DNA of 64,000 bases from Nitrosomonas sp. Its GTDB lineage: Bacteria > Pseudomonadota > Gammaproteobacteria > Burkholderiales > Nitrosomonadaceae. The notes below the pieces were generated by a model. That model made no database searches, was not told where the DNA came from, and worked only from the letters and a program-made list of their open reading frames with translations. Each line of letters opens with the position of its first letter. Positions within the stretch are counted from its first letter, which is position 1. Positions 1 to 64,000 of the stretch are shown piece after piece. The DNA lies in NCBI GenBank assembly GCA_019745325.1, contig JAIETK010000012.1, forward strand, positions 1 through 64,000. Reading direction: 5' to 3'. The position numbers and the translations under genes were made by a program.

Positions 1-29
1 ATCCCGAGACCTTCATATTAGGAATTTCT

Positions 30-301
30 ATGCTTGATTTTTCAAAATTCATGAACCTTTATTGGTTCATCCGTCATCATCGTCGAAATAAATCGACAAA
101 GTGTCGATACTATCGCTATGCAGCAGCCGAAGAAAACGCCTGCTTGAAGCAGGCGTCGATCCGGAAGAATTGCGCTTGTTATGTCGGTATTTGGCTGCCA
201 GGTGGAATATACACGCTGAAAAGAGTTTGAAAGCATATCGAGCAAAGATGACAAAGAACTTCGAAAAGCTCGATAATTCCTTAACAAATAATTGCGCATA
301 A
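30..301 (+). pseudogene. Small conserved-looking protein gene interrupted by a frameshift
   Basis: An ATG at 30 follows an AGGA ribosome site and opens a frame that reads well up to about position 134 (aromatic/basic start, then RYYRYAAAEE). Downstream, the frame that begins as GTG at 101 carries a protein-like stretch (RLLEAGVDPEELRLL, then a basic tail) and ends with TAA at 299-301. A single -1 shift at the GAA GAA AAC run (129-137) joins the two into one product of about 90 residues, reading EEKRLLEAGVDPEELRLL. The A-run makes an indel, a sequencing error or slippage all possible. No known domain is recognised. The product would be cytosolic and basic. Confidence 0.45.
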
Positions 302-567
302 TTTGTATTATGTAAAATTAATAATATATTGCTTAAAGCATTGCAAAAAATTCATAACCTATTATCAAATGTGACAGCGGACAATTACTTTGAAACATTG
401 GAACAAATAATTTGGAACGTAAGAAAATGCAAGTAAAACCGAACAGATCATTTGCGTTACAAACCCAGACAGTTTATTTGCTCAATACACAACAGCCGGG
501 GTAATTCAACGCCGCATGAAAAATAAGTTAGAATATGAACCTTTAGAAATTTACCGGGAGTAATTGA

Positions 568-1488
568 ATGTCGATGGCTGACCGTGACGGAGTAATCTGG
601 TATGACGGGAAAATGGTTCCCTGGCGGGATGCCAATACGCATGTCTTAACACATACCCTACACTACGGGCTGGGGGTATTTGAAGGAGTGCGGGCCTATG
701 AAACCGCGCAAGGCCCGGCGATTTTCCGTTTGCAAGAACATACCGATCGTTTGTTCAATTCAGCGCATATATTCATGATGAAAATGCCCTACGACAAGGC
801 CACGCTGATGCAAGCGCAGTGCGATGTGGTCAAGCAAAACAAGTTGACGTCCGGTTATATTCGCCCAATCGCGTTTTATGGTGCCGAAGCAATGGGACTT
901 TCGGCGAGAACATTATCGGTTCACGTAGCGATCGCAGCCTGGCCTTGGGGAACATACCTGGGAGCCGAAGCGTTGGAGAACGGCATCCGTGTTAAAACTT
1001 CTTCGTTCACTCGCCATCATGTCAACATTAATATGTGTCGTGCCAAATCGGTGACAACGTATGCTAATTCGATTTTAGCGAATCAAGAGGTCGCGCTTAA
1101 CGGTTATGACGAAGCGCTGTTATTGGATGCCGAAGGTTACGTAGCCGAAGGATCCGGCGAAAATATCTTCATCGTGAAACAAGGCAAACTGTACACGCCT
1201 GATCTAACCTCCTGTTTGGAAGGCATCACCCGGGCATCGATTATGGAGCTTGCAACTGAATTGGGAATACCGGTCATCGAAAAGCGCATCACCCGCGACG
1301 AAATCTATTGCGCCGAAGAAGCATTTTTCACGGGCACAGCCGCCGAAGTGACACCGATTCGCGAGCTGGACAATCGCATTATTGGCGCGGGTAAGCGCGG
1401 ACCGGTTACCGCAAAAATACAAACTTTATTTTTCAATTGCGTCAAGGGCAAAGCCAAGGATCATGAAAACTGGCTCACTTTGGTTTAA
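568..1488 (+). CDS. ilvE: Branched-chain amino acid aminotransferase
   Basis: PLP-dependent class IV aminotransferase of 306 residues, which interconverts Leu, Ile and Val with their 2-oxoacids in the cytosol. The start is set by GGGAG at 556-560, seven bases before the ATG. The FEGVRAYET block near residues 38-46 is typical of the family. The PLP-binding lysine is K160 in the CRAKSVTTYANS context. The phosphate-binding EGSGENIF region and the C-terminal FFTGTAAEVTPI block are also present. Length fits bacterial IlvE. The zf-CHCC gene follows after 24 bases, probably in one transcript, an arrangement seen in other betaproteobacteria. Confidence 0.95.
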   Translation: MSMADRDGVIWYDGKMVPWRDANTHVLTHTLHYGLGVFEGVRAYETAQGPAIFRLQEHTDRLFNSAHIFMMKMPYDKATLMQAQCDVVKQNKLTSGYIRPIAFYGAEAMGLSARTLSVHVAIAAWPWGTYLGAEALENGIRVKTSSFTRHHVNINMCRAKSVTTYANSILANQEVALNGYDEALLLDAEGYVAEGSGENIFIVKQGKLYTPDLTSCLEGITRASIMELATELGIPVIEKRITRDEIYCAEEAFFTGTAAEVTPIRELDNRIIGAGKRGPVTAKIQTLFFNCVKGKAKDHENWLTLV

Positions 1489-1512
1489 TCATTAAATACG
1501 GGAGTAACGGAG

Positions 1513-1716
1513 ATGAATCAACAAACAAAACATAAAACACCGGTCGTTGAAGTAACGGCAGAAGACTTGCCGTTGCACTGCCCTACACCGGCAATGATGC
1601 TATGGAATTCGCATCCGCGGGTTTTTTTACCGATTGAGGCAACCGGCGAAGCATTGTGTCCATATTGCGGTACACAATATATCCTCAAGGGCGGAGCCAC
1701 CGCTGCGCATCACTAG
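1513..1716 (+). CDS. zf-CHCC zinc-finger domain protein
   Basis: Small 67-residue cytosolic protein. C23, H34 (in NSHPRVFL), C49 and C52 (CPYC) give the C-H-C-C zinc site of the zf-CHCC family (PF10276), related to the NDUFS6 accessory subunit of mitochondrial complex I. The bacterial role is not established to my knowledge; a link to NADH dehydrogenase is only suggested by homology. It lies 24 bases after ilvE, with GGAG at 1501-1504, and is likely cotranscribed. Confidence 0.85.
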   Translation: MNQQTKHKTPVVEVTAEDLPLHCPTPAMMLWNSHPRVFLPIEATGEALCPYCGTQYILKGGATAAHH

Positions 1717-1811
1717 GACGATCCACTTTTTGCGAGATTGCGCCTTACAGAAGGTTTTAGATCAACCACAATTGAAGTTTTATTAATTAATCATTCAACT
1801 GGATTGTTAAC

Positions 1812-3191
1812 ATGATGTCAGTCATTCCTCATGAAATTTTCAAAGCCTATGATATCCGCGGCATCGTTGGTAAGACGGTTACTGTCGAGAATGTCGAAAA
1901 GATCGGTCATGCCATCGGTTCCGAAGCGCGCGCCAGAAATCTGACAACCATCGCGATTGGCCGTGATGGACGCTTATCCGGGCCGGAATTATCGCAAGCG
2001 TTGGCGCGGGGTATCCAAAAAAGCGGAATCAATGTCATCGATGTTGGCATGGTTGCCACTCCGATGCTGTATTTTGCCGCCCATGAATTATGCCAATATT
2101 CCGGCGTGATGGTGACCGGTAGCCATAATCCCCCTGAATACAACGGCTTTAAGATTGTCTTGGGCGGCCAGACCCTGGCCGCTGAAACTATTCAGGCATT
2201 GCGAATCCGCATCGAAACGAATGATCTGACGCATGGCTCGGGGGCTTATTCCGGACACAACATCGTTGATGCTTACCTAAAACGTATCACCGGCGACGTG
2301 CGATTGGCTCGCCCTTTAAAAATCGTGGTTGATTGCGGTAATGGTGTTGCGGGTGCTTTTGCGCCGGCGCTGTATCGAAGTCTCGGTTGTGAAGTAACCG
2401 AATTGTTCTGCGATGTCGACGGTTCTTTTCCCAATCACCATCCGGATCCGTCCGTACCGGATAATTTGAACGACGTCATCCAAGCATTAAAAACCACGGA
2501 CGCAGAAATCGGCCTGGCTTTCGACGGCGACGGCGACCGGCTTGGCATCGTCACGAAAACGGGGCATATCATTAATGCCGACCGCCAGTTGATGCTGTTT
2601 GCCGCCGATGTGCTATCGCGCAATCCTGGCGCAAAAATCATTTTTGATGTGAAATGCACCCGGAATTTAGCACCATGGATCACGCAACATGGCGGCACAC
2701 CGGTGATGTGGAAAACCGGTCATTCTTTCATCAAATCCAAACTGATCGAAGAAAAGGCGCTATTAGCCGGGGAAATGAGCGGTCATTTGTTCTTCAAAGA
2801 ACGATGGTATGGCTTTGACGATGGTTTGTATGCCGGAGCGCGGCTGCTCGAACTGCTAAGCCGTGAAATCGATATCAATGCGGCGCTGAATAATTTGCCT
2901 GATAGTCTCAATACGCCCGAACTGCAAATCCGTACCGCCGAAGGAGAAAATCATGCGCTGATCGCACAGTTGCAGAAAAATGCCGTTTTTGACAATCCGC
3001 AACAAATCATCACGACCGATGGTTTGCGCGTGGAATACCCGGATGGTTTCGGTTTGGCGCGAGCTTCCAATACCACGCCGGTGGTGGTATTACGCTTTGA
3101 AGCGGATAATCCGGCTGCGCTGCAGCGTATTCAAGAGGATTTTCGCCGCAATATCCTGCAAGCGAAGCCTGATGCGCAATTACCTTTCTAG
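1812..3191 (+). CDS. algC: Phosphomannomutase/phosphoglucomutase (AlgC type)
   Basis: Alpha-D-phosphohexomutase of 459 residues, close to the roughly 460 of AlgC. It interconverts hexose 6-phosphates and 1-phosphates to feed sugar-nucleotide pools for LPS and exopolysaccharide. The phosphoserine loop is TGSHNP with S104. The metal loop DGDGDR lies at residues 238-243. A GEMSGH sugar-recognition loop follows near residue 320, and a C-terminal phosphate-binding RASNTTP block is present. ATGs at 1812 and 1815 are both usable. The gene ends just before a bidirectional terminator. Its product could supply the sugar-phosphate and GT2 systems further along the window (inference). Confidence 0.92.
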   Translation: MMSVIPHEIFKAYDIRGIVGKTVTVENVEKIGHAIGSEARARNLTTIAIGRDGRLSGPELSQALARGIQKSGINVIDVGMVATPMLYFAAHELCQYSGVMVTGSHNPPEYNGFKIVLGGQTLAAETIQALRIRIETNDLTHGSGAYSGHNIVDAYLKRITGDVRLARPLKIVVDCGNGVAGAFAPALYRSLGCEVTELFCDVDGSFPNHHPDPSVPDNLNDVIQALKTTDAEIGLAFDGDGDRLGIVTKTGHIINADRQLMLFAADVLSRNPGAKIIFDVKCTRNLAPWITQHGGTPVMWKTGHSFIKSKLIEEKALLAGEMSGHLFFKERWYGFDDGLYAGARLLELLSREIDINAALNNLPDSLNTPELQIRTAEGENHALIAQLQKNAVFDNPQQIITTDGLRVEYPDGFGLARASNTTPVVVLRFEADNPAALQRIQEDFRRNILQAKPDAQLPF

Positions 3192-3245
3192 TTTAAGACC
3201 GGAAAATCATTACCAATAAAAAAACAGACTCTTAGAAATAAATAA

Positions 3246-3270
3246 GGGAGCCAGCTGACTCCCTTTTTAT
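3246..3270. terminator. Bidirectional rho-independent terminator
   Basis: GGGAG (3246-3250) pairs with CTCCC (3259-3263) and further inner pairs, followed by TTTTTATTTT on the plus strand. The opposite strand also has a T-rich flank. It separates the mutase gene from the convergent PEP-CTERM gene. Confidence 0.75.
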
Positions 3271-3287
3271 TTTCTAAACCGGATTAA

Positions 3288-3884
3288 TCAAACGCGGCGG
3301 CGATAAGCTATGAATCCTATCAATCCAAGCCCGGCTAACAACATCCCATAGGTCTCAGGTTCCGGAACGGCAACCACTAAATTATCGATACCATAAGGTG
3401 AAAATCCCGCGTCCGAGCCATCCAGAATCAAGGAATCGATCCCGGTTGTTGCAAAACTAACGGAAGTCCAGTTATTAATGTCGCCAAACGTAATTGTTTG
3501 TGATGCAACCAAGGCCGCACCGTTATAAGCGGATATCGTCAAAGTTTGGCCAGCATCGGAACCCGACGACCGGGAAGCATCAAATGAAACATTGTTAATC
3601 AGCGAAGAAAAAAAGATGCTGGTTATATAACCTGCGTCGTTATTACCTAGAAATGCCGGTCCGTTGGTGCCTTCCAGATCCCAATTACCAGGGTCGCCAG
3701 CGGATAAACCTCCCCAAGTGCCTGCGTTAGTTGCTCCGAATGTAACGCCCAATCCGGCGTATTCGTTTGTAATTGGCGCGTTGTCATTGGTTGCGGGGAA
3801 TTCATCGAAGGTGATGGTTACCGCCGCTTGTGCGCCGAGAGACATTGTCAACCCTGCAATCAATGCCAGTGATTTAATTTTCAT
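3288..3884 (-). CDS. PEP-CTERM sorting domain protein
   Basis: Secreted protein of 198 residues. The N-terminus MKIKSLALIAGLTMSLGAQA is a signal peptide. The body is Gly/Asn/Asp/Thr-rich and beta-like. The C-terminus has VPEPETYGMLL, a hydrophobic helix and a final YRRRV: the tripartite PEP-CTERM signal that exosortase recognises and cleaves. Ligand or enzymatic function is unknown; such proteins are usually tied to extracellular polysaccharide. A second, unrelated PEP-CTERM protein is at 54110-54652, and an EpsL-type porin at 15558. No exosortase gene lies in the window, so it must be elsewhere. Confidence 0.9.
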   Translation of the reverse strand: MKIKSLALIAGLTMSLGAQAAVTITFDEFPATNDNAPITNEYAGLGVTFGATNAGTWGGLSAGDPGNWDLEGTNGPAFLGNNDAGYITSIFFSSLINNVSFDASRSSGSDAGQTLTISAYNGAALVASQTITFGDINNWTSVSFATTGIDSLILDGSDAGFSPYGIDNLVVAVPEPETYGMLLAGLGLIGFIAYRRRV

Positions 3885-4216
3885 TTTAATTTCCTCTCAA
3901 AAATTTCGTCGATATCTTTAAATAAGCTTGTCTGAGTTCCTGTTGAAGATCATTGCTAAAGATGAAAACAGCAATCAAGTTTTTACGGCATCCTGCTTCT
4001 ACTTGAAGCAAAGGAAAATGGTAAGTTTTGATGGTATGCCGGAACTTTCTTTATTGTCTTATCTTCATTGGAGGGTACAATATTTCGATGTAGCGTACAA
4101 GAACAATTAAAAAAATTTAACTGAGAATAAGCAATTGATTTGCTTAGGCCAAGTTGAATTAATTCAGTGTTTTTTAGTAATTGACCATTCACATTTGCAG
4201 CGTGCAGATAACATTC
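3885..4216. other. Divergent intergenic region
   Basis: A 332-base AT-rich spacer between the divergent PEP-CTERM and M48 protease genes, which must hold both promoters. I see no convincing small gene, strong hairpin or recognisable operator. Confidence 0.5.
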
Positions 4217-5728
4217 ATGAGAATTTTTTGCCTGATCATTGCTCTGTCGCTGTTGTTGCCAGGCAAAGTTATTGCCCATGAACTTCCGGACTTGGGCGAC
4301 ATATCGCAAGTGACCATCACGCCGTATCAAGAGCGGCAGCTTGGTTTGAAAATCATGCGTCAGATCCGTGCAGACCCAAGCTATATGGATGATTCGGAAA
4401 TTGCCAGCTATCTCAGCAATCTCGGTCATAAACTGATCAGCAATTCCAATGAGGCCAGTGTCGATCAGCTATTCGAATTCTTCGCCATTCAGGATCCGGC
4501 GATTAACGCGTTTGCACTACCTGGCGGATTCATGGGCTTTAACAGTGGCCTGATTATCGCGGCTCAAAGCGAATCCGAGTTGGCAGCCGTAATGTCTCAC
4601 GAAATTGCGCATGTCACACAAAAACATCTCGCACGCATGATCGCCGCGCAAAAATACGACTGGATTAAATCCATTACGGCATTAGCAGTTGCGATTATCG
4701 CGGCACGTTCCAGTCCGCAGGCGAGTCAGGCGGTCCTGGTAGCTTCCCAGGCCAGCATGATCCAATCCAAACTGGACTTTACCCGCAATCACGAAAAAGA
4801 AGCCGATCGCATAGGCTTGAATATTTTGCTCGATGCCGGATTTGATCCGCAAGGAATGACGACATTCTTTGAACGTCTGCAAAAATCCGGACGCTTTCAC
4901 GAAACCGGCGCACCGTCGTACCTGAGAACCCACCCGATCACATACGAACGGATCGCAGATATTCAGAACCGGATCCGCGACATGCCTTATCGCCAGGTCT
5001 CCGATAGCATCGATTTCCTGTTGATTCGATCCAAGTTACGAGCCCTGCAGGGAAAACCGCATGATGCGGTTGCGCAATTCAAGATGCGCTTGGAAGAGCG
5101 ACGCTATAGCAATGAAATTGCAGAACGTTACGGCTATATCCAAGCATTGATGCGTAATAAAAAATTTAAGCAAGCCAACGCTGAACTAACGCACTTGTAT
5201 CAGCTCTTGCAGCAAGACTCAACAACGCCGGAACTGCGCGGCCACCAATTAGGCGCGATCATCCGGATTGAATCAAAGAATGTCATTGCCGGCGCCATGA
5301 TCGAAACACTCGCAGCCAGCGTAAAACTTGCCAATAAAGAAATGGACGCGGCGTTCAAGATTTATCAAAGCGCTTTAAAAATATACCCGCAACATCGCGC
5401 TTTGACTCATGGTTATGCGCAAGCCTTAATTCAGAAAAAACAAGTTAACACTGCGCTGGAATTTCTGACCCGGCAATTAAACTTGATCCAGAATGATCCA
5501 AAGCTATATGAGTTGCAAGCCCAGTGCTATTCTTTGCTGGGCAATAAAATGCTGGAGCATCGCGCACAGGCCGAAGTGTATTTTCTGAAAGGCCACTACA
5601 AAGCAGCGGCTGATCAATTGAAAACCGCACTGCAGAACGACAATGGTGATTTTTATCAACTCTCAAGCCTGGAGGCGCGATTAAAGCAAATCCAGATTCT
5701 GATTGATGAAGAAGAAAAAGAAAAATAA
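4217..5728 (+). CDS. Periplasmic M48 metalloprotease with TPR domain (BepA-like)
   Basis: Zinc metalloprotease with chaperone-like repeats, 503 residues from the ATG at 4217. That start is preferred over an upstream TTG because it leads straight into a signal peptide (MRIFCLIIALSLLLPGKVIA). The zinc motif HEIAH is at residues 128-132, with the third ligand in NHEKEADRIG further on. The C-terminal half (about 270-500) is a run of TPR-like helices. This layout and length match BepA/YfgC (487 residues in E. coli), which repairs or degrades stalled outer-membrane proteins such as LptD. The gene stands alone; the next gene is 188 bases away. Confidence 0.88.
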   Translation: MRIFCLIIALSLLLPGKVIAHELPDLGDISQVTITPYQERQLGLKIMRQIRADPSYMDDSEIASYLSNLGHKLISNSNEASVDQLFEFFAIQDPAINAFALPGGFMGFNSGLIIAAQSESELAAVMSHEIAHVTQKHLARMIAAQKYDWIKSITALAVAIIAARSSPQASQAVLVASQASMIQSKLDFTRNHEKEADRIGLNILLDAGFDPQGMTTFFERLQKSGRFHETGAPSYLRTHPITYERIADIQNRIRDMPYRQVSDSIDFLLIRSKLRALQGKPHDAVAQFKMRLEERRYSNEIAERYGYIQALMRNKKFKQANAELTHLYQLLQQDSTTPELRGHQLGAIIRIESKNVIAGAMIETLAASVKLANKEMDAAFKIYQSALKIYPQHRALTHGYAQALIQKKQVNTALEFLTRQLNLIQNDPKLYELQAQCYSLLGNKMLEHRAQAEVYFLKGHYKAAADQLKTALQNDNGDFYQLSSLEARLKQIQILIDEEEKEK

Positions 5729-5916
5729 ATACGCGACCGCTTGCATCGCGGAATACTCCAACTCGCGGAAAGTTTTTTTGCAATAACAAATTAAACTTCA
5801 ATATTCATATTTGACTTTAAATTGAGATAGCTTTATATAGCTATGACGGCTAGCTAAAACTGGCTGCGCACCGTAGCAATGCGAGTTTACCCTACAACCA
5901 AAAGGAGAATAACAGC

Positions 5917-7191
5917 ATGTCAGCAACCTCAATCCCACGCATCCGTTTTTTTCGAACCGGCCGGAAAATCCTTACGGCTTTTCCTCTATCTTTGTTCTTT
6001 TTATCGATCTTAATCACAGGTTGCAGCATCGGTGACAAGATTGAAAAAATCACCGATACCGTCAGCGATGTTACCGGAGATACATTAGCCACTCTTGATG
6101 ACGCCATCGATGCATTAGACCGGAATTCTGCCTCTTGGCAATCGGTTTTACAGGATACCACTTCGAAGTTAACCGGTGACGCACAGTCTACCGTTCGCAA
6201 TGAAGTTTCGGATTTATTGAATCGCAGTGTCGCCGCAACCGGTGGTGAATTGCGTTGCAATATGGATTTTGTCGGGGCTCGTGTGCGCCAGGCTTTGGCT
6301 AGAATTCGCGCGCGCTTGATGCATCAGCCCGTGCCTGCTGTTGAGCCAGCTCTTTGTCAAGTATCGCCCGCCGCTGTCGACATGGCGCTGGATCCGAGCC
6401 GGCGGACAAAGTTGGAATTTTTTGGTTACGATTTCGATACTACGCCGATCAAAGTCACGTTGCACGAAGGCGCGCGCACGCGAGACGTATCATCCGAACT
6501 CGATCGTTTAACGCACTATCATATGACCCTCAACCTGGGCGGTAACGGTGTTCCTTTGTCAAAAACCAGCGACCGGCTTACTCTGGAATGGCAAAACCGC
6601 CAGATTTCGAGCATTGCCGTTATCCAGCCAGCAACACCGGTGTGTAAAGAAGAAGATCATACCGTGCTGCCTCAAGCTAAGCTAACCTACACGCCGCCGC
6701 ATACCCGGGGCGATCGGGAATATAGCGGTCATGGGCCGGAAGTATGGGCCAATGCAAAATGGATTAATGAAGGTACGCATATCAATTTCCGGTTATGGAT
6801 GAAAGCACAGGAAACACGCAAAGATTGGACGACTGCTGAAGGCGAACGCGTTATCCAGTATTACACTGCCCCGCCTGGCAAGCGCATCGATCGCATCATT
6901 AGCGGCACAGAAAGCACTGCGCACTATATTGATACCGATCATAACGAGGACCGTCAAGGCGGTGGCCCCAACGGCCCGGTGAAAGAGTTTGTATTTCGCG
7001 GTGACCGGAACGGCGACGATGCAGGCAGCTATACCGGTGTCGATGTCACTTTCAATCCCTTGATTGTCCGGTTGGTGGAAGTAACTAACTGCGCACCGGC
7101 ATCAGCGATTAAATCAATTGAAAGAAAAGACTTGATTTCACCGGCTACGGTTAAACGCCTGCAGCCGATGATGAAAAAACTGCAACCTTAG
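5917..7191 (+). CDS. Putative lipoprotein of unknown function
   Basis: 424 residues. The first 20 residues are basic and polar, followed by a hydrophobic stretch and a lipobox ending ILITGC with C36, so a membrane-anchored lipoprotein is likely. After a short helical region (residues 40-105) comes a beta-rich body containing many short charged motifs; I recognise no family. AAGGAG at 5902-5907 supports the start. A strong terminator follows at 7201, so it appears monocistronic. The unusually long n-region before the lipobox is notable. No catalytic motif is visible. Confidence 0.75.
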   Translation: MSATSIPRIRFFRTGRKILTAFPLSLFFLSILITGCSIGDKIEKITDTVSDVTGDTLATLDDAIDALDRNSASWQSVLQDTTSKLTGDAQSTVRNEVSDLLNRSVAATGGELRCNMDFVGARVRQALARIRARLMHQPVPAVEPALCQVSPAAVDMALDPSRRTKLEFFGYDFDTTPIKVTLHEGARTRDVSSELDRLTHYHMTLNLGGNGVPLSKTSDRLTLEWQNRQISSIAVIQPATPVCKEEDHTVLPQAKLTYTPPHTRGDREYSGHGPEVWANAKWINEGTHINFRLWMKAQETRKDWTTAEGERVIQYYTAPPGKRIDRIISGTESTAHYIDTDHNEDRQGGGPNGPVKEFVFRGDRNGDDAGSYTGVDVTFNPLIVRLVEVTNCAPASAIKSIERKDLISPATVKRLQPMMKKLQP

Positions 7192-7200
7192 TCCCGCCAA

Positions 7201-7233
7201 GCAATCACCAGTTTCTTGCTGGTGATTGCTTTT
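7201..7233 (+). terminator. Rho-independent terminator
   Basis: Perfect 11-bp stem GCAATCACCAG (7201-7211) / CTGGTGATTGC (7219-7229) with a 7-base loop and TTTT, ten bases after the lipoprotein stop codon. Confidence 0.9.
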
Positions 7234-7453
7234 CCCAAGCCTTCAATAAAACCGGGCGTTCAGGTTTTCTCGAGCCTGATAGCATCATCTGAAAACCAAT
7301 CCCATACTAGAGCGTCATACCGGGTATCGGCGAGCATATTCCGGTACTGCTCTCACTCAATAAAGTTTAAAATACGCTTCGCCTACAATTTTTCCTGGCT
7401 TACGTGAATGTAACCGGTACTAGCGCCAACTCACCATAAAAAGATATTTCCAG

Positions 7454-8599
7454 ATGCTTACTCAGAATGGCAAACAGACAGCTCTGATATTCGTACTGAT
7501 GATTGCCATTATTGCTTATTGGTACGGTACTGATCAGAAAGAATCCGATACTAACCCTTATAAAACCAGAAGTGCCGAGCGCGGTGATATTATTCAAACG
7601 ATCTCCGCCAATGGCACGTTAACGCCGCTCATTTTAGTCAATGTCGGCACCCAGATATCAGGAACCGTGACCAGATTATATGCCGACTATAATGACCGTA
7701 TCGAAACCGGTCAGGTGTTAGCCGAACTCGATCCGGCGTTGTTACGCGCGCAATTACAACAATCCCGGGCTAACCACCTGAACGCGCAAACAGCCTTAAA
7801 AATTGCGGAAAACAAATTGAAACGCCATCGTTTGTTACAGCAACAAGGATTCATCTCACCGGAAGCGCTTGAAATCGTTGAGCAAGAAACCGCAGCGGCA
7901 CGAGCGCAAATGGCAGTCACTAAAGCACAAGTGGATCGTGACCAAACCAATCTTAACTACAGCATCATCCGCTCTCCAATTTCCGGGGTTGTCATTGCAC
8001 GTGATGTCGATATCGGGCAAACCGTCGCAGCCAATTTTCAGACACCGACTTTGTTCAAAATCGCCAAAGATTTACGGCAGATGCAAATCAATATCAGCGT
8101 TGCAGAAGCGGATATCGGCTTATTGCACATCGGACAGTCGATCAATTTTTCTGTCGATGCTTTCCAGAATCTCCAATTTACCGGTACTGTTAAGCAGGTT
8201 CGGCTGAATCCGACCATCCAGGAAAATGTTGTGACCTATAATGTGGTAGCGATCGTTGACAATGAAGATGAAAAGTTATTACCCGGTATGACCGCCAACA
8301 TTCACTTTGTCGTAGCGCAAAAAAATGACGTGCTCCGTGTACCCAATGCTGCATTGCGATTTCAACCGAAAGACAATCAGTTGAGCGATTCCGGCAAAGC
8401 CTCACTCAAAACCGCATCCTCCAAACTTTATATCCTTAAAGAAAATAAGCCTTCACTGATAAACGTTGTGACCGGGATTTCCGATGGAAATCATACAGAA
8501 ATCATCAGTGGTGAAATTAATCCCGGTGATCCCATCATTATCAGCGAAGCGGTTGACAAGAAGGAATCCGAGAGTAAGTTCCGATTAAGGTTTTTCTAA
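7454..8599 (+). CDS. MacA-like periplasmic adaptor (RND/HlyD type)
   Basis: Membrane fusion protein of 381 residues. An N-terminal membrane helix (about residues 9-24) is followed by the first lipoyl half (GTQISGTVTRLYADYNDRI), a helical hairpin (about 95-165), the second lipoyl half (YSIIRSPISGVVIARDVDIG) and beta-barrel plus membrane-proximal domains. It would link an inner-membrane ABC transporter to an outer-membrane duct. The ATPase gene starts two bases after its stop, so the trio 7454-10636 is one operon. The substrate is unknown; MacAB relatives export macrolides, peptides or lipopeptides. No TolC gene is adjacent. Confidence 0.9.
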   Translation: MLTQNGKQTALIFVLMIAIIAYWYGTDQKESDTNPYKTRSAERGDIIQTISANGTLTPLILVNVGTQISGTVTRLYADYNDRIETGQVLAELDPALLRAQLQQSRANHLNAQTALKIAENKLKRHRLLQQQGFISPEALEIVEQETAAARAQMAVTKAQVDRDQTNLNYSIIRSPISGVVIARDVDIGQTVAANFQTPTLFKIAKDLRQMQINISVAEADIGLLHIGQSINFSVDAFQNLQFTGTVKQVRLNPTIQENVVTYNVVAIVDNEDEKLLPGMTANIHFVVAQKNDVLRVPNAALRFQPKDNQLSDSGKASLKTASSKLYILKENKPSLINVVTGISDGNHTEIISGEINPGDPIIISEAVDKKESESKFRLRFF

Positions 8600-8601
8600 C
8601 G

Positions 8602-9345
8602 ATGTTGGCTCAAAACAATAACGCTGGCACAGCCATCATACGAATTGAGAATTTGTGCAAAAGCTATAGCTTACAAGGCGCCGACGGCAAAACCATTATT
8701 AGTCAGGTTCTGTTTGACATCAACATCACCGTGAATCAAGGCGAGTTTGTTGCCATCATGGGACATTCGGGGTCTGGGAAATCCACATTAATGAATATCC
8801 TGGGTTGTCTGGATATTCCAACTAGCGGATCTTACTGGTTGTCCGGCAAAAATATCTCAACATTGTCTGAAAATGAGCTGGCACGCATTCGCAATCAAAG
8901 TATCGGTTTCGTATTTCAGGGATTTAATCTTCTAAAACGCATGACAGCTTTGGATAATGTTGCCGTTCCATTGCTTTATGCTGGAATCAGCCGGTCTAAA
9001 AGCCGTCAGCAAGCACTTACGTTGTTACGTAGCACCGGTCTGGAAAAATTCGCCATGCATCAACCGAATCAATTATCAGGCGGGCAACAACAACGCGTCG
9101 CGATCAGCCGCGCTTTAGTCAATCACCCTCCGCTCATTCTCGCCGATGAACCAACCGGCAATCTGGATACGCAAACCAGCAAGGAGATTATGCAATTGTT
9201 TGAGCAGCTCAATCGCGATCAAGGTATAACCGTCGTGCTGGTTACGCACGAAGACGACGTCGCGTCGTATGCCAGGCGTTTAATCCGGCTAAAAGACGGG
9301 TGTGTCATTTATGACGACAAAAATACCATCACCGGCGATCACTAA
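8602..9345 (+). CDS. MacB/LolD-type ABC transporter ATPase
   Basis: ATP-binding subunit of 247 residues. Walker A is GHSGSGKST (residues 54-62), the signature motif is LSGGQQQRVAISRAL, and Walker B is LILADEPTGNLD, followed by an H-loop in VVLVTHE. These place it in the MacB/LolD/FtsE-like group that powers mechanotransmission exporters. In E. coli MacB the ATPase and permease are fused; here they are separate genes. Its start lies two bases after the adaptor stop codon, suggesting translational coupling. Confidence 0.93.
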   Translation: MLAQNNNAGTAIIRIENLCKSYSLQGADGKTIISQVLFDINITVNQGEFVAIMGHSGSGKSTLMNILGCLDIPTSGSYWLSGKNISTLSENELARIRNQSIGFVFQGFNLLKRMTALDNVAVPLLYAGISRSKSRQQALTLLRSTGLEKFAMHQPNQLSGGQQQRVAISRALVNHPPLILADEPTGNLDTQTSKEIMQLFEQLNRDQGITVVLVTHEDDVASYARRLIRLKDGCVIYDDKNTITGDH

Positions 9346-9412
9346 GTCCGGCTCTGTTTGATTCCGCCCGGTTTAGTCATAACATGGAGCTGTTACGAAT
9401 GGATCGGATCCA

Positions 9413-10636
9413 ATGAACTTAATCACAATATTCGGTGAAGCATTCCGCGCCTTGCGGCAAAATCGTTTGCGAACCGGGCTTACAATGCTGGGCATGATTA
9501 TCGGTGTCGCTGCGGTGGTGCTGATGTTGTCCATTGGACAAGGAGCGCGCGCGAAAATCAATGAAACCATTGCGGCAATGGGCAGCAACTTATTCCTCGT
9601 GGTACCGGGGGCCACTTCATCCGGCGGCTTCAGTTTCGGCAGCGGCAGTGTCAGAACACTGACCATCAATGATGCCTACGCCATCGCGGATTTAGCATCG
9701 ATTGCAGCAACCTCGCCGGTTACATCAGGAACGGTTCAACTTAATTATGCTTCCAAGAACTGGAGCACCATCATCACCGGAACTACGCCGGATTATTTCG
9801 TTGTCGGGAACTGGAAAATGGAATCCGGTACCGCGTTTACCGAATCCGATTTACGGTCTGCCGCGCGTGTTGCGGTTTTAGGTTCGATTACTTCGAAGAA
9901 TCTATTTGGCGATGAAGATCCGGTCGGCAAAACGATTCGCATCACCAACCGGCCCTTTCAAGTAGTCGGCGTACTAATGGCCAAAGGGCAGAGTCTGACC
10001 GGGCGCGACCAGGATGATAACGTCTTTATCCCGATTACCACCAGCGAAAGACAAATCACTGGCAATCAGTTTCCAGGTTCTATCCGTTATATGCTGGTGC
10101 AAGGAAAATCCGCCGAGGATATGGATATCGCGGAAATAGAAATCACCCAGTTACTGCGCCAGCGTCACCGGATTCAAGCGGGTAAGGAAAACGATTTTAC
10201 CGTACGCAACTTGACGGCGATTGCCGATGTTGCTACGGACGCCGCAAAAATTATGTCCATTGTGCTGGGAGCCATTGCTTCGGTCTCTTTAATGGTCGGC
10301 GGTATCGGCATCATGAACATCATGCTGGTATCGGTCACTGAACGTACCCGAGAAATCGGCATCCGAATGGCTTTGGGCGCCAATCAACGCGCTATCCTGG
10401 CACAGTTTTTACTGGAAGCGATCATGATTTGCATCCTGGGAGGTAGCATCGGATTGTTGCTAGGAATCGCTGGGGCATGGGTTGTCAGCCGGTTCGCGGA
10501 TATGTTGATTGTGATCACGCTCGGGATGATCGGCTTGGCTTTTTTATTTTCTTCCGCGGTCGGGATTTTTTTTGGATTCTATCCGGCGAGGAAAGCATCT
10601 TCGTTAAAACCGGTGGATGCGCTCCGCTATGAATAA
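9413..10636 (+). CDS. MacB-like ABC transporter permease
   Basis: Permease of 407 residues with the MacB fold: a first membrane helix (about 19-41), a large periplasmic domain (about 45-270), and three C-terminal helices (about 280-305, 330-360, 370-393). Characteristic blocks are LRTGLTMLGMIIGVAAV and SVTERTREIGIRMALGA. It should form a homodimer working with the upstream ATPase and adaptor. The 67-base gap from the ATPase contains only a weak ribosome site. Confidence 0.9.
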   Translation: MNLITIFGEAFRALRQNRLRTGLTMLGMIIGVAAVVLMLSIGQGARAKINETIAAMGSNLFLVVPGATSSGGFSFGSGSVRTLTINDAYAIADLASIAATSPVTSGTVQLNYASKNWSTIITGTTPDYFVVGNWKMESGTAFTESDLRSAARVAVLGSITSKNLFGDEDPVGKTIRITNRPFQVVGVLMAKGQSLTGRDQDDNVFIPITTSERQITGNQFPGSIRYMLVQGKSAEDMDIAEIEITQLLRQRHRIQAGKENDFTVRNLTAIADVATDAAKIMSIVLGAIASVSLMVGGIGIMNIMLVSVTERTREIGIRMALGANQRAILAQFLLEAIMICILGGSIGLLLGIAGAWVVSRFADMLIVITLGMIGLAFLFSSAVGIFFGFYPARKASSLKPVDALRYE

Positions 10637-10684
10637 TCCATTCTTCTTACAATACTTGTGCAGAAATAAACAAAGGAGTTGACG

Positions 10685-11296
10685 ATGACAACTAAAGAGC
10701 GCCCTACTTCGGATTTTCTGGCTATTGTTGTCGTTGAAAATAAAAAAGAAGCCATGACCGTCGGAGAAATCAAGAATGCGCTGCATGAACGAGGTTTCGG
10801 CATTCTGATGGCCATCGGAGCGTTACCGCTTTGCATACCGATCCCGGTCCCGCCAGGCTACACGACCCTTTTTTCAATTCCATTATTCATTTTCTCAGTA
10901 CAAATGATTTTAGGTATGCGGGCCCCATGGCTTCCGGCTTGGATGGAGAAGAAAGTTATTAAGAGAGAGAGTCTGGAAAAAATCGTTACCAAAGCAAGCC
11001 CTTGGTTGAAAAAAATTGAACACAGAATGCAGCCTCGGATGACTTACATCAGTGTCCATACATGGGAACGGATCATCGGAATTTTTGCTTTTGTTTTCAC
11101 CGTATCCATCGCGCTCCCTATCCCCTTGACAAATTTTCCGCCCGGCTGGGGAATCCTGGTGATGTCTTTAGGGCTTCTTAATCGAGATGGCGTAACGATT
11201 TTGATCGGAATGATTATTGGAACTATCGGGATTGGTATTACGATGATTGTTCTCATGATGCTTTGGATGGGAATGTCCATGCCCTCTTTTTATTAA
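10685..11296 (+). CDS. ExoD-family exopolysaccharide synthesis protein
   Basis: Integral membrane protein of 203 residues matching the ExoD family (PF06055). The conserved block near residue 45 reads GALPLCIPIPVPPGYTTLFS, a second proline-rich hydrophobic block is SIALPIPLTNFPPGWGILVM, and a glycine-rich C-terminal membrane segment follows. AGGAG at 10674-10678 fits the ATG at 10685 rather than the TTG at 10679. ExoD was first described in Sinorhizobium as affecting exopolysaccharide production; the molecular function is unsettled. It lies 48 bases after the permease, possibly in the same transcript. Confidence 0.8.
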   Translation: MTTKERPTSDFLAIVVVENKKEAMTVGEIKNALHERGFGILMAIGALPLCIPIPVPPGYTTLFSIPLFIFSVQMILGMRAPWLPAWMEKKVIKRESLEKIVTKASPWLKKIEHRMQPRMTYISVHTWERIIGIFAFVFTVSIALPIPLTNFPPGWGILVMSLGLLNRDGVTILIGMIIGTIGIGITMIVLMMLWMGMSMPSFY

Positions 11297-11369
11297 TTTG
11301 GAGGAAACACGATAAATAATTACCCCAGCAACCGGAAAGTATCCGAAAACAGCCGGTTAACGGTGGAAA

Positions 11370-14300
11370 TTAACCGGGTAATTTATCCATGACTAACCCA
11401 TCTCCATCCCGCTCCAAATAAGTTTTAACCGCAGCCATTTCGGTATTAAACTGCGGCATCAATTCCGCGAGTGCTTTTGCGTCATTATTTTTGCCAGCCT
11501 GTTCAATTTCAGCGCATACATTACCCAGTGCTAACGCACCGACCGAACGCGATGAAGATTTGAGTTTATGCGCTAACGATCCGACTGTTGCGAATTGCCC
11601 CGCTTGGTAGGCGGCAAGCATTTCTACTGCAATTTTCCCGGCGTCGCTACGAAACTCCAGAAGTAATTCCTGAATCGCCGCCGGATCATCGCCGATCAGC
11701 TTTCTTAATACGCCGGAATCCACTATAGCCGTGGTTACTTTAATATCATCGGTGGATTCAGTCAGTCCGCCGCTTATCAACATTTTTGACTCGGGATTGG
11801 AAAGCGGCAAATGTTTTTCCAATAATTCACGCAATTCATCCAGTTGTACCGGCTTACTCAAATAATCATCCATGCCAACACTCAAACAATGCTCTTTCTC
11901 TCCTTTCAATGCATTGGCGGTTAATGCAACAATCGGCAAATGTTTTTGACCGGTTTCCGCTGCTCGAATCGTTTTCGTCAAATCGATCCCATCCATTTCC
12001 GGCATATGCAGATCGGTCAGCAGCAACCCGTAATTACATTGTTGCAAGCGCTTCAGCGCTTCCACACCATCGTTTGCAATATCAGCCGCATACCCGAGCA
12101 GATTGAGTTGTTGCCGGATAACCTTTTGATTGATTTCATTGTCTTCCGCAACCAAAATTAATTTGCCTTGCCGCAACGCTTCTTCACGTGACATCGCAAT
12201 TGGCCTATGCTTGAAGGAATCAACGATTGGTGTTTTTTCCTCGCGCGCATCAATCCTGCCAGCAGCAATGGCCATCGCTCTCAGCAATGATTGGCGGTAC
12301 ATCACATCGCCGTCCAACGTAATAATATCGATATCTTCAATTCGCGCTTGCCTGCGGCGGCCGCGTTTGATTACCACGAACCGGGGTTCAATAAACGCTG
12401 TCGATTTATCCGCAGTACTTCGCGCCTCTGTTTTAATCCGCTCCGAGCATTCATTGAATGCGGCTCGAAGTTCGTCAATCGATGGCCCCTGCTGCCCTGC
12501 ATCGATCACAACCAGCCAAAGCCCTGGCGTTAAACGTTGTATTAACTGATGCAATTGCGAAAAGTCAGTCAATTGCACAACTTCCGCGCCCGCGCTTTGC
12601 AAATAAACTGCTAAATCATTACTTAATCCTTCGTTATCTCCCAGAATCAGGCAATTCAAACCCGCGAGATCTTCAATGGTCGGTATGGCGCTCGTTTTAT
12701 CCGGCAAAGGAATAAAAGGCATCTGAATGATAAAAGCGGAACCATGCTGCGGTTCACTTTGCACGGAAATCTCGGCATCCATCAATTCGGCAAGATGATG
12801 GGAAATCGCCAAGCCAAGACCGGTTCCGCCAAATCGCCGAGTTGTCGATGGATCTCCCTGGGAAAAAGATTTAAACAACTTTTCCTGGGTCACTTTATCC
12901 ATACCGATCCCGTTATCGGATATTTGAAACGTCACCACAATTTTCTCTGAATCGGATTCGGTCAATAGAACCCGCACTGAAACTTTGCCTTGTTTCTCCT
13001 GCTTGCTGGAAAATTTTATTGCATTATTGATAATATTAACCAGTACCTGACGTAACCTCAGGGGATCACCCAGCACATTTTCCGGAATCGCGGGGTCAAT
13101 GAACAAGGTTAATTCGACTTTCTTATTAAGCGCCAAATGCGCCAGCATGCCGCAAGCATTCTCAACAATACTGGCGATCGACATCGGAATTTTCTCGATT
13201 TCCAGTTTGCCGGCTTCAATTTTGGAAAAATCCAGAATATCTTCAATGATAGCCAGTAAAGCGTAGGCGGAATCCCTGATCAAATTGGCCATTTCCATTT
13301 GATAACCGCTGAGACTGGTTTGCCGTAGCACGTCAATCATGCCGATTACGCCGTTCATGGGCGTTCTTATTTCGTGGCTCATGGCGGCCAAAAATGCCGA
13401 CTTGGCCTTATTGGCTTGATCGGCATCAATTTGAGCCTGCCTCAAGTCTTGCATGATGCGGACATGCTCGCGAATGTCCCGCATCACACCAGTGAAATGC
13501 CTTCTCCCGGAAACGAAGTATTCACTAACCGCCAGATAAAGTTCCAGCCGCTCTCCGTCTTTATTGACGCCCACGACCTCGCGCCCCAGCCCGATACCAT
13601 GAGAACCTGAAAGATACGGACGGCCGACATACTCCTGGCCATGTCCGGTTTTGCAATAATTTTCCATGTAGCTTTCGTGTTGACTCCGTTCAGGCTCAGG
13701 CATAATGATCGCAATATTTTGCCCGATCATTTCGTCGTGACTGTAACCGAACAATTTTTCCATCACCGGGTTTGCTGAAAGAATCGTGCCTCGTTCGTCA
13801 GTGGTCACTACACAGTCGACCATATGCTCAACCACAGAGCGCATTTCCTCTTCCTTGATCGCCAATGCCGTGTTGACGCGCTGCAAATCCGCAGTCCGGG
13901 TGGTTACGCGTTGTTCCAATTCCTGATTCAGTTGCAGCAAATTATCTTCCGCTTTGTCACGCTCCAGATTACTGGCGTTTAAACGTTCCACCATGACATT
14001 GAAGGTTTCGCCTAATTGCCGCATCTCATCCCAGCCCGCAACAGTTACCCGTTGATGAAAATTGCCTGCCGAAATGTCCAAAGCGCTTTGATTCAAATGC
14101 TTGAGGGGGATTACAACCCGGCGGTTAAACAACACCGCTCCAAACAGTGCCGCTAACAATGTAATGGCTAACAGCATCAACCCCATGAAATGAACGGAAT
14201 AAACGGAAGCAAATGCTTCATCGACATCGATATGAACAACAATTCCCCATTTCATTCTCGGCAAGTAGCGCCATGCCGCAACAACTTCTTTGCCGCGATA

Positions 14301-15137
14301 ATCCACAGTAATTGCACCGCCGGAATTACCGTCCAATGCATGTTGTATGGCTGCTGATGACGGTAAATCATTGAGCGGAACGGTGCGTTTCAATGCTGCA
14401 GTTGCATCATATTTCAGCGGAGCCATTATGAGCGCTGTATGTTTGTCTTCCATACGGGCAACAAGCGTTTCGCCGCTGCTGCTCAACCCCACGTTATTTG
14501 CAATGACCGCAAATACCCGCTCGCTGTAGATTTGTAATGCCAGCACGCCCTTTAATTCCCCGGACACAACGATCGGCGTTCCCACAAAAGCGGCTATCGC
14601 TCCTCGTGACGGTTCATAGTATTCAAAATCGGAAATGCTGCTGTTTAAATTTTCCAGCGCTTGACGCGCCACTGTTGCGAGACCGGTATTACGATAAGGG
14701 CCTGTGAATAAATTCGTTGCAAAATCAGATTCATGCGCATCCGAATAAACAATATCGCCTTTTAATGAAATTAAAAATAAGTCGTAATACTTGGCTTCTT
14801 GAACAAAGCGGCGGAAGTTTTCACGATAGCTAGCATCTAATTGCAGGTATTCATCCGAGTTGACTCCGCTTTCATAGAATATTCTTGAAAACTTAATCAT
14901 CGCTTCATAGGTGGTACTCGCATCCCGAAGTAAGCTGGCATCAAGCAATCGCTCTTGCAAGTAACTGTCAATCTGCTCGACCTTTTTATCGGCAATGGCC
15001 GAAACATTGCCGATAGCAGTTTTCTTGATTTCAGCCTCGAATGTGTGTAATAAACTGTTGCCGATCAGTAAGATGGGCAATAGAGAAACTAATGTAAACC
15101 AGACAGCAAAACGCTGAGTGAGCGAAGTGAATTTCAT
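11370..15137 (-). CDS. Hybrid sensor histidine kinase with dCache, HAMP, PAS, REC and Hpt domains
   Basis: 1255-residue inner-membrane kinase, BarA-like in its downstream layout. Order: TM1 (about 12-30), a periplasmic dCache-like sensor (35-310), TM2 (about 317-337), HAMP (340-390), coiled coil, PAS (about 432-555), HisKA with H588 in MSHEIRTPMNG, and HATPase (about 670-810, with DNGIGM and GGTGLGL motifs). A poorly conserved receiver follows (about 826-960, D879). Then come a canonical receiver (about 990-1110, D1042 and K1095) and an Hpt domain with H1190 in AHKLKSSSRSVG. This is a full phosphorelay in one chain. No response regulator gene is adjacent, so the output partner lies elsewhere. 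Confidence 0.93.
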   Translation of the reverse strand: MKFTSLTQRFAVWFTLVSLLPILLIGNSLLHTFEAEIKKTAIGNVSAIADKKVEQIDSYLQERLLDASLLRDASTTYEAMIKFSRIFYESGVNSDEYLQLDASYRENFRRFVQEAKYYDLFLISLKGDIVYSDAHESDFATNLFTGPYRNTGLATVARQALENLNSSISDFEYYEPSRGAIAAFVGTPIVVSGELKGVLALQIYSERVFAVIANNVGLSSSGETLVARMEDKHTALIMAPLKYDATAALKRTVPLNDLPSSAAIQHALDGNSGGAITVDYRGKEVVAAWRYLPRMKWGIVVHIDVDEAFASVYSVHFMGLMLLAITLLAALFGAVLFNRRVVIPLKHLNQSALDISAGNFHQRVTVAGWDEMRQLGETFNVMVERLNASNLERDKAEDNLLQLNQELEQRVTTRTADLQRVNTALAIKEEEMRSVVEHMVDCVVTTDERGTILSANPVMEKLFGYSHDEMIGQNIAIIMPEPERSQHESYMENYCKTGHGQEYVGRPYLSGSHGIGLGREVVGVNKDGERLELYLAVSEYFVSGRRHFTGVMRDIREHVRIMQDLRQAQIDADQANKAKSAFLAAMSHEIRTPMNGVIGMIDVLRQTSLSGYQMEMANLIRDSAYALLAIIEDILDFSKIEAGKLEIEKIPMSIASIVENACGMLAHLALNKKVELTLFIDPAIPENVLGDPLRLRQVLVNIINNAIKFSSKQEKQGKVSVRVLLTESDSEKIVVTFQISDNGIGMDKVTQEKLFKSFSQGDPSTTRRFGGTGLGLAISHHLAELMDAEISVQSEPQHGSAFIIQMPFIPLPDKTSAIPTIEDLAGLNCLILGDNEGLSNDLAVYLQSAGAEVVQLTDFSQLHQLIQRLTPGLWLVVIDAGQQGPSIDELRAAFNECSERIKTEARSTADKSTAFIEPRFVVIKRGRRRQARIEDIDIITLDGDVMYRQSLLRAMAIAAGRIDAREEKTPIVDSFKHRPIAMSREEALRQGKLILVAEDNEINQKVIRQQLNLLGYAADIANDGVEALKRLQQCNYGLLLTDLHMPEMDGIDLTKTIRAAETGQKHLPIVALTANALKGEKEHCLSVGMDDYLSKPVQLDELRELLEKHLPLSNPESKMLISGGLTESTDDIKVTTAIVDSGVLRKLIGDDPAAIQELLLEFRSDAGKIAVEMLAAYQAGQFATVGSLAHKLKSSSRSVGALALGNVCAEIEQAGKNNDAKALAELMPQFNTEMAAVKTYLERDGDGLVMDKLPG

Positions 15138-15557
15138 CGGTTTCTCCTTGCATCAAACCAAATTGTTATTTGAAAACGCATTCAGCCTATGATTCAATTA
15201 TGCAATTGATCAATTCGTTATTCAAAAGAATCATTGCTATCGAAAACCAAATCAATTGCATCAGACAAATACCGCACGATATACCTACCTATTGCAAATT
15301 TAGATTTCAATCCTTATGCCGTAACATCTGCTGCACTGATAGATACATTTGAATATAGCATTCCACCCAGCAAATCTATACTGACAAACCGTGATTATCA
15401 AAATATCGTCAAACTGTTGTAAGTAAGACGAAAGGCGAGAATTAGATTTGCAAAAAGTGTTGGTATCAAATAGTTTATAAGAACATGTCGTGCAAAAGCG
15501 ATATGCTCTGCCGGGAGTCACTGATATCCGATGACGGGAAGATCCGAGATCAAGTCA
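15138..15557. other. Divergent intergenic region
   Basis: A 420-base AT-rich spacer between the kinase and the EpsL gene. A 62-codon reading frame (15234-15422) has no ribosome site and no recognisable content. I find no convincing sigma-54 site or terminator, although promoters for both flanking genes must be here. Confidence 0.5.
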
Positions 15558-16856
15558 ATGAGGTACTCATTCATAGAAGCAAAACCCAACTACATGCAAC
15601 AGTATTTTAAGCGCAACCCGGTTCGCGTTGCGCGGCTCTTTTTGTGCCTGCTATTTTCATTGATTGTACTGTTTTCCAGCCCGATGGTACTTGCTTCGGT
15701 GATCGGCCGTGTCGTGAAGCCTTATGGCAACTACACCTTCACTGCCGACGACAACATGTTGCGCATCCGCGACAAAGCCGACCCCCTGCCATTGCTTGGC
15801 ACAACGAATCTTTTTGATATTTCCCACCGCTTCACCGGCGGTGCGATGTTTGAAAAGCAAATCAGCCGGCAGCGCTTGAGCGCCAATGCGAACTTTACCC
15901 ATACGCGTTATGAGCGATTCAGTCAAATCAACAATGATCTGAAAAGCTTCAACGGCAATTGGAACTGGTTTCTCGGCAACCGGCTGGAAGGCAATATGGG
16001 GGCCAGTTATGTGCAATCGTTAGCGCCATTCTTGTTTCAACCGGGGTTAAAAAATATCCGTACCGAGCAAACCGCGTTTTTCAATGGCGCGTGGCGCTTT
16101 CATCCGAGCTGGCGCCTGACCGGCGATTATCTGCGCTATGATCTGGATACGGGTGGTTCTAACGGCATATTCCGTTTTCTTAACCGGATTGAGGATCGAT
16201 TCGAAGGCGGGATCGATTACATCACCGCTCACCAGAATACTTTCGGTGTCGACTTTCGTTATATCATCGGCGATTTTCCGGTATTGGTAAGAGCGCCGGA
16301 TGGTTCCGCCAGAGACAACAGCTACGATCAAAAAGAGGTGATGAGCCGGGCAGTCTGGGCGATCACGGGAAAATCCAATTTTAACTGGCGCGGCGGGTGG
16401 GTCGAACGAACCAACGCCAGCTTCCCGGAGCGGGATTTCAGCGGGTTTAACGCCCGCTTGGCTTATCAATGGCAGCCGACCGAAAAAATTGGCCTGACTA
16501 TCAATGGCTGGCGCGAAACTTCAGCGATGCAAGTGCTAACCGCCAGTTTTGGCCTTAATACCGGCGTCAGCGTCGTGCCGTCCTGGAATATCTCGCGCAA
16601 AGTAAGGCTGGAGGGGGATTTTTCCTATGAAACGCGGAAATTTAATAGCTTCGTGCTGCTTACCGATAGCTTATTGCCCGTAGGTACCGACAATACCATA
16701 CGCAATGCGACCATGCGGCTCATCTACGCGCCTTATCGCGGATTGCAACTCACCGCTACGGCTTATCATAATGATCTGAAGACAGACAATGCTTTGGGCG
16801 GATTTAACGCCAATGGCGCCACCCTCGGCCTGCAATACACTTACGGAAGACCATGA
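15558..16856 (+). CDS. epsL: EpsL-type outer-membrane beta-barrel of exopolysaccharide/exosortase loci
   Basis: About 432 residues from the ATG at 15558; ATGs at 15531 and 15594 are alternatives and none has a strong ribosome site. A basic n-region and hydrophobic stretch (RVARLFLCLLFSLIVLF) form a signal peptide. The rest alternates short beta-strands with aromatic girdle residues (YGNYTFTADDNMLRIRD, TRYERFSQ) and ends in a strand with a TYGRP tail. This resembles the XrtB/PEP-CTERM-associated EpsL proteins, thought to pass polysaccharide across the outer membrane. Its TGA overlaps the ATG of the next gene (ATGA), so the two are translationally coupled. Confidence 0.8.
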   Translation: MRYSFIEAKPNYMQQYFKRNPVRVARLFLCLLFSLIVLFSSPMVLASVIGRVVKPYGNYTFTADDNMLRIRDKADPLPLLGTTNLFDISHRFTGGAMFEKQISRQRLSANANFTHTRYERFSQINNDLKSFNGNWNWFLGNRLEGNMGASYVQSLAPFLFQPGLKNIRTEQTAFFNGAWRFHPSWRLTGDYLRYDLDTGGSNGIFRFLNRIEDRFEGGIDYITAHQNTFGVDFRYIIGDFPVLVRAPDGSARDNSYDQKEVMSRAVWAITGKSNFNWRGGWVERTNASFPERDFSGFNARLAYQWQPTEKIGLTINGWRETSAMQVLTASFGLNTGVSVVPSWNISRKVRLEGDFSYETRKFNSFVLLTDSLLPVGTDNTIRNATMRLIYAPYRGLQLTATAYHNDLKTDNALGGFNANGATLGLQYTYGRP

Positions 16857-18298
16857 CAGTCAACGATTTACCCATCGTCGCTTTTTTCAAGCATTTGCTC
16901 GACCCTTTTATCATTTGGAGCATGCTGATACTGACCACCTGGATGTATCACGAAGACTTCACCAGCTACTATCTGGTGCTGGTCATCATCACCTTTTTTG
17001 TTTCCACTTATATTTACGAGCGTATTCTGATTTATCGCAATTGGCGCAAGGGACGGCTGCTTGCATATGTACGCGATACCATCATGGGTTGGCTATTGAT
17101 TGTCGCCATTCTGATATTTCTCGGTTACGCCACCAAATTTCACAACCAGTTCTCCAATCAGGTGTTATTGACTTGGTTCATGGTCACGCCGTTGATGCTG
17201 ATCGCAAGCCATATCACCGTGCGCAGCATCGTCACCAATCTCTACAACAAAGGCGAATTACGCTCGGCCGTCGTCATCGGCGCCAACGAAACCAGTCTGC
17301 AATTCATCAAGCACATCGCCGATCTGCCCTTCTTGCTGATCAGCTATCAAGGTTTCTTTGATGAACGCAGCAGCTCGCGGATCGCCGGTATTGCAGGATC
17401 CCATACCGATGAGCAAGCCGGTTTGCAATTGACTGCAGCGGTTACCCGCTCCGGCAGTTTTGGTTCGCGGTTAGGCGGTTTGACCGATGTCGTGCCGTAC
17501 GTGCAGAAACATAATATCGAAATGGTTTTTATCAGCCTGCCGATGGCATCGCAACCGCGCATTCAAAAACTGATGGATGAACTGCCGGATACCACCACGT
17601 CGATCTATTTCCTGCCGGATATTTATATTTTCGATTTGATGCAGGCGCGCTTCGAATACGTCGGCGATCTTCCGGTGGTCGCCATGAACGAATCACCGTT
17701 CACCGGTATCGACGGCGTGGTCAAAAATACCAGCGATTTTGTGCTGGCGCTGCTGATTATCTTGCTAATATCCCCGATCATGCTGTGCATTGCGTTAGCG
17801 GTGAAATTCACCTCTCCCGGCCCGGTTATCTTCAAGCAACGGCGTTATGGTTTAAACGGCGAAGAAATCATTGTTTACAAATTCCGCTCCATGACCGTCA
17901 CCGAAGACGGCGCCAATATCCAGCAAGCCAAACAAAACGACCAGCGGCTCACCAGAATCGGCGGTTTCCTGCGGCGCACTTCATTGGACGAATTGCCGCA
18001 ATTCTTCAACGTGCTCGAAGGCAAAATGAGCATCGTCGGCCCGCGGCCTCATGCCGTCGCGCATAACGAGCTCTATCGCAAACTCATCAAAGGCTACATG
18101 CTGCGCCACAAAGCCAAACCCGGCATCACCGGATGGGCCCAAGTCAACGGCTGGCGCGGCGAAACCGAAACCCTCGAAAAAATGAAAGCGCGCATCGAAC
18201 ACGATCTCTACTACCTCAAAAACTGGTCCATCTGGCTCGACCTCTGGATCATCTTCAAAACCATCCTCGTCGTCTTCAAAAAAGATAATGCTTATTAA
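16853..18298 (+). CDS. Undecaprenyl-phosphate sugar-1-phosphate transferase (WcaJ/EpsB type)
   Basis: Polyprenol-phosphate hexose-1-phosphate transferase of 481 residues, the initiating enzyme of lipid-linked polysaccharide synthesis at the inner membrane. Four to five hydrophobic segments occupy the first 130 residues, followed by a Rossmann-like CoA-binding-type region (about 135-270). A re-entrant membrane segment (about 290-325) precedes the catalytic bacterial sugar transferase domain, with YKFRSMTVTEDG, LRRTSLDELPQ and KPGITGWAQVNGWRG motifs. It overlaps epsL by 4 bases. No further eps genes follow, so the pair is a split-off part of a larger EPS pathway. Confidence 0.92.
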   Translation: MTVNDLPIVAFFKHLLDPFIIWSMLILTTWMYHEDFTSYYLVLVIITFFVSTYIYERILIYRNWRKGRLLAYVRDTIMGWLLIVAILIFLGYATKFHNQFSNQVLLTWFMVTPLMLIASHITVRSIVTNLYNKGELRSAVVIGANETSLQFIKHIADLPFLLISYQGFFDERSSSRIAGIAGSHTDEQAGLQLTAAVTRSGSFGSRLGGLTDVVPYVQKHNIEMVFISLPMASQPRIQKLMDELPDTTTSIYFLPDIYIFDLMQARFEYVGDLPVVAMNESPFTGIDGVVKNTSDFVLALLIILLISPIMLCIALAVKFTSPGPVIFKQRRYGLNGEEIIVYKFRSMTVTEDGANIQQAKQNDQRLTRIGGFLRRTSLDELPQFFNVLEGKMSIVGPRPHAVAHNELYRKLIKGYMLRHKAKPGITGWAQVNGWRGETETLEKMKARIEHDLYYLKNWSIWLDLWIIFKTILVVFKKDNAY

Positions 18299-18330
18299 AT
18301 TCTAGGCAGTTTATCCACTGCAATCCCTTT

Positions 18331-19026
18331 TTACTCAATCTGCGGATCCAATTTGCGCTGCAACCAGCGGCTGATATCGTTAATTTCTTCGGTACATACC
18401 GAGTGGGCCATCGGATATTCATGCCATTGCAGTGAGTATTTTGCGGATAACAATTTCTCCCTGGAAGAAATGGCGAGCGCTAGCGGCACGACAGAGTCAT
18501 AGGTGCCATGCATCATCAATATCGGAATTGAAGCGTTAGCAACGCTTGCTTCTGAATCAAGCATTTCAGCGAGGGGCAGATAACAAGACAAGGCAATAAT
18601 GCCGGCCAATGGAAGAGTCTGCCGCAACCCGGCTTGCAAAGCCATTGCCCCTCCTTGGGAGAATCCGGCCAGAAAAATATTTTTCGAAGATATCCCACGA
18701 TCCACTTCCCGTTGAATCAGTTGATCAATAGCTTTCTGTGAAGCGCGAATTCCCGCTTCATCTTGCTGCCGGTCAATTGCAGCTTGATAAATATCATACC
18801 AAGCTCGCATGACATAGCCGTTATTGATGCTGACAGGCCGCTCTGGCGCATGCGGAAAAACAAAGCGAATCGATACTTCTGGCGGTATCTCCAATTCTCT
18901 GACAACCGGCACAAAATCATTGCCGTCGGCACCCAAGCCGTGCAGCCAAATAACTGCATGATCCGGTTGTGTCAGGCCAGTTTCAATTTCAATAGCGGGC
19001 AAAAAATGGACGGGGTTACGAGTCAT
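18331..19026 (-). CDS. Carboxylesterase/phospholipase family alpha/beta hydrolase
   Basis: Cytosolic serine esterase of 231 residues (PF02230). The nucleophile sits in GFSQGGAMAL, the acidic residue in HGTYDSVVP, and the histidine in YPMAHSVCTEE; the N-terminus has the typical IWLHGLGADGNDF oxyanion block. Relatives hydrolyse short-chain and lysophospholipid esters; the natural substrate is unknown. It stands alone between convergent and divergent neighbours. Confidence 0.9.
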   Translation of the reverse strand: MTRNPVHFLPAIEIETGLTQPDHAVIWLHGLGADGNDFVPVVRELEIPPEVSIRFVFPHAPERPVSINNGYVMRAWYDIYQAAIDRQQDEAGIRASQKAIDQLIQREVDRGISSKNIFLAGFSQGGAMALQAGLRQTLPLAGIIALSCYLPLAEMLDSEASVANASIPILMMHGTYDSVVPLALAISSREKLLSAKYSLQWHEYPMAHSVCTEEINDISRWLQRKLDPQIE

Positions 19027-19116
19027 AAGAGATGAGAATTTGCATTACATTGACATTAAAAATTGATCGGATAGAATCAACGGCATTTTAAAACTCCATT
19101 ACATTTGAAGGAAGTC

Positions 19117-20226
19117 ATGAAACGCAGGGATTTTATTAAACTCATTGGATCAAGCGCACTGTATCTCCCGGTTTCAACTTCAATGGCTTCACAGCTTCTT
19201 TCTTCGGATTACAGTAATTGGACCAGCTATCGGTTAACTTATCAGATTGATCTGCCTGCCAAGGGGAAATCCGCGCACTTATGGCTACCGCTTCCCGATA
19301 CCAATGAATCCGTTTTCCAATTTACGCAAGGCAGCAATTGGCATGGTAATGCCACCAAAGCAACCTTTGCAACACTGGGCACAGGCCGTTTTCCGGTTTT
19401 TAAAGCCGAATGGCATGGCAAACCAAAGAGTGATCAACGCCATGTCACCGTCAGCTGCATCGTAAAAACATCGCATCACGCCATTGATCCGGCTTATTAT
19501 CATGCCAGTAAACATACCGCCTTGCCTGCCAGTATCAGGAATTATATCAATCCGACGCATTTGAAACCGACCAATGGCATTGTGCGAGAAACTGTTCATG
19601 CCATCATCCGCGATAAAAAAGCCGATACCCCCTTGGAGCAAGCAAGAGCTATTTACGATTGGGTAATCAATAATGCGCAATATGATGAAAATACGCGTGG
19701 CCGCGGGCAAGGCAACATCAAATCCATGCTGGAAAAAAATGAATTGAGCGGGAAATGCGTGGATATCAATTCGTTATTCGTCGCACTGGCAAAAGCTGCC
19801 AATATTCCTGCTCGCAACCAGTACGGGATCCGCATCAGCGAATCTAAATTGCATCCCAGTATCGGTGAATATGGCGACATCAGTAACTCGCAGCACTGCC
19901 GCGCTGAGTTTTTCTTAGCCGGTCGAGGCTGGGTGCCGGTTAATCCAGCCGATATTTTACAAGTTTCAAAATTGGAAGCTATCGCGTTGGATGATCCGAG
20001 AATCGCACGACTAAAAGAGCAATTCTTTGGTAGTTGGGAAATGAACTGGCTAACGTATAACCATGCCGACGATTTGACTTTAAATCCTCCGAATACCGGA
20101 AAAATACCTTTTTTTATGTACCCCCATGCCGAGATCGACGGTCATTCTTTAGATAGTTTGGATCCCGAAAGTTTTTCATACAAAATTACCTCAGGGGAAT
20201 TGATTGGAACAGGCGCAAAATTCTAA
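19117..20226 (+). CDS. Exported transglutaminase-like protein (twin-arginine signal)
   Basis: 369 residues from the ATG at 19117, chosen because GAAGGAAG lies just upstream and the N-terminus becomes MKRRDFIKLIGSSALY, a Tat-type signal (RRDFIK) followed by a hydrophobic helix. The transglutaminase-like core has the cysteine in LSGKCVDINSLFVALAK, the histidine in SQHCRAEFF and the aspartate in WVPVNPADI: a complete Cys-His-Asp triad. Bacterial members may act as peptidases or amidases on periplasmic peptides; the substrate is unknown. The 243 bases after it hold no gene I can support. Confidence 0.85.
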   Translation: MKRRDFIKLIGSSALYLPVSTSMASQLLSSDYSNWTSYRLTYQIDLPAKGKSAHLWLPLPDTNESVFQFTQGSNWHGNATKATFATLGTGRFPVFKAEWHGKPKSDQRHVTVSCIVKTSHHAIDPAYYHASKHTALPASIRNYINPTHLKPTNGIVRETVHAIIRDKKADTPLEQARAIYDWVINNAQYDENTRGRGQGNIKSMLEKNELSGKCVDINSLFVALAKAANIPARNQYGIRISESKLHPSIGEYGDISNSQHCRAEFFLAGRGWVPVNPADILQVSKLEAIALDDPRIARLKEQFFGSWEMNWLTYNHADDLTLNPPNTGKIPFFMYPHAEIDGHSLDSLDPESFSYKITSGELIGTGAKF

Positions 20227-20469
20227 CTGACAACCGCAACCGCGTTTCACTACTGCGGAAGCCTGCCAGCATTCGTAGCGATTATTTTTCTTACAATTCC
20301 GGTGCTTTTTATAATATTGGCGAAAGTACGTATTCAAGAAGATCAATATGTCCAGGCGGAGCGGAAATTCACAGCGCACTGGCAATTTCCACGTCAGGCT
20401 GCTTCTGATGCACGAGCGGCGATCACCACTGGTTCTCATTTTCAATCAACCAAATAACCACAATCGATC

Positions 20470-22806
20470 ATGAATTTTTCCCATAAATGGCGTTTCTTCC
20501 GCTCCGGCGGTTTTGATCAAGTACGGCTGGATACCGCCGCCGATTTGAAAGCGCTTGGCGAATTGGATCCTAAACTTTGGGCGGCATTGAGTTGCCCGGT
20601 CGACAATCTCGAATTTGATGCCAGAACATTGCAACTCATTGATACTGATGGTGATGGCCATATCCGCGTACCGGAGATTATCGCGGCCACGAACTGGGCG
20701 GTTGCCTTGCTGAAAAACCCGGAAGATTTACTTTATGGCCACGCGGTCTTGCCGCTGGATGCAATCAATGACGGTACAAACGAAGGCGCTATCGTATTGG
20801 CATCAGCCCGGCACATTTTGCAAAACATCGGAAAAAGCGGCGAATTGGTTATTTCTATTGAAGACACCGCCGATCTCAGCAAAATCTACGCCAGCACGCA
20901 ATTTAACGGCGACGGTATCATTCCCGCAAACTCGGCCGATAAAGCTGATGTTCAACAAGTCATTGGAGAAATCATGCAATGCACTGGTTCGGAGCTGGAT
21001 CGTTCCGGCCAGCCAGGAATCTCCGAGCAAAAGATCGAACAATTTTTTACCGAAGCGCGCGCTTATTCCGGCTGGTGGCAAATTGCGGAAAAGAATGCGC
21101 AAGCCATCCTGCCATTAGGTGAATCCACCGAAGCCGCCAAAAAACTATTGGATCGCTTGCACGCAAAAATCGACGATTATTTTACCCGCTGCCAAATCGC
21201 CCAATATGATCAGCGCGCCGCTGAATCGCTTAATCCGGCATTGACCGAATATCAGACGTTGACAAAAATCGACTTATCGGCTCATTCCGGACAAATTGCA
21301 GCATTGCCGCTGGCCACCATCGCCGCGAACAAACCGTTGCCGCTTGAGAGCGGCATTAACCCGGCCTGGTTCGATGCCATCACGGAATTCAAGACAATTA
21401 TTGTCGAACCGGTGCTTGGAAACCAAACCACGCTCAGCTACAAGCAATGGCGGCAATTGTGTCAGCTATTTTCCGCGCACCAATCCTGGCTGGAAACGAA
21501 ACAAGGTGTGCTGGTTGAATCACTCGGTATCAAACGCGTGCGTGAAATCCTCGGGGGCGGTTACCAGCAGAAACTCTTACAATTGATCGAGCAAGACAAA
21601 TCGCTAACCAGCACACTCGATGCGATTTATTCGGTCGAGAAATTGATCCGTTTACATCGCGATTTATTCCGGCTGCTGAATAATTTCGTATCATTCCGGG
21701 ACTTCTATACCGCCCAATATAAAGCCATCTTCCAGGCTGGATCATTGTATCTCGACGGTCGTACCTGCGACTTTTGCCTGCGCGTCAGCGACATCAACAA
21801 GCACAGCAGCATGGCGAATCTTAGCGGTATCTATCTGGCTTATTGCGAGTGCCAGCGTAAAGGTGGTAACGAGAAAATCAATATCGTCGCGGCCTTCACC
21901 GATGGCGACGCGGATAACCTGATGATCGGGCGCAACGGTATTTTTTATGATCGCAACAACCAGGATTGGGATGCCACCATCGTTAAAATCATTGAACACC
22001 CGATTAGTGTACGGCAATCATTTTGGTACCCATTCAAGCGCATCGGTAAAATGATCGGGGAACAACTGGAGAAATTCGCCAGCGCTCGTGAAAAGGCAGT
22101 GCAAGATCAAGCTGCTGCCGGTATCAGCGGTACCGCACAAGCTGCCGATGCCAGTAAACCACCAGTAGCACCGTTCGATGTCGGCAAGTTTGCCGGGATT
22201 TTCGCCGCCATCGGGTTGGCCATCGGTGCAATCGGTACTGCCATTGCATCAATTGTCACGGGTTTCATCGGCCTGACTTGGTGGCAAATGCCGCTGGCTA
22301 TCCTGGGAATCATTCTGGCGATCTCCGGTCCGTCGATGCTGTTGGCGTATCTGAAATTGCGCAAACGCAACCTGGCGCCACTGCTCGACGGTAGCGGTTG
22401 GGCGGTCAATACTCGTGCCATTATCAATATTCCGTTCGGCGCCTCATTAACCAAACTTGCTACTTTGCCGCCCGGTGCACAACGTTCCTTGTCTGATCCT
22501 TATGCAGAAAAACAGCGCCCCTGGAAGCTGTATCTCTTCGTTTTGGCGTTGCTGACAGTTATTGTGCTGCTGTGGCATCACGGCGCTTTTGATCAATTGG
22601 CACAAATCTTCACGAAAAATACTGTTCCTGCCACCGGGCAGCCGGTCGAAACGAATCCCAGTACAACTGCACCAATCATTCAGCCAGAGGCTGTCAAAGC
22701 AAATGGCACACCAGCCGCTCCTGCTACTGAAACAGTCCCACCGCCATCCGAAGTTCTACCCAAGCATTCCACGCCTACGCCCGCTAACAAACCGATAACT
22801 CGTTGA
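20470..22806 (+). CDS. Large membrane protein with an N-terminal EF-hand, function unknown
   Basis: 778 residues. An exact 12-residue EF-hand calcium loop lies at residues 58-69 (D58, D60, D62, G63, I65, E69). A long soluble region follows with no family I can name. Two adjacent membrane segments lie at about 578-625, rich in Gly, Ala and Ile, and a third at about 686-703, with a Pro/Thr/Ala-rich tail of about 70 residues. There is no signal peptide, so the EF-hand part is probably cytosolic. Similar long proteins of unknown function occur in other proteobacteria, as far as I recall. It is followed by a strong terminator and appears monocistronic. Confidence 0.75.
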   Translation: MNFSHKWRFFRSGGFDQVRLDTAADLKALGELDPKLWAALSCPVDNLEFDARTLQLIDTDGDGHIRVPEIIAATNWAVALLKNPEDLLYGHAVLPLDAINDGTNEGAIVLASARHILQNIGKSGELVISIEDTADLSKIYASTQFNGDGIIPANSADKADVQQVIGEIMQCTGSELDRSGQPGISEQKIEQFFTEARAYSGWWQIAEKNAQAILPLGESTEAAKKLLDRLHAKIDDYFTRCQIAQYDQRAAESLNPALTEYQTLTKIDLSAHSGQIAALPLATIAANKPLPLESGINPAWFDAITEFKTIIVEPVLGNQTTLSYKQWRQLCQLFSAHQSWLETKQGVLVESLGIKRVREILGGGYQQKLLQLIEQDKSLTSTLDAIYSVEKLIRLHRDLFRLLNNFVSFRDFYTAQYKAIFQAGSLYLDGRTCDFCLRVSDINKHSSMANLSGIYLAYCECQRKGGNEKINIVAAFTDGDADNLMIGRNGIFYDRNNQDWDATIVKIIEHPISVRQSFWYPFKRIGKMIGEQLEKFASAREKAVQDQAAAGISGTAQAADASKPPVAPFDVGKFAGIFAAIGLAIGAIGTAIASIVTGFIGLTWWQMPLAILGIILAISGPSMLLAYLKLRKRNLAPLLDGSGWAVNTRAIINIPFGASLTKLATLPPGAQRSLSDPYAEKQRPWKLYLFVLALLTVIVLLWHHGAFDQLAQIFTKNTVPATGQPVETNPSTTAPIIQPEAVKANGTPAAPATETVPPPSEVLPKHSTPTPANKPITR

Positions 22807-22811
22807 TAATA

Positions 22812-22843
22812 GGAAGGTCCGGTCAAACATGACCGGACCTTCC
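22812..22843 (+). terminator. Strong hairpin after the EF-hand protein gene
   Basis: A perfect 14-bp stem GGAAGGTCCGGTCA (22812-22825) / TGACCGGACCTTCC (22830-22843) with a four-base loop, six bases after the stop. The T-tract is weak (TTGC). Confidence 0.75.
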
Positions 22844-22998
22844 TTGCAATGACTGCGCACCGTTGCGCGATTGCGCAGCAATTGGCGCGCACCGAATTTC
22901 TCAGAATTTTCTAAAAAAAAAGAAAGTGATGTCGCTATAACACTCCGCTTTGCTATTGACATTTATACCCCTCATTCAGGAAAAAGGAGCGTTAGAAT

Positions 22999-24279
22999 AT
23001 GGAAGGATTGATTGTTGAGCCTTCAAGGACCTATCAGAAACTTCTATCTTCGGCGATCGAATCAGGCGGACTCGGAACCAAACAGGTTTCAACCGGCAAC
23101 GAAGCACTAATACTGCTTAAGCAACAACCATTTGATTTGGTTTTTATTGCGACTCATTTGCAAGATATGGATGGCGCTATGTTCTCGTCACAAATGCGCG
23201 CTGATTCCAGAACCCGGCAAATACCACTGGTCATGATTACCGCCAATGAAGACAAAAAACTTCTGGATGAGGCATATTCAGCCGGTGTCACAGAAATATT
23301 CGCCAAGCATGAATTGGATAAAATTACCAGCTACACCGCCCAATTCTCACGAAAGAAATACAAAAAAACCATAAGTGGCCGCATTCTGTATCTTGAAGAC
23401 AATTTCTCGTCTGCAAACTCAACAACCCAATTTCTGACCGACTGCGGCTATGCTGTGGATCACTTCACCAGCGGCGAAGAGGGATTGCAAGCTTTCCAGG
23501 ACAACGCTTACGATCTCGTGCTGACCGATATATTGCTCAAAGGCAAGCTGAACGGGCACAGCATTATTAAAACGATACGCAACCTGGATAACGACAAAAA
23601 ATATGTGCCGCTGCTGGTATTTTCTGTGCTCAATGATGCGGCTAGCAAAGTTGAATTACTGCGGTGCGGCGTTAACGATTATGTCAGCAAGCCTGTTATC
23701 CATGAAGAATTGTTAACACGCGCCAACAATCTGATTACCAGCAAGAAGCTGGTTGATAAAACAACCGCGCAGCAACAGCAAATGCAGGAATTGGCGTTAA
23801 AAGACCAGCTGACCGGTCTGTATAACCGTACTTATCTGCTTGAAACTGCGCCATCCAGGCTTAGCGAAGCCACCCGGCATGGCATCGCGTTTAGTCTGAT
23901 CGTGGTCGATATCGATAAATTCGGATCGATCAATGAGTTTCACGGTCATACACACGGTGATAGCGTGCTCAAGGCAATGGCCACGACAATCCTGCAATCG
24001 ATTCGCAAGGAAGACATTGCGGCGCGCTATGGCGAAGACGAATTCGTTCTGATCCTGTCGCATTGTGATATCGCGAATGCCTTGATTATCGCGGAGAAAA
24101 TACGCAGCTTTATTGAGAAACAACAACCGGCGGGTCTCAATGTTTCCGCCAGTTTCGGCGTTGCCGAACTACGCCAGAATCTTAAAGCGGGATTTTCAGA
24201 GTTATTGAATGCTGCTGCCGAAGCCGCTCGTCAGGCGAAACTGCGGGGCGGTAATCTCGTAATCACGCATTATCTATAG
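22999..24279 (+). CDS. Two-receiver GGDEF-domain response regulator
   Basis: Cytosolic protein of 426 residues with REC (1-115), REC (about 126-245), and GGDEF (about 262-425), a PleD-like order. The first receiver lacks a phosphoacceptor: alanine A51 stands where Asp is expected, and the acidic pair is reduced to E7. The second has E133/D134, D177 and K231 and should be phosphorylatable. The cyclase motif reads GEDEF (345-349), with Glu in the second glycine position. The RxxD inhibitory site (R336-D339) is intact, five residues before the motif. It would make c-di-GMP if the variant motif is active; otherwise it is a c-di-GMP binder. No kinase gene is adjacent. Confidence 0.9.
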   Translation: MEGLIVEPSRTYQKLLSSAIESGGLGTKQVSTGNEALILLKQQPFDLVFIATHLQDMDGAMFSSQMRADSRTRQIPLVMITANEDKKLLDEAYSAGVTEIFAKHELDKITSYTAQFSRKKYKKTISGRILYLEDNFSSANSTTQFLTDCGYAVDHFTSGEEGLQAFQDNAYDLVLTDILLKGKLNGHSIIKTIRNLDNDKKYVPLLVFSVLNDAASKVELLRCGVNDYVSKPVIHEELLTRANNLITSKKLVDKTTAQQQQMQELALKDQLTGLYNRTYLLETAPSRLSEATRHGIAFSLIVVDIDKFGSINEFHGHTHGDSVLKAMATTILQSIRKEDIAARYGEDEFVLILSHCDIANALIIAEKIRSFIEKQQPAGLNVSASFGVAELRQNLKAGFSELLNAAAEAARQAKLRGGNLVITHYL

Positions 24280-24309
24280 AATCCTGATCCTGGTTTATCT
24301 GCGACATGG

Positions 24310-25656
24310 TTAATCCCCTTTTCCGGCAACCGCACCGCCTTCGTCAAGTGCTTCATCATGCGCAGCCAGTACTACCAGCAAACGAATGAATTCCTGGACT
24401 TCATCCCGCCAAATATCACCGTGATCCGCAATCAGCTCCGGACTGACACGAATATTCAAATAGGGATTTCTCGGTTCGGTGCGATTCAAATGCTTCAACG
24501 CGGTACGGCCATAGGTGGTCGTTGCACCAGGAGCTTGCAACCCCCAGACATTATCAATGTTGTCGTATGCTTCGATTGAAAGCGATTCCGCTACTAATAC
24601 CGGCGTCAGTTCATGACTGATCAATGGATCGAAATGCCCTACCGTGGTTCGATCGGCATCGCCTTCGTCCAAAACAAGTTCACGCTTGTGTTTTCCGCTG
24701 CAAAAAGTGCGGTCTATGGTGCCATACGCTTCAAACAAGGTCGACATAAAACGTCCGGCTGGGAAAGCCAGCTTAGTGGCATAGTCGGTCTCCGAAGTCA
24801 ATATCGCCAATCTTGGACGCTGGCTCTCAAAGTAACTGCAACGGCTATTGGAAAGATCGTGCAATGGTAAATAACGTAATGCTTCAAAAGCCGGGTTTAA
24901 TAAAACAACCAAATCGCCAAAGCCTTTGGCATCATCTTGAACGGTTTTGTGTTCACGGCTATCGATAAACCGGCTGGCAAGGATTTGCGCAGTGGCTCCG
25001 TAAACGGCCTGACCGCCGAAACTATGTCCCATGATGATAAGCCGGCTTTTAATCGGCGGACTCCAGCTATTTCTGACATTACTGATTTCTTCCAGCTTCA
25101 GAAACAATTCGGTAATCCCCAAGTAACCGACATCCAGAGAAGTGCTTTTACGTTCCCAGAAAGTAATCAAATTAAGACCGGGAATCTCAACCGATTGACC
25201 GCGCCATCCGACATAAACGCCGGCGATCTTGCGCGGCGGGCGATTTTGGCGTTTAGCCAGATCCGCTTCTACCAAACTGAGTTTTTGTAAGTATCCGGAA
25301 AAACTTGCGACATTGGAATCATCCGGCGATGCATTATGTTGCCAGCCATGTACATAAACAGTGATGAGCAAACTATCCTGTGCCGCAACCGTGTAGTAAT
25401 GATCGAGTATCGCCGCCATCTGAGCGCGATCGCGCATTTGACCTTGGTCGTTGACTTCGACAAATCCAAGCATGTATTCGTCGTCCTTACCTTTGTTATG
25501 CCATTGCACGTTATGTTTGTTGCAATCGTCGCTGGCATCCGCGATGCATAAAGAATATTCACTGCGGTAAATTTCATCAGGCGCATGGCTAATCATTAGA
25601 AGGATCGGCAGCATCACGGCGGCGATCAATAACAATTTGTGTTTGACTGTTCCCAT
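24310..25656 (-). CDS. Membrane-anchored alpha/beta hydrolase-like protein
   Basis: 448 residues with a hydrophobic N-terminus (about 7-24) serving as signal or anchor. The oxyanion region reads YVHGWQHNA and the nucleophile elbow is IIMGHSFGGQAVYG. Candidate acid and histidine residues lie in the C-terminal third but are not certain. The fold resembles the DUF900/lipase-like hydrolases. AAGGA lies just before the ATG. The substrate is unknown. It converges with the upstream GGDEF gene. Confidence 0.75.
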   Translation of the reverse strand: MGTVKHKLLLIAAVMLPILLMISHAPDEIYRSEYSLCIADASDDCNKHNVQWHNKGKDDEYMLGFVEVNDQGQMRDRAQMAAILDHYYTVAAQDSLLITVYVHGWQHNASPDDSNVASFSGYLQKLSLVEADLAKRQNRPPRKIAGVYVGWRGQSVEIPGLNLITFWERKSTSLDVGYLGITELFLKLEEISNVRNSWSPPIKSRLIIMGHSFGGQAVYGATAQILASRFIDSREHKTVQDDAKGFGDLVVLLNPAFEALRYLPLHDLSNSRCSYFESQRPRLAILTSETDYATKLAFPAGRFMSTLFEAYGTIDRTFCSGKHKRELVLDEGDADRTTVGHFDPLISHELTPVLVAESLSIEAYDNIDNVWGLQAPGATTTYGRTALKHLNRTEPRNPYLNIRVSPELIADHGDIWRDEVQEFIRLLVVLAAHDEALDEGGAVAGKGD

Positions 25657-25679
25657 ATTTTCCTTTGTAAACAGGTAAC

Positions 25680-25710
25680 TTGATAGATTTCTATGTGAAA
25701 AGACTATAAT
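25680..25710 (+). promoter_or_regulatory. Candidate sigma-70 promoter of the binding protein/channel operon
   Basis: TTGATA (25680-25685) and a perfect TATAAT (25705-25710) are separated by 19 bases, about 155 bases upstream of the binding-protein gene. The spacer is longer than ideal. No other strong candidate was seen in the 209-base gap. Confidence 0.35.
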
Positions 25711-25865
25711 AAAACCATTTAACTAATTGATCAAAGCAGATATCATCTGCTGCGAACACATTTTAACTACAGGGTAATCACATCGTAAGCGTACAATCCC
25801 AATACCTTCATCAGTCATCGACCCGCACTAAATAACTGATCCTATGATAATTCTTGAATAATATC

Positions 25866-27008
25866 ATGCCGCCTAAACGCTACCTGCAGAAAATTTTCTT
25901 CTTAGGCATTACCGTATTAATCATAGCTAGCCTGGCGCGAGCGGAAACCATCGAACTTGGAATGAGCACCGCGCTTAGCGGCCCCAATCAATTACTGGGA
26001 CAAGCAATGTATCAAGGTATGAAGGCTTGTTTCGACGAAACCAACCGGCGTGGCGGCATTCGGGGGCGCAAGATCAATTTAACGGTGCTTGACGACGGTT
26101 ATGAGCCCGATAACGTCCTTACCAATACCCTGCAACTCATCGATCAGCAGAAAGTCGTCGCAATCGTCGGTAACGCCGGCACTCCGACTGCTGCAATCTC
26201 GGCGCCTCTGGCGAATTCACGCGGCGTGGTTTTCTATGGCGCATTTACCGGCGCCGATCTATTGCGCAAAACACCGTCCGATCCCTATGTTTTTAATTTT
26301 CGCGCAAGCTACCGGCAGGAAATGGAGGTCATTGTGCGCGATATTATTAATCAAGGCATTTCCCCCAAGCAGATTGCGCTTTTCTTACAAGACGATTCTC
26401 TCGGACAAACGGGATTTGAAATTACCAAAGCCGCATTGGAAAAAACCGGCTTTCACCAAAACGATCAGTTACTGGTAACACATTATCCCCGGAATACCTT
26501 AGCTATCCAGAGTGCGATAGAAACCCTCGTCAGGGCTCAGCCGGAGCCAGAAGCCATCATCATCGTCGGCGCTTACCAGCCGATTGCCCAATTCATCCGC
26601 TTTGCACACCGGATTTTTCCCAATACCCGTTTTTATAATTTATCGTTCGCGGGTGCCTCACTGCTGTCCGATGCGCTTGAAGGCATTCAAGGACGGATTT
26701 ATATGACTCAAGTTGTACCGCCTGCGGCAACTGCTTCTACAGAAAATGCCGGTTCAACAAATTTTATTTGGCGCGAGGGATATTTTGCTGCACAAGTTTT
26801 GGTGAAAGCTTTGGAAAACATCGATGAAGAGATAACCAGTGATCAATTGAAAACAGCATTGAACTCTCTTGGCACCTTCCACCTGGAAGACTTCGGTGTG
26901 TTGTCCCTTGGTTCCAACGATCATCAGGCTAGTGATCTCGTTTGGTTAACCCGCTTCGACCATTCGCTCAAATGGCAAGAAGTTCGATCCGATCGGGTGA
27001 GCAAATGA
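25866..27008 (+). CDS. Periplasmic Leu/Ile/Val-type substrate-binding protein
   Basis: 380 residues from the ATG at 25866; a TTG four codons upstream is rejected because it only lengthens the signal peptide. Residues 1-26 form a signal peptide (IFFLGITVLIIASLARA). The mature protein is a type I periplasmic binding protein (Peripla_BP_6): ETIELGMSTALSGPNQLLGQAMYQGMKA is broken here into its hallmarks LSGPNQ and GGIRGRKI, followed by VVAIVGNAGTPTA. No ABC permease or ATPase gene adjoins it. Instead its TGA overlaps the ATG of the channel gene (ATGA), so it is probably a soluble ligand presenter or sensor partner for that channel, likely for an amino acid or similar (inference). Confidence 0.88.
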   Translation: MPPKRYLQKIFFLGITVLIIASLARAETIELGMSTALSGPNQLLGQAMYQGMKACFDETNRRGGIRGRKINLTVLDDGYEPDNVLTNTLQLIDQQKVVAIVGNAGTPTAAISAPLANSRGVVFYGAFTGADLLRKTPSDPYVFNFRASYRQEMEVIVRDIINQGISPKQIALFLQDDSLGQTGFEITKAALEKTGFHQNDQLLVTHYPRNTLAIQSAIETLVRAQPEPEAIIIVGAYQPIAQFIRFAHRIFPNTRFYNLSFAGASLLSDALEGIQGRIYMTQVVPPAATASTENAGSTNFIWREGYFAAQVLVKALENIDEEITSDQLKTALNSLGTFHLEDFGVLSLGSNDHQASDLVWLTRFDHSLKWQEVRSDRVSK

Positions 27009-29185
27009 GCGAATTAAAGCAATCGCCTCATGCTTCCCCTTTCAGCCGGGATACAAGCGCGTGGCTGAGAAACTTGCTGGGTGTTGGCACACTGATTGTT
27101 TTCTGCTTCTTTATTTGGTCCAGCTTTGACCTGATGCATAAATCCCGCAATACTTTGTATTTATCTGAGCAACAAGCCATTTTGACGACCGAAAAGATGG
27201 CGTACTCGATTCATGATCATCTGAAAGAATTGATCCTTGCGGCAGATGAGCTAGCGGAAAATCTGGCCGGAATGCCCCTGGATCAAGAAGCAGTTGAATT
27301 CACACTGAAAAAATCTGCCCTTAACCATGCCGGCTACTACGCACTGGGCGTCGCATTTGACTTGTACCAAATCAGTCCGCAATTACGCTTGTTCGCACCG
27401 TTTCTCCGCAAAAACGCTACAACTTATCAACTGGATCGCCTCGATCAGCACTATGACTATACGGGTAATGCCGTATACGGCGATCGCAACTCCAGCGCGC
27501 GCAACTGGTATCAACACGCATCCATCGGAAGAAGCGGATGGCTTGAGCCCTATTACGACTTAGCTTATCAACAAGTCACTATAAAATATGTAACACCATT
27601 ACGTGCACATGCACAATCGGAGGATTTAAAGAAAGGCGTCGTTTTCCTGGATATCGGGATTGAATGGTTCAGGCACCACATTGAGAATCATGACGTCGGT
27701 GATAACGGCTACGCCATAATAGTCAACAATAACGGACAGATCATTTATCATGGCTTAAAAGGCCCCAAAAAAATAATCAGCGAGTTACACCAGTCCATTT
27801 CACCGTCATACTTGGCTGATTTTTCCACTGGTTCCCCCGGAATCAATGAACTGACCGGACGTTCCGCATGGCTGCACAAATTTCCGATCGGTGAAACCGG
27901 CTGGTACGTGCTTACCGTCATGAATACCGAACTCAGCAACAAAAATTTGTTTCACAATCAGCCGGATCATCCGGTTATCCATAAGTCCGATATTCATTAT
28001 TGGATCCTCACGACGGTGATATTACTGCTAATGATTTACAGCTGGATAGCGCTGATAAAACATCAACACTCGATTACACATTTATTGCGTCACGCGTTTA
28101 TTTTCTCCCTGTTGCTGACGCTGGGCATTATCACTATCTGGATCAACGAATACTTCGCCGCATCCCCGGTACAAAACAATTCATTGACTTTATCCAACCG
28201 GGCGATCGTTGAGCAATTTCAGGATGACTATACGATCAGCACGCTCAATGAATCCAAGCATCCGCCTTTCTATGTGCCTACCGGCCTGTTCATTCAGTCA
28301 ATCGAGTTTCTAAATGCCAGCAATACCGCTGTATCGGGTTATGTCTGGCAACGCTATCCCAAGAGCTATGAAGAATCCATCGAGCCTGGCGTCATTTTTC
28401 CTGAAGCTATCCAAACCGCCCTTACCGAGGCGTATACCCATGAGGAAAATAACGAAATCGTCAAAGGCTGGTATTTCGAAGTGACTTTAAGAGAAACGTT
28501 TGACTATCAAGGTTATCCTTTTGACAGGCAATTCCTTTGGATCCGGTTATGGCATAAGGAATTTACCAAAAATATCATTCTCGTACCCGACTTTAAAGCA
28601 TTTGACAGCCTCAACCCAAGCACTTTACCGGGAGTCGAGAAAGATTTCGTTTTATCGGAATGGAATTTATCACGCGCATATTTCGACATCCGCATCAACA
28701 AATACAACAGCAATTTCGGCAATACCCGTTTCACCAGTCACGACAAGATGCCGGAACTCTATTTCAACATTGAAATTTCCCGCAATATCTTAAACCCGTT
28801 CATTGCGCATCTATTTCCCTTAGCGGTTGTATTGCTGATGCTCTATGGAATCGTACTGACCATATCGAAACAGGAAACCAATTTAACCATCACCGGTTTT
28901 AACGTATCCGCTGTGATTGCAGCCTGCTCAGCGCTTTTCTTCATTTTATTGATCATGCATGTGCAACTGAGGGATGAGCTGGCTGTAAACACCATTGTGT
29001 ACCTTGAATATTTTTATCTGATTTCCTATGTTACGATCTTAATGGTCACCGTCAACACGGTATTATTCTCTTATGATCCGCCATTGCCAATACTGGCATT
29101 CAAGGATAATTTCATCCCCAAATTGATTTATTGGCCGGTATTATTGCTGTGGATTTTCCTGATTACCGCCATTCTCTTTTCTTAA
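27005..29185 (+). CDS. dCache sensor fused to a pentameric ligand-gated ion channel-like module
   Basis: 726 residues from the ATG overlapping the previous stop. Cytosolic N-terminus, TM1 (about 24-42), a periplasmic dCache domain (about 45-328) with R166-x-W168-Y169, Y183-x-D185 and D216, TM2 (about 332-351) and TM3 (about 365-384). Then comes a periplasmic beta-rich domain (about 390-592) with the Pro-loop signature YPFDRQ (504-509) and no Cys-loop cysteines, as in prokaryotic pLGICs. Four helices follow: M1 (597-620), M2 (about 628-652), M3 (about 664-688) and M4 (about 706-726, at the very C-terminus). Order and local motifs parallel GLIC: NIIL after YPFD, GWD/EWN, EANVTL/ETNLTI before M2, EVTV/MVTV in M3. 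E624 may align with the selectivity-filter glutamate. Ligand-gated ion flow is inferred. Confidence 0.8.
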   Translation: MSELKQSPHASPFSRDTSAWLRNLLGVGTLIVFCFFIWSSFDLMHKSRNTLYLSEQQAILTTEKMAYSIHDHLKELILAADELAENLAGMPLDQEAVEFTLKKSALNHAGYYALGVAFDLYQISPQLRLFAPFLRKNATTYQLDRLDQHYDYTGNAVYGDRNSSARNWYQHASIGRSGWLEPYYDLAYQQVTIKYVTPLRAHAQSEDLKKGVVFLDIGIEWFRHHIENHDVGDNGYAIIVNNNGQIIYHGLKGPKKIISELHQSISPSYLADFSTGSPGINELTGRSAWLHKFPIGETGWYVLTVMNTELSNKNLFHNQPDHPVIHKSDIHYWILTTVILLLMIYSWIALIKHQHSITHLLRHAFIFSLLLTLGIITIWINEYFAASPVQNNSLTLSNRAIVEQFQDDYTISTLNESKHPPFYVPTGLFIQSIEFLNASNTAVSGYVWQRYPKSYEESIEPGVIFPEAIQTALTEAYTHEENNEIVKGWYFEVTLRETFDYQGYPFDRQFLWIRLWHKEFTKNIILVPDFKAFDSLNPSTLPGVEKDFVLSEWNLSRAYFDIRINKYNSNFGNTRFTSHDKMPELYFNIEISRNILNPFIAHLFPLAVVLLMLYGIVLTISKQETNLTITGFNVSAVIAACSALFFILLIMHVQLRDELAVNTIVYLEYFYLISYVTILMVTVNTVLFSYDPPLPILAFKDNFIPKLIYWPVLLLWIFLITAILFS

Positions 29186-29209
29186 TCCCGCAAAACGCTA
29201 GGAGCGTGC

Positions 29210-30211
29210 ATGGAAGATTCGAAATCGTTTGATCCTTATAAACAAACAAACATCCGCTATCAATTGTACCGGGAAGCTCGCGCAATGGCGGAGTATGCAT
29301 TGGCTAACGGCAAAACGGTCCCGGAAACAGTCATACGGACCATTGATGCATTCGCTATTCAGGATGATCAAGTGTTAAACGATCGAATCAATGTCCGTTC
29401 CGATCTGGATATTGGGGAATTGCTGGTAGCGCATTGCACCTTGGCCAAAATTGTCGAGCCTGCGAAACCCAAAACAATTCTATTACTGGATATTGAACAA
29501 GGCGTCACCGGCTTTATGAAATTCCTTGGTCCGGTATCGCTGATCCGCCAGATGATGATCGCGGCGGTCGTCTCATTAATTTTGTTCATTGGTCTTTCGT
29601 TGACCGAGGAAGTTAGCCACGACAGCGGCAACATCATGATGCAGGATGGATATGAGTTATTGCTGAATTTAATGTTTTATCTCTCAGCAGCCGGCTTGGG
29701 AGCTTCGTTTGCCGCGCTTTATAAAGCCAATACCTATATCGCGAACGGAACATTCGATCCGACCTACCACGCTTCTTACTGGATACAATTTTTTTTGGGG
29801 TTGATCGCCGGTCTCATTCTCGCCATTATGGTTTCCGAAGCATATTTCAGCAAACATTTAAGCGAAACCCCTTTTTTGGAAAAAGGTATCATCAGGCCAT
29901 TGCTTGCAATGCTGGGCGGTTTCTCAGCGGATCTGACGCATACGGTGCTGAGCCGTTTGGTCGAAACTATCCGTTCGCTTTTTACCGGCAGCCCGCGAGA
30001 CCAAATGGCCAATAAGAAAAAAGCGTTACAGAATGATTTTGCGGCTCAGCACAATCAGGAAAAAATGCATATGGCATCCAATCTGGTTACGCTTCAACAA
30101 ATTATCAACAGCGGAGCAACGGCGGAAGAGCTCAATCAAAAAATTGATCTGATTTTGAAAGATACGCTGCCTACGACCGAAATTCAGAGAAAATCGATCG
30201 ATGAAGAATAA
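29210..30211 (+). CDS. Membrane protein of unknown function, third gene of the channel operon
   Basis: 333 residues; AGGAG at 29200-29204 sets the ATG. The soluble N-terminal 100 residues (helical, acidic) are followed by membrane segments at about 112-132, 150-170, 190-211 and a weaker one at 226-245. The C-terminal 80 residues are charged and predicted helical (QNDFAAQHNQEKMHMASN), possibly a coiled coil. I recognise no family. The gene starts 24 bases after the dCache-channel gene on the same strand and ends 19 bases before the convergent ftsH, so it closes the operon. It may be an accessory or effector subunit of the channel (inference from position only). Confidence 0.75.
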   Translation: MEDSKSFDPYKQTNIRYQLYREARAMAEYALANGKTVPETVIRTIDAFAIQDDQVLNDRINVRSDLDIGELLVAHCTLAKIVEPAKPKTILLLDIEQGVTGFMKFLGPVSLIRQMMIAAVVSLILFIGLSLTEEVSHDSGNIMMQDGYELLLNLMFYLSAAGLGASFAALYKANTYIANGTFDPTYHASYWIQFFLGLIAGLILAIMVSEAYFSKHLSETPFLEKGIIRPLLAMLGGFSADLTHTVLSRLVETIRSLFTGSPRDQMANKKKALQNDFAAQHNQEKMHMASNLVTLQQIINSGATAEELNQKIDLILKDTLPTTEIQRKSIDEE

Positions 30212-30230
30212 AACAGGGGCTGATTATTAA

Positions 30231-32084
30231 TCATTCTGCCAGGTTAGCGGATCCGCGATGTTGCTGCGCGTTAGTTGTGATTGCCTGTTTTAGTTTGAGG
30301 ATTTCGGGTTGATTGAGCGTTTCGGTTTTCAATAATTCCCCGGCAGTCTGCTCAAGCAACCCCCGATTATTTTGCAGGATGCCGATTGCCCGCTCTAACG
30401 CTTGATCAACCAGCATTCGTATCGCGATATCGATTTTATTGGCGGTTTCCTCGCTATAATTCCGGGTTTGGGGCAACGGAAAACTCGGTTGCAGGAAAGC
30501 GGATTGTTCCCGGTCGTAGGCCACATTACCCAGCGCTTCGCTCATTCCATAGCGTAATACCATTGCACGAGCGATATCGGTTGCCCGCACCAAATCATCG
30601 GCCGCACCGGTCGAAACTTCGTGACACACAACCTGCTCGGCTGCGCGGCCACCCAGCAGCACTGCCATTTTGTTCAACAATTCCGCGCGTGTCATTAAAT
30701 AGCGGTCTTCTGTCGGGCGTTGTATGGTGTAACCCAATGCTCCCACTCCGCGCGGAATGATCGACACTTTGTGGACTTCATCGCTACCGGGCAAAGCCAA
30801 AGCAACCATGGCGTGCCCTAATTCGTGAAAAGCGACGACCCGCCGTTCATCGGGATTTAATAACCGGTTGCGCTTTTCAAGACCGGCGACAATCCGCTCA
30901 ATCGCGTTATTAAAATCCGCCATCGTGACCGCTGGCGCGGCGCGGCGTGTCGCGAGCAGCGCCGCCTCGTTGACCAGATTCGCCAGATCCGCACCGGTAA
31001 AGCCTGGAGTTAATGCGGCAATCTGTTCGATTTTCACATCGTTATACAATTTCACTTTCTTGATATGTACAGCAAGAATTTGCTCACGACCGGTTTTATC
31101 CGGGCGATCCACCAAGACTTGCCGGTCAAACCGTCCCGCCCGCAGTAATGCCGGATCCAGAATTTCCGGACGATTGGTTGCTGCCAGCAAAACAATACCG
31201 CTACTCGAATCAAAACCATCCAATTCCGCTAATAACTGATTCAACGTTTGTTCTTTTTCATCATGTCCGCCGCCTAATCCTCCGTAAGCGCCACGGGCGC
31301 GGCCCAAGGCATCGAGCTCGTCGATAAATATGATCGCTGGGGCCATTTGCCGGGCTTGTTCAAACAAATCACGTACCCTGGCGGCACCGACACCGACAAA
31401 CATTTCCACAAATTCCGAACCGGAAATGGAAAAGAACGGCACGCCTGCCTCGCCGGCGACAGCACGCGCCAATAACGTTTTACCGGTACCCGGTGGTCCA
31501 ACCAATAAAATACCCTTCGGCACCCGTCCGCCCAAACGTCCATAATCTGCGGGATTCTTAAGGAAATTGATGATTTCCATCAGTTCGTCTTTTGCTTCAT
31601 CGACACCGGCAACATCGTCGAATGTCACTTTGGTTTCTTTCTCGACAAAAACCTTGGCGCGGCTCTTACCGATCGACATTAAACCGCTGCCCATGCCGCT
31701 ACCCATCCGGCGAATGATAAATAACCAAATGCCGATAAAGATTGCAGTCGGCACAATCCAGGAAAGCAGATCACGCAACCAGGTGCTTTGCACCACGCCG
31801 GTATAAACTACATGATACTTGTCCAGCATCTCGGCAAATTCAGGATCAACCCGGGTGGTTACAAATTCTTTGAAGCCATCGGCATGCTTTTCTTTGAGCG
31901 TGCCGATGATTTGATTTTCGGTAATGGCAATTTCAGCAATTTGTCCTTGCTCCAACAAATGCTGGAAGCGGCTATAAGGTATCGGTTCAATCTGAGTATA
32001 GCGTTGATAAAAACTCTGAATCATCATTAAACTGAGTAACGCCACGATGACGAACCAGAAGTTAAGATGCGTTTTTTTATCCAT
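30231..32084 (-). CDS. ftsH: FtsH-like membrane AAA+ zinc protease
   Basis: ATP-dependent protease of 617 residues. N-terminal TM (about 9-25), a small periplasmic domain, TM2 (about 105-124). The AAA+ domain has Walker A GPPGTGKT (196-203), Walker [13 protein letters not shown], the arginine-finger region RAGRFDRQV, and [13 protein letters not shown] as the pore loop. The M41 domain has the HExxH zinc site as H420-ELG-H424 and an acidic third ligand in [13 protein letters not shown]. Housekeeping FtsH usually reads HEAGH, so this may be a second paralogue. It is monocistronic, with a 424-base upstream region. Confidence 0.92.
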
Positions 32085-32508
32085 GAATCTACCTCCAATA
32101 ATGAACAGCGAACACTCTGCAAACCCGGTTGATCGATACTCCCTATCTCTGCAGACTGTAAACGATATCGCAAAGTTGCTTTAGTTGCATGGTCGATTAG
32201 CGCTGAATTCCGCGTTAAAGATAGTTTTACTTAAAAAGGATATTAAGTATAATTTTCCACGAGCGGATAAGAATTTTCTGACATCAAATATAAAGCTGAT
32301 TTTCATTCAACTTAAGAGAATAACAAGCCAGGTCAAAAGCAGGCAGTATACTCGTTCCTGTAGCTTCAATGACTCAATATGCATAGTCAATTAATGAAAT
32401 ACTCAGCCAGCAAGAACTCTTTCCGTGTCGATTTGTTTAAACCTAAACAACTTGTATCTTCTTCCGTATTAAGCAAATCACAAGCCCTTTAATCTAAATA
32501 ACAATAAT
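32085..32508. other. Divergent intergenic region
   Basis: A 424-base AT-rich spacer between ftsH and the GGDEF-EAL gene. It must contain both promoters. No supported small gene, hairpin or operator was seen. Confidence 0.5.
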
Positions 32509-34899
32509 GTGAATTACCAACCGCCTCCAACCAATCAATCTCTCGCACTGTTAACCGAACAAGTTAAACTGCTTTATCAGCAGACTCCCAAAGCGTTAAT
32601 TGTTACCTTAATCGTCGCAACGGCATTGGTGTATGTCTACTGGGATTATGTTGTTAGAGAGTGGCTGGTCGGTTGGCTTGCAGCTATCTATTTGCTGACT
32701 TCGGTCAGATTCCTGTTAGTCCGATCATACTTCCGTATTAAACCACTCATGACTGATTCAGTCCGCTGGGGGCGATGGTTTATGATCGGAGTGGCGTTAT
32801 CGGGCTTACTTTGGGGCGCTGCGGGCGGTATTTTTTTTGTGAGTGATAGTGAAACGCACCAGTTCTTCCTGGCATATTTGCTTGGAGGCATGATTGCGGG
32901 CGCCATGGCTACCTTATCGTATTACAAAGGAGCCTTCCTGATTTTTTCCGTACCTGTTGTGCTGCCGTTCTCCTATCAAGTCCTGATTCATGAGACCGAA
33001 ACACAGATGGTTATCGTGCTGACGTTTCTGCTATTCGCCGGAGCGATGTCGAGTATCTCTTACCGGCTGTATTGCACAATGGTGGATTCACTGAAACTTC
33101 GCTTTGATAATTTTGATCTCCTGAAACGCTTAATCCAAACAAAAAATGAACTGGAACAGCGTGTTACAGAACGTACCGAAGCGCTTACAACCGCCAATAA
33201 TATCCTGCATCAGGAAAAAGAATTATTTCAGGTCACTTTGGCAAGCATCGGAGATGCAGTCATTACAACAGATGCCGCCGGGAAAATCACTTTTTTGAAC
33301 CCTATTGCCGAAATTTTTACCGGCTGGAGTAATCAGGAGGCACAAAACGCATTATTACCACAAGTATTGAACATTCTGAATCCAACCACACGGGAACCGA
33401 TAATCAATCCATTGGCCGGGCATTTTAATGGTGCAGAAAATGGGAATATTCATCACGAATGTCTTCTGATCCGCCGAGATCAAAAGGAATGGATTATCGA
33501 TTACGCAGTAGCGCCAATCCGGAATAAAGACAAGGAAATCATTGGTACGGTATTAACTTTCCGCGACGTAACGGAGCAACGTAAGCTGACTCAGAAGCTT
33601 GCTTATCAAGCAGCGCACGATTCTCTGACCGGTTTGCTCAACCGCAAGGAATTCGAGAACCGGCTTAGCAAAATTTTAAAATCGACCCGCAAAACTGATA
33701 CGCACGCATTACTATATCTCGACTTGGATCAGTTCAAAATTATCAACGACACATGCGGACACAGCGCAGGTGATGAATTATTACGTCAAATCACGGCATT
33801 ACTGCACGCCAAGCTGCGAACCCGGGATACCCTCGCTCGCCTAGGCGGTGATGAGTTCGGCATCATTCTGGAGCATTGTCCGCAAAATGAAGCCATACAA
33901 GTGGCGAACATTCTACGGGAGCTGGTTCAGAATTTCCGCTTCCAGTGGCAAGGACAAACATTCACAATCGGTGTGAGCATCGGGTTATTTCCAATCACGC
34001 ATTCAAACCAAGGATTGACGCAGGCATTGAATGCTGCGGACAGTGCTTGTTATGCGGCCAAAGAACAAGGACGTAACCGCGTGCATGTTTATCAGGCTAC
34101 CAGTCAGCGGCAAGAACCCAATGAAACGCAATGGGTGCCGCGTATTCAGCAGGCTCTGGCGGAACAGCGTTTTTGCCTTTTTTATCAACCGATCCGGCTA
34201 ATTTCAACCAATGGCAATCACGAACAGCATGGCGAAATATTACTGCGGTTAAAAGATGAACAAGGCCAATTCATTATACCCGGCGCATTCCTTCCTGCCG
34301 CTGACCGTCACGATCAAATGTTGCTGATTGATCGCTGGGTAGTACAACAATCGCTGCAATTGATTAAAGTTCATGCTGCCACGAAGTCGCAAACGGTCTA
34401 TACCATCAATATTTCAGGACGCGCACTTGAAGATGCGGAGTTCCTGGATTTTACGATCAGCACGATTAAGTCGAGCCAAGTCAATCCAACATCCATTTGT
34501 TTTGAAATTAGTGAACATGTTGCATTAACCGATATCAATCATGTGGTGCGATTTGTCACCGCCTTGAAGGACATCGGATGCCGATTCTCCATCGACGATT
34601 TTGGCGGCAACCTGTCAACATTTAATTTCCTAAAAAATATTCCATTAGATTACCTGAAAATTGACGGTCGATTGATCCGGAACATCGCTACAGACCCGGT
34701 TAACCAAGCCATGGTGGAGTCAATCCATCATATTGGTCATGTGATGCGTCTCAAGACGATCGCCGTTTGGGTAGAAAACGGCCAAACGTTGCAAGCTTTA
34801 GAGAATATCGGCGTTGATTACGCACAGGGCTATTGGGTTGCAGAACCGAGTGCATTTAATACAAATACATCAATATCAAATGATTGGCGACAGACCTGA
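32509..34899 (+). CDS. Membrane GGDEF-EAL protein with a PAS domain
   Basis: 796 residues with a GTG start (no strong ribosome site; other starts are possible). The first 190 residues hold five to six membrane segments (MASE-like sensor), then a coiled coil, PAS (about 235-350), GGDEF (about 365-525) with intact LGGDEFG and an RTRD inhibitory site, and EAL (about 550-790). In the EAL domain the opening reads GEILLRL instead of EALLR, DDFG and the KID lysine are present, but the glutamate of the EGVE motif is replaced by V753. That residue is considered the general base in RocR-type EAL enzymes, so phosphodiesterase activity is doubtful and net cyclase activity is more likely (inference). Confidence 0.9.
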   Translation: MNYQPPPTNQSLALLTEQVKLLYQQTPKALIVTLIVATALVYVYWDYVVREWLVGWLAAIYLLTSVRFLLVRSYFRIKPLMTDSVRWGRWFMIGVALSGLLWGAAGGIFFVSDSETHQFFLAYLLGGMIAGAMATLSYYKGAFLIFSVPVVLPFSYQVLIHETETQMVIVLTFLLFAGAMSSISYRLYCTMVDSLKLRFDNFDLLKRLIQTKNELEQRVTERTEALTTANNILHQEKELFQVTLASIGDAVITTDAAGKITFLNPIAEIFTGWSNQEAQNALLPQVLNILNPTTREPIINPLAGHFNGAENGNIHHECLLIRRDQKEWIIDYAVAPIRNKDKEIIGTVLTFRDVTEQRKLTQKLAYQAAHDSLTGLLNRKEFENRLSKILKSTRKTDTHALLYLDLDQFKIINDTCGHSAGDELLRQITALLHAKLRTRDTLARLGGDEFGIILEHCPQNEAIQVANILRELVQNFRFQWQGQTFTIGVSIGLFPITHSNQGLTQALNAADSACYAAKEQGRNRVHVYQATSQRQEPNETQWVPRIQQALAEQRFCLFYQPIRLISTNGNHEQHGEILLRLKDEQGQFIIPGAFLPAADRHDQMLLIDRWVVQQSLQLIKVHAATKSQTVYTINISGRALEDAEFLDFTISTIKSSQVNPTSICFEISEHVALTDINHVVRFVTALKDIGCRFSIDDFGGNLSTFNFLKNIPLDYLKIDGRLIRNIATDPVNQAMVESIHHIGHVMRLKTIAVWVENGQTLQALENIGVDYAQGYWVAEPSAFNTNTSISNDWRQT

Positions 34900-35036
34900 T
34901 CAGCTCGCCCAATCCCGCTTCAATTGATTGTATCAGCAAGATGAGCAAAGCTACCTGGTGGAGATTTACTATCAAAACATGCGCCGGTCACGCTTGCGCT
35001 AGCATCAGCTAAGCGTGGATTGGCCAGGGCCTTAAA

Positions 35037-35834
35037 TCATTTGGTTGAAGAAACGACTCGACCATTCAGATTCTGGGGCTCCCTTGCATTACCGGTATAG
35101 AATCCTTTCAATTGTTCAAGTTGTGCCGCAGAAATCGATATTGGATCCAGCATAAGATACCATTGCACCCCTTCGCTACAAGGCGGTGTTGTCAAAGAAC
35201 CTGCTAAAGACAAGTAATCAAATGACTGGTGGTGTATCGAAGGCAACAATGCTGCAGGATCTATCTGAATGCCGCCGGTGTTAGGATTCTGTTCCCCTCC
35301 GGTTGCCGGCATATTGTTCAAGATCGTTTGCATAGTTGGATTTTCTTCACCAACGTTTATCGCCACCCCCAGAACGATTAGTCTGCCATCCTGCCCGACA
35401 TGAACAAAATGTAACTCGGCTGGAAACTTTTTCCCACCCACCGCATGCTCACTGGGTTCATGAAAATGAAGCTGAACCAAAGGAAAAGATTCTTCACCGA
35501 TTTTCAATTCGCCTTTATAGTTAGACGAGGTATTGACCTGTATCGCATGACCGGTATTATAGAAAACCGGTTTATCAACATCATACCAAACCTCAAGATC
35601 ATTCAACTTTCTTGTGTTATCAACTCTCGCTTCAGCAAAATCAACAGGGGATTGATGTGTACCGATACTGCATTCCGCATAGGGATAATTTAGAGGAACA
35701 ACTGCTTGCGAAGGATCTTCAATCGCTCCCCACTGTTCCTGTTCTTCATGACTCCAATGAGGTGCGGCAACAATTACGGATGCGTAGCATGTAACCATCA
35801 TGGCGATCAAACGGCCGAATGTTTTATTTGTCAT
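35037..35834 (-). CDS. Periplasmic alpha-type carbonic anhydrase
   Basis: 265 residues with a signal peptide (about 1-24). Interconverts CO2 and bicarbonate in the periplasm. The three zinc histidines are H123 and H125 in LHFHEPSEH and H142 in LHFVHVG. The active-site block LTTPPCSEGVQW and C55 (probable disulfide partner) are present, as in Neisseria-type alpha-CAs. The small secreted-protein gene upstream ends 32 bases away, so the two may share a transcript. For an autotrophic ammonia oxidizer this would help inorganic-carbon supply (inference about the host). Confidence 0.93.
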   Translation of the reverse strand: MTNKTFGRLIAMMVTCYASVIVAAPHWSHEEQEQWGAIEDPSQAVVPLNYPYAECSIGTHQSPVDFAEARVDNTRKLNDLEVWYDVDKPVFYNTGHAIQVNTSSNYKGELKIGEESFPLVQLHFHEPSEHAVGGKKFPAELHFVHVGQDGRLIVLGVAINVGEENPTMQTILNNMPATGGEQNPNTGGIQIDPAALLPSIHHQSFDYLSLAGSLTTPPCSEGVQWYLMLDPISISAAQLEQLKGFYTGNAREPQNLNGRVVSSTK

Positions 35835-35866
35835 CGATTAGCTCTCCTGGTTAGATCAACCGTGAT

Positions 35867-36088
35867 TCAACACGTATGTTTCTTGCAATAATCAACCATT
35901 GAAGGTTTTTTATCCGAACTTACCGCCGGTGAAGACCCGGAATTTTCCTTGGGAGTTGACGCGTCCGGCGAGGATGTCGTTACTGTTGATTTTTCACTGG
36001 TGGATGATTTCTTTTTATCGTCGCCTGTTTCAGCGAAACAGGACACACTGATACTTATAATTGCGGCTAATAAAATTTTCAAAAGCAT
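35867..36088 (-). CDS. Small secreted Ser/Thr/Lys-rich protein
   Basis: 73 residues from the ATG at 36088, chosen because GAGGAAG precedes it. A signal peptide (MLLKILLAAIISISVSCFA) leads to a low-complexity Ser/Thr/Lys/Asp stretch and a C-terminal VDYCKKHTC with two cysteines. Cleavage near residue 19 is possible, or C17 might act as a poor lipobox. No family is recognised. It lies just upstream of the carbonic anhydrase. Confidence 0.65.
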   Translation of the reverse strand: MLLKILLAAIISISVSCFAETGDDKKKSSTSEKSTVTTSSPDASTPKENSGSSPAVSSDKKPSMVDYCKKHTC

Positions 36089-36224
36089 GGCTTCCTCATC
36101 GAAGAATTGATCATTTATTGAACATTGGAGCAACAAAAAAACTGCTCAGGAGGATTTTAGATAAAAATCGGAAGAATACTATACGTGTGAATACGTATAC
36201 AGATCATACAATAATCTTGATAAA

Positions 36225-36749
36225 CTAAACAACTTTCTCAAGATACTCAATTGTTAAGTCTGAAATTTTGGGAATACCGAGATACGATGGATAAGCTTCG
36301 ATCCGGCCGGTGCTGCGATAACCGCGGCGGTGATAAAATGCAATCAACTCAGGTCGCTGCGAAATTACAAACATCACAAACTTTTGCACACCCAACGAGT
36401 GGTAAGCCAATGCTTCTGCCTGTGCGAGCATGAATTTTCCGAGTCCCTGCTGCTGAAGACTGGGGTGAACTGAAAAAAAACCGATGAAGGCATGTTCTTT
36501 CTCGCGCGCAACATAAATGCACGAAGCCAGTTGCTGGGATAACTGCGCGATGAGAAAGCATGCATGCGGATTATTCAATGCTTTCTCAATTTCCTGACGG
36601 TTGGTACGATCGCCTTGAATAATGGCCGCCTCGGTTGTCCATCCGCCGGTACCGCGATACGTTAAATTGATCAGGTCACTGATAGCTTGCGCTTGATGTA
36701 AAGCGGCCTTTTCCACTTGCGGGGTGGTTAAATCGATATCGATTTTCAA
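36225..36749 (-). CDS. GNAT-family N-acetyltransferase
   Basis: 174-residue cytosolic acetyltransferase. The acetyl-CoA motif A reads VHPSLQQQGLGKFMLAQAE; the C-terminal motif B is in FYHRRGYRSTGR. The acceptor is unknown. The gene follows the SirB-like gene after 7 bases, so 37634-36225 is one three-gene operon. Confidence 0.85.
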   Translation of the reverse strand: MKIDIDLTTPQVEKAALHQAQAISDLINLTYRGTGGWTTEAAIIQGDRTNRQEIEKALNNPHACFLIAQLSQQLASCIYVAREKEHAFIGFFSVHPSLQQQGLGKFMLAQAEALAYHSLGVQKFVMFVISQRPELIAFYHRRGYRSTGRIEAYPSYLGIPKISDLTIEYLEKVV

Positions 36750-36756
36750 GTCGTTG

Positions 36757-37140
36757 TTAACCGATTCCTAACGCCGGGCTCTTGGTCAGTGCCACCAATA
36801 CGATATAGACAAATACACATTGCGCGCTTGCCCAAGCGATGATTCTGATTCTCCGGGTTTTACCAAAACGCATCGCCACCATTCCCAACCCGATATACAA
36901 CAACAATCCCGACACCTTGGCAGTCAGCCAGCCATGCTCAAGCGGGTTTTGCTGAATGGCCATAGCCAAAAAGATCGCACTGGACAGCAGCGCGGTATCG
37001 ATGACATGCGGCAGGATTTTTACCCAACGCTGACGAAGATTCGCTGAATCCCGAATCAACCAAATACCGCGCAGGAAAAACAGCGAAAAGCTCAGAATCA
37101 CGCTGCTGACATGAACCATTTTCAGGAGTGCGTAATCCAT
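36757..37140 (-). CDS. SirB-family membrane protein
   Basis: 127 residues with four hydrophobic segments starting LLKMVHVSSVILSFSLFFLRG, the typical SirB (PF04247) opening. The family was named from Salmonella invasion-gene regulation, but its biochemical role is unknown. Its start is two bases after the stop of the upstream gene. Confidence 0.8.
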   Translation of the reverse strand: MDYALLKMVHVSSVILSFSLFFLRGIWLIRDSANLRQRWVKILPHVIDTALLSSAIFLAMAIQQNPLEHGWLTAKVSGLLLYIGLGMVAMRFGKTRRIRIIAWASAQCVFVYIVLVALTKSPALGIG

Positions 37141-37142
37141 GC

Positions 37143-37634
37143 TCAGAATCCGATCAACCAGCCATGACTGCCCGCCACAGCACCGGCAATCGTCAACAAG
37201 CTCAAAATCAATAAGAATAGATGCTTCCGCTGAATTCGGATAAATGTCTCCGGCATTATCGCGGATTGTTCCGGCAATTGTGTGGATGCAGTCATCTGAC
37301 GGCGGTTGCGCGGTTCCAGAATAAACAGCATCACACTAAAAAACAGCCAGACCAGTACCATCGCATGCATCCACCAGTACTGCCATTGGGTAAATCTCTG
37401 CCACACATCCAGCGCATGCACCATGTAGAAACCGCTCACGCCGACCAGCAACGTCGAAATTCGCGCTTGCGCAGCAAACCGTTGGCGGAATCTGGAAAAA
37501 AACTTCATCGCTTCGGCAGCGGATTGCATGCCTGCCAGTGTCGGCAGTAGCACTGTCGTTACCATTGCTACCCCGCCAATCCAAAAAACGACACCGAGCA
37601 CATGTAATGCTCTGGCAATAACCAATTCATCCAT
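37143..37634 (-). CDS. Four-helix membrane protein, CopD-like
   Basis: 163 residues, four membrane segments with a conserved-looking RALHVLGVVFWIGG opening, SGFYMVHALD and WWMHAM. The pattern resembles the copper-resistance D/DUF-type membrane proteins, where His and Met residues in the helices may bind metal or haem. Assignment is tentative. First gene of the 37634-36225 operon. Confidence 0.65.
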   Translation of the reverse strand: MDELVIARALHVLGVVFWIGGVAMVTTVLLPTLAGMQSAAEAMKFFSRFRQRFAAQARISTLLVGVSGFYMVHALDVWQRFTQWQYWWMHAMVLVWLFFSVMLFILEPRNRRQMTASTQLPEQSAIMPETFIRIQRKHLFLLILSLLTIAGAVAGSHGWLIGF

Positions 37635-37746
37635 AAAAATTATTTGCTGCCTTCTAAATCTCGAAAATTTTCAAAGCAAACGATTCGGAAAAACATAAAC
37701 CATGATGCAATTTTGCTGTGCTATCCGGCAACACAGACTCAAAACG

Positions 37747-38097
37747 CTATTCGCCTGCAGAAGCCCATGTTTCAGCCTCATCATAGTCATGAAATGCCGC
37801 CACATTGGCATTACTAAATAAATTAAACACCCACGCTCCCCAAGTTTGCCACTCATCATCCGTTACGATCGCTACCTTGTTGAATTCACTGCCGTGGTCG
37901 CGCATGAATTTAAGCTCCTCCCAAGCGACATCGACCGTGTAACTGAGCATGTCGCGCCAGTCGAATAATAAGTTTGCCTTACCATCAAAGTGCGATTGAT
38001 ATAACACTTGTTGCTCGAATTCGTGATAGTCAGTCAGCGTAAATTCACCGATGATCGCAACAATGACGAGATTGTCCTTCTTCTGAATCGTAATCAT
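37747..38097 (-). CDS. SpoIIAA-like (STAS-type) domain protein
   Basis: 116 residues from the ATG at 38097, where AAGGGGGAG gives a strong ribosome site; a longer frame upstream has none. Strands and helices such as DNLVIVAIIGEFTLTDYHEF and NLLFDWRDM match the SpoIIAA-like family (PF11964). Its function is unknown; relatives may bind lipids or act as regulators. Confidence 0.75.
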   Translation of the reverse strand: MITIQKKDNLVIVAIIGEFTLTDYHEFEQQVLYQSHFDGKANLLFDWRDMLSYTVDVAWEELKFMRDHGSEFNKVAIVTDDEWQTWGAWVFNLFSNANVAAFHDYDEAETWASAGE

Positions 38098-38181
38098 GAC
38101 TCCCCCTTTCGTGATAACAGTTTCATCATAGGCAATTTGACAGCACGGTGCAAATTTCGCAATGCGCAAGCGGTATCAAAG

Positions 38182-39063
38182 TTACTTCTGCGCAACAACC
38201 GGCAGTTGTTTGAAACCCAAGATCCCACTAAGCAATCCACCTAGAATGATCAACCCCATTCCAAACCATGCAATGGGTGGCAGGATTTCATTCCAGAGTA
38301 AAATTCCCCAAACACATGCAAATAACACTGTGCTGTATCCCAGCGAAGACACCACCAGTGTAGCACCACGATGATACGCGCGTGTCATGGCCAGTTGCGC
38401 CAGAGTAGCGGTAACGCCGGTACCGAATAACAACAAAAATCCATCCCAGGATACAGGACTGAATTTGGTGAACAACAACCATACTCCCGTAATCAGAGTA
38501 CTAATCAGGGTAAAGTAAAACACCACATGCCATTCGGATTCTCCCAAGCGCCCCAACTGTTTCACGTGCATATAGGCCAATGCGCCAAAAAAACCGGATG
38601 CAATGCCCATCAAACCGGCAAACCATTGATCTTCTGGCAAACTTGGCCGCAACAACAAAATGACACCGATAAAACCCAGCAAGATTGCCCAAATCAGCGG
38701 CCAATGAAAATGCTCTTTCAGAACAACTGTCGACAAGAATGCCGCAAAAAGAGGCCAAGTGTAATTGAGCGAAATTGCCGTTGCCAGCGGCAGTTGCGTC
38801 AAACAATAAAAAAACATCAACAGACTGACCAAGCCCGTAATACTGCGGCGAAAATGCATCTGCCAATGCGGTGTGCGCACCGATAATCGATAATACCGGA
38901 TGATCCAGTAAGTTATCCAAACACCGAACATCGACCGATAAAAAACCAATTCAATGCTGGAAAAATAAGAAGCGCTTAATTTAACAAGCACGCCCATACC
39001 GGCGAACATGAATGCAGCCACCAGCATCCACATCGAAGCATACTGAGTTTGTTTTAAATGCAA
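38182..39063 (-). CDS. EamA/DMT-family transporter
   Basis: 293 residues with about ten membrane helices in two EamA repeats (SIELVFYRSMFGVWI in the first, SLGYSTVLFACVWGILLWNE in the second). Drug/metabolite superfamily inner-membrane carrier; the substrate is unknown. It follows the Rieske gene after 15 bases and is probably cotranscribed with it. Confidence 0.88.
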   Translation of the reverse strand: MHLKQTQYASMWMLVAAFMFAGMGVLVKLSASYFSSIELVFYRSMFGVWITYWIIRYYRLSVRTPHWQMHFRRSITGLVSLLMFFYCLTQLPLATAISLNYTWPLFAAFLSTVVLKEHFHWPLIWAILLGFIGVILLLRPSLPEDQWFAGLMGIASGFFGALAYMHVKQLGRLGESEWHVVFYFTLISTLITGVWLLFTKFSPVSWDGFLLLFGTGVTATLAQLAMTRAYHRGATLVVSSLGYSTVLFACVWGILLWNEILPPIAWFGMGLIILGGLLSGILGFKQLPVVAQK

Positions 39064-39078
39064 AATTTATAATCGATA

Positions 39079-40191
39079 TCAAATATGCGGTCCGATTTCA
39101 CGCCGCAAAAATTGATGAAAATGTTCCATGCCCGTTTCCATCGGAATTTGATAAGGACCCGTCTCATTAAGATGCTGATGGTATAAAGCACGCCTGCCGG
39201 CAGTCATCAGTTGGCAAATTTCATTGTCCTCGCGCGCTGTTTCTTTATAAGCCGCTTGCTCTGCTTCCACAAATTCACGTTCGAACAGTACGATGTCTTC
39301 CGGGTAGTAAAATTCAACGATATTGGTGCAGCTTTCAACACCCGTTGGCAATATCGTACTGATTACCAGCGTTTGTGGATACCATTCCAGCATGATATTG
39401 GGATAATACAGTAACCAGATTGCACCATGCGGTGGCATTTCGCCTTCCGTTTGCTGCAATACTTGCTGATGCCATGTCGCATAAACCGGACTGCCAGGCT
39501 TCTGCAATCGCGCGTCATCGATAGCAACGGTCTGCACACTATACCAATCGCCGAATTCCCATTCGAGTTCCTTGGTATTCACGAAATGTCCTAATCCAGG
39601 GTGGAATGGATCCACGTGATAATCTTCCAAGTACACTTCAATAAATGTTTTCCAGTTACATTGATAATGATCGACTTTCACGCGATCCAGGACATAACCG
39701 GAAAAGTCTAAATCTTTGCACACTTGCGCGCTAATTCTAGCTAAATCTTTAGCGACATTACGCTGACCGTTAAACAGCATTCCATTCCAGCTTTGCAGTG
39801 ATGTTTTATCCAGATTCAGGCAAGGATTACGTTCAAAATGCGGCGCTCCGAGCAATTTTCCATCAAGCGCGTAAGTCCAACGGTGAATCGGGCATACAAT
39901 GCTCTTGGTATTGCTTCTGCCTTTCAGCAATAACGCCTGACGGTGCCGGCAAACATTGGATAGCAATTCTATTCCTTGCTCATTACGCACCAGTACCTTT
40001 GCATTATTCATCGATTCCGGGACATAATAATCCCCAACATTGGGTACCATCACTTCGTGCCCCACGTAACCTGGCCCCTGGTCAAATAACAATCGTTTTT
40101 CGATTTCCAGAATTTTCGGATCCAAGTACCATTCAATGGGAAGCTGCGCTGACATTTCTGTCAGTTGCGAGATCTCAGCCATGCTAGACAT
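39079..40191 (-). CDS. Rieske-type ring-hydroxylating oxygenase large subunit
   Basis: 370 residues from the ATG at 40191 (AAGG lies upstream; a TTG eight codons earlier is rejected). The Rieske [2Fe-2S] ligands are C81, H83, C100 and H103. The mononuclear iron site is D/E-rich, with H192 and H197 in EDYHVDPFH. This is the SRPBCC/alpha-subunit architecture of aromatic-ring or choline/carnitine-type oxygenases. No reductase gene is adjacent, and the substrate cannot be read from the sequence. Confidence 0.88.
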   Translation of the reverse strand: MSSMAEISQLTEMSAQLPIEWYLDPKILEIEKRLLFDQGPGYVGHEVMVPNVGDYYVPESMNNAKVLVRNEQGIELLSNVCRHRQALLLKGRSNTKSIVCPIHRWTYALDGKLLGAPHFERNPCLNLDKTSLQSWNGMLFNGQRNVAKDLARISAQVCKDLDFSGYVLDRVKVDHYQCNWKTFIEVYLEDYHVDPFHPGLGHFVNTKELEWEFGDWYSVQTVAIDDARLQKPGSPVYATWHQQVLQQTEGEMPPHGAIWLLYYPNIMLEWYPQTLVISTILPTGVESCTNIVEFYYPEDIVLFEREFVEAEQAAYKETAREDNEICQLMTAGRRALYHQHLNETGPYQIPMETGMEHFHQFLRREIGPHI

Positions 40192-40422
40192 AAAAAATAC
40201 CTTATATCTCTCCAATAAAATTTAGCGGCGAAAATACACGAAAAGACAAAAATTTAAAACCTATATTTATAAGATAAGAACAGAACGAAAAACGGATTGC
40301 TTGGCTATAATAGCAATCTTGATAGTAGAATATAAATATCCAAGGATACACTATACCCATTTATCAATTTCAAGAAATGTCAATTTCAAGGAATTGAATA
40401 ATCAACAAAAGAGAGTCGCTTA

Positions 40423-41841
40423 ATGAAATCTAACAAACAATTAAGAAAGAAATCAGGGATAACATTATTATCTGCAGTATTCATTATTGGTCTAGCAGCC
40501 TGTGACAGCGGTGGAGAAAAATCAGTCGAGACATCGTCATCAGCTTCCAATTCCGCAACAAACACCAGAAAGGTCATGCCTACTGGTCCTGCAACCGGTA
40601 TCCTGGTCGATTCTCCGGTGGCCGGTGTAAGCTTTAATGCTTCTTCTGGCAAATCGGGCACCACTGACGAAAAAGGATCTTTTAATTTCAATCATGGCGA
40701 CAAAATCGAGTTCAAACTGGGCGGTTTGACACTCGGTAACATTCCAGGTTCTCAAATCGTAACACCGATCGAACTTGCCGGCGATAGCAGCAACAAATTG
40801 CATAATTTATTGATCTTGCTACAGTCTCTGGATTCCGACAGTGATCTTTCGAACGGTATTTCCATTTCACCCGAAACAGCTGCCGCCGTCAAAGGTTCTA
40901 TCAATCTCGATACCAATCCGGAAACGTTTGCCGAATCGGCAAAATTGCAAGATCTCATGGAAGCAAGCGGCATCAGCGGCGATGTCAAGACTAAGGAAGA
41001 AGCCCGTAATCACTTTATGTCGCAAGGTGTTGCACTGCTCAGCGCCCAAATCTGGGTTAGCTATAGTAACCAAACTGCCAGTGTATTGAGAGTTGCTTCG
41101 GACAACTCTGGAGAATACTTGAATGGCGAAGCCAGACCGGATGATTCTTGTGACGAGAACCGGGTTTGCGGCGGCAGAACAGTCTTCCAAGCAGGCGTTG
41201 AATACGGTGTCGCGAAAGCGGTTGATTTTGATAACCGCGGATTTAAGTTGATTGGAACGCCTTCTGTGGACACGAATATCAAAGCAGGTTTGTCAAATCC
41301 AGGACCGACCCGGCGTTTGCGCACCGATGGTTTTGAATTGATTCATTCCGATATCGTGACGGTGCAAAGAGCGCGTGAACAAAGCAGCGTATTCGGAGAA
41401 CTGTTCCATATCGCCAAACCGATTCAATTGAGCGATGAAAACGAGGTTGCCGAAAAAGAAATCAAAGAAACCCGGTATGCAAAAATCGATAACGAAGCCA
41501 ACGGCATTGTCGGGGCTTGGGCTTACGATAGCGAAGCGATCAACACCTCAACCTTGGTATTTTTTCCGAATGGCAAATTCCTGATGATCGATCCTACCGG
41601 CGAAACCCAGCGGGAAGATCAGGCAAAATGCAGCAAACCGGGTGTTGAGTTCTCATCCTACACGTTTAACAAAGGCGCCAATAACTTGAAACTCTCGAGT
41701 TTCACTTATAACACCAACGGCTGTGCTGGCTTCTCAGATGTCGATGGCAATATCGGTTTCTTGATCAGCTCGGATGGCAGTACTGCAAAACTTGATAAAC
41801 CTGGCGAAACATCGGTCACGCTATACCGTGTTTCCAAGTAA
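40423..41841 (+). CDS. Putative lipoprotein of unknown function
   Basis: 472 residues. The lipobox is GLAAC with C27, followed by a Ser/Asn-rich linker and a domain with carboxypeptidase-regulatory-like beta strands (SPVAGVSFNASSGKSGTTD). The remainder is rich in Asp, Asn and Ser and ends in a compact beta domain with a few Cys residues. No enzyme motif is visible. Likely outer-membrane anchored. Possible -10 TATAAT at 40306-40311. Confidence 0.75.
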   Translation: MKSNKQLRKKSGITLLSAVFIIGLAACDSGGEKSVETSSSASNSATNTRKVMPTGPATGILVDSPVAGVSFNASSGKSGTTDEKGSFNFNHGDKIEFKLGGLTLGNIPGSQIVTPIELAGDSSNKLHNLLILLQSLDSDSDLSNGISISPETAAAVKGSINLDTNPETFAESAKLQDLMEASGISGDVKTKEEARNHFMSQGVALLSAQIWVSYSNQTASVLRVASDNSGEYLNGEARPDDSCDENRVCGGRTVFQAGVEYGVAKAVDFDNRGFKLIGTPSVDTNIKAGLSNPGPTRRLRTDGFELIHSDIVTVQRAREQSSVFGELFHIAKPIQLSDENEVAEKEIKETRYAKIDNEANGIVGAWAYDSEAINTSTLVFFPNGKFLMIDPTGETQREDQAKCSKPGVEFSSYTFNKGANNLKLSSFTYNTNGCAGFSDVDGNIGFLISSDGSTAKLDKPGETSVTLYRVSK

Positions 41842-41866
41842 CACACTGCTTGTTTCTTAATCCATG

Positions 41867-41898
41867 ACTCACCGGTATTTAAGCGGATCCCGGTGAGT
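41867..41898 (+). terminator. Hairpin between lipoprotein and priA genes
   Basis: ACTCACCGG (41867-41875) pairs exactly with CCGGTGAGT (41890-41898), with a 14-base loop and no T-tract. It may be a weak terminator or RNA-stability hairpin. Confidence 0.45.
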
Positions 41899-41928
41899 AA
41901 CTTCCTAGCCCGCTCATCTTAACCGCTG

Positions 41929-44118
41929 ATGCCCATCGTTCGTGTCGCAATCAATATCCCGGTCGACACGCTGTTCGATTATCAAACCGTTGATGCCACT
42001 CCCGATGATATCGGCTTGCGCGTGAGCGTACCTTTCGGCAAGAAAAAAGTGGTCGGCGTCATCATCGCGATCAGCGCTTCAACACAAATAGATCCCGGAA
42101 AGCTCAAATCGGCTTACTGCATCTTTAGAGAAACCAAGCCGCTGCCTGCGAGCTTGCTGGAATTATTTCGATTTTGCAGCGAGTATTATCATCATCCACT
42201 CGGTATGGTAATCCTGAATAGCCTGCCTGCCGCAATGCGTTGCAATAAAGCCATTCAAATAAAAAAACCGGCCAGCGATCTAAGCTTCGAACTCACCCCG
42301 GTCGGAAAACAAATCGATCGATCGGTCATTCCGGCACGGAATCGCGTTGCCCGGCGCTTGTTCAGTGCTTTTTTGGAATCCGCGGCACTGACTGAAACAC
42401 AAATCAAACAAATTTCACCGCGCGCCAATCAATGGCTGCCGGAATGGTTACATCGCGGATGGATCGCGGCAAAACAAGCTCCAGCGGACACATCCGCCAC
42501 CGTCACCGGGCCAATTCCAATCCTGACAGCGGAGCAAGCGGCGGCTGTCAATGCGATCACTGCCGGTCTCCAGCAATTCAATATCTGGCTCCTGCATGGG
42601 ATAACCGGCAGCGGCAAGACCGAAGTTTATCTCCGCACGATTGAATCCGTGCTGGCGCAAGGCAAGCAAACCCTGGTACTTATTCCGGAAATTAATTTAA
42701 CGCCGCAACTCGAAAAAATTTTCCGCTCACGCTTTGCTGCAACGCCGATCGTTAGCCTGCACAGCGGATTAAATGATTCCGAACGGTTATCAGGGTGGAT
42801 CCAAGCGCAAAGCGGTGTTGCCAAAATTATCCTCGGCACTCGATTGGCCGTATTCACCCCGCTCCCCGATCTTGGATTAATTATTGTCGATGAAGAACAA
42901 GACAGTTCTTTCAAGCAACAAGATGGCTTACGCTATTCCGCTCGCGACATGGCCATTTTTCGTGCACGGCAACATGCGGTTACCGTGATACTGGGGTCCG
43001 CAACACCATCGCTGGAAAGCTATTACAATGCGCTCAACGGACGCTATCATACGCTCCGCTTGCAATCCCGGGCTGTCCGCAATGCCGGATTGCCGAGCAT
43101 TCATTTGATCGATACGCGCACTCACAAAATGCAGGATGGCTTAACCGAGCCGCTGATTAACGCTATCGGTCGATGTCTGATCGAAAAAAGCCAAAGCCTG
43201 GTTTTTATTAACCGGCGCGGATATGCACCGGTACTGTTATGTAAATTCTGCGGCTGGTCAGCCGCTTGCCAGCGCTGCTCCAGCCGGCTGGTTGTTCATC
43301 TGCGCGACAAGCAACTCAGCTGCCATCACTGCGGCCATCAGGAATCGTTTCCGCGAGCTTGTCCGCACTGCGGCAATCAAGATTTGGCGCCGTTCGGACA
43401 AGGCACGCAACGCGTTGAAGAGGCTTTGGCAAGCAATTTCCCAGCCGCGCGAATTCTACGCATCGATCGCGACAGCACACGCCGGAAAAACGCCTGGCAC
43501 GACATGCTGCAGGCCATCCATGGGCATCAGGTCGATATCCTGATCGGCACGCAATTGCTCTCCAAAGGACATGATTTTCCCAATCTGGCCCTGGTCGGAA
43601 TCGTGAGTGCCGACAATTCGCTGTATAGTACCGATTTCCGGGCAAGTGAGCGTTTGTTCACGCAACTGATGCAAGTAGCCGGACGTGCCGGACGCGCCCA
43701 AATCGCCGGCACTGTGCTGATTCAAACGGAATTTCCTAGTCACCCGCTATATCAGGCATTGCAGCACCACGATTACGATGGTTTAGCGCAAATCTTGCTG
43801 TCCGAACGAAAGGCTGCGGGATTTCCGCCCTACGTTTTTCAAGCCTTGCTGCGAGGCGAAGCGCATGATCTCAATCCGGTGCTGAATTTTCTCCATCAAG
43901 CAATCAATCTGGCGAAACCACCCCAAGCGGTTGAATTATTCGATCCGGTGCCAGCGCAAATGCATCGCTTGAAAGGTTTGGAACGTGCGCAGTTATTGAT
44001 ACAATCAACCTCTCGCAAACAATTGCAAGCATTTCTGACGGAATGGTGTGCGCAAATTCATGCGTTAACGAATCACAAAGTACGATGGACACTGGACGTC
44101 GATCCATTGGAATTTTAG
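41929..44118 (+). CDS. priA: Primosomal replication-restart helicase PriA
   Basis: 729-residue superfamily 2 DNA helicase that reloads DnaB at stalled forks. An N-terminal 3'-DNA-binding domain is followed by helicase motifs: Walker A GITGSGKT (about 223-230), DEEQD (DEEHD is more usual), and HSGLNDSERL. The zinc module has the CxxC pairs CKFC, CQRC, CHHC and CPHC at about residues 437-485. Then come motifs V-VI (LIGTQLLSKGHDFPNL and QVAGRAGRA). Length agrees with the family. The next gene starts 61 bases later on the same strand. Confidence 0.96.
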   Translation: MPIVRVAINIPVDTLFDYQTVDATPDDIGLRVSVPFGKKKVVGVIIAISASTQIDPGKLKSAYCIFRETKPLPASLLELFRFCSEYYHHPLGMVILNSLPAAMRCNKAIQIKKPASDLSFELTPVGKQIDRSVIPARNRVARRLFSAFLESAALTETQIKQISPRANQWLPEWLHRGWIAAKQAPADTSATVTGPIPILTAEQAAAVNAITAGLQQFNIWLLHGITGSGKTEVYLRTIESVLAQGKQTLVLIPEINLTPQLEKIFRSRFAATPIVSLHSGLNDSERLSGWIQAQSGVAKIILGTRLAVFTPLPDLGLIIVDEEQDSSFKQQDGLRYSARDMAIFRARQHAVTVILGSATPSLESYYNALNGRYHTLRLQSRAVRNAGLPSIHLIDTRTHKMQDGLTEPLINAIGRCLIEKSQSLVFINRRGYAPVLLCKFCGWSAACQRCSSRLVVHLRDKQLSCHHCGHQESFPRACPHCGNQDLAPFGQGTQRVEEALASNFPAARILRIDRDSTRRKNAWHDMLQAIHGHQVDILIGTQLLSKGHDFPNLALVGIVSADNSLYSTDFRASERLFTQLMQVAGRAGRAQIAGTVLIQTEFPSHPLYQALQHHDYDGLAQILLSERKAAGFPPYVFQALLRGEAHDLNPVLNFLHQAINLAKPPQAVELFDPVPAQMHRLKGLERAQLLIQSTSRKQLQAFLTEWCAQIHALTNHKVRWTLDVDPLEF

Positions 44119-44179
44119 CAATCGTTGAATAACAGCGTATTCAACGCTTTTACAAAATTGAGAACGACTGGAGACAATC

Positions 44180-45175
44180 ATGAAAGCCGTTTTTTTTCAT
44201 CAAGGTGGCGCAGCCGACGTGCTGCAATACGGCGATCCAGCTTCGCCAGGCGATTGCAAGGACGATCAAGTACTGGTTCGCATCAAGGCCATCGGCATCA
44301 ATCCGATCGATTGTAAAATCCGCGCAGCGCCGGAGCGATTTCCAATCACGTTTCCGGTCATACCCGGTTGCGATGGCGCCGGTATCGTGGAAAAGGCCGG
44401 CGTTAAGGTTGACAAATTTAAACCGGGCGATGAAGTTTATTTTTCGCAACCCGGTTTTAATAACCGTCAAGGCACCTACGCCGAGTATGCGCTGGTAGAT
44501 GCCAGCTTGCTGGCATTAAAACCGCAGTCTTTGACATTCGAGCAAGCAGCCGCAGCGCCATTAGTCTTTATTACAGCCTGGGAAGCACTGCATGACCGGG
44601 CGCGTATCGCCCGGGATCAAGTGGTATTAATCCACGCCGGTGCCGGCGGTGTCGGCCATGCCGCCATTCAGTTAGCCAAACTTGCCGGCGCTAAAGTCAT
44701 CACCACCGTCAGCAGCGAGGAAAAAGCACAGTTCGTCAAAAACCTGGGCGCCGATTGCATCGTCAATTACGGGACCCAGGATATCGTCGCGGAAGTGCTG
44801 CGCTGGACTGGCGGAAAAGGCGTGGACATCGCACTTGATACAGTCGGTCCAGCCGTCTTGCAAAGCTGTTTCCGCTGCGTTAAACCGTACGGCGATGTAG
44901 TCACCATACTGCAAGCCACGGCGGAGACCGACTGGAGCGAAGCGCGCAAACGCAATGTGCGCTTTAGTCACGAGCTGATGCTGTCGCCGGTATTGCTCGA
45001 ATTGGAAGAAGCCAAACGCCATCAAGCCGGCATATTGCGGCAATGCGCTACGTTATTCGATAGCCAGCAGTTGAACGTGACAATCGCGCGGAGTTTTCCA
45101 CTGGCGGAAGCTGCTGCTGCACAGCGTTATCTGGAACAACATCATCCGCCGGGAAAACTGGTAATGGTAACTTAG
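44180..45175 (+). CDS. Zinc-independent quinone oxidoreductase (MDR family)
   Basis: 331 residues. The N-terminal GroES-like domain (MKAVFFHQGGAADVLQYG) is followed by a Rossmann domain with GAGGVGHAAIQLAKLAGAKV. No structural zinc cysteines are visible, so it belongs to the NADPH:quinone reductase (QOR-like) branch. It would reduce quinones or enones with NADPH in the cytosol. Its TAG stop is inside the target duplication of the MITE at 45176. Confidence 0.9.
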   Translation: MKAVFFHQGGAADVLQYGDPASPGDCKDDQVLVRIKAIGINPIDCKIRAAPERFPITFPVIPGCDGAGIVEKAGVKVDKFKPGDEVYFSQPGFNNRQGTYAEYALVDASLLALKPQSLTFEQAAAAPLVFITAWEALHDRARIARDQVVLIHAGAGGVGHAAIQLAKLAGAKVITTVSSEEKAQFVKNLGADCIVNYGTQDIVAEVLRWTGGKGVDIALDTVGPAVLQSCFRCVKPYGDVVTILQATAETDWSEARKRNVRFSHELMLSPVLLELEEAKRHQAGILRQCATLFDSQQLNVTIARSFPLAEAAAAQRYLEQHHPPGKLVMVT

Positions 45176-45316
45176 GGAAATGCTGATTGATTCAACGAAT
45201 GAGATGAAGCACATCGCACGTAACGCAGCAACCGGGGCATATCAACAAGATAGGCGAGGATGCAAGTACCGCGTAGCGAAGTAATTCGCTCGTGCAGTCA
45301 ATTAATCAGCGTTTCC
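45176..45316 (-). repeat. MITE-like element, copy A
   Basis: A 141-bp sequence bounded by imperfect terminal inverted repeats (left GGAAATGCTGATTGATTCA, right the reverse complement of GGAAACGCTGATTAATTGA) and flanked by an exact 4-bp duplication TTAG (45172-45175 and 45317-45320). Its reverse complement aligns over the whole length with copy B at 59748 at roughly 80% by eye. It has no coding capacity. It sits between two convergent genes and may also act as a terminator. Confidence 0.8.
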
Positions 45317-45360
45317 TTAGCTTGCAGAAACGGTTCGCTCACCAGCGCGCCGTGAATGGA

Positions 45361-46431
45361 TCAGTCAAAATACAAAGTGACCGGCATGCCGTTAATCAAC
45401 CGCGTATCGACGGCATCGACAAACTCCATTTGCGCCAGAATCGCGGATCTCACCACTTCCAGCGGATTAATTTCGGCGGCTGAAGTTTTCTGCATGACAC
45501 CGGGTACTGCAATAATTCTGGCCTTCGCGGTATCGCCGTTAGGAAATTTAACCCGCACCATTTGCCCTACTTCGGCGTAATCCTGATACTTAGGCGGAAT
45601 GAAGGCATCGATCATGACTTGACCGGGAAAAATCATCTCCAGCAACGCCTGCCCTCGTGACAGATATTCTCCCGGTTGTACAAATAACTCGTTGATCATC
45701 CCCTCGGCTGTAGTAAACAAATTTAATTGCTTCAACTGATCTTCAATTTTCTCGAACTCTAGCGACAGTTGACCAATTTGATTAGTAAGCTGGCGCATCT
45801 CCGGTGCAGTTCCCAGCTCCATATTGCGTACTCTCTCGTATTCCAGGCGTTCGGTTTTCTCCAGCACCGCCAAATTTTCAAGCGCCGACCGGTATTGGCT
45901 GCGAACGGTTGCGATTTCCGCTTGTGTCGCCGCTCCTTGTTGAAACAGTTTTTCATACTGCCGCAGACGTTGATGTGCAAAATCTTTTTGCTCTTGGGCG
46001 TACTTTAATAATTGCAAAGAACTGGCGCGAGATTGTGCAGCCAGCGTCATCAACTTTTGTTTCTCAGCTTTCAGCAACTCAATTTCAATGCCGATCCGGT
46101 CGTGGTTGTCTTGTAGCGCCACGTTCACCATTTGCGCCAACGGCGCGCCTTCAGGAATCATTTCCAGCGGTTTGAAGAATATTTGCTGCACGTAGCCTTC
46201 CACCGGAGCGCGAACGATAAAATTGGTGACCTTGATCCGCCCATGGGCTTCAATGCCAAAACTTTCCCACACAATTTTGCCGATCAAATACACCAACGGC
46301 AGGCTGGCAATCGCTAGAATAAAATACCAGCGCCACGGCCTGCCTGGGCGTTTGGCATCGCTATATTGAATCCGTAACCCTCGATCATCATTCGGGATTT
46401 TATTTTCGGGCTGATTAAAGCGAATTTTCAT
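45361..46431 (-). CDS. HlyD-type membrane fusion protein of the GT2 operon
   Basis: 356 residues from the ATG at 46431; a longer frame upstream lies inside the previous gene and is rejected. Short cytosolic N-terminus, TM at about 33-56, then a periplasmic part: lipoyl half (RIKVTNFIVRAPVEGYVQQI), a long alpha-helical hairpin (about 100-220), a second lipoyl half (TTAEGMINELFVQPGEYLSRG) and a beta-barrel domain. It overlaps the TolC/GH gene by 17 bases. Partner of the GT2 synthase and outer-membrane duct, analogous in role to Alg44 or HlyD (inference). Confidence 0.88.
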   Translation of the reverse strand: MKIRFNQPENKIPNDDRGLRIQYSDAKRPGRPWRWYFILAIASLPLVYLIGKIVWESFGIEAHGRIKVTNFIVRAPVEGYVQQIFFKPLEMIPEGAPLAQMVNVALQDNHDRIGIEIELLKAEKQKLMTLAAQSRASSLQLLKYAQEQKDFAHQRLRQYEKLFQQGAATQAEIATVRSQYRSALENLAVLEKTERLEYERVRNMELGTAPEMRQLTNQIGQLSLEFEKIEDQLKQLNLFTTAEGMINELFVQPGEYLSRGQALLEMIFPGQVMIDAFIPPKYQDYAEVGQMVRVKFPNGDTAKARIIAVPGVMQKTSAAEINPLEVVRSAILAQMEFVDAVDTRLINGMPVTLYFD

Positions 46432-48613
46432 AGAGATAATTTTCCCAATCTTGCCATGATTGAATGATAAGACCACCAAAATTGGACCGTTGCAGTTGAT
46501 CCTGCAGTTGCTGCATCGCGTCACTGAAAATTCTTCGCGGTTTATGAGCGTAACTGTTTTCCGGCCCCAGTTCTTGTTCCAGACTCTGCGCAAGACTGAA
46601 TACGAGTGCTGGATATCGCTGCATCACTGACTGTAAAATCGATACAATTGCCTGAATATTCATCGAATAATACATGACAGCAATTTCTTTGACGCCGATC
46701 TCCTGCAGTTTGCAGGGAATGCATAACCCATGAGATGATTCCGGCTGCAGATAGCGGGGATGGATGCTGACACCCACCGGCCACGGCGATATCGCCGTCA
46801 CCTGCCGGATGGTTTCGAGCATTTCAGTCAGGCGCTTTTCACCCGCCAGTTCCGACTCAAGCTGATCGGGTTCGATATCCAGGTGTAAACCGTCGAAATC
46901 GAACTGCTTAAGCGCGCCAATGTGATTGAGCAAGTTCGCGCGAAACTGCGGCAGAATCCAATCCGGATCGCCTAACAACAATTCCACTTTTTTCTTGCGC
47001 TGGCGCGAATCCCGGATAAAGTTTGTCAATCTCGCGGGATTTGTAGATGCCGCCGAAATTTCCTGTGCATTCAGGGAAATCAGCAACCGGTTTATCGCGT
47101 TCGATTGTTTTCTTCCCCAAAAATCGGTGCGATTGATTAATGCCTCAAAATTCCACACATAAACCGCGAACTGGCTGGAAACAATCGCCGGATACGCCGG
47201 TTCAGGCAGCTTTACTTGTTTTACCGGAATCGGTTTTGCATCCTTATTTCCAAGGAAATTACCGGCCGAATGCAGCGGCTCAAGCAGCATTGCAGTTTCA
47301 ACCGCCGGGTAGTAATCCTTTCCCTGGGTCTCCGCTACTGTTAAAAATTGCCGCAAACGGATATGCAGTTTCCAGTGTTCTGATTCCGCTTCGACATTCT
47401 CGATAGCGACACGATAATAGGCATTAATCGCCTTAAAATATTTCTCGATGACATCGCCATCCATCACCCGCAACCGAAGCCCGCTTTCACGGATCAATTC
47501 ATGCGCTGCCTCCAGCCTGGTGCGTTGGAACTTGATCTGTTGCACCAGTTGCTGATAGCTGCTCAATAGCGCGTGAAATTCATGTTGCAGCTCCTGATCC
47601 CGTCTCGTATAGTCCGCGCGTAAGCTGATCAATTGGCTGTTTAGGCGCGATTGCTCATTTTTCCGGTAGCTGACGATTTCCAGCGGCATTCTGAAATTCA
47701 AACCAACCGCTCCACCGTATCCCCACTGCATCCCGTCACCGGGCGGGCTCGGATGTGGAATCGCCGGGCCGCCGAAAGCCGTCATCGAGATATCCGAATC
47801 GATACCTTGCCAACTTTCAATTTCCCGGATGTTTTGAAGATTATCAATCTGAGCTTGCAATATCCGCAGATCCGGCTGTTCGATATCGTGCGCGGCTGTG
47901 TTCGGAATTTCCGCCAATGGCGGTTTAACCGCTTCAAAAGGCAAGACCACTGTATTCGTCAAGTGCGCCAATCGCATCAATGCTTGATTCTTATTATTGC
48001 TGAATTCAATGTGGGTGCGATCGGCCCGGTCGAAAGCTGAGAGGAATTCAAAATAATCCGATTTAAAGAGTAAACCGGCTTCTTGCCTGTTAAGCAATAA
48101 CCGGTCAACCCCGTCATTTCGCAAGCGTGTATAGGCATCGGTCAACGCCAGCATTTTTTGGGCGCTCCAATAAGCCGCATAGTTTTCTTCGATGAACAAT
48201 GCCGCCAGGCGTTTGCTCCAGTCCAGACGGATACCTTCGATCCGTACCTGCGTCGCTGCGTCTTCCACGGCACGTTGTCTTCTTTCGGCACTGCCAAGCA
48301 GCGGGTAACGCACCCCGATTCGCGCCATGGGATCGAAGAAATGTCCGAACGGCTCTCTTGCAAAGGGACTTCTTTGATAGCCTCCCGACACGCTACCGAA
48401 CACCTCCCAGCCTTTTAGCGATTCTTGCGCAAGCAAATTGGAACGCTCCGCTTCCAAATCCGCTTGTGCTTTCAATACCGATGCCGCTTGATCCAGATGC
48501 GGATAGAATTCTGAAAGCAACCTGACTCCGGCAGCGGCGCTTTTTGATAATGGCAGTAACAGCAGCAACAAAAATAGCAATATTTTCACTGTTTGCCTTT
48601 TTTTAGTACCCAC
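46415..48613 (-). CDS. TolC-like outer-membrane duct fused to a GH18-like domain
   Basis: 732 residues. A signal peptide (about 1-27) leads to an outer-membrane efflux protein region (about 30-430) with long helices and DUF-like repeats typical of TolC. From about residue 475 a second domain starts (VSSQFAVYVWNFEALI), with a GH18-style motif D574-G-L-H-L-D579-I-E581, then VMYYSM and a late W in IIQSW, consistent with a TIM barrel. In GH18 chitinases the consensus is DGxDxDxE with E catalytic; here the middle D is H. This fusion is unusual. It overlaps GT2 by 28 bases and HlyD by 17 bases. Confidence 0.85.
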   Translation of the reverse strand: MGTKKRQTVKILLFLLLLLLPLSKSAAAGVRLLSEFYPHLDQAASVLKAQADLEAERSNLLAQESLKGWEVFGSVSGGYQRSPFAREPFGHFFDPMARIGVRYPLLGSAERRQRAVEDAATQVRIEGIRLDWSKRLAALFIEENYAAYWSAQKMLALTDAYTRLRNDGVDRLLLNRQEAGLLFKSDYFEFLSAFDRADRTHIEFSNNKNQALMRLAHLTNTVVLPFEAVKPPLAEIPNTAAHDIEQPDLRILQAQIDNLQNIREIESWQGIDSDISMTAFGGPAIPHPSPPGDGMQWGYGGAVGLNFRMPLEIVSYRKNEQSRLNSQLISLRADYTRRDQELQHEFHALLSSYQQLVQQIKFQRTRLEAAHELIRESGLRLRVMDGDVIEKYFKAINAYYRVAIENVEAESEHWKLHIRLRQFLTVAETQGKDYYPAVETAMLLEPLHSAGNFLGNKDAKPIPVKQVKLPEPAYPAIVSSQFAVYVWNFEALINRTDFWGRKQSNAINRLLISLNAQEISAASTNPARLTNFIRDSRQRKKKVELLLGDPDWILPQFRANLLNHIGALKQFDFDGLHLDIEPDQLESELAGEKRLTEMLETIRQVTAISPWPVGVSIHPRYLQPESSHGLCIPCKLQEIGVKEIAVMYYSMNIQAIVSILQSVMQRYPALVFSLAQSLEQELGPENSYAHKPRRIFSDAMQQLQDQLQRSNFGGLIIQSWQDWENYLYENSL

Positions 48614-49911
48614 AAAGGCGCCATTGCCGAATCCAAGTGCCCTTTATTAAATATCTGGTTGGCAATGGCGAATGCGCTCCATACGCGAGCGATAAACTGA
48701 AAAAAAGGATAGAGCGGAAGAATCAGAAAAGCACTGCAATCCTGCCACTTCCTGTCGGAAATGACCATCAGATACAAGATGTACTGGATTAGCACTAAAC
48801 ACATATAAAACACATAAACCAGACCCATACTCAGAATGAAGATATGCAACGGCAGTACGATCGCCATATAGACCGTATAAATCACGATGGCAAAAGGCAT
48901 GATGATTTGAAACAAAATTCCGTACCACAGCAAGAAGATAAAATTCTTCCAACCCATCGTGGCGGGGGAAATGCCGTATTTATGCTTATTCGAATAGATA
49001 TACCAAAGGTCGCCGTCCCATCGCAGCCGTTGCTTGAGAAAATCTTTGAAGGTTTCGGGCACATCGGTATGCGATACCGCAAGCGGTTCAAAATCAATCC
49101 GCAGGTGCGGATAGCGAGAGTGGTATTTTTTGATGCGCAATGTCAAATCCAGATCTTCGGCAGTGCCGGTATTCCAGCCGCCGATTTTTTGCAAAAAAGT
49201 TCGCCTGAAAATCCCGAAAGCGCCCGGGACATTATTGATCACATTCAGCTTGGCAAACCCCAACTTTCCTATCTGCATGGTGAGCATATATTCGAGGTCT
49301 TGCATTCTGGTTATGAGCGACTTCTTGGCATTGCGCACACGCATCGGACCGGTCACCGCCACCACATCGGGATTCTGGAAGTGCAATACAGCCGAATGGA
49401 TCATCCGGTTATCAAAAGAGGTATCACCGTCCAACGCCAGAAAAATCTCGCCCCGGGCGCGGCTTAATCCGGCATTTAATGAAGAAACTCTGCCACCCCG
49501 TTGAATTTTCGGAAGGATAGTCAAGGTCCGGTTGCTGTATCTTGGCATGATTGCATAGAGTTCCTTCAACGCCCGGTATGTTGCGATATTTTTCTGAACG
49601 CCGTCGACCATCGCGATCACTTCAATATGCCCCGGGTAGATCTGCTCCAGCAACGAAATCACGGTATTTTGCACCGCTTTCCCTTCGGCATAACAGGTAA
49701 TTGCGCATGTTACTTGAGGATAGTAGGGAGGAGTATGCGGCGCTTCCACGGCTTCTTTGATGACAAAACGGAAAACCCCCATCCAGTTGACAAAATAAAG
49801 CGGCAATTCAAAAAACAATACAAAAGGAATGAGCATGAGCACATACTGCACATCCGGATAATGTGCGAATGTGACGCGAAAAACATACCAAGCCTGGATT
49901 AGCGATTCCAT
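48586..49911 (-). CDS. Processive family-2 glycosyltransferase (polysaccharide synthase)
   Basis: 441 residues with two N-terminal membrane segments (about 1-50), the GT-A domain (about 65-310) and four C-terminal membrane segments. Catalytic marks of processive GT2 enzymes: D103 (MVDG), DGD at 161-163, ED at 252-253 (TAEDLDL) and Q294-RLR-W298. This resembles cellulose/hyaluronan/PNAG synthases and should extend a polymer from a UDP-sugar while passing it through the membrane. The sugar is unknown. There is no PilZ domain. It begins 3 bases after the stop of the TackOD1-like gene. Confidence 0.9.
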   Translation of the reverse strand: MESLIQAWYVFRVTFAHYPDVQYVLMLIPFVLFFELPLYFVNWMGVFRFVIKEAVEAPHTPPYYPQVTCAITCYAEGKAVQNTVISLLEQIYPGHIEVIAMVDGVQKNIATYRALKELYAIMPRYSNRTLTILPKIQRGGRVSSLNAGLSRARGEIFLALDGDTSFDNRMIHSAVLHFQNPDVVAVTGPMRVRNAKKSLITRMQDLEYMLTMQIGKLGFAKLNVINNVPGAFGIFRRTFLQKIGGWNTGTAEDLDLTLRIKKYHSRYPHLRIDFEPLAVSHTDVPETFKDFLKQRLRWDGDLWYIYSNKHKYGISPATMGWKNFIFLLWYGILFQIIMPFAIVIYTVYMAIVLPLHIFILSMGLVYVFYMCLVLIQYILYLMVISDRKWQDCSAFLILPLYPFFQFIARVWSAFAIANQIFNKGHLDSAMAPLWVLKKGKQ

Positions 49912-49914
49912 CGG

Positions 49915-51297
49915 TTATAGCAATTCACCAAAAAGACGAGCCAGCAACAGTTCAGCATTTTCCTTATTGGATAATTTCTGCGAATTAACGGTGATAAAGC
50001 GGAAATCCAGTTTGTATTCGCTTTCTTCCAACAGCATATCCATACTCTTCTCGATACGCTTTTGAAAGCCCATGAGCCCTTGTTCGTCGGTATTCGGCAG
50101 CAATAGCCACAGCATATTCTCCGCGGTGCGCGTGGAAAGATCCGGCGTTCTCAACAAATTTCTCAATCGCTGCGCAAAGGATTCCAGCATTTGCAGCAAC
50201 CGGGCGTGATTGAACAGTTCCACCAAATCCGGCAGATTCGCGAAATAAATTCCGAATAAACTGAAATTGATATTCGGATAACGGCGAGCCATGACCATCA
50301 TCCAATCCAGATCATGAATAAACAATTCCCTGGAAATAAAATCGAGCTGATTGAATCCTGACGACAGGTCGAACACTTCACCGCGGAATGCAATCGTCCT
50401 GCCCTTGTCGCTCAAGCGCCAGGAATGGATTTCATTCAAAATGAGCTCATTCGGATTCATGTCTTTTTCACAAATCGCGCAACGCACCTGCACATCGCCT
50501 TCAACAAATGCATGATGGCATGCGTGACAGGAATAATTCTCCAAGGGACGGTCGTAGTCGCTGCCGATGTGCCGCAAATGCGTATGGCACTTAGGGCAAA
50601 CCAGGGTACCGCTGTGCATGAATTTGTCTTGCGCATCAACACAACCGCACGTGAAACAATGCAACGACGGTTGCAACTTAATATCAATGGAAGAACAGTT
50701 AGGGCAGATATCGACAAAACTCAAATGCGAAGACCGGCAATACATGCATTCCCGTTGCCGGTCAAGCAGCGAAACCGGTTCCAGAATTTTGGAATTGGCA
50801 AGATTTCTGAGCCATTCAAAAGAATCCGATTGATCCAAACTCATGGCTTCCAGAAGCGAATACCGGTAAAAACGCGGATTCTTCCATTCATGCCACGGCT
50901 GCACAATATAATTGGGACGTAACCACAGGTAGTTGATTAATCGCCCCTGATGCGTCAAATAATTGTCTTTCCCTTTCAGGGATCTTGATAAATCCTGTGT
51001 GGCTTCAATTTGTTTCTGCAACTCCAAAGGCGGCGGCAGGATGCCGTCGAACAGACTGTTGTCCGAGGAAGGAAGCAGTGCTGTCGAGAAACACAGCGAT
51101 GCAAAAACTTCACTATCTCTACGGATTTTCCCGAGGATGGAGGAAACGTATGGATGATCGTTTCCTTCAATGACAAAGGCTGATGGAATGATTCTATTTT
51201 TTTCCCACTCGGAAAAATCGCTCAGTTGCTGAACATCGAAAGGGATCTTATATAGTTCTGGGATATTGCTGGTTTCTTGCGAAAAAAATATAAGCAT
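49915..51297 (-). CDS. Zinc-ribbon regulator (TackOD1-like) with a degenerate GGDEF-like C-terminus
   Basis: 460-residue cytosolic protein. Residues 1-170 are a weak receiver-like or unknown region. The middle (about 184-276) has three tandem zinc ribbons with CxxC pairs at 184/187, 198/201, 214/217, 234/237, 257/260 and 273/276. This matches my memory of the TackOD1 metal-binding output domain. The C-terminus (about 320-455) has a cyclase-like secondary-structure pattern but its active-site position reads TAENM rather than GGDEF, so it is not a cyclase. First gene of the GT2 operon, probably a regulator of polysaccharide synthesis. Confidence 0.7.
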   Translation of the reverse strand: MLIFFSQETSNIPELYKIPFDVQQLSDFSEWEKNRIIPSAFVIEGNDHPYVSSILGKIRRDSEVFASLCFSTALLPSSDNSLFDGILPPPLELQKQIEATQDLSRSLKGKDNYLTHQGRLINYLWLRPNYIVQPWHEWKNPRFYRYSLLEAMSLDQSDSFEWLRNLANSKILEPVSLLDRQRECMYCRSSHLSFVDICPNCSSIDIKLQPSLHCFTCGCVDAQDKFMHSGTLVCPKCHTHLRHIGSDYDRPLENYSCHACHHAFVEGDVQVRCAICEKDMNPNELILNEIHSWRLSDKGRTIAFRGEVFDLSSGFNQLDFISRELFIHDLDWMMVMARRYPNINFSLFGIYFANLPDLVELFNHARLLQMLESFAQRLRNLLRTPDLSTRTAENMLWLLLPNTDEQGLMGFQKRIEKSMDMLLEESEYKLDFRFITVNSQKLSNKENAELLLARLFGELL

Positions 51298-51518
51298 ACG
51301 GTTATTGTTACTTAGCTTTTCCCAAATAATTGGTTGCGGACTGTATCAATTCGTTTTACTTTTCAACAATAAATTATATCTATTTAGCTAGTTATGTATG
51401 TAAATTAATTTACTTATTTAAATAAGAATAGGAACTATACTACAAAATTGGTTAAAGTTATCTGATAAAGTATTCATCAGGTATTGCATGATAATTAAAA
51501 GACCGATGTTTTTTTATA

Positions 51519-51695
51519 TTAACCGTAGCCGGATCGAATGGCCCATTTTTTGGCTTGGGCAATGGCAATGCGTATCGCCCGCCCCTCATCCATTCCTTTT
51601 TCGAGCAGCGCATTGGCGATCGCGATCGCTTTCAGGCGCACCGCTGGCATCAAATTTTGCATCGCAGCCGGAAAATGCGCTGCCGTCCAAGGCAT
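51519..51695 (-). CDS. Small conserved protein, YdaT-like
   Basis: 58 residues from the ATG at 51695, with GGAG six bases upstream. It starts MPWTAAHFPAAM and has the helical block KAIAIANALLEKGMDEGRA followed by IAIAQAKKW. This resembles small proteins such as Bacillus YdaT N-terminal segments, widespread and of unknown function. The 221 bases between its stop and the TackOD1-like gene start are AT-rich with nothing supported. Confidence 0.7.
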   Translation of the reverse strand: MPWTAAHFPAAMQNLMPAVRLKAIAIANALLEKGMDEGRAIRIAIAQAKKWAIRSGYG

Positions 51696-51781
51696 ACAAC
51701 ACTCCACCGAGCTTTTGAGAATTTAGAACCGGTCGATGGAGCGGAAACCGTTTGTATCGGTCCGGCGTTACTAGGTATCCG

Positions 51782-52357
51782 TTAGCGCGCGGTCAATGCG
51801 GTTTGCAGCAAATTGGCCGTCATTTGCCCACTGGTCTGACTGACATAATTGGTAACGATCGGAATAAATTGACCGACCAAATCCGGAGACAGGTTTAATT
51901 GTTGAAACGAAGCGGCAAGCACAGCCATATTGCCTAATGTGTTATTGCCGCCCCCCATCAGCGATGACAATCCGCCGGCAATCGGCGAAGCCGGCGCGGC
52001 GCCCAGCATGGCATTCATGCCGGGAATGGATTGCGACAAGGTAGCAAATGCTTGTGGATTCATGCTTCCCTGAGCTACTTGAAAAATAGCACCGGCGCCG
52101 CCCAGTGCTTGTTGTTGCGATACGCCGAGCTGGCGCATCAGAATGTCGACCAATCCGATTTGGTTCGTTGCTGCGGTATTAGCTGCCGCCGTGCCGGCAT
52201 CAATCATTTGCCTGCCGCTTTGCGCGGCACTTTCGATCGTTGACAAACCTTGACCAACCGTATCAAGTGGGTTTTGCTGTGGTGTTGTACCGGCGCAACC
52301 GGCAATCATTGCTGCCGCGACGATACCGCTAAATTTTAAACATAAGGTCTTATCCAT
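51782..52357 (-). CDS. DUF2780-family lipoprotein
   Basis: 191 residues from the ATG at 52357 with GAAGGAGA upstream. The lipobox is IAGC with C21. The C-terminal region has Gly/Ala/Gln-rich helices (QLGVSQQQALGGAGAIFQVA and LSPDLVGQFIPIV) seen in the DUF2780 family (VcgC/VcgE-related). Function unknown; probably a membrane-anchored lipoprotein. Confidence 0.8.
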   Translation of the reverse strand: MDKTLCLKFSGIVAAAMIAGCAGTTPQQNPLDTVGQGLSTIESAAQSGRQMIDAGTAAANTAATNQIGLVDILMRQLGVSQQQALGGAGAIFQVAQGSMNPQAFATLSQSIPGMNAMLGAAPASPIAGGLSSLMGGGNNTLGNMAVLAASFQQLNLSPDLVGQFIPIVTNYVSQTSGQMTANLLQTALTAR

Positions 52358-52517
52358 TGTTTTCTCCTTCAAATAAAAGTATTTTTGCCAAGCTATCGTC
52401 TTCAATCATACACGTATTGCGCAAAAAAACGTATCACGCAAAATTCATGCAACTGCTGTCATAAAATCTTCATATTGCATCGGTATACTTTGCATGAAAA
52501 TTACAAAGGAGAAAATT

Positions 52518-52694
52518 ATGCAATGCTTGATTAAAGAATGGCCGAACAAAATGGCAACCTTGATGACCGAAGACGGCGTAGTCCTCTGGACTTTCAGTAA
52601 CGTTGAAGAAGCCCGTAAGGTCTGGCAGGATTGGTGTTCGCTGCACGGCAAACACTCCCCGATACCCATGCCCGGCCTTAACGAATCGGTTTAA
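52518..52694 (+). CDS. Small soluble protein of unknown function
   Basis: 58 residues from the ATG at 52518 with AAGGAG nearby; an upstream in-frame ATG at 52494 is less well placed. It has a Trp-rich pattern (IKEWPNKM, VVLWTFSN, VWQDWCSLHG). No family recognised. Confidence 0.65.
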   Translation: MQCLIKEWPNKMATLMTEDGVVLWTFSNVEEARKVWQDWCSLHGKHSPIPMPGLNESV

Positions 52695-52855
52695 CCGCGG
52701 CAAGAAACAATTTCAATAACGCTCGCCGCGCAGTCAATCCGCCTTAATTTAGAGCACTGTAATAGTGCGACATCCAATCCCCCTTCTCGCTTATCTCCCC
52801 AAAGCGTCAGTAAAGCTTCTAAAATAAACACCTTCTGTCACGCCAGGAAGTTTTT

Positions 52856-53971
52856 ATGAATCCATCTGCAACCAAGCCGCCCCATCAAAGCCAGTCACTT
52901 ACCGATAAAGCGGAATATACCAGTCCGGCGGACAAGTCCGGACTTCCGGCCGGAACGTTGGTGCATATCGGCGAAAAACTCGAATCGCGTTGCCGGATCA
53001 CAGTCACGCAATACGATGCCGGTACTTTGATACGCCGGGAAATCAATTCAATTGCGGAACTGCAGCAACTCAAGAATGACGGGATGATTACCTGGATCAA
53101 TGTGGATGGGCTCAGCGACACAAAAATTATTGAAAACATCGGTCAGGAACTGGATATCCATCCGCTGGTGCTGGAAGATATTTTAAGCACTCACCAGCGC
53201 CCTAAGCTGGAAGAATACGATAACTTTCTTTATATGGTAATCAAAGGTATCAGTCTTGATTACGAAAAAAGCTTCTGCTTGCAGTACGAACAAATCAGCA
53301 TCCTGTTATTGGCCAATTACGTGATAACGTTCAAGGAAAAGGCCGATGACACTTTCAATCCGATTTATGTTCATTTGCAGAACCATAATGGCCGCATGCG
53401 GCAATTCGGTAGTGATTATCTGGCATATGTCATCCTTGACACCATCGTCGATGAATATTTTGTCGTGGAAGACAATCTCGACGACATCATGGATCCGCTG
53501 GAAGACAATATTCTGTTCAATTCCGGCAAAGAAATGCTGCAGACTGTTCAGCAAATCCGCCGGGGGTTGATTTCAATGAAACGCAATATCTCGCCATTAC
53601 GCGAGTTGCTCGCCACCATCCAGCGCATCGATTCGCCGCTGCTGCAACCCAAAACATTGCACTATTACGGCGACGTCTACGATCATGTATTGCGCGTCAG
53701 CGACGCACTCGAATCGTACCGGGAAAGAATCTCCGCCATGCACGATCTTTATTTGTCGAGTATCAGCAATAAAATGAATGAAACCATAAAATTTCTAACC
53801 ATTTTCGCGACCATTTTCATCCCGCTGACATTCATTGCGGGTATTTACGGAATGAACTTCGAATATATGCCGGAATTGAAATGGCGCTGGGCTTATCCCG
53901 CCATCTGGGGCGTATTTATTACAATCGGCGCTGGCTTGCTGATCTATTTTAGAAAGAAGAAATGGATGTAA
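52856..53971 (+). CDS. corA: CorA-type magnesium/cobalt transporter
   Basis: 371-residue divalent-cation channel. A cytosolic alpha/beta funnel domain (about 1-290, with VLEDILSTHQRPKLEEYDN typical of the family) is followed by two C-terminal membrane helices. The selectivity motif GMN lies between them in GIYGMNFEYMPEL. The C-terminus ends RKKKWM. Acts as a homopentamer in the inner membrane. No Mg-responsive leader was recognised in the 161 bases upstream. Confidence 0.93.
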   Translation: MNPSATKPPHQSQSLTDKAEYTSPADKSGLPAGTLVHIGEKLESRCRITVTQYDAGTLIRREINSIAELQQLKNDGMITWINVDGLSDTKIIENIGQELDIHPLVLEDILSTHQRPKLEEYDNFLYMVIKGISLDYEKSFCLQYEQISILLLANYVITFKEKADDTFNPIYVHLQNHNGRMRQFGSDYLAYVILDTIVDEYFVVEDNLDDIMDPLEDNILFNSGKEMLQTVQQIRRGLISMKRNISPLRELLATIQRIDSPLLQPKTLHYYGDVYDHVLRVSDALESYRERISAMHDLYLSSISNKMNETIKFLTIFATIFIPLTFIAGIYGMNFEYMPELKWRWAYPAIWGVFITIGAGLLIYFRKKKWM

Positions 53972-54036
53972 CAGGAGATGCGAGGCTTGAACAGAATACG
54001 AATTAATTGATTTGAGTCTTATGACAATCTTATAAA

Positions 54037-54072
54037 AAAGAGGGATTCAAATTACGTCTTGAATCCCTCTTT
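54037..54072 (-). terminator. Terminator of the second PEP-CTERM gene
   Basis: AAAGAGGGATTCAA (54037-54050) pairs perfectly with TTGAATCCCTCTTT (54059-54072). On the minus strand it is followed by TTTTTTATA, so it terminates the PEP-CTERM transcript; it may also serve corA. Confidence 0.85.
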
Positions 54073-54109
54073 GAGTCTTTCCTTACTAAAAAGCAAGAAA
54101 AAAGTTTTA

Positions 54110-54652
54110 TTATGCTTTTTTGTTACGTAGTGAGAAACCTAACAATCCCAAACCAGCCAGCAGCATGGCATAGGTTTCTGGTTCTGGAACTGGCAGATAA
54201 ATATCGGCATGTGATAAATCTTGGCCATAATGTAAGCCTCCTTTATTATCAAAAAAACCTACCCCTAACGTATCATAGTTAATAGATGAAATACCGCTCA
54301 CGCCACCATCAAACTTATACAAGCTGAATGCATCGCCGGCTTTCAAAGCAATAGCAAATACACCAGTTATTGGTCCAAAATTTAATACCCCATTGTTTAA
54401 TCCGCCTCCGCTGATTTCGTAGGAACTACCTACTGCAAAACCGAAGTCAGCCAGAATCTCTGCGGCCACATCAGCTACCCTACCAGGGTTGCCTTTATTA
54501 TTGCCATCGAAAGAACCTGCACAGTCATCATAACCAACCATGCTGGTATTCGAGCAATCCCATCCGGTTAATGTCAATGCAGCTTGCGCGTTACTGCCCA
54601 TAAACAAAAGGCCAGCAGCAACTATCGATACTGATAATTTTCTAAATTCCAT
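54110..54652 (-). CDS. PEP-CTERM sorting domain protein
   Basis: 180 residues from the ATG at 54652, fixed by GGAGGAG; a longer frame is rejected. Signal peptide (about 1-24), body with paired Cys residues (WDCSNTSMVGYDDCAG) and a C-terminal VPEPETYAMLL, hydrophobic helix and RNKKA tail. Exosortase target, exported to the surface or matrix. It differs in the body from the protein at 3288, sharing only the sorting tail. Confidence 0.9.
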   Translation of the reverse strand: MEFRKLSVSIVAAGLLFMGSNAQAALTLTGWDCSNTSMVGYDDCAGSFDGNNKGNPGRVADVAAEILADFGFAVGSSYEISGGGLNNGVLNFGPITGVFAIALKAGDAFSLYKFDGGVSGISSINYDTLGVGFFDNKGGLHYGQDLSHADIYLPVPEPETYAMLLAGLGLLGFSLRNKKA

Positions 54653-54970
54653 AATCTCCTCCAACTTATTTGTTTTATTCAAAAAAACTTCTATGACGTG
54701 GCATTCCGAGAAAATGTAATGCTGCCTTTAAGTTAACAATTACAGCAATTAAATACAATAGCTCATAATGCCTGATTTATTAGTACAATTGCCCTGTCTC
54801 AATGTGGTGCAATTGTCTAATCGCGCGAGATTAATTCTGTTACTTAGTTAGTACTCGCGCGCGTGAATTATAACGCATTTGCAAGCTATCTTTTTGTTTT
54901 TTTTGATAATTTCTTAATGTTATGGATAAGTTTATACCGGTATCCAAATGAAATTAAATAGAAAATTCAT
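54653..54970. other. AT-rich intergenic region with a GC palindrome
   Basis: A 318-base spacer upstream of the PEP-CTERM gene. It contains the near-palindrome TAATCGCGCGAGATTA and, about 20 bases on, another CG-rich tract CTCGCGCGCG. An operator is possible but unproven. No gene was seen. Confidence 0.4.
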
Positions 54971-55600
54971 TCAAGACAAGTAACCAGAAAACCAATCGGC
55001 CGCGTGCTTTGCCGCTTGCTCCAAAGTGCCCGGTTCTTCGAACAAGTGTGTTGCACCGGCAATGAGCGTCAGCTTCTTTTCACATTTCAGCAACGCATAC
55101 GCTTGTTCGTTCAATTCGATCACACCGTAATCCTCGCTACCCACGATCAATAGCGTCGGCGCGATTACCTGGCTCAAAGCGCTTTTCCCCGCCAAATCGG
55201 GGCGGCCGCCACGAGAAACGACGGCGGCAATCGCATCCCCCATGGCGGCGGCTGCCTGTAACGCCGCAGCCGCGCCGGTACTCGCGCCAAAATAACCATA
55301 TTTCAGAGATTTCGTTGCGGGATTATTTTGCAACCAGCGGGTAGCGGCGAGCAAACGCTCTGTCAGCAACCCGATATCAAACCGCGCGTCGTAATCCTGA
55401 TCCTCCGCACGTGTCAGCAAATCGAATAACAGCGTGGCAATACCGTTTTGCTGCAATACGTTGGCGACATGCATATTACGCGGACTGAAACGGCTGCTGC
55501 CGCTGCCGTGCGCGAACAGCACGATACCCATAGCATCCGGTGGCACGATTAATTCACCGTTTAGTGTCGCAGAACCCGCTGGAATCTTAACCGATGTCAT
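54971..55600 (-). CDS. Dienelactone-hydrolase-like alpha/beta hydrolase
   Basis: 209 residues. The nucleophile elbow is YGYFGASTGAAAALQ, with oxyanion VLFAHGSGSSRFS, acid in LLIVGSEDYGV and histidine in ATHLFEEPG. The substrate is unknown. Its ATG overlaps the stop of the radical-SAM gene (ATGA), so it is the fourth gene of the AmmeMemoRadiSam operon. Confidence 0.85.
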   Translation of the reverse strand: MTSVKIPAGSATLNGELIVPPDAMGIVLFAHGSGSSRFSPRNMHVANVLQQNGIATLLFDLLTRAEDQDYDARFDIGLLTERLLAATRWLQNNPATKSLKYGYFGASTGAAAALQAAAAMGDAIAAVVSRGGRPDLAGKSALSQVIAPTLLIVGSEDYGVIELNEQAYALLKCEKKLTLIAGATHLFEEPGTLEQAAKHAADWFSGYLS

Positions 55601-56694
55601 GCCGATGCTCCGATTCTAACCGGAATACGCTGCCTGCCGAATTGACCGGTAAATTGTTCATAACGCCCGGCAATCATCGCGTTGCAATGATTGCAATGAC
55701 CATCCGCCGTCAAATGGTAATGCTTGATTTCGTACCAATCACGCACGATCAATTCGCTGCCGCAGGAGGGACAATACGTCGTATCGCCTTCCACGTGATG
55801 CACATTGCCGGTGTAGACATAATGCAATCCCGCATCCCGTGCAATTTGACGCGCGCGGATCAGGGTTTCAACTGGCGTGGGTGGAATATCGGTCAGTTTA
55901 TAATCCGGATGGAAAGCGCTGAAATGCAACGGTACGTCCGGCCCGAGCTCCTGGATGATCCAATCACTCATCGCACGGATTTCCTGGCTGGAGTCGTTTA
56001 AAACCGGAATCAGAAGCGTCGTCAGTTCCAGCCACACATCGGTTTCGTGTTTCAAGTAACGCAACGTATCGAGCACGGGTTGCAAATGCGAACCCGTTTG
56101 CTTAACGTAGAATTCCTCGGTAAATGCTTTAAGGTCGACATTCGCGGCATCCATTTTGGCAAAAAATTCGCGTCGCGGTTGCGCATGAATGTAACCCGCC
56201 GTCACCGCAACGGTTTTGATGCCATGCGCATGGCAAGCATCCGCCACGTCCATGGCATATTCGGCAAAGATCACCGGATCGTTGTAGGTAAATGCCACGC
56301 TTTTACAACCGTGCTTTTTCGCAGACAGCGCAATCGCCTCCGGACTGGCCTGATCCATCAGTTTATCGAAACTGCGCGATTTGGAAATATCCCAGTTTTG
56401 GCAAAACTTACACGCTAGATTACACCCGGCTGTTCCAAACGACAGAATGCTGCTGCCCGGATAGAAATGGTTAAGCGGTTTCTTTTCAATCGGATCTATA
56501 CAAAATCCAGACGAACGCCCGTAGGTCGTCAATACCATTGTATCCCCAACCCTGCCGCGGACAAAACAAGCACCGCGCTGGCCATCGTGCAATTTGCAAT
56601 CGCGCGGACACAAATCACATTGAATGCGGCCATCGTCGAGTTTGTGCCAATACCTTGCCGGATGCCGCTGAGCGGCGCTAATCGGTTCATCCAT
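55597..56694 (-). CDS. amrS: AmmeMemoRadiSam system radical SAM enzyme
   Basis: 365 residues from the ATG at 56694 with GAGGAGT upstream. The radical-SAM cluster motif is CNLACKFC in a CxxxCxxC pattern. An N-terminal Cys-rich region (CDLCPRDCKLHDGQRGACF) and a C-terminal pair of CxxC ribbons (CPSCGS, CNHC) are typical of the family (AmrS, formerly PflA-like). Works with the AMMECR1 and Memo-like proteins in a conserved but poorly understood pathway. It overlaps amrA by 8 bases. Confidence 0.9.
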   Translation of the reverse strand: MDEPISAAQRHPARYWHKLDDGRIQCDLCPRDCKLHDGQRGACFVRGRVGDTMVLTTYGRSSGFCIDPIEKKPLNHFYPGSSILSFGTAGCNLACKFCQNWDISKSRSFDKLMDQASPEAIALSAKKHGCKSVAFTYNDPVIFAEYAMDVADACHAHGIKTVAVTAGYIHAQPRREFFAKMDAANVDLKAFTEEFYVKQTGSHLQPVLDTLRYLKHETDVWLELTTLLIPVLNDSSQEIRAMSDWIIQELGPDVPLHFSAFHPDYKLTDIPPTPVETLIRARQIARDAGLHYVYTGNVHHVEGDTTYCPSCGSELIVRDWYEIKHYHLTADGHCNHCNAMIAGRYEQFTGQFGRQRIPVRIGASA

Positions 56695-57277
56695 GAACTG
56701 ACTCCTCACGAAAATCGGCTTCACGCCATTTGGTTATGGTGTAGCGGGATAACTGAACGTTACCCGCCCAGAAATCTTGCGGCAATCGGGCTTTCAACTT
56801 CAGTTGCGCAAGAAATTGCCGCGGCTGCGGCAAGCTTTCCCATACCTGCGGTAAAAACGTGCTGCGATAAGGACCGCACTCGAATACCACACCATCGATT
56901 GCCGGGCGCAGTTGCCGCAGGGCATCCGCTTCCGTTGCGCAATGCAGCGGCTCCAATTCCGACAGCAGTGAAACTTCGATTTCGACGGCTCCAAGTTCAG
57001 TAACCGCTAAGGGGTTGAATCGAGGGTCATGTAACGCCGCCGATACCGCATTGTTCGTGACGTCGTCGATCAACGGATAAAGCGCTTGCAAGGAACCGAT
57101 GCAACCGCGCAATTCTCCTTGCTGCGTCAACGTGACAAACGTCGCACCCGGCTTCGATAACCAAATGCTATGCGCATCGGCTACGACCGGTTCCGTTGGC
57201 AGCCGCAACGCATCGGCAATGGCTGCGCGGGCGATTTTCAGTAAAACTTTTCCCTGCTCGTTTTTGTCCGGTGTCAT
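56687..57277 (-). CDS. amrA: AmmeMemoRadiSam system protein A (AMMECR1 family)
   Basis: 196 residues from the ATG at 57277 with GAGGAGG upstream. Contains the AMMECR1 signature LRGCIGSLQALYPL and the paired block DPRFNPLAVTEL. The function is unresolved; a role in modification by the radical-SAM partner is suspected. It starts 13 bases after the Memo-like gene stop. Confidence 0.9.
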   Translation of the reverse strand: MTPDKNEQGKVLLKIARAAIADALRLPTEPVVADAHSIWLSKPGATFVTLTQQGELRGCIGSLQALYPLIDDVTNNAVSAALHDPRFNPLAVTELGAVEIEVSLLSELEPLHCATEADALRQLRPAIDGVVFECGPYRSTFLPQVWESLPQPRQFLAQLKLKARLPQDFWAGNVQLSRYTITKWREADFREESVHG

Positions 57278-57290
57278 TGTTTCCTCCTCA

Positions 57291-58073
57291 TCAGGAAAAT
57301 GCAATCGCGGCATAACCCACCACATGATCGCGCGAACCGGCGGTATCTCCGGAATTTCTTAAATCCAATAGCTGCGGCTTCAGATGATGTTTCCGGGCTG
57401 CCAGGATTAAGCCATTAATCGGGATATTGCCGCATGCCTGCGCTTGCTCAATGGGCCGGTTGAACTGCAAAATCGATTGCACCGTTCCCAAATCCGTTTG
57501 CTGCGCCGCGTCATACGGCAAATAATGCGACAAATCGGAACTGACAACGATCAAAGTTTCCTCGCCGCCCCACACATGATCCAGTACTTCCGCCACCGCT
57601 TCCGCCGACGTCATGCCAACCGCCAGCGGCAGTAAAGAAAATTCACCCAGCGTGCTTTGCAAAAACGGCAGTTGTACTTCCAGCGAATGTTCCAGCGCAT
57701 GCGCGGCGTCACTCACCATTACCTGCGGTAAGTGCTCGATTTCTTCGATCAACTTTATATCCAGTTGCACCGGACCTAATGGCGTCGCAAAAACATCCAC
57801 GCTTGGCAGTGCCATACCATAGACCGCAATCCGATGAGCCGGCCCGAGTAATACGACCCGTTCAATCCGGGCCGCGATTGTTTTCAAACTGATATAAGCC
57901 GTTGCGGCAATGGCACCGGAATAGATATACCCGGCGTGAGGAACGATCAATGCCTTGGGTTTGGTATCGTGAAATTTTGCGTGTGATAGCAATTGCTGCA
58001 CATCGTGCCGCAATTGCTGAATATCTGCGGGATAAAACAGACCTGCGACCGCAGGTGATCGAATCATTGCCAT
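57291..58073 (-). CDS. amrB: AmmeMemoRadiSam system protein B (Memo family)
   Basis: 260 residues. Metal-site-like residues match Memo: H in VPHAGYIYSG, H in LLGPAHRIA and C in ACGNIPINGL. Related to aromatic extradiol dioxygenases and nonheme iron enzymes. GGAGG lies four bases before the ATG. First gene of the operon; the 285 bases upstream show nothing else. Confidence 0.9.
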   Translation of the reverse strand: MAMIRSPAVAGLFYPADIQQLRHDVQQLLSHAKFHDTKPKALIVPHAGYIYSGAIAATAYISLKTIAARIERVVLLGPAHRIAVYGMALPSVDVFATPLGPVQLDIKLIEEIEHLPQVMVSDAAHALEHSLEVQLPFLQSTLGEFSLLPLAVGMTSAEAVAEVLDHVWGGEETLIVVSSDLSHYLPYDAAQQTDLGTVQSILQFNRPIEQAQACGNIPINGLILAARKHHLKPQLLDLRNSGDTAGSRDHVVGYAAIAFS

Positions 58074-58358
58074 TGAACCTCCACAAAACTCAAATTTCGA
58101 ATAAAACTTTCAAATACAAACACGATTCACAAGCTGCTTTGAATCTTGTTTGTACAGATACATGCCTCGTTTTATTAAAAACTTTGAATTGTTGAGGCCC
58201 CTACTGATACATTGATTTGTTTAATATGGGCGTAATAGATAAATATCAAGAAACAAATTTTATTTCATTCAACTTCTTTCAAGATGGATTAATGAGTACA
58301 TCAATGGGTAAAAGTAGAACCACTCCGTGCAATTTTTAACCAGAAGGTACGGTTCCGA

Positions 58359-59585
58359 TCACCAACCATCCCGGTACAAATTCATCAGCCTAATGGCATT
58401 ATCGGTCAAACGCGTAATACTATGCCGGTCGATGCGTAAATCCTCGAGATCCACTTTGCGGCTGGTCAGCAATTCTTTTAGATCAAAATTGAATTGAAGC
58501 AGTGTCGTCACATGATGGGAATCCCGATAGATATCGCCGATCTCATTGGTATTCGATACCGGATCATGCACATCGGCAATCACGTAAATCAAATCCTCGA
58601 GTTCCTCGTAAGGCAGTGTAATCCTGTATGTATCGAAAAAATGATCCGGAACCGGTGAAGAGTTGAATGCAAACGTCTCCAAACCCAATGTCGCACCCAC
58701 CGCTTGCGCCAATCCGCCGCCTAGCGAATGCCCTGCTACGGTAATTTTTGCGCCTGGATGCTTACTGATTACACTTTGTGCAAAATTGAAGGCATCTTTA
58801 AATTGATCGCTGACCCTGCCAATCCCGATTGCCGCATCCGCTAAGGCGTCTCGGGTTGTATCTTCCAATTCCTTAAATGAGCAAGGAAAATCACATGTTT
58901 CAGTACCCCGAAAAACTAGCGCTAATTCATTTGTATCGCGATTCCTGAAAACGCCCGCGTCCATTCCGGAGCTTTTGCCATTGGACTCAATCAGAACCCA
59001 GTTATCGACTGTCACATTATCAAAATCGTAAATCGCATCCGCCAGCTTCGCAAATGGAATCGACCGGATCATCAGATCCACCGCCCGGCGTTCGTTGGAA
59101 AGCAGCATCCCGTAAGGTTTCCATGTGATATTGGGTACATATCCGGGGTTGTTGTACAACGCCACATCGGCCAGTTCAAACACAGAAACGATGTCATCGG
59201 CATCTTTAACCCAATTCAGGCTGACGTCAAAACGCTCGATTCCATAAAGCTTGGGCACGTCTATCTTGGGCAATCTGAGTTCACCGTTTACGATTGAGAA
59301 AGCTGGGCTATCCGCACGAGGGCCTTCATCAAATGCCACGCTAATCAGTTTGAATTGCTTGGGGTTTTCAGCCCCCAGCCACTGAAGCGCGGCTTTATAG
59401 AACTGTTCACCCGATGCGTCCGTTACTTTGATATTTTGCAAGCAGACTAACCCATCGGATTCAAAAAATGCCGCTGGCGCGGTCAAACCATTGCAATCCT
59501 CCGGCATTGCCCGCGTTGCGGCGGTTGCGACGAGAGCAAACACAAAAAATATAAATCGTGATAATTGTACATGCCATTTTTTCAT
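58359..59585 (-). CDS. Secreted class-3-type lipase/hydrolase
   Basis: 408 residues from the ATG at 59585; a GTG two codons upstream is an alternative. Signal peptide (FIFFVFALVATAATRA). The nucleophile lies in VAGHSLGGGLAQAVG, with a fungal-lipase-like N-terminal block ALVFRGTETCDFPCS and probable acid in VIADVHDPV. Exported; substrate unknown, ester hydrolysis likely. Confidence 0.85.
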   Translation of the reverse strand: MKKWHVQLSRFIFFVFALVATAATRAMPEDCNGLTAPAAFFESDGLVCLQNIKVTDASGEQFYKAALQWLGAENPKQFKLISVAFDEGPRADSPAFSIVNGELRLPKIDVPKLYGIERFDVSLNWVKDADDIVSVFELADVALYNNPGYVPNITWKPYGMLLSNERRAVDLMIRSIPFAKLADAIYDFDNVTVDNWVLIESNGKSSGMDAGVFRNRDTNELALVFRGTETCDFPCSFKELEDTTRDALADAAIGIGRVSDQFKDAFNFAQSVISKHPGAKITVAGHSLGGGLAQAVGATLGLETFAFNSSPVPDHFFDTYRITLPYEELEDLIYVIADVHDPVSNTNEIGDIYRDSHHVTTLLQFNFDLKELLTSRKVDLEDLRIDRHSITRLTDNAIRLMNLYRDGW

Positions 59586-59747
59586 AAACACACCTGAAAA
59601 GCTTGAGGTTACAGCATACCGATCAAGAACCGTCGCTGGAGAGAAATAAACAATTGAATTCAGCAGTATATCAAATCAACCTCAGGCGCGTGCCGAATTC
59701 CATAATTTCTTAGTTTTTCAGAAACGCAATCGCATCCGGTTAATTTA

Positions 59748-59890
59748 GGAAGCGCTGATTAATTGACTTCACGAGCGAATTGCTTCGTTGCGCGGTACTC
59801 ACTCCCTCACCTATCAGATTGATAGGTCCCGGTTGTTGCGTTCCGTGCGCCTCGCCCTTCATCACGTTCGTTGAATTAATCAGCGTTTCC
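59748..59890 (+). repeat. MITE-like element, copy B
   Basis: 143 bp with terminal inverted repeats GGAAGCGCTGATTAATT.../...AATTAATCAGCGTTTCC, flanked by an exact 4-bp duplication TTTA (59744-59747 and 59891-59894). It matches the reverse complement of copy A at 45176 over the full length. It lies in the otherwise gene-free 597-base stretch 59586-60182, upstream of the His-rich protein gene. Confidence 0.85.
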
Positions 59891-60182
59891 TTTACAGCGT
59901 TAATCATTTCCGGTCATCAATAAAGCGCGCCGATCTCTCATTACGCTCCGATCGCTATCCGTAACTTTCTGAAGAAATTGTGAAAAAATGCTGGCGCATA
60001 CCGCACTCGATTCGGCATATCCGCTTCGTCCGTATCCGTTCTTTTCTGATGCGGGACAATAATGTCCAAAAGCTTATTTTCGAGTATACTGCCCGGCTGT
60101 CAGCGTTATCCGGGTTGAAGAATAACTTGGGAATACAACACACTGAATTAAAAAATTTAATTGTTAACCACCAGGAGAACTT

Positions 60183-60629
60183 ATGCGTAAACTAGTAATC
60201 AGCATGTTTTTTATCGCTATTTTCACTCTGCCGTGCAGCATTTCAGCGCATGAGGGCGAAGATCATGATCACGATGAGGCAGCGGAAGATACATCAGCCA
60301 CGAACCAGGAGAGTGGCATCGGATGGAAGCTCGTCCGTAGCCTAGAAATGGGCAATTCCGGGAAATTTGTTCACATGGTGCTTGTTGACCATGCTGTCTA
60401 CACCGATAAAACGGTATATAGCGCCGCTATCAACAGACTCTGCCGCCCTGACGATGAATTTTGCCGAATCCGGTTCTGGAGTCAGGAAAAGTATATCCCT
60501 GAAAAAGCTTCATTGACGACCGAGCAAAACAAACACCTAAGAGCCGATTATTTGGTCAATAAATCCGCGGGCATGCAGCATCTGCGCTGGTCTTGCAGCG
60601 TCGATACGGATAAAGCCAAATGCTTCTAA
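60183..60629 (+). CDS. Secreted protein with a His/Asp-rich N-terminus
   Basis: 148 residues. Signal peptide MRKLVISMFFIAIFTLPCSISA, then a metal-binding-like HEGEDHDHDEAAED stretch and a compact C-terminal region with two CxxxxxC pairs (CRPDDEFC, WSCSVDTDKAKC). AGGAG precedes the ATG. It may bind divalent metals in the periplasm (inference). No family is recognised. Confidence 0.75.
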   Translation: MRKLVISMFFIAIFTLPCSISAHEGEDHDHDEAAEDTSATNQESGIGWKLVRSLEMGNSGKFVHMVLVDHAVYTDKTVYSAAINRLCRPDDEFCRIRFWSQEKYIPEKASLTTEQNKHLRADYLVNKSAGMQHLRWSCSVDTDKAKCF

Positions 60630-60636
60630 GCTAAAA

Positions 60637-60653
60637 CACCGGCTAATCCGGTG
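60637..60653 (+). terminator. Small hairpin after the His-rich protein gene
   Basis: CACCGG (60637-60642) and CCGGTG (60648-60653) with a five-base loop, seven bases after the stop. There is no clear T-tract. Confidence 0.4.
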
Positions 60654-60659
60654 AGTATA

Positions 60660-60766
60660 AGCGCGAGATGCCCGGAACACCGCAACCAAACTATATCGAT
60701 CCGATAAACAAGGATGCGAGTTCCGCGCAAATAAAGCAATCGGCTCGCGCAGTCAATCAGGCTTCC
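60660..60766 (-). repeat. Decayed relative of the MITE element
   Basis: About 107 bases resembling the inner and right-hand part of copy A: GCGAGATG, CGCAACC, AAGGATGCGAGTTCCGCG, GCTCGCGCAGTCAATCAG and a GCTTCC end. The left terminal repeat is lost and target duplication is not visible. Confidence 0.45.
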
Positions 60767-60827
60767 ACTACCAGTCCAGTATCACTAAGCCCGGGTAAGA
60801 GAGCGAAAAATCTGCCTGGTGTTTACT

Positions 60828-62288
60828 TTAAATGTGTAAGGCGCGCTTATCCACGCCAAGTGCTGCTTCGTGAAAAACCTCGGATAACGATGGGTGCGCG
60901 TGGACAATACAAGCAATGTCCTGACTGCTGGCCGAGAATTTCATTGCCACGACCGCTTCTGTAATCAGCTCCGAAACATGCGGGCCTATCATATGAACAC
61001 CTAATATCCGGTCCGACTGCTCATCCGCCAAAATTTTGATAAAACCGCTTGTTTCACCCATTGCCCGGGCGCGTCCATTGGCTATGAATGGAAACTGGCC
61101 GACTTTATAGGCAATACCCGCTGCCTTAAGTTGCTGTTCATTTTTTCCCACCCAAGCTATTTCCGGTACGGTATAGATCACCCAAGGTACGGTATTAAAA
61201 TCGACCGTTTCATGCGGATTTGCATGACCTTGTTCTATCTGCTGGATCATTTCTGCGACCGCGACACCTTCTTCGGATGCTTTGTGCGCCAGCATCGGCC
61301 CACGCACCACATCTCCCACGGCATACACATGCGTCAAATTGGTCCGGCAATAATCGTCGACCACAATAAAACCGCGTTCATCCAAAGCCAAGCCTGCTTC
61401 TTTAGCGCCTAAACCGGCGGTATTCGGAATCCGGCCGATCGCCACGATCAATTTATCCACTTCCAGTTGCTGTTCCTGATTATTGGCGTCACTATAATTC
61501 ACCGCCACCGAGTCTCCGGACAGCTTGACCGAATTGATATTAATACCGGTATTAATCTGCAACCCCGGCTCTTTGGCGAACAAACTTTTAGCTTCCTTGG
61601 CGATCTGTTCATCCGCAGCCATCAAAAAACCCGGCATGGCTTCCAGAATAGTCACTTCCGATCCAAGGCGGCGCCATACACTACCCATTTCCAAGCCGAT
61701 CACTCCCGCGCCGATGACACCCAATCGTTTGGGCACTTCCGTTAACGCCAGAGCGCCGGCGTTATCCAGAATCATGGCATTGTCGATGGATGCAAACGGC
61801 AGGGGTCTCGGTGTCGAGCCGGTGGCCACGATCAAGTGTTTCGCTTGAATCGTTTCCATCGCGCCATTGTCGTCAACTTTAATTGTCCAGAGATTGTTCG
61901 ACGCATCATACGCCAATAACGATCCGCGCCCATGCATCGACTTCACTTTATTCTTTTTAAATAGCGACGCGATACCGGTCGTGAACGTGGTAACAATCTT
62001 GTCTTTGCGCGCGATCATCACGGGAATATCCGCTGTAACCTGCTGCGCGGTAATCCCATGCGCGGAAACTTTATGCTGAATCTGAAAAAACTTTTCTGAA
62101 GACTCTAATAACGCCTTGGAAGGAATGCAACCCACATTCAGGCAAGTGCCGCCAAGACTTGGTTTCCCCTTTGAGTTCTTCCATTCGTCAATGCAAATAG
62201 TGTTCAATCCAAGCTGCGCAGCCCGAATAGCTGCAACATAACCACCGGGGCCTGCGCCAATGACCGCGACATCAAATGTTTCTGACAT
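60828..62288 (-). CDS. lpdA: Dihydrolipoyl dehydrogenase
   Basis: 486-residue FAD enzyme, E3 of 2-oxoacid dehydrogenase complexes, reoxidising dihydrolipoamide with NAD. N-terminal FAD-binding GAGPGGY, the redox disulfide in GGTCLNVGCIPSKALLESS, NAD-binding GAGVIGLEMGSVW, and the C-terminal His/Glu block in HAHPSLSEVFHEA. No E1/E2 gene is adjacent in the window. It ends far from its neighbours and appears to be monocistronic. Confidence 0.95.
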   Translation of the reverse strand: MSETFDVAVIGAGPGGYVAAIRAAQLGLNTICIDEWKNSKGKPSLGGTCLNVGCIPSKALLESSEKFFQIQHKVSAHGITAQQVTADIPVMIARKDKIVTTFTTGIASLFKKNKVKSMHGRGSLLAYDASNNLWTIKVDDNGAMETIQAKHLIVATGSTPRPLPFASIDNAMILDNAGALALTEVPKRLGVIGAGVIGLEMGSVWRRLGSEVTILEAMPGFLMAADEQIAKEAKSLFAKEPGLQINTGININSVKLSGDSVAVNYSDANNQEQQLEVDKLIVAIGRIPNTAGLGAKEAGLALDERGFIVVDDYCRTNLTHVYAVGDVVRGPMLAHKASEEGVAVAEMIQQIEQGHANPHETVDFNTVPWVIYTVPEIAWVGKNEQQLKAAGIAYKVGQFPFIANGRARAMGETSGFIKILADEQSDRILGVHMIGPHVSELITEAVVAMKFSASSQDIACIVHAHPSLSEVFHEAALGVDKRALHI

Positions 62289-62386
62289 AATTCATCCTAC
62301 GTAAATAGCTTAAAAAAAGTAATTTTAAAATAAAAAACCTGAGTGATATTGATCTTCTACGTCATTCGCTGTTTTTTGTGGCAACC

Positions 62387-63439
62387 TTACTGCAAGGGTA
62401 ATTCGCCGTTTTCACGCCCGATGCCGCCGATTTCCCGGACAGCTTGCACATAATCTCCGCGTTCGCGCAGCTTCGTCATCGAACCGGTTTGGTTCTTTGC
62501 ATGCAAACGCGCCAACCGAGCCAAACTCGCCGCCGGCATCTCCCAGCACAACCCATTTAGTACTTCGTCCGCGCCCGCCGGGTTGTTGCACACCAATATC
62601 ATGTCGCATCCTGCGGTCAAAGCAGTCTGCGCTCGTGACAGCATTGAATCGAGGATTATTCCGGCGCCGCGCATGCTGAGGTCGTCACTAAAAATGCATC
62701 CTTCAAACCCCAGCGTCGTCCGCAAAATTTTTTGTAGCCAGATTTTAGAAAACCCGGCCGGATTGGGATCGATTTCCGTATAAATCACATGAGCCGGCAT
62801 AATACCGGCAATTCCGCTATCAATCAGATGTTGAAACGGAATCAAGTCATTTGCTTCGATCTCGCTATAACAACGTTGATCGACAGCTTTTTCAAGATGG
62901 GTGTCGGCGCGAATATAGCCATGTCCGGGGAAATGCTTGCCGATTGCCAACATACCGCCTTGCTTAAGTCCCAGCATCAATTGATGCGCCAGATCCGACA
63001 CGGCATGCGGGCTGCTGTGAAAAGCGCGATCGCCGATCACGCTGCTCTGGCCGTGATCGATATCCAATACCGGCGTAAAACTGAAGTCGACGCCGCAAGC
63101 ATTCAATTCAGCGGCTAATACATAACCAACTTGTCTTGCAAGATGACGGCCTTTGGCAGGTTGCTTATCCCACACTTTACCCAGTTCGCGCATGGCCGGC
63201 AATTGCGTGAAATCTTGTTGAAAACGCTGCACACGCCCACCTTCATGATCCACTGCAATCAACAGGTGAGGGGTACGTAACGCATGAATTTGCCGGGTTA
63301 ATTCGGTTAATTGCCGGTGATCGACGTAATTACGCGTAAAAAGAATAACGCCGCCGGTGAGCGGGTGAGTCAGCCTTTTGATGTCATCCCCGGATAGTTC
63401 CGTACCGGCAATATCAAGCATGACGGGCCCAAGCGCCAC
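62387..63439 (-). CDS. nagZ: Beta-N-acetylhexosaminidase NagZ
   Basis: 350 residues from a GTG at 63439, chosen because a GGAG site precedes it and the frame upstream overlaps acpS; longer starts inside acpS are rejected. Family 3 glycoside hydrolase that removes GlcNAc from anhydro-muropeptides in cell-wall recycling. Motifs include [29 protein letters not shown] and FSDDLSM. It follows acpS by two bases, so it is translationally coupled in pdxJ-acpS-nagZ. Confidence 0.93.
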
Positions 63440-63441
63440 AA

Positions 63442-63819
63442 TTACTTCTCCAATACTACAAATGCACAAACCATGTTGATTTCATCACTAATCGACAGAT
63501 GATGCTGAATAATACCTTTATCGCTGATCAGTTGGTTCAGTTCCGGATGAAATTGAAAAAAAGGTTTCCCTAAATTGTCGTGGCTTATCGTGATGTATGT
63601 CAAACTGACCGGGTGACGGAGTCCGGTGCCCATTGCTTTGGATAGAGCTTCCTTGGCGGCAAACCGGCTCGCCAGAAATGCGATTGGTTTACTGCTGTTA
63701 TGATATTCCCGCCACTCCGGATCCGTTAAAATGCGCCGGGCGAAGCGATCGCCATACCGTTCCAGCGACTGCGCAATCCGGGTGGATTCGACAATATCGG
63801 TTCCGATACCGTAGATCAC
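63442..63819 (-). CDS. acpS: Holo-[acyl-carrier-protein] synthase
   Basis: 125-residue phosphopantetheinyl transferase that activates ACP. Conserved [12 protein letters not shown] with the metal-binding Asp, and [15 protein letters not shown]. It begins with GTG (63819-63817), overlapping the TGA of pdxJ (GTGA), and ends just before nagZ. The C-terminal [15 protein letters not shown] block completes the family. Confidence 0.95.
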
Positions 63820-64000
63820 TGCCGCGCCTCGATCATCAGTCGTTTCATTTCCTCAACGGCGTGCTTGAAACCGGTAAAAATCGCCCGAGCTACGATGGCA
63901 TGACCGATATTTAATTCAGAGATTCCGGGAAGTGCGGCAATCGCTTGCACATTCTCATAATGCAATCCATGACCGGCATTGACTTTCAGCCCCAGATCAA
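63816..64000 (-). CDS. pdxJ: Pyridoxine 5'-phosphate synthase, C-terminal part
   Basis: The reading frame runs off the window. The visible tail has [18 protein letters not shown] and [16 protein letters not shown], the typical PdxJ end. PdxJ condenses aminoacetone phosphate-type and deoxyxylulose 5-phosphate substrates into pyridoxine phosphate. It shares GTGA with acpS. Confidence 0.93.

Follow-up and report, generated by a model that had tools for sequence, protein, structure and literature searches.

A conserved Nitrosomonas operon combining a stand-alone periplasmic binding protein, a dCache-fused pLGIC-type protein and a third membrane protein

Analysis of a 64,000-nucleotide stretch of a Nitrosomonas sp. 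contig (JAIETK010000012.1, positions 1 to 64,000; hereafter the window) revealed a three-gene operon coding for a periplasmic binding protein, a dCache sensor fused to a channel module of the pLGIC superfamily, and a membrane protein of unknown family, here named M333. We consider that the operon probably encodes a periplasmic sensory unit, in which a binding protein of the chemosensory kind would dock on the dCache domain and control the channel. An earlier note on this DNA had seen in it a possible ion channel with several sensing parts, a reading now supported by the protein families, their conservation and the selection acting on them, with conduction as a predicted property. Docking, pentamer formation, conduction, the ligand and the role of the third gene are what we infer from these data. 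Little is established about what prokaryotic pLGICs do in nature, and here the genome itself points to the input of the channel, namely a binding protein, while the expected permease family gave no match in 16 of the 17 genomes of the genus that were tested. If the input is a soluble binding protein, ligand discovery becomes direct, since the ligand of this protein can be sought first and then tried on the channel.

Table 1. Positions in the window of the operon genes, of the domains of the channel protein and of the convergent neighbour
Feature	Position	Strand	Remarks
Peripla_BP_6 binding-protein gene	25866..27008	+	380 aa from ATG
dCache-pLGIC channel-subunit gene	27005..29185	+	726 aa; start overlaps preceding stop (ATGA)
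dCache domain	27176..27907	+	residues 58-301, between TM1 and TM2; dCache_1 and Foldseek folds
TM2-TM3 hairpin	28001..28138	+	residues 333-378; short loop; joins dCache to channel module; hydropathy
pLGIC-type ligand-binding (extracellular) domain	28253..28783	+	about residues 417-593; profile searches, hhalign, fold match
Pro-loop YPFDRQ	28514..28531	+	residues 504-509
M1-M4 channel domain	28802..29179	+	residues 600-725; M1 Pro605; M2 about residues 631-652
Third gene, membrane protein M333 of unknown family	29210..30211	+	333 aa
FtsH protease gene	30231..32084	-	convergent neighbour, context only

The three reading frames, the ATGA coupling of the first two genes and the 333-residue membrane protein encoded 24 bases downstream of the channel gene had all been proposed in the earlier note, and our reading of the ORFs and junctions agrees with each of them (Table 1). 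At the first junction (...CAAATGAGC...) the stop TGA lies within ATGA, and the four-base overlap is found in all five intact related copies. At the second junction, GGAG stands immediately 5' of the ATG at 29210, which follows the stop at 29185. Alternative TTG starts are present at 25854 for the first ORF and at 26942 for the second, and the ATG starts appear the likelier ones. Promoter and terminator scans gave chance-level numbers (9 found against a mean of 9.1, and 4 against 4.7, respectively). The operon is preceded by a GGDEF response regulator and by a divergent gene whose weak hydrolase match stays below the cut-off, and the FtsH gene that follows it also adjoins the operon in three other loci (L040, L041 and L042). 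Among the named relatives nearest to this locus are N. oligotropha Nm45 and Nm75, together with an N. ureae MAG. Beyond FtsH, positions 32509-34899 of the window code for a PAS-GGDEF-EAL protein with a GTG start, an ordinary c-di-GMP signalling gene.

The C-terminal module of the second protein is confirmed, at the level of sequence and profile comparison, as a member of the pLGIC superfamily, in agreement with the complete pLGIC-like module described before. The HMM check suggested at that time gave no match: the Pfam models Neur_chan_LBD and Neur_chan_memb recognised neither the window protein nor any of 20 family members at a limit of E 10 (HMMER filters drop most matches above 0.1), and a search with PF02931 did not pick up the window channel gene. 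Since the Pfam models miss this branch, surveys based on them would undercount the superfamily. We built a profile (A7) from 20 modules of the window family, in which the rows of L030 and L098 stop before M4. Compared with the PDB, it gave a best E of 8.9e-7; the best 60 of its 70 matches are all GLIC or GLIC chimaeras, and many of the GLIC alignments extend to profile position 334 of 337. Comparison by hhalign aligned the module profile with eight Pfam-recognised bacterial pLGICs (95.6%, E 1.1e-8) and with eight modules of a binding-protein-fused pLGIC group (98.7%, E 2e-16), a group that includes L120, which was not flagged as fused. The modules of this group in turn align with the Pfam-recognised set (E 3.9e-32), with a GABA-A chimaera (E 9.2e-24) and with a glycine receptor (E 1.7e-19). 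In the full-length AF2 model, residues 538-726 lie below pLDDT 50, so the module was folded alone, as a single chain; the resulting model, built on seven sequences, is of low confidence (pLDDT 49.9) and shows strands followed by four helices in the pLGIC order. In two structure comparisons, the best 50 matches listed were all pLGICs, with 12-18% identity in the Foldseek rows of GLIC and ELIC. Because of the low AF2 confidence, it is the profile evidence that carries weight for the beta-sandwich and four-TM arrangement. Ceramidase and claudin matches of the window module (best E 0.0077 and 0.89) were rejected as TM-helix noise, and two scans of viral contigs yielded no confirmed relatives of the channel.

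The residues characteristic of the superfamily support this assignment. Table 1 of Jaiteh et al. (PMC4795631) gives the Pro-loop Pro at 100%, the M2-M3 loop Pro at 88% and a basic M2 0' residue at 79%, and of the seven residues most conserved in that table the module has six, the M2-M3 Pro being the missing one; with 88% in the source, it was not treated as defining. The Pro-loop, already recognised in the earlier note, conforms to [F/Y]PxD with Y504, P505 and D507; across the 20 family rows the Pro and the aromatic residue are invariant (20/20 each), and the Asp is kept in 15, replaced by Glu in four and by Val in one. The beta9 Trp, the pre-M1 Arg and the M1 Pro correspond to W553 (20/20), R593 (18/20, Lys in two) and P605 (20/20). 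In the M2-M3 segment, Pro occurs in 6/20 family rows. No basic residue is evident at M2 0' of the window copy, in a register taken from the profile alignment through the variable M1-M2 loop. In the same register, positions 6', 9', 13' and 16' of the window copy are S, I, S and F, which is channel-like.

Without an obvious charged ring at the inner end of M2, ion selectivity is not readable from this segment, and with the M2-M3 Pro absent as well, even conduction is a putative property. It is thus conceivable, although we hold it to be rather unlikely, that the pLGIC fold was kept while conduction was lost, the module relaying the binding-protein signal by contact, for example to the third protein. 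Besides the two features just mentioned, the conservation of the third protein would fit such a relay: between the window and other Nitrosomonas copies it is the most conserved of the three (82-84% identity, against 66.5-70.3%), and its gene accompanies the full-length channel gene in six of seven genomes. The pore-facing positions of the family speak for a channel instead, with I/L at 9' in 18 of the 20 rows, S/A at 13' in 16 and F at 16' in 18, and the failure of Pfam to match the module does not imply that conduction was lost.

Hydropathy analysis of the channel protein predicts seven TM segments, at about residues 19-37, 333-351, 360-378, 600-618, 632-650, 663-681 and 707-725. These fit an N-terminus inside, both sensor domains in the periplasm and the C-terminus outside, which is the topology proposed before; the orientation is derived from hydropathy. 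Between the first two TM helices lies a double Cache sensor fold, as the earlier note had recognised. It was detected by the Pfam model dCache_1 (E 3.9e-11, with 43.4 bits slightly below the cut-off of 45) and by matches to dCache structures in the PDB, and Foldseek places it with PctA, PctC and McpU. The fold is near that of the amino-acid receptors PctA, PctC and Mlp24, and this would favour the idea that the dCache domain itself binds the solute, with the binding protein merely concentrating the ligand in the periplasm; Tasneem et al. (PMC549065) proposed such a "preliminary concentration or sensing" role. The binding-site residues make this distinctly unlikely. The dCache_1AA amino-acid motif includes the carboxylate-binding Arg R126 of PctA and the Asp D173 in the numbering of PMC10104139, and although the Asp (D216) is kept in all seven Nitrosomonas proteins, an equivalent of the Arg is found in the window copy only (1/7), with a Lys in one other, so that the Nitrosomonas set does not carry the dCache_1AA signature. 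This argues that the binding protein, not the dCache domain, reads the small ligand.

The binding protein was assigned to Peripla_BP_6 over nearly its full length (residues 28-365, 148.6 bits against a cut-off of 31.7, E 4.7e-43), which upholds the Leu/Ile/Val type named in the earlier note, and it matches PDB 4kv7 over residues 24-375 (E 3.8e-68). Residues 6-24 form a hydrophobic N-terminal segment resembling a signal peptide by hydropathy, and no lipobox Cys was seen by eye. Peripla_BP_6 proteins commonly serve LIV-type ABC importers, and NCBIfam gives as best match a branched-chain amino acid binding protein, at a score well under the cut-off (45.8 of 477 bits). Both facts would agree with a protein feeding an ABC transporter encoded elsewhere, its position in the operon being incidental. 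The permease data make this very improbable. Using the BPD_transp_2 family (LivH/M type) as the test, we found no match in the genome of the window, which is 99.98% complete and in which the operon protein is the sole Peripla_BP_6 match, and the family is present in 12 of 14 control genomes. Among 25 further genomes tested, BPD_transp_2 was not found in any of the six others with the operon (one of them 75% complete), nor in nine of ten genomes of the genus without it, the exception (G056) having two weak matches, the best of 48 bits. Most tested members of the genus thus show no match, with or without the operon, so the absence does not single out operon carriers; against this background the binding protein stands as an orphan. 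In the six other operon genomes, Peripla_BP_6 was matched once in each of four, twice in G022 (one of the matches partial) and not at all in G004, where a contig end cuts the gene. That no matching uptake permease was found in the genome points to the channel as the partner to which the binding protein reports.

The relatives of the binding protein also support a sensory role. On plasmids we found 68 records, 58 of them from Phaeobacter, and examined neighbourhoods in one record per genus for nine of the ten genera (Ruegeria and a second Thioclava record were left out). An MCP gene lies directly 3' on the same strand in Halomonas, Terrarubrum, Phaeobacter, Thioclava and Deinococcus, and a hybrid histidine kinase gene in Burkholderia, so that six of the nine have one or the other; neither was directly adjacent in Bradyrhizobium, Eleftheria (where an HDOD gene is next) or Comamonas. 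The Terrarubrum MCP has a TorS-type sensor domain (E 8.7e-7), and at E 0.001 none of these MCPs or the kinase matched dCache_1, their sensor domains being of other kinds or none that Pfam names. In a tree of 23 binding-protein rows, all eight pLGIC-linked rows fall into a starred ten-row clade together with Halomonas (MCP-linked) and Bradyrhizobium (no transducer), and a 17-row clade holds all non-permease rows with a support of 89/90. The tree omits L159-L162, which had no phmmer match, and ORFs longer than 450 aa (L147, L153) were trimmed to their last 400-420 residues. The permease-linked rows stand apart on long branches, with a placing that the tool flagged as unsure, and their proteins are only remotely similar to the binding protein (E 2e-5 to 7e-13), a second point against an uptake role. 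Sequence comparison thus shows the binding protein to be akin to chemoreceptor- and kinase-linked ones.

Links between binding proteins and pLGICs were also found outside this operon. In a gammaproteobacterial MAG, a pLGIC gene cut by the contig start is followed directly by a binding-protein gene (L025), and a second locus of the same MAG (L026) holds the near-identical 5' part of a dCache-pLGIC; at L092 the binding-protein gene is divergent from the dCache-pLGIC gene. The adjacency therefore recurs in two further lineages (L025 and L092) with other gene orders, which again argues against uptake. In addition, Peripla_BP_6 and the pLGIC module occur in one polypeptide at 11 loci detected by phmmer (E 1.2e-9 to 6.7e-4) and at a twelfth (L104) detected by Pfam. 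Among 14 dCache-pLGIC loci, four have a Peripla_BP_6 neighbour (L037, L038, L040 and L092) and ten have none, including L026, cut at the contig end, and L029, which has a different binding protein.

Other arrangements were observed around pLGIC genes. On a plasmid of Vibrio sp. THAF191d (L029:5684-9935), an SBP_bac_3 protein gene and a permease-like gene precede a dCache-pLGIC gene, all with overlapping ends; the SBP_bac_3 protein has a weak permease-type match at its C-terminus, and this match and the permease-like gene are below the NCBIfam cut-off. At nine loci (L107, L113-L120) a gene of one family, MCP-like with a degenerate signalling domain, stands beside a pLGIC gene that is mostly binding-protein-fused (cut in L114, no fusion flagged in L120); the MCPsignal matches, in the three scanned, are weak and below cut-off. 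In two genomes (L091:6194-7291 and L097:4900-6006), the dCache-pLGIC has as its direct neighbour another protein, which resembles the ligand-binding half of the module only weakly. Genes with eCIS_core (PF13699, DUF4157) occur near pLGIC genes of the window family at L034, L035, L036, L091, L093 and L097 (genomes G019, G026, G004, G301, G306 and G171, respectively), and AAA ATPase genes were seen at L093 and L098, with similar genes at L034, L091 and L096, and pLGICs may be connected with extracellular contractile injection loci. Another genome of the genus to which the window belongs holds a canonical, Pfam-recognised pLGIC of 368 aa (L123:1357-2460), and the genus thus has at least three kinds of pLGIC.

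A survey of 101 genomes, that of the window included, showed that 16 match the channel protein: seven have the full dCache-pLGIC, five a short pLGIC without dCache and five match through dCache only, with G004 in the first two groups. The loci L020-L024 appear to be those of G041, G031, G022, G008 and G004, with the same match statistics, and were counted once. The neighbourhood survey called for in the earlier note revealed that the order of the three genes is kept in six genomes; among those with a full-length channel gene, only G004 (75% complete) does not have the third gene. In G028, beside FtsH (L110:6196-6550, G028:C1), a remnant of the binding protein, 43 residues long and 79% identical, abuts one of the third protein (77 residues, 61%), and the channel gene was not detected at this spot; this locus is a decayed operon. 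At a broader scale, the module profile found matches in 14 of the 369 genomes sampled from the class and in 23 of the 398 sampled from the phylum, and the two samples overlap. Values of dN/dS were 0.056-0.134 for the three operon genes in the four pairs with dS < 0.5 (L038/L039 and three among L040-L042), and FtsH gave 0.030-0.037 in the three such pairs available. By these ratios, purifying selection acts on each of the three genes, and an artefact of dead genes was rejected.

The third protein shows two strong TM segments by hydropathy (109-127 and 191-209), and perhaps two weaker ones by eye. Pfam, NCBIfam and PHROGs returned nothing above cut-off; a PXA match (E 4.9e-4, below cut-off) was taken as chance, and a profile of the protein found one chain in the PDB (7bqr, E 0.26). 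In Burkholderia stagnalis (L027:7905-9837), a homologue about 34% identical (frame 7905-8960) lies four bases 5' of a bestrophin-like gene (PF14023, E 2.8e-47), a single case that again puts the family beside a putative channel. A Paracoccus relative adjoins no recognised channel.

From these data a mechanism for the sensory unit can be proposed. The soluble binding protein would capture a small solute in the periplasm, possibly an amino acid or similar, as its Leu/Ile/Val-binding family suggests. Loaded or empty, it would then dock on the membrane-anchored dCache domain in the manner of LuxP, which acts on LuxQ, and TorT, which acts on TorS, where a binding protein is docked on a sensor. The TM2-TM3 hairpin and the extracellular domain of the pLGIC module may relay the conformational change to the pore, and a homopentameric pore through M2 would open or close. 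For the third protein, a role as accessory subunit, or as one that reads the ion flux so produced, seems probable. More specifically, and more tentatively, a binding protein of the kind that elsewhere reports to chemoreceptors or kinases may have been rewired to a pLGIC, which it would gate as a separate, diffusible protein by docking on the dCache; a dedicated third membrane protein would complete this ionotropic counterpart of LuxPQ. By exchanging partners, one clade of binding proteins may be able to act on taxis, on a kinase or on an ion channel.

A literature search that included Nitrosomonas together with ligand-gated ion channels, and had most subscription journals outside its reach, found no description of the operon. 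That prokaryotic pLGICs with extra N-terminal domains exist had been remarked in the earlier note, and it is documented in PMC549065 and PMC9897478. GLIC and ELIC share with the module the pLGIC fold, the Pro-loop and M1-M4, but do not have a dCache domain. DeCLIC (PMC9897478), the second-ranked Foldseek match of the module (9ftj), likewise carries extra N-terminal domains; these are two jelly-roll lobes that pack against the extracellular domain, whereas here the dCache lies behind a TM hairpin. LuxPQ and TorTS, like the SBP-sensor kinase pairs of PMC11113362, resemble the operon in having a soluble binding protein that acts on a membrane sensor encoded by the adjacent gene; their output is a kinase and here it is a channel module. 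The closest precedents were described by Tasneem et al. in 2004 (PMC549065), who reported, in the sections available, fusions of ART-LGICs with Cache and PBP-I domains as well as PBP-II neighbours, and proposed chemotactic roles. The Cache- and MCP-N-fused ART-LGICs of the distant prokaryotes Methanosarcina, Cytophaga and Microbulbifer similarly have N-terminal sensors fused to a complete pLGIC core. The PBP-I-fused ART-LGICs of Magnetospirillum and Bradyrhizobium similarly combine a type I binding protein with a pLGIC module, but in one polypeptide, whereas here the binding protein is a separate soluble protein and the dCache stands in between. The systems in those sections comprise PBP-II neighbours, one stand-alone Cache neighbour and PBP-I fusions, without a third gene or a test for permease absence. 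Compared with these sections, our analysis adds a stand-alone PBP-I beside a dCache-pLGIC, a conserved third gene, the absence of the permease, the kinship with sensor-linked binding proteins and a branch of pLGICs that Pfam does not detect.
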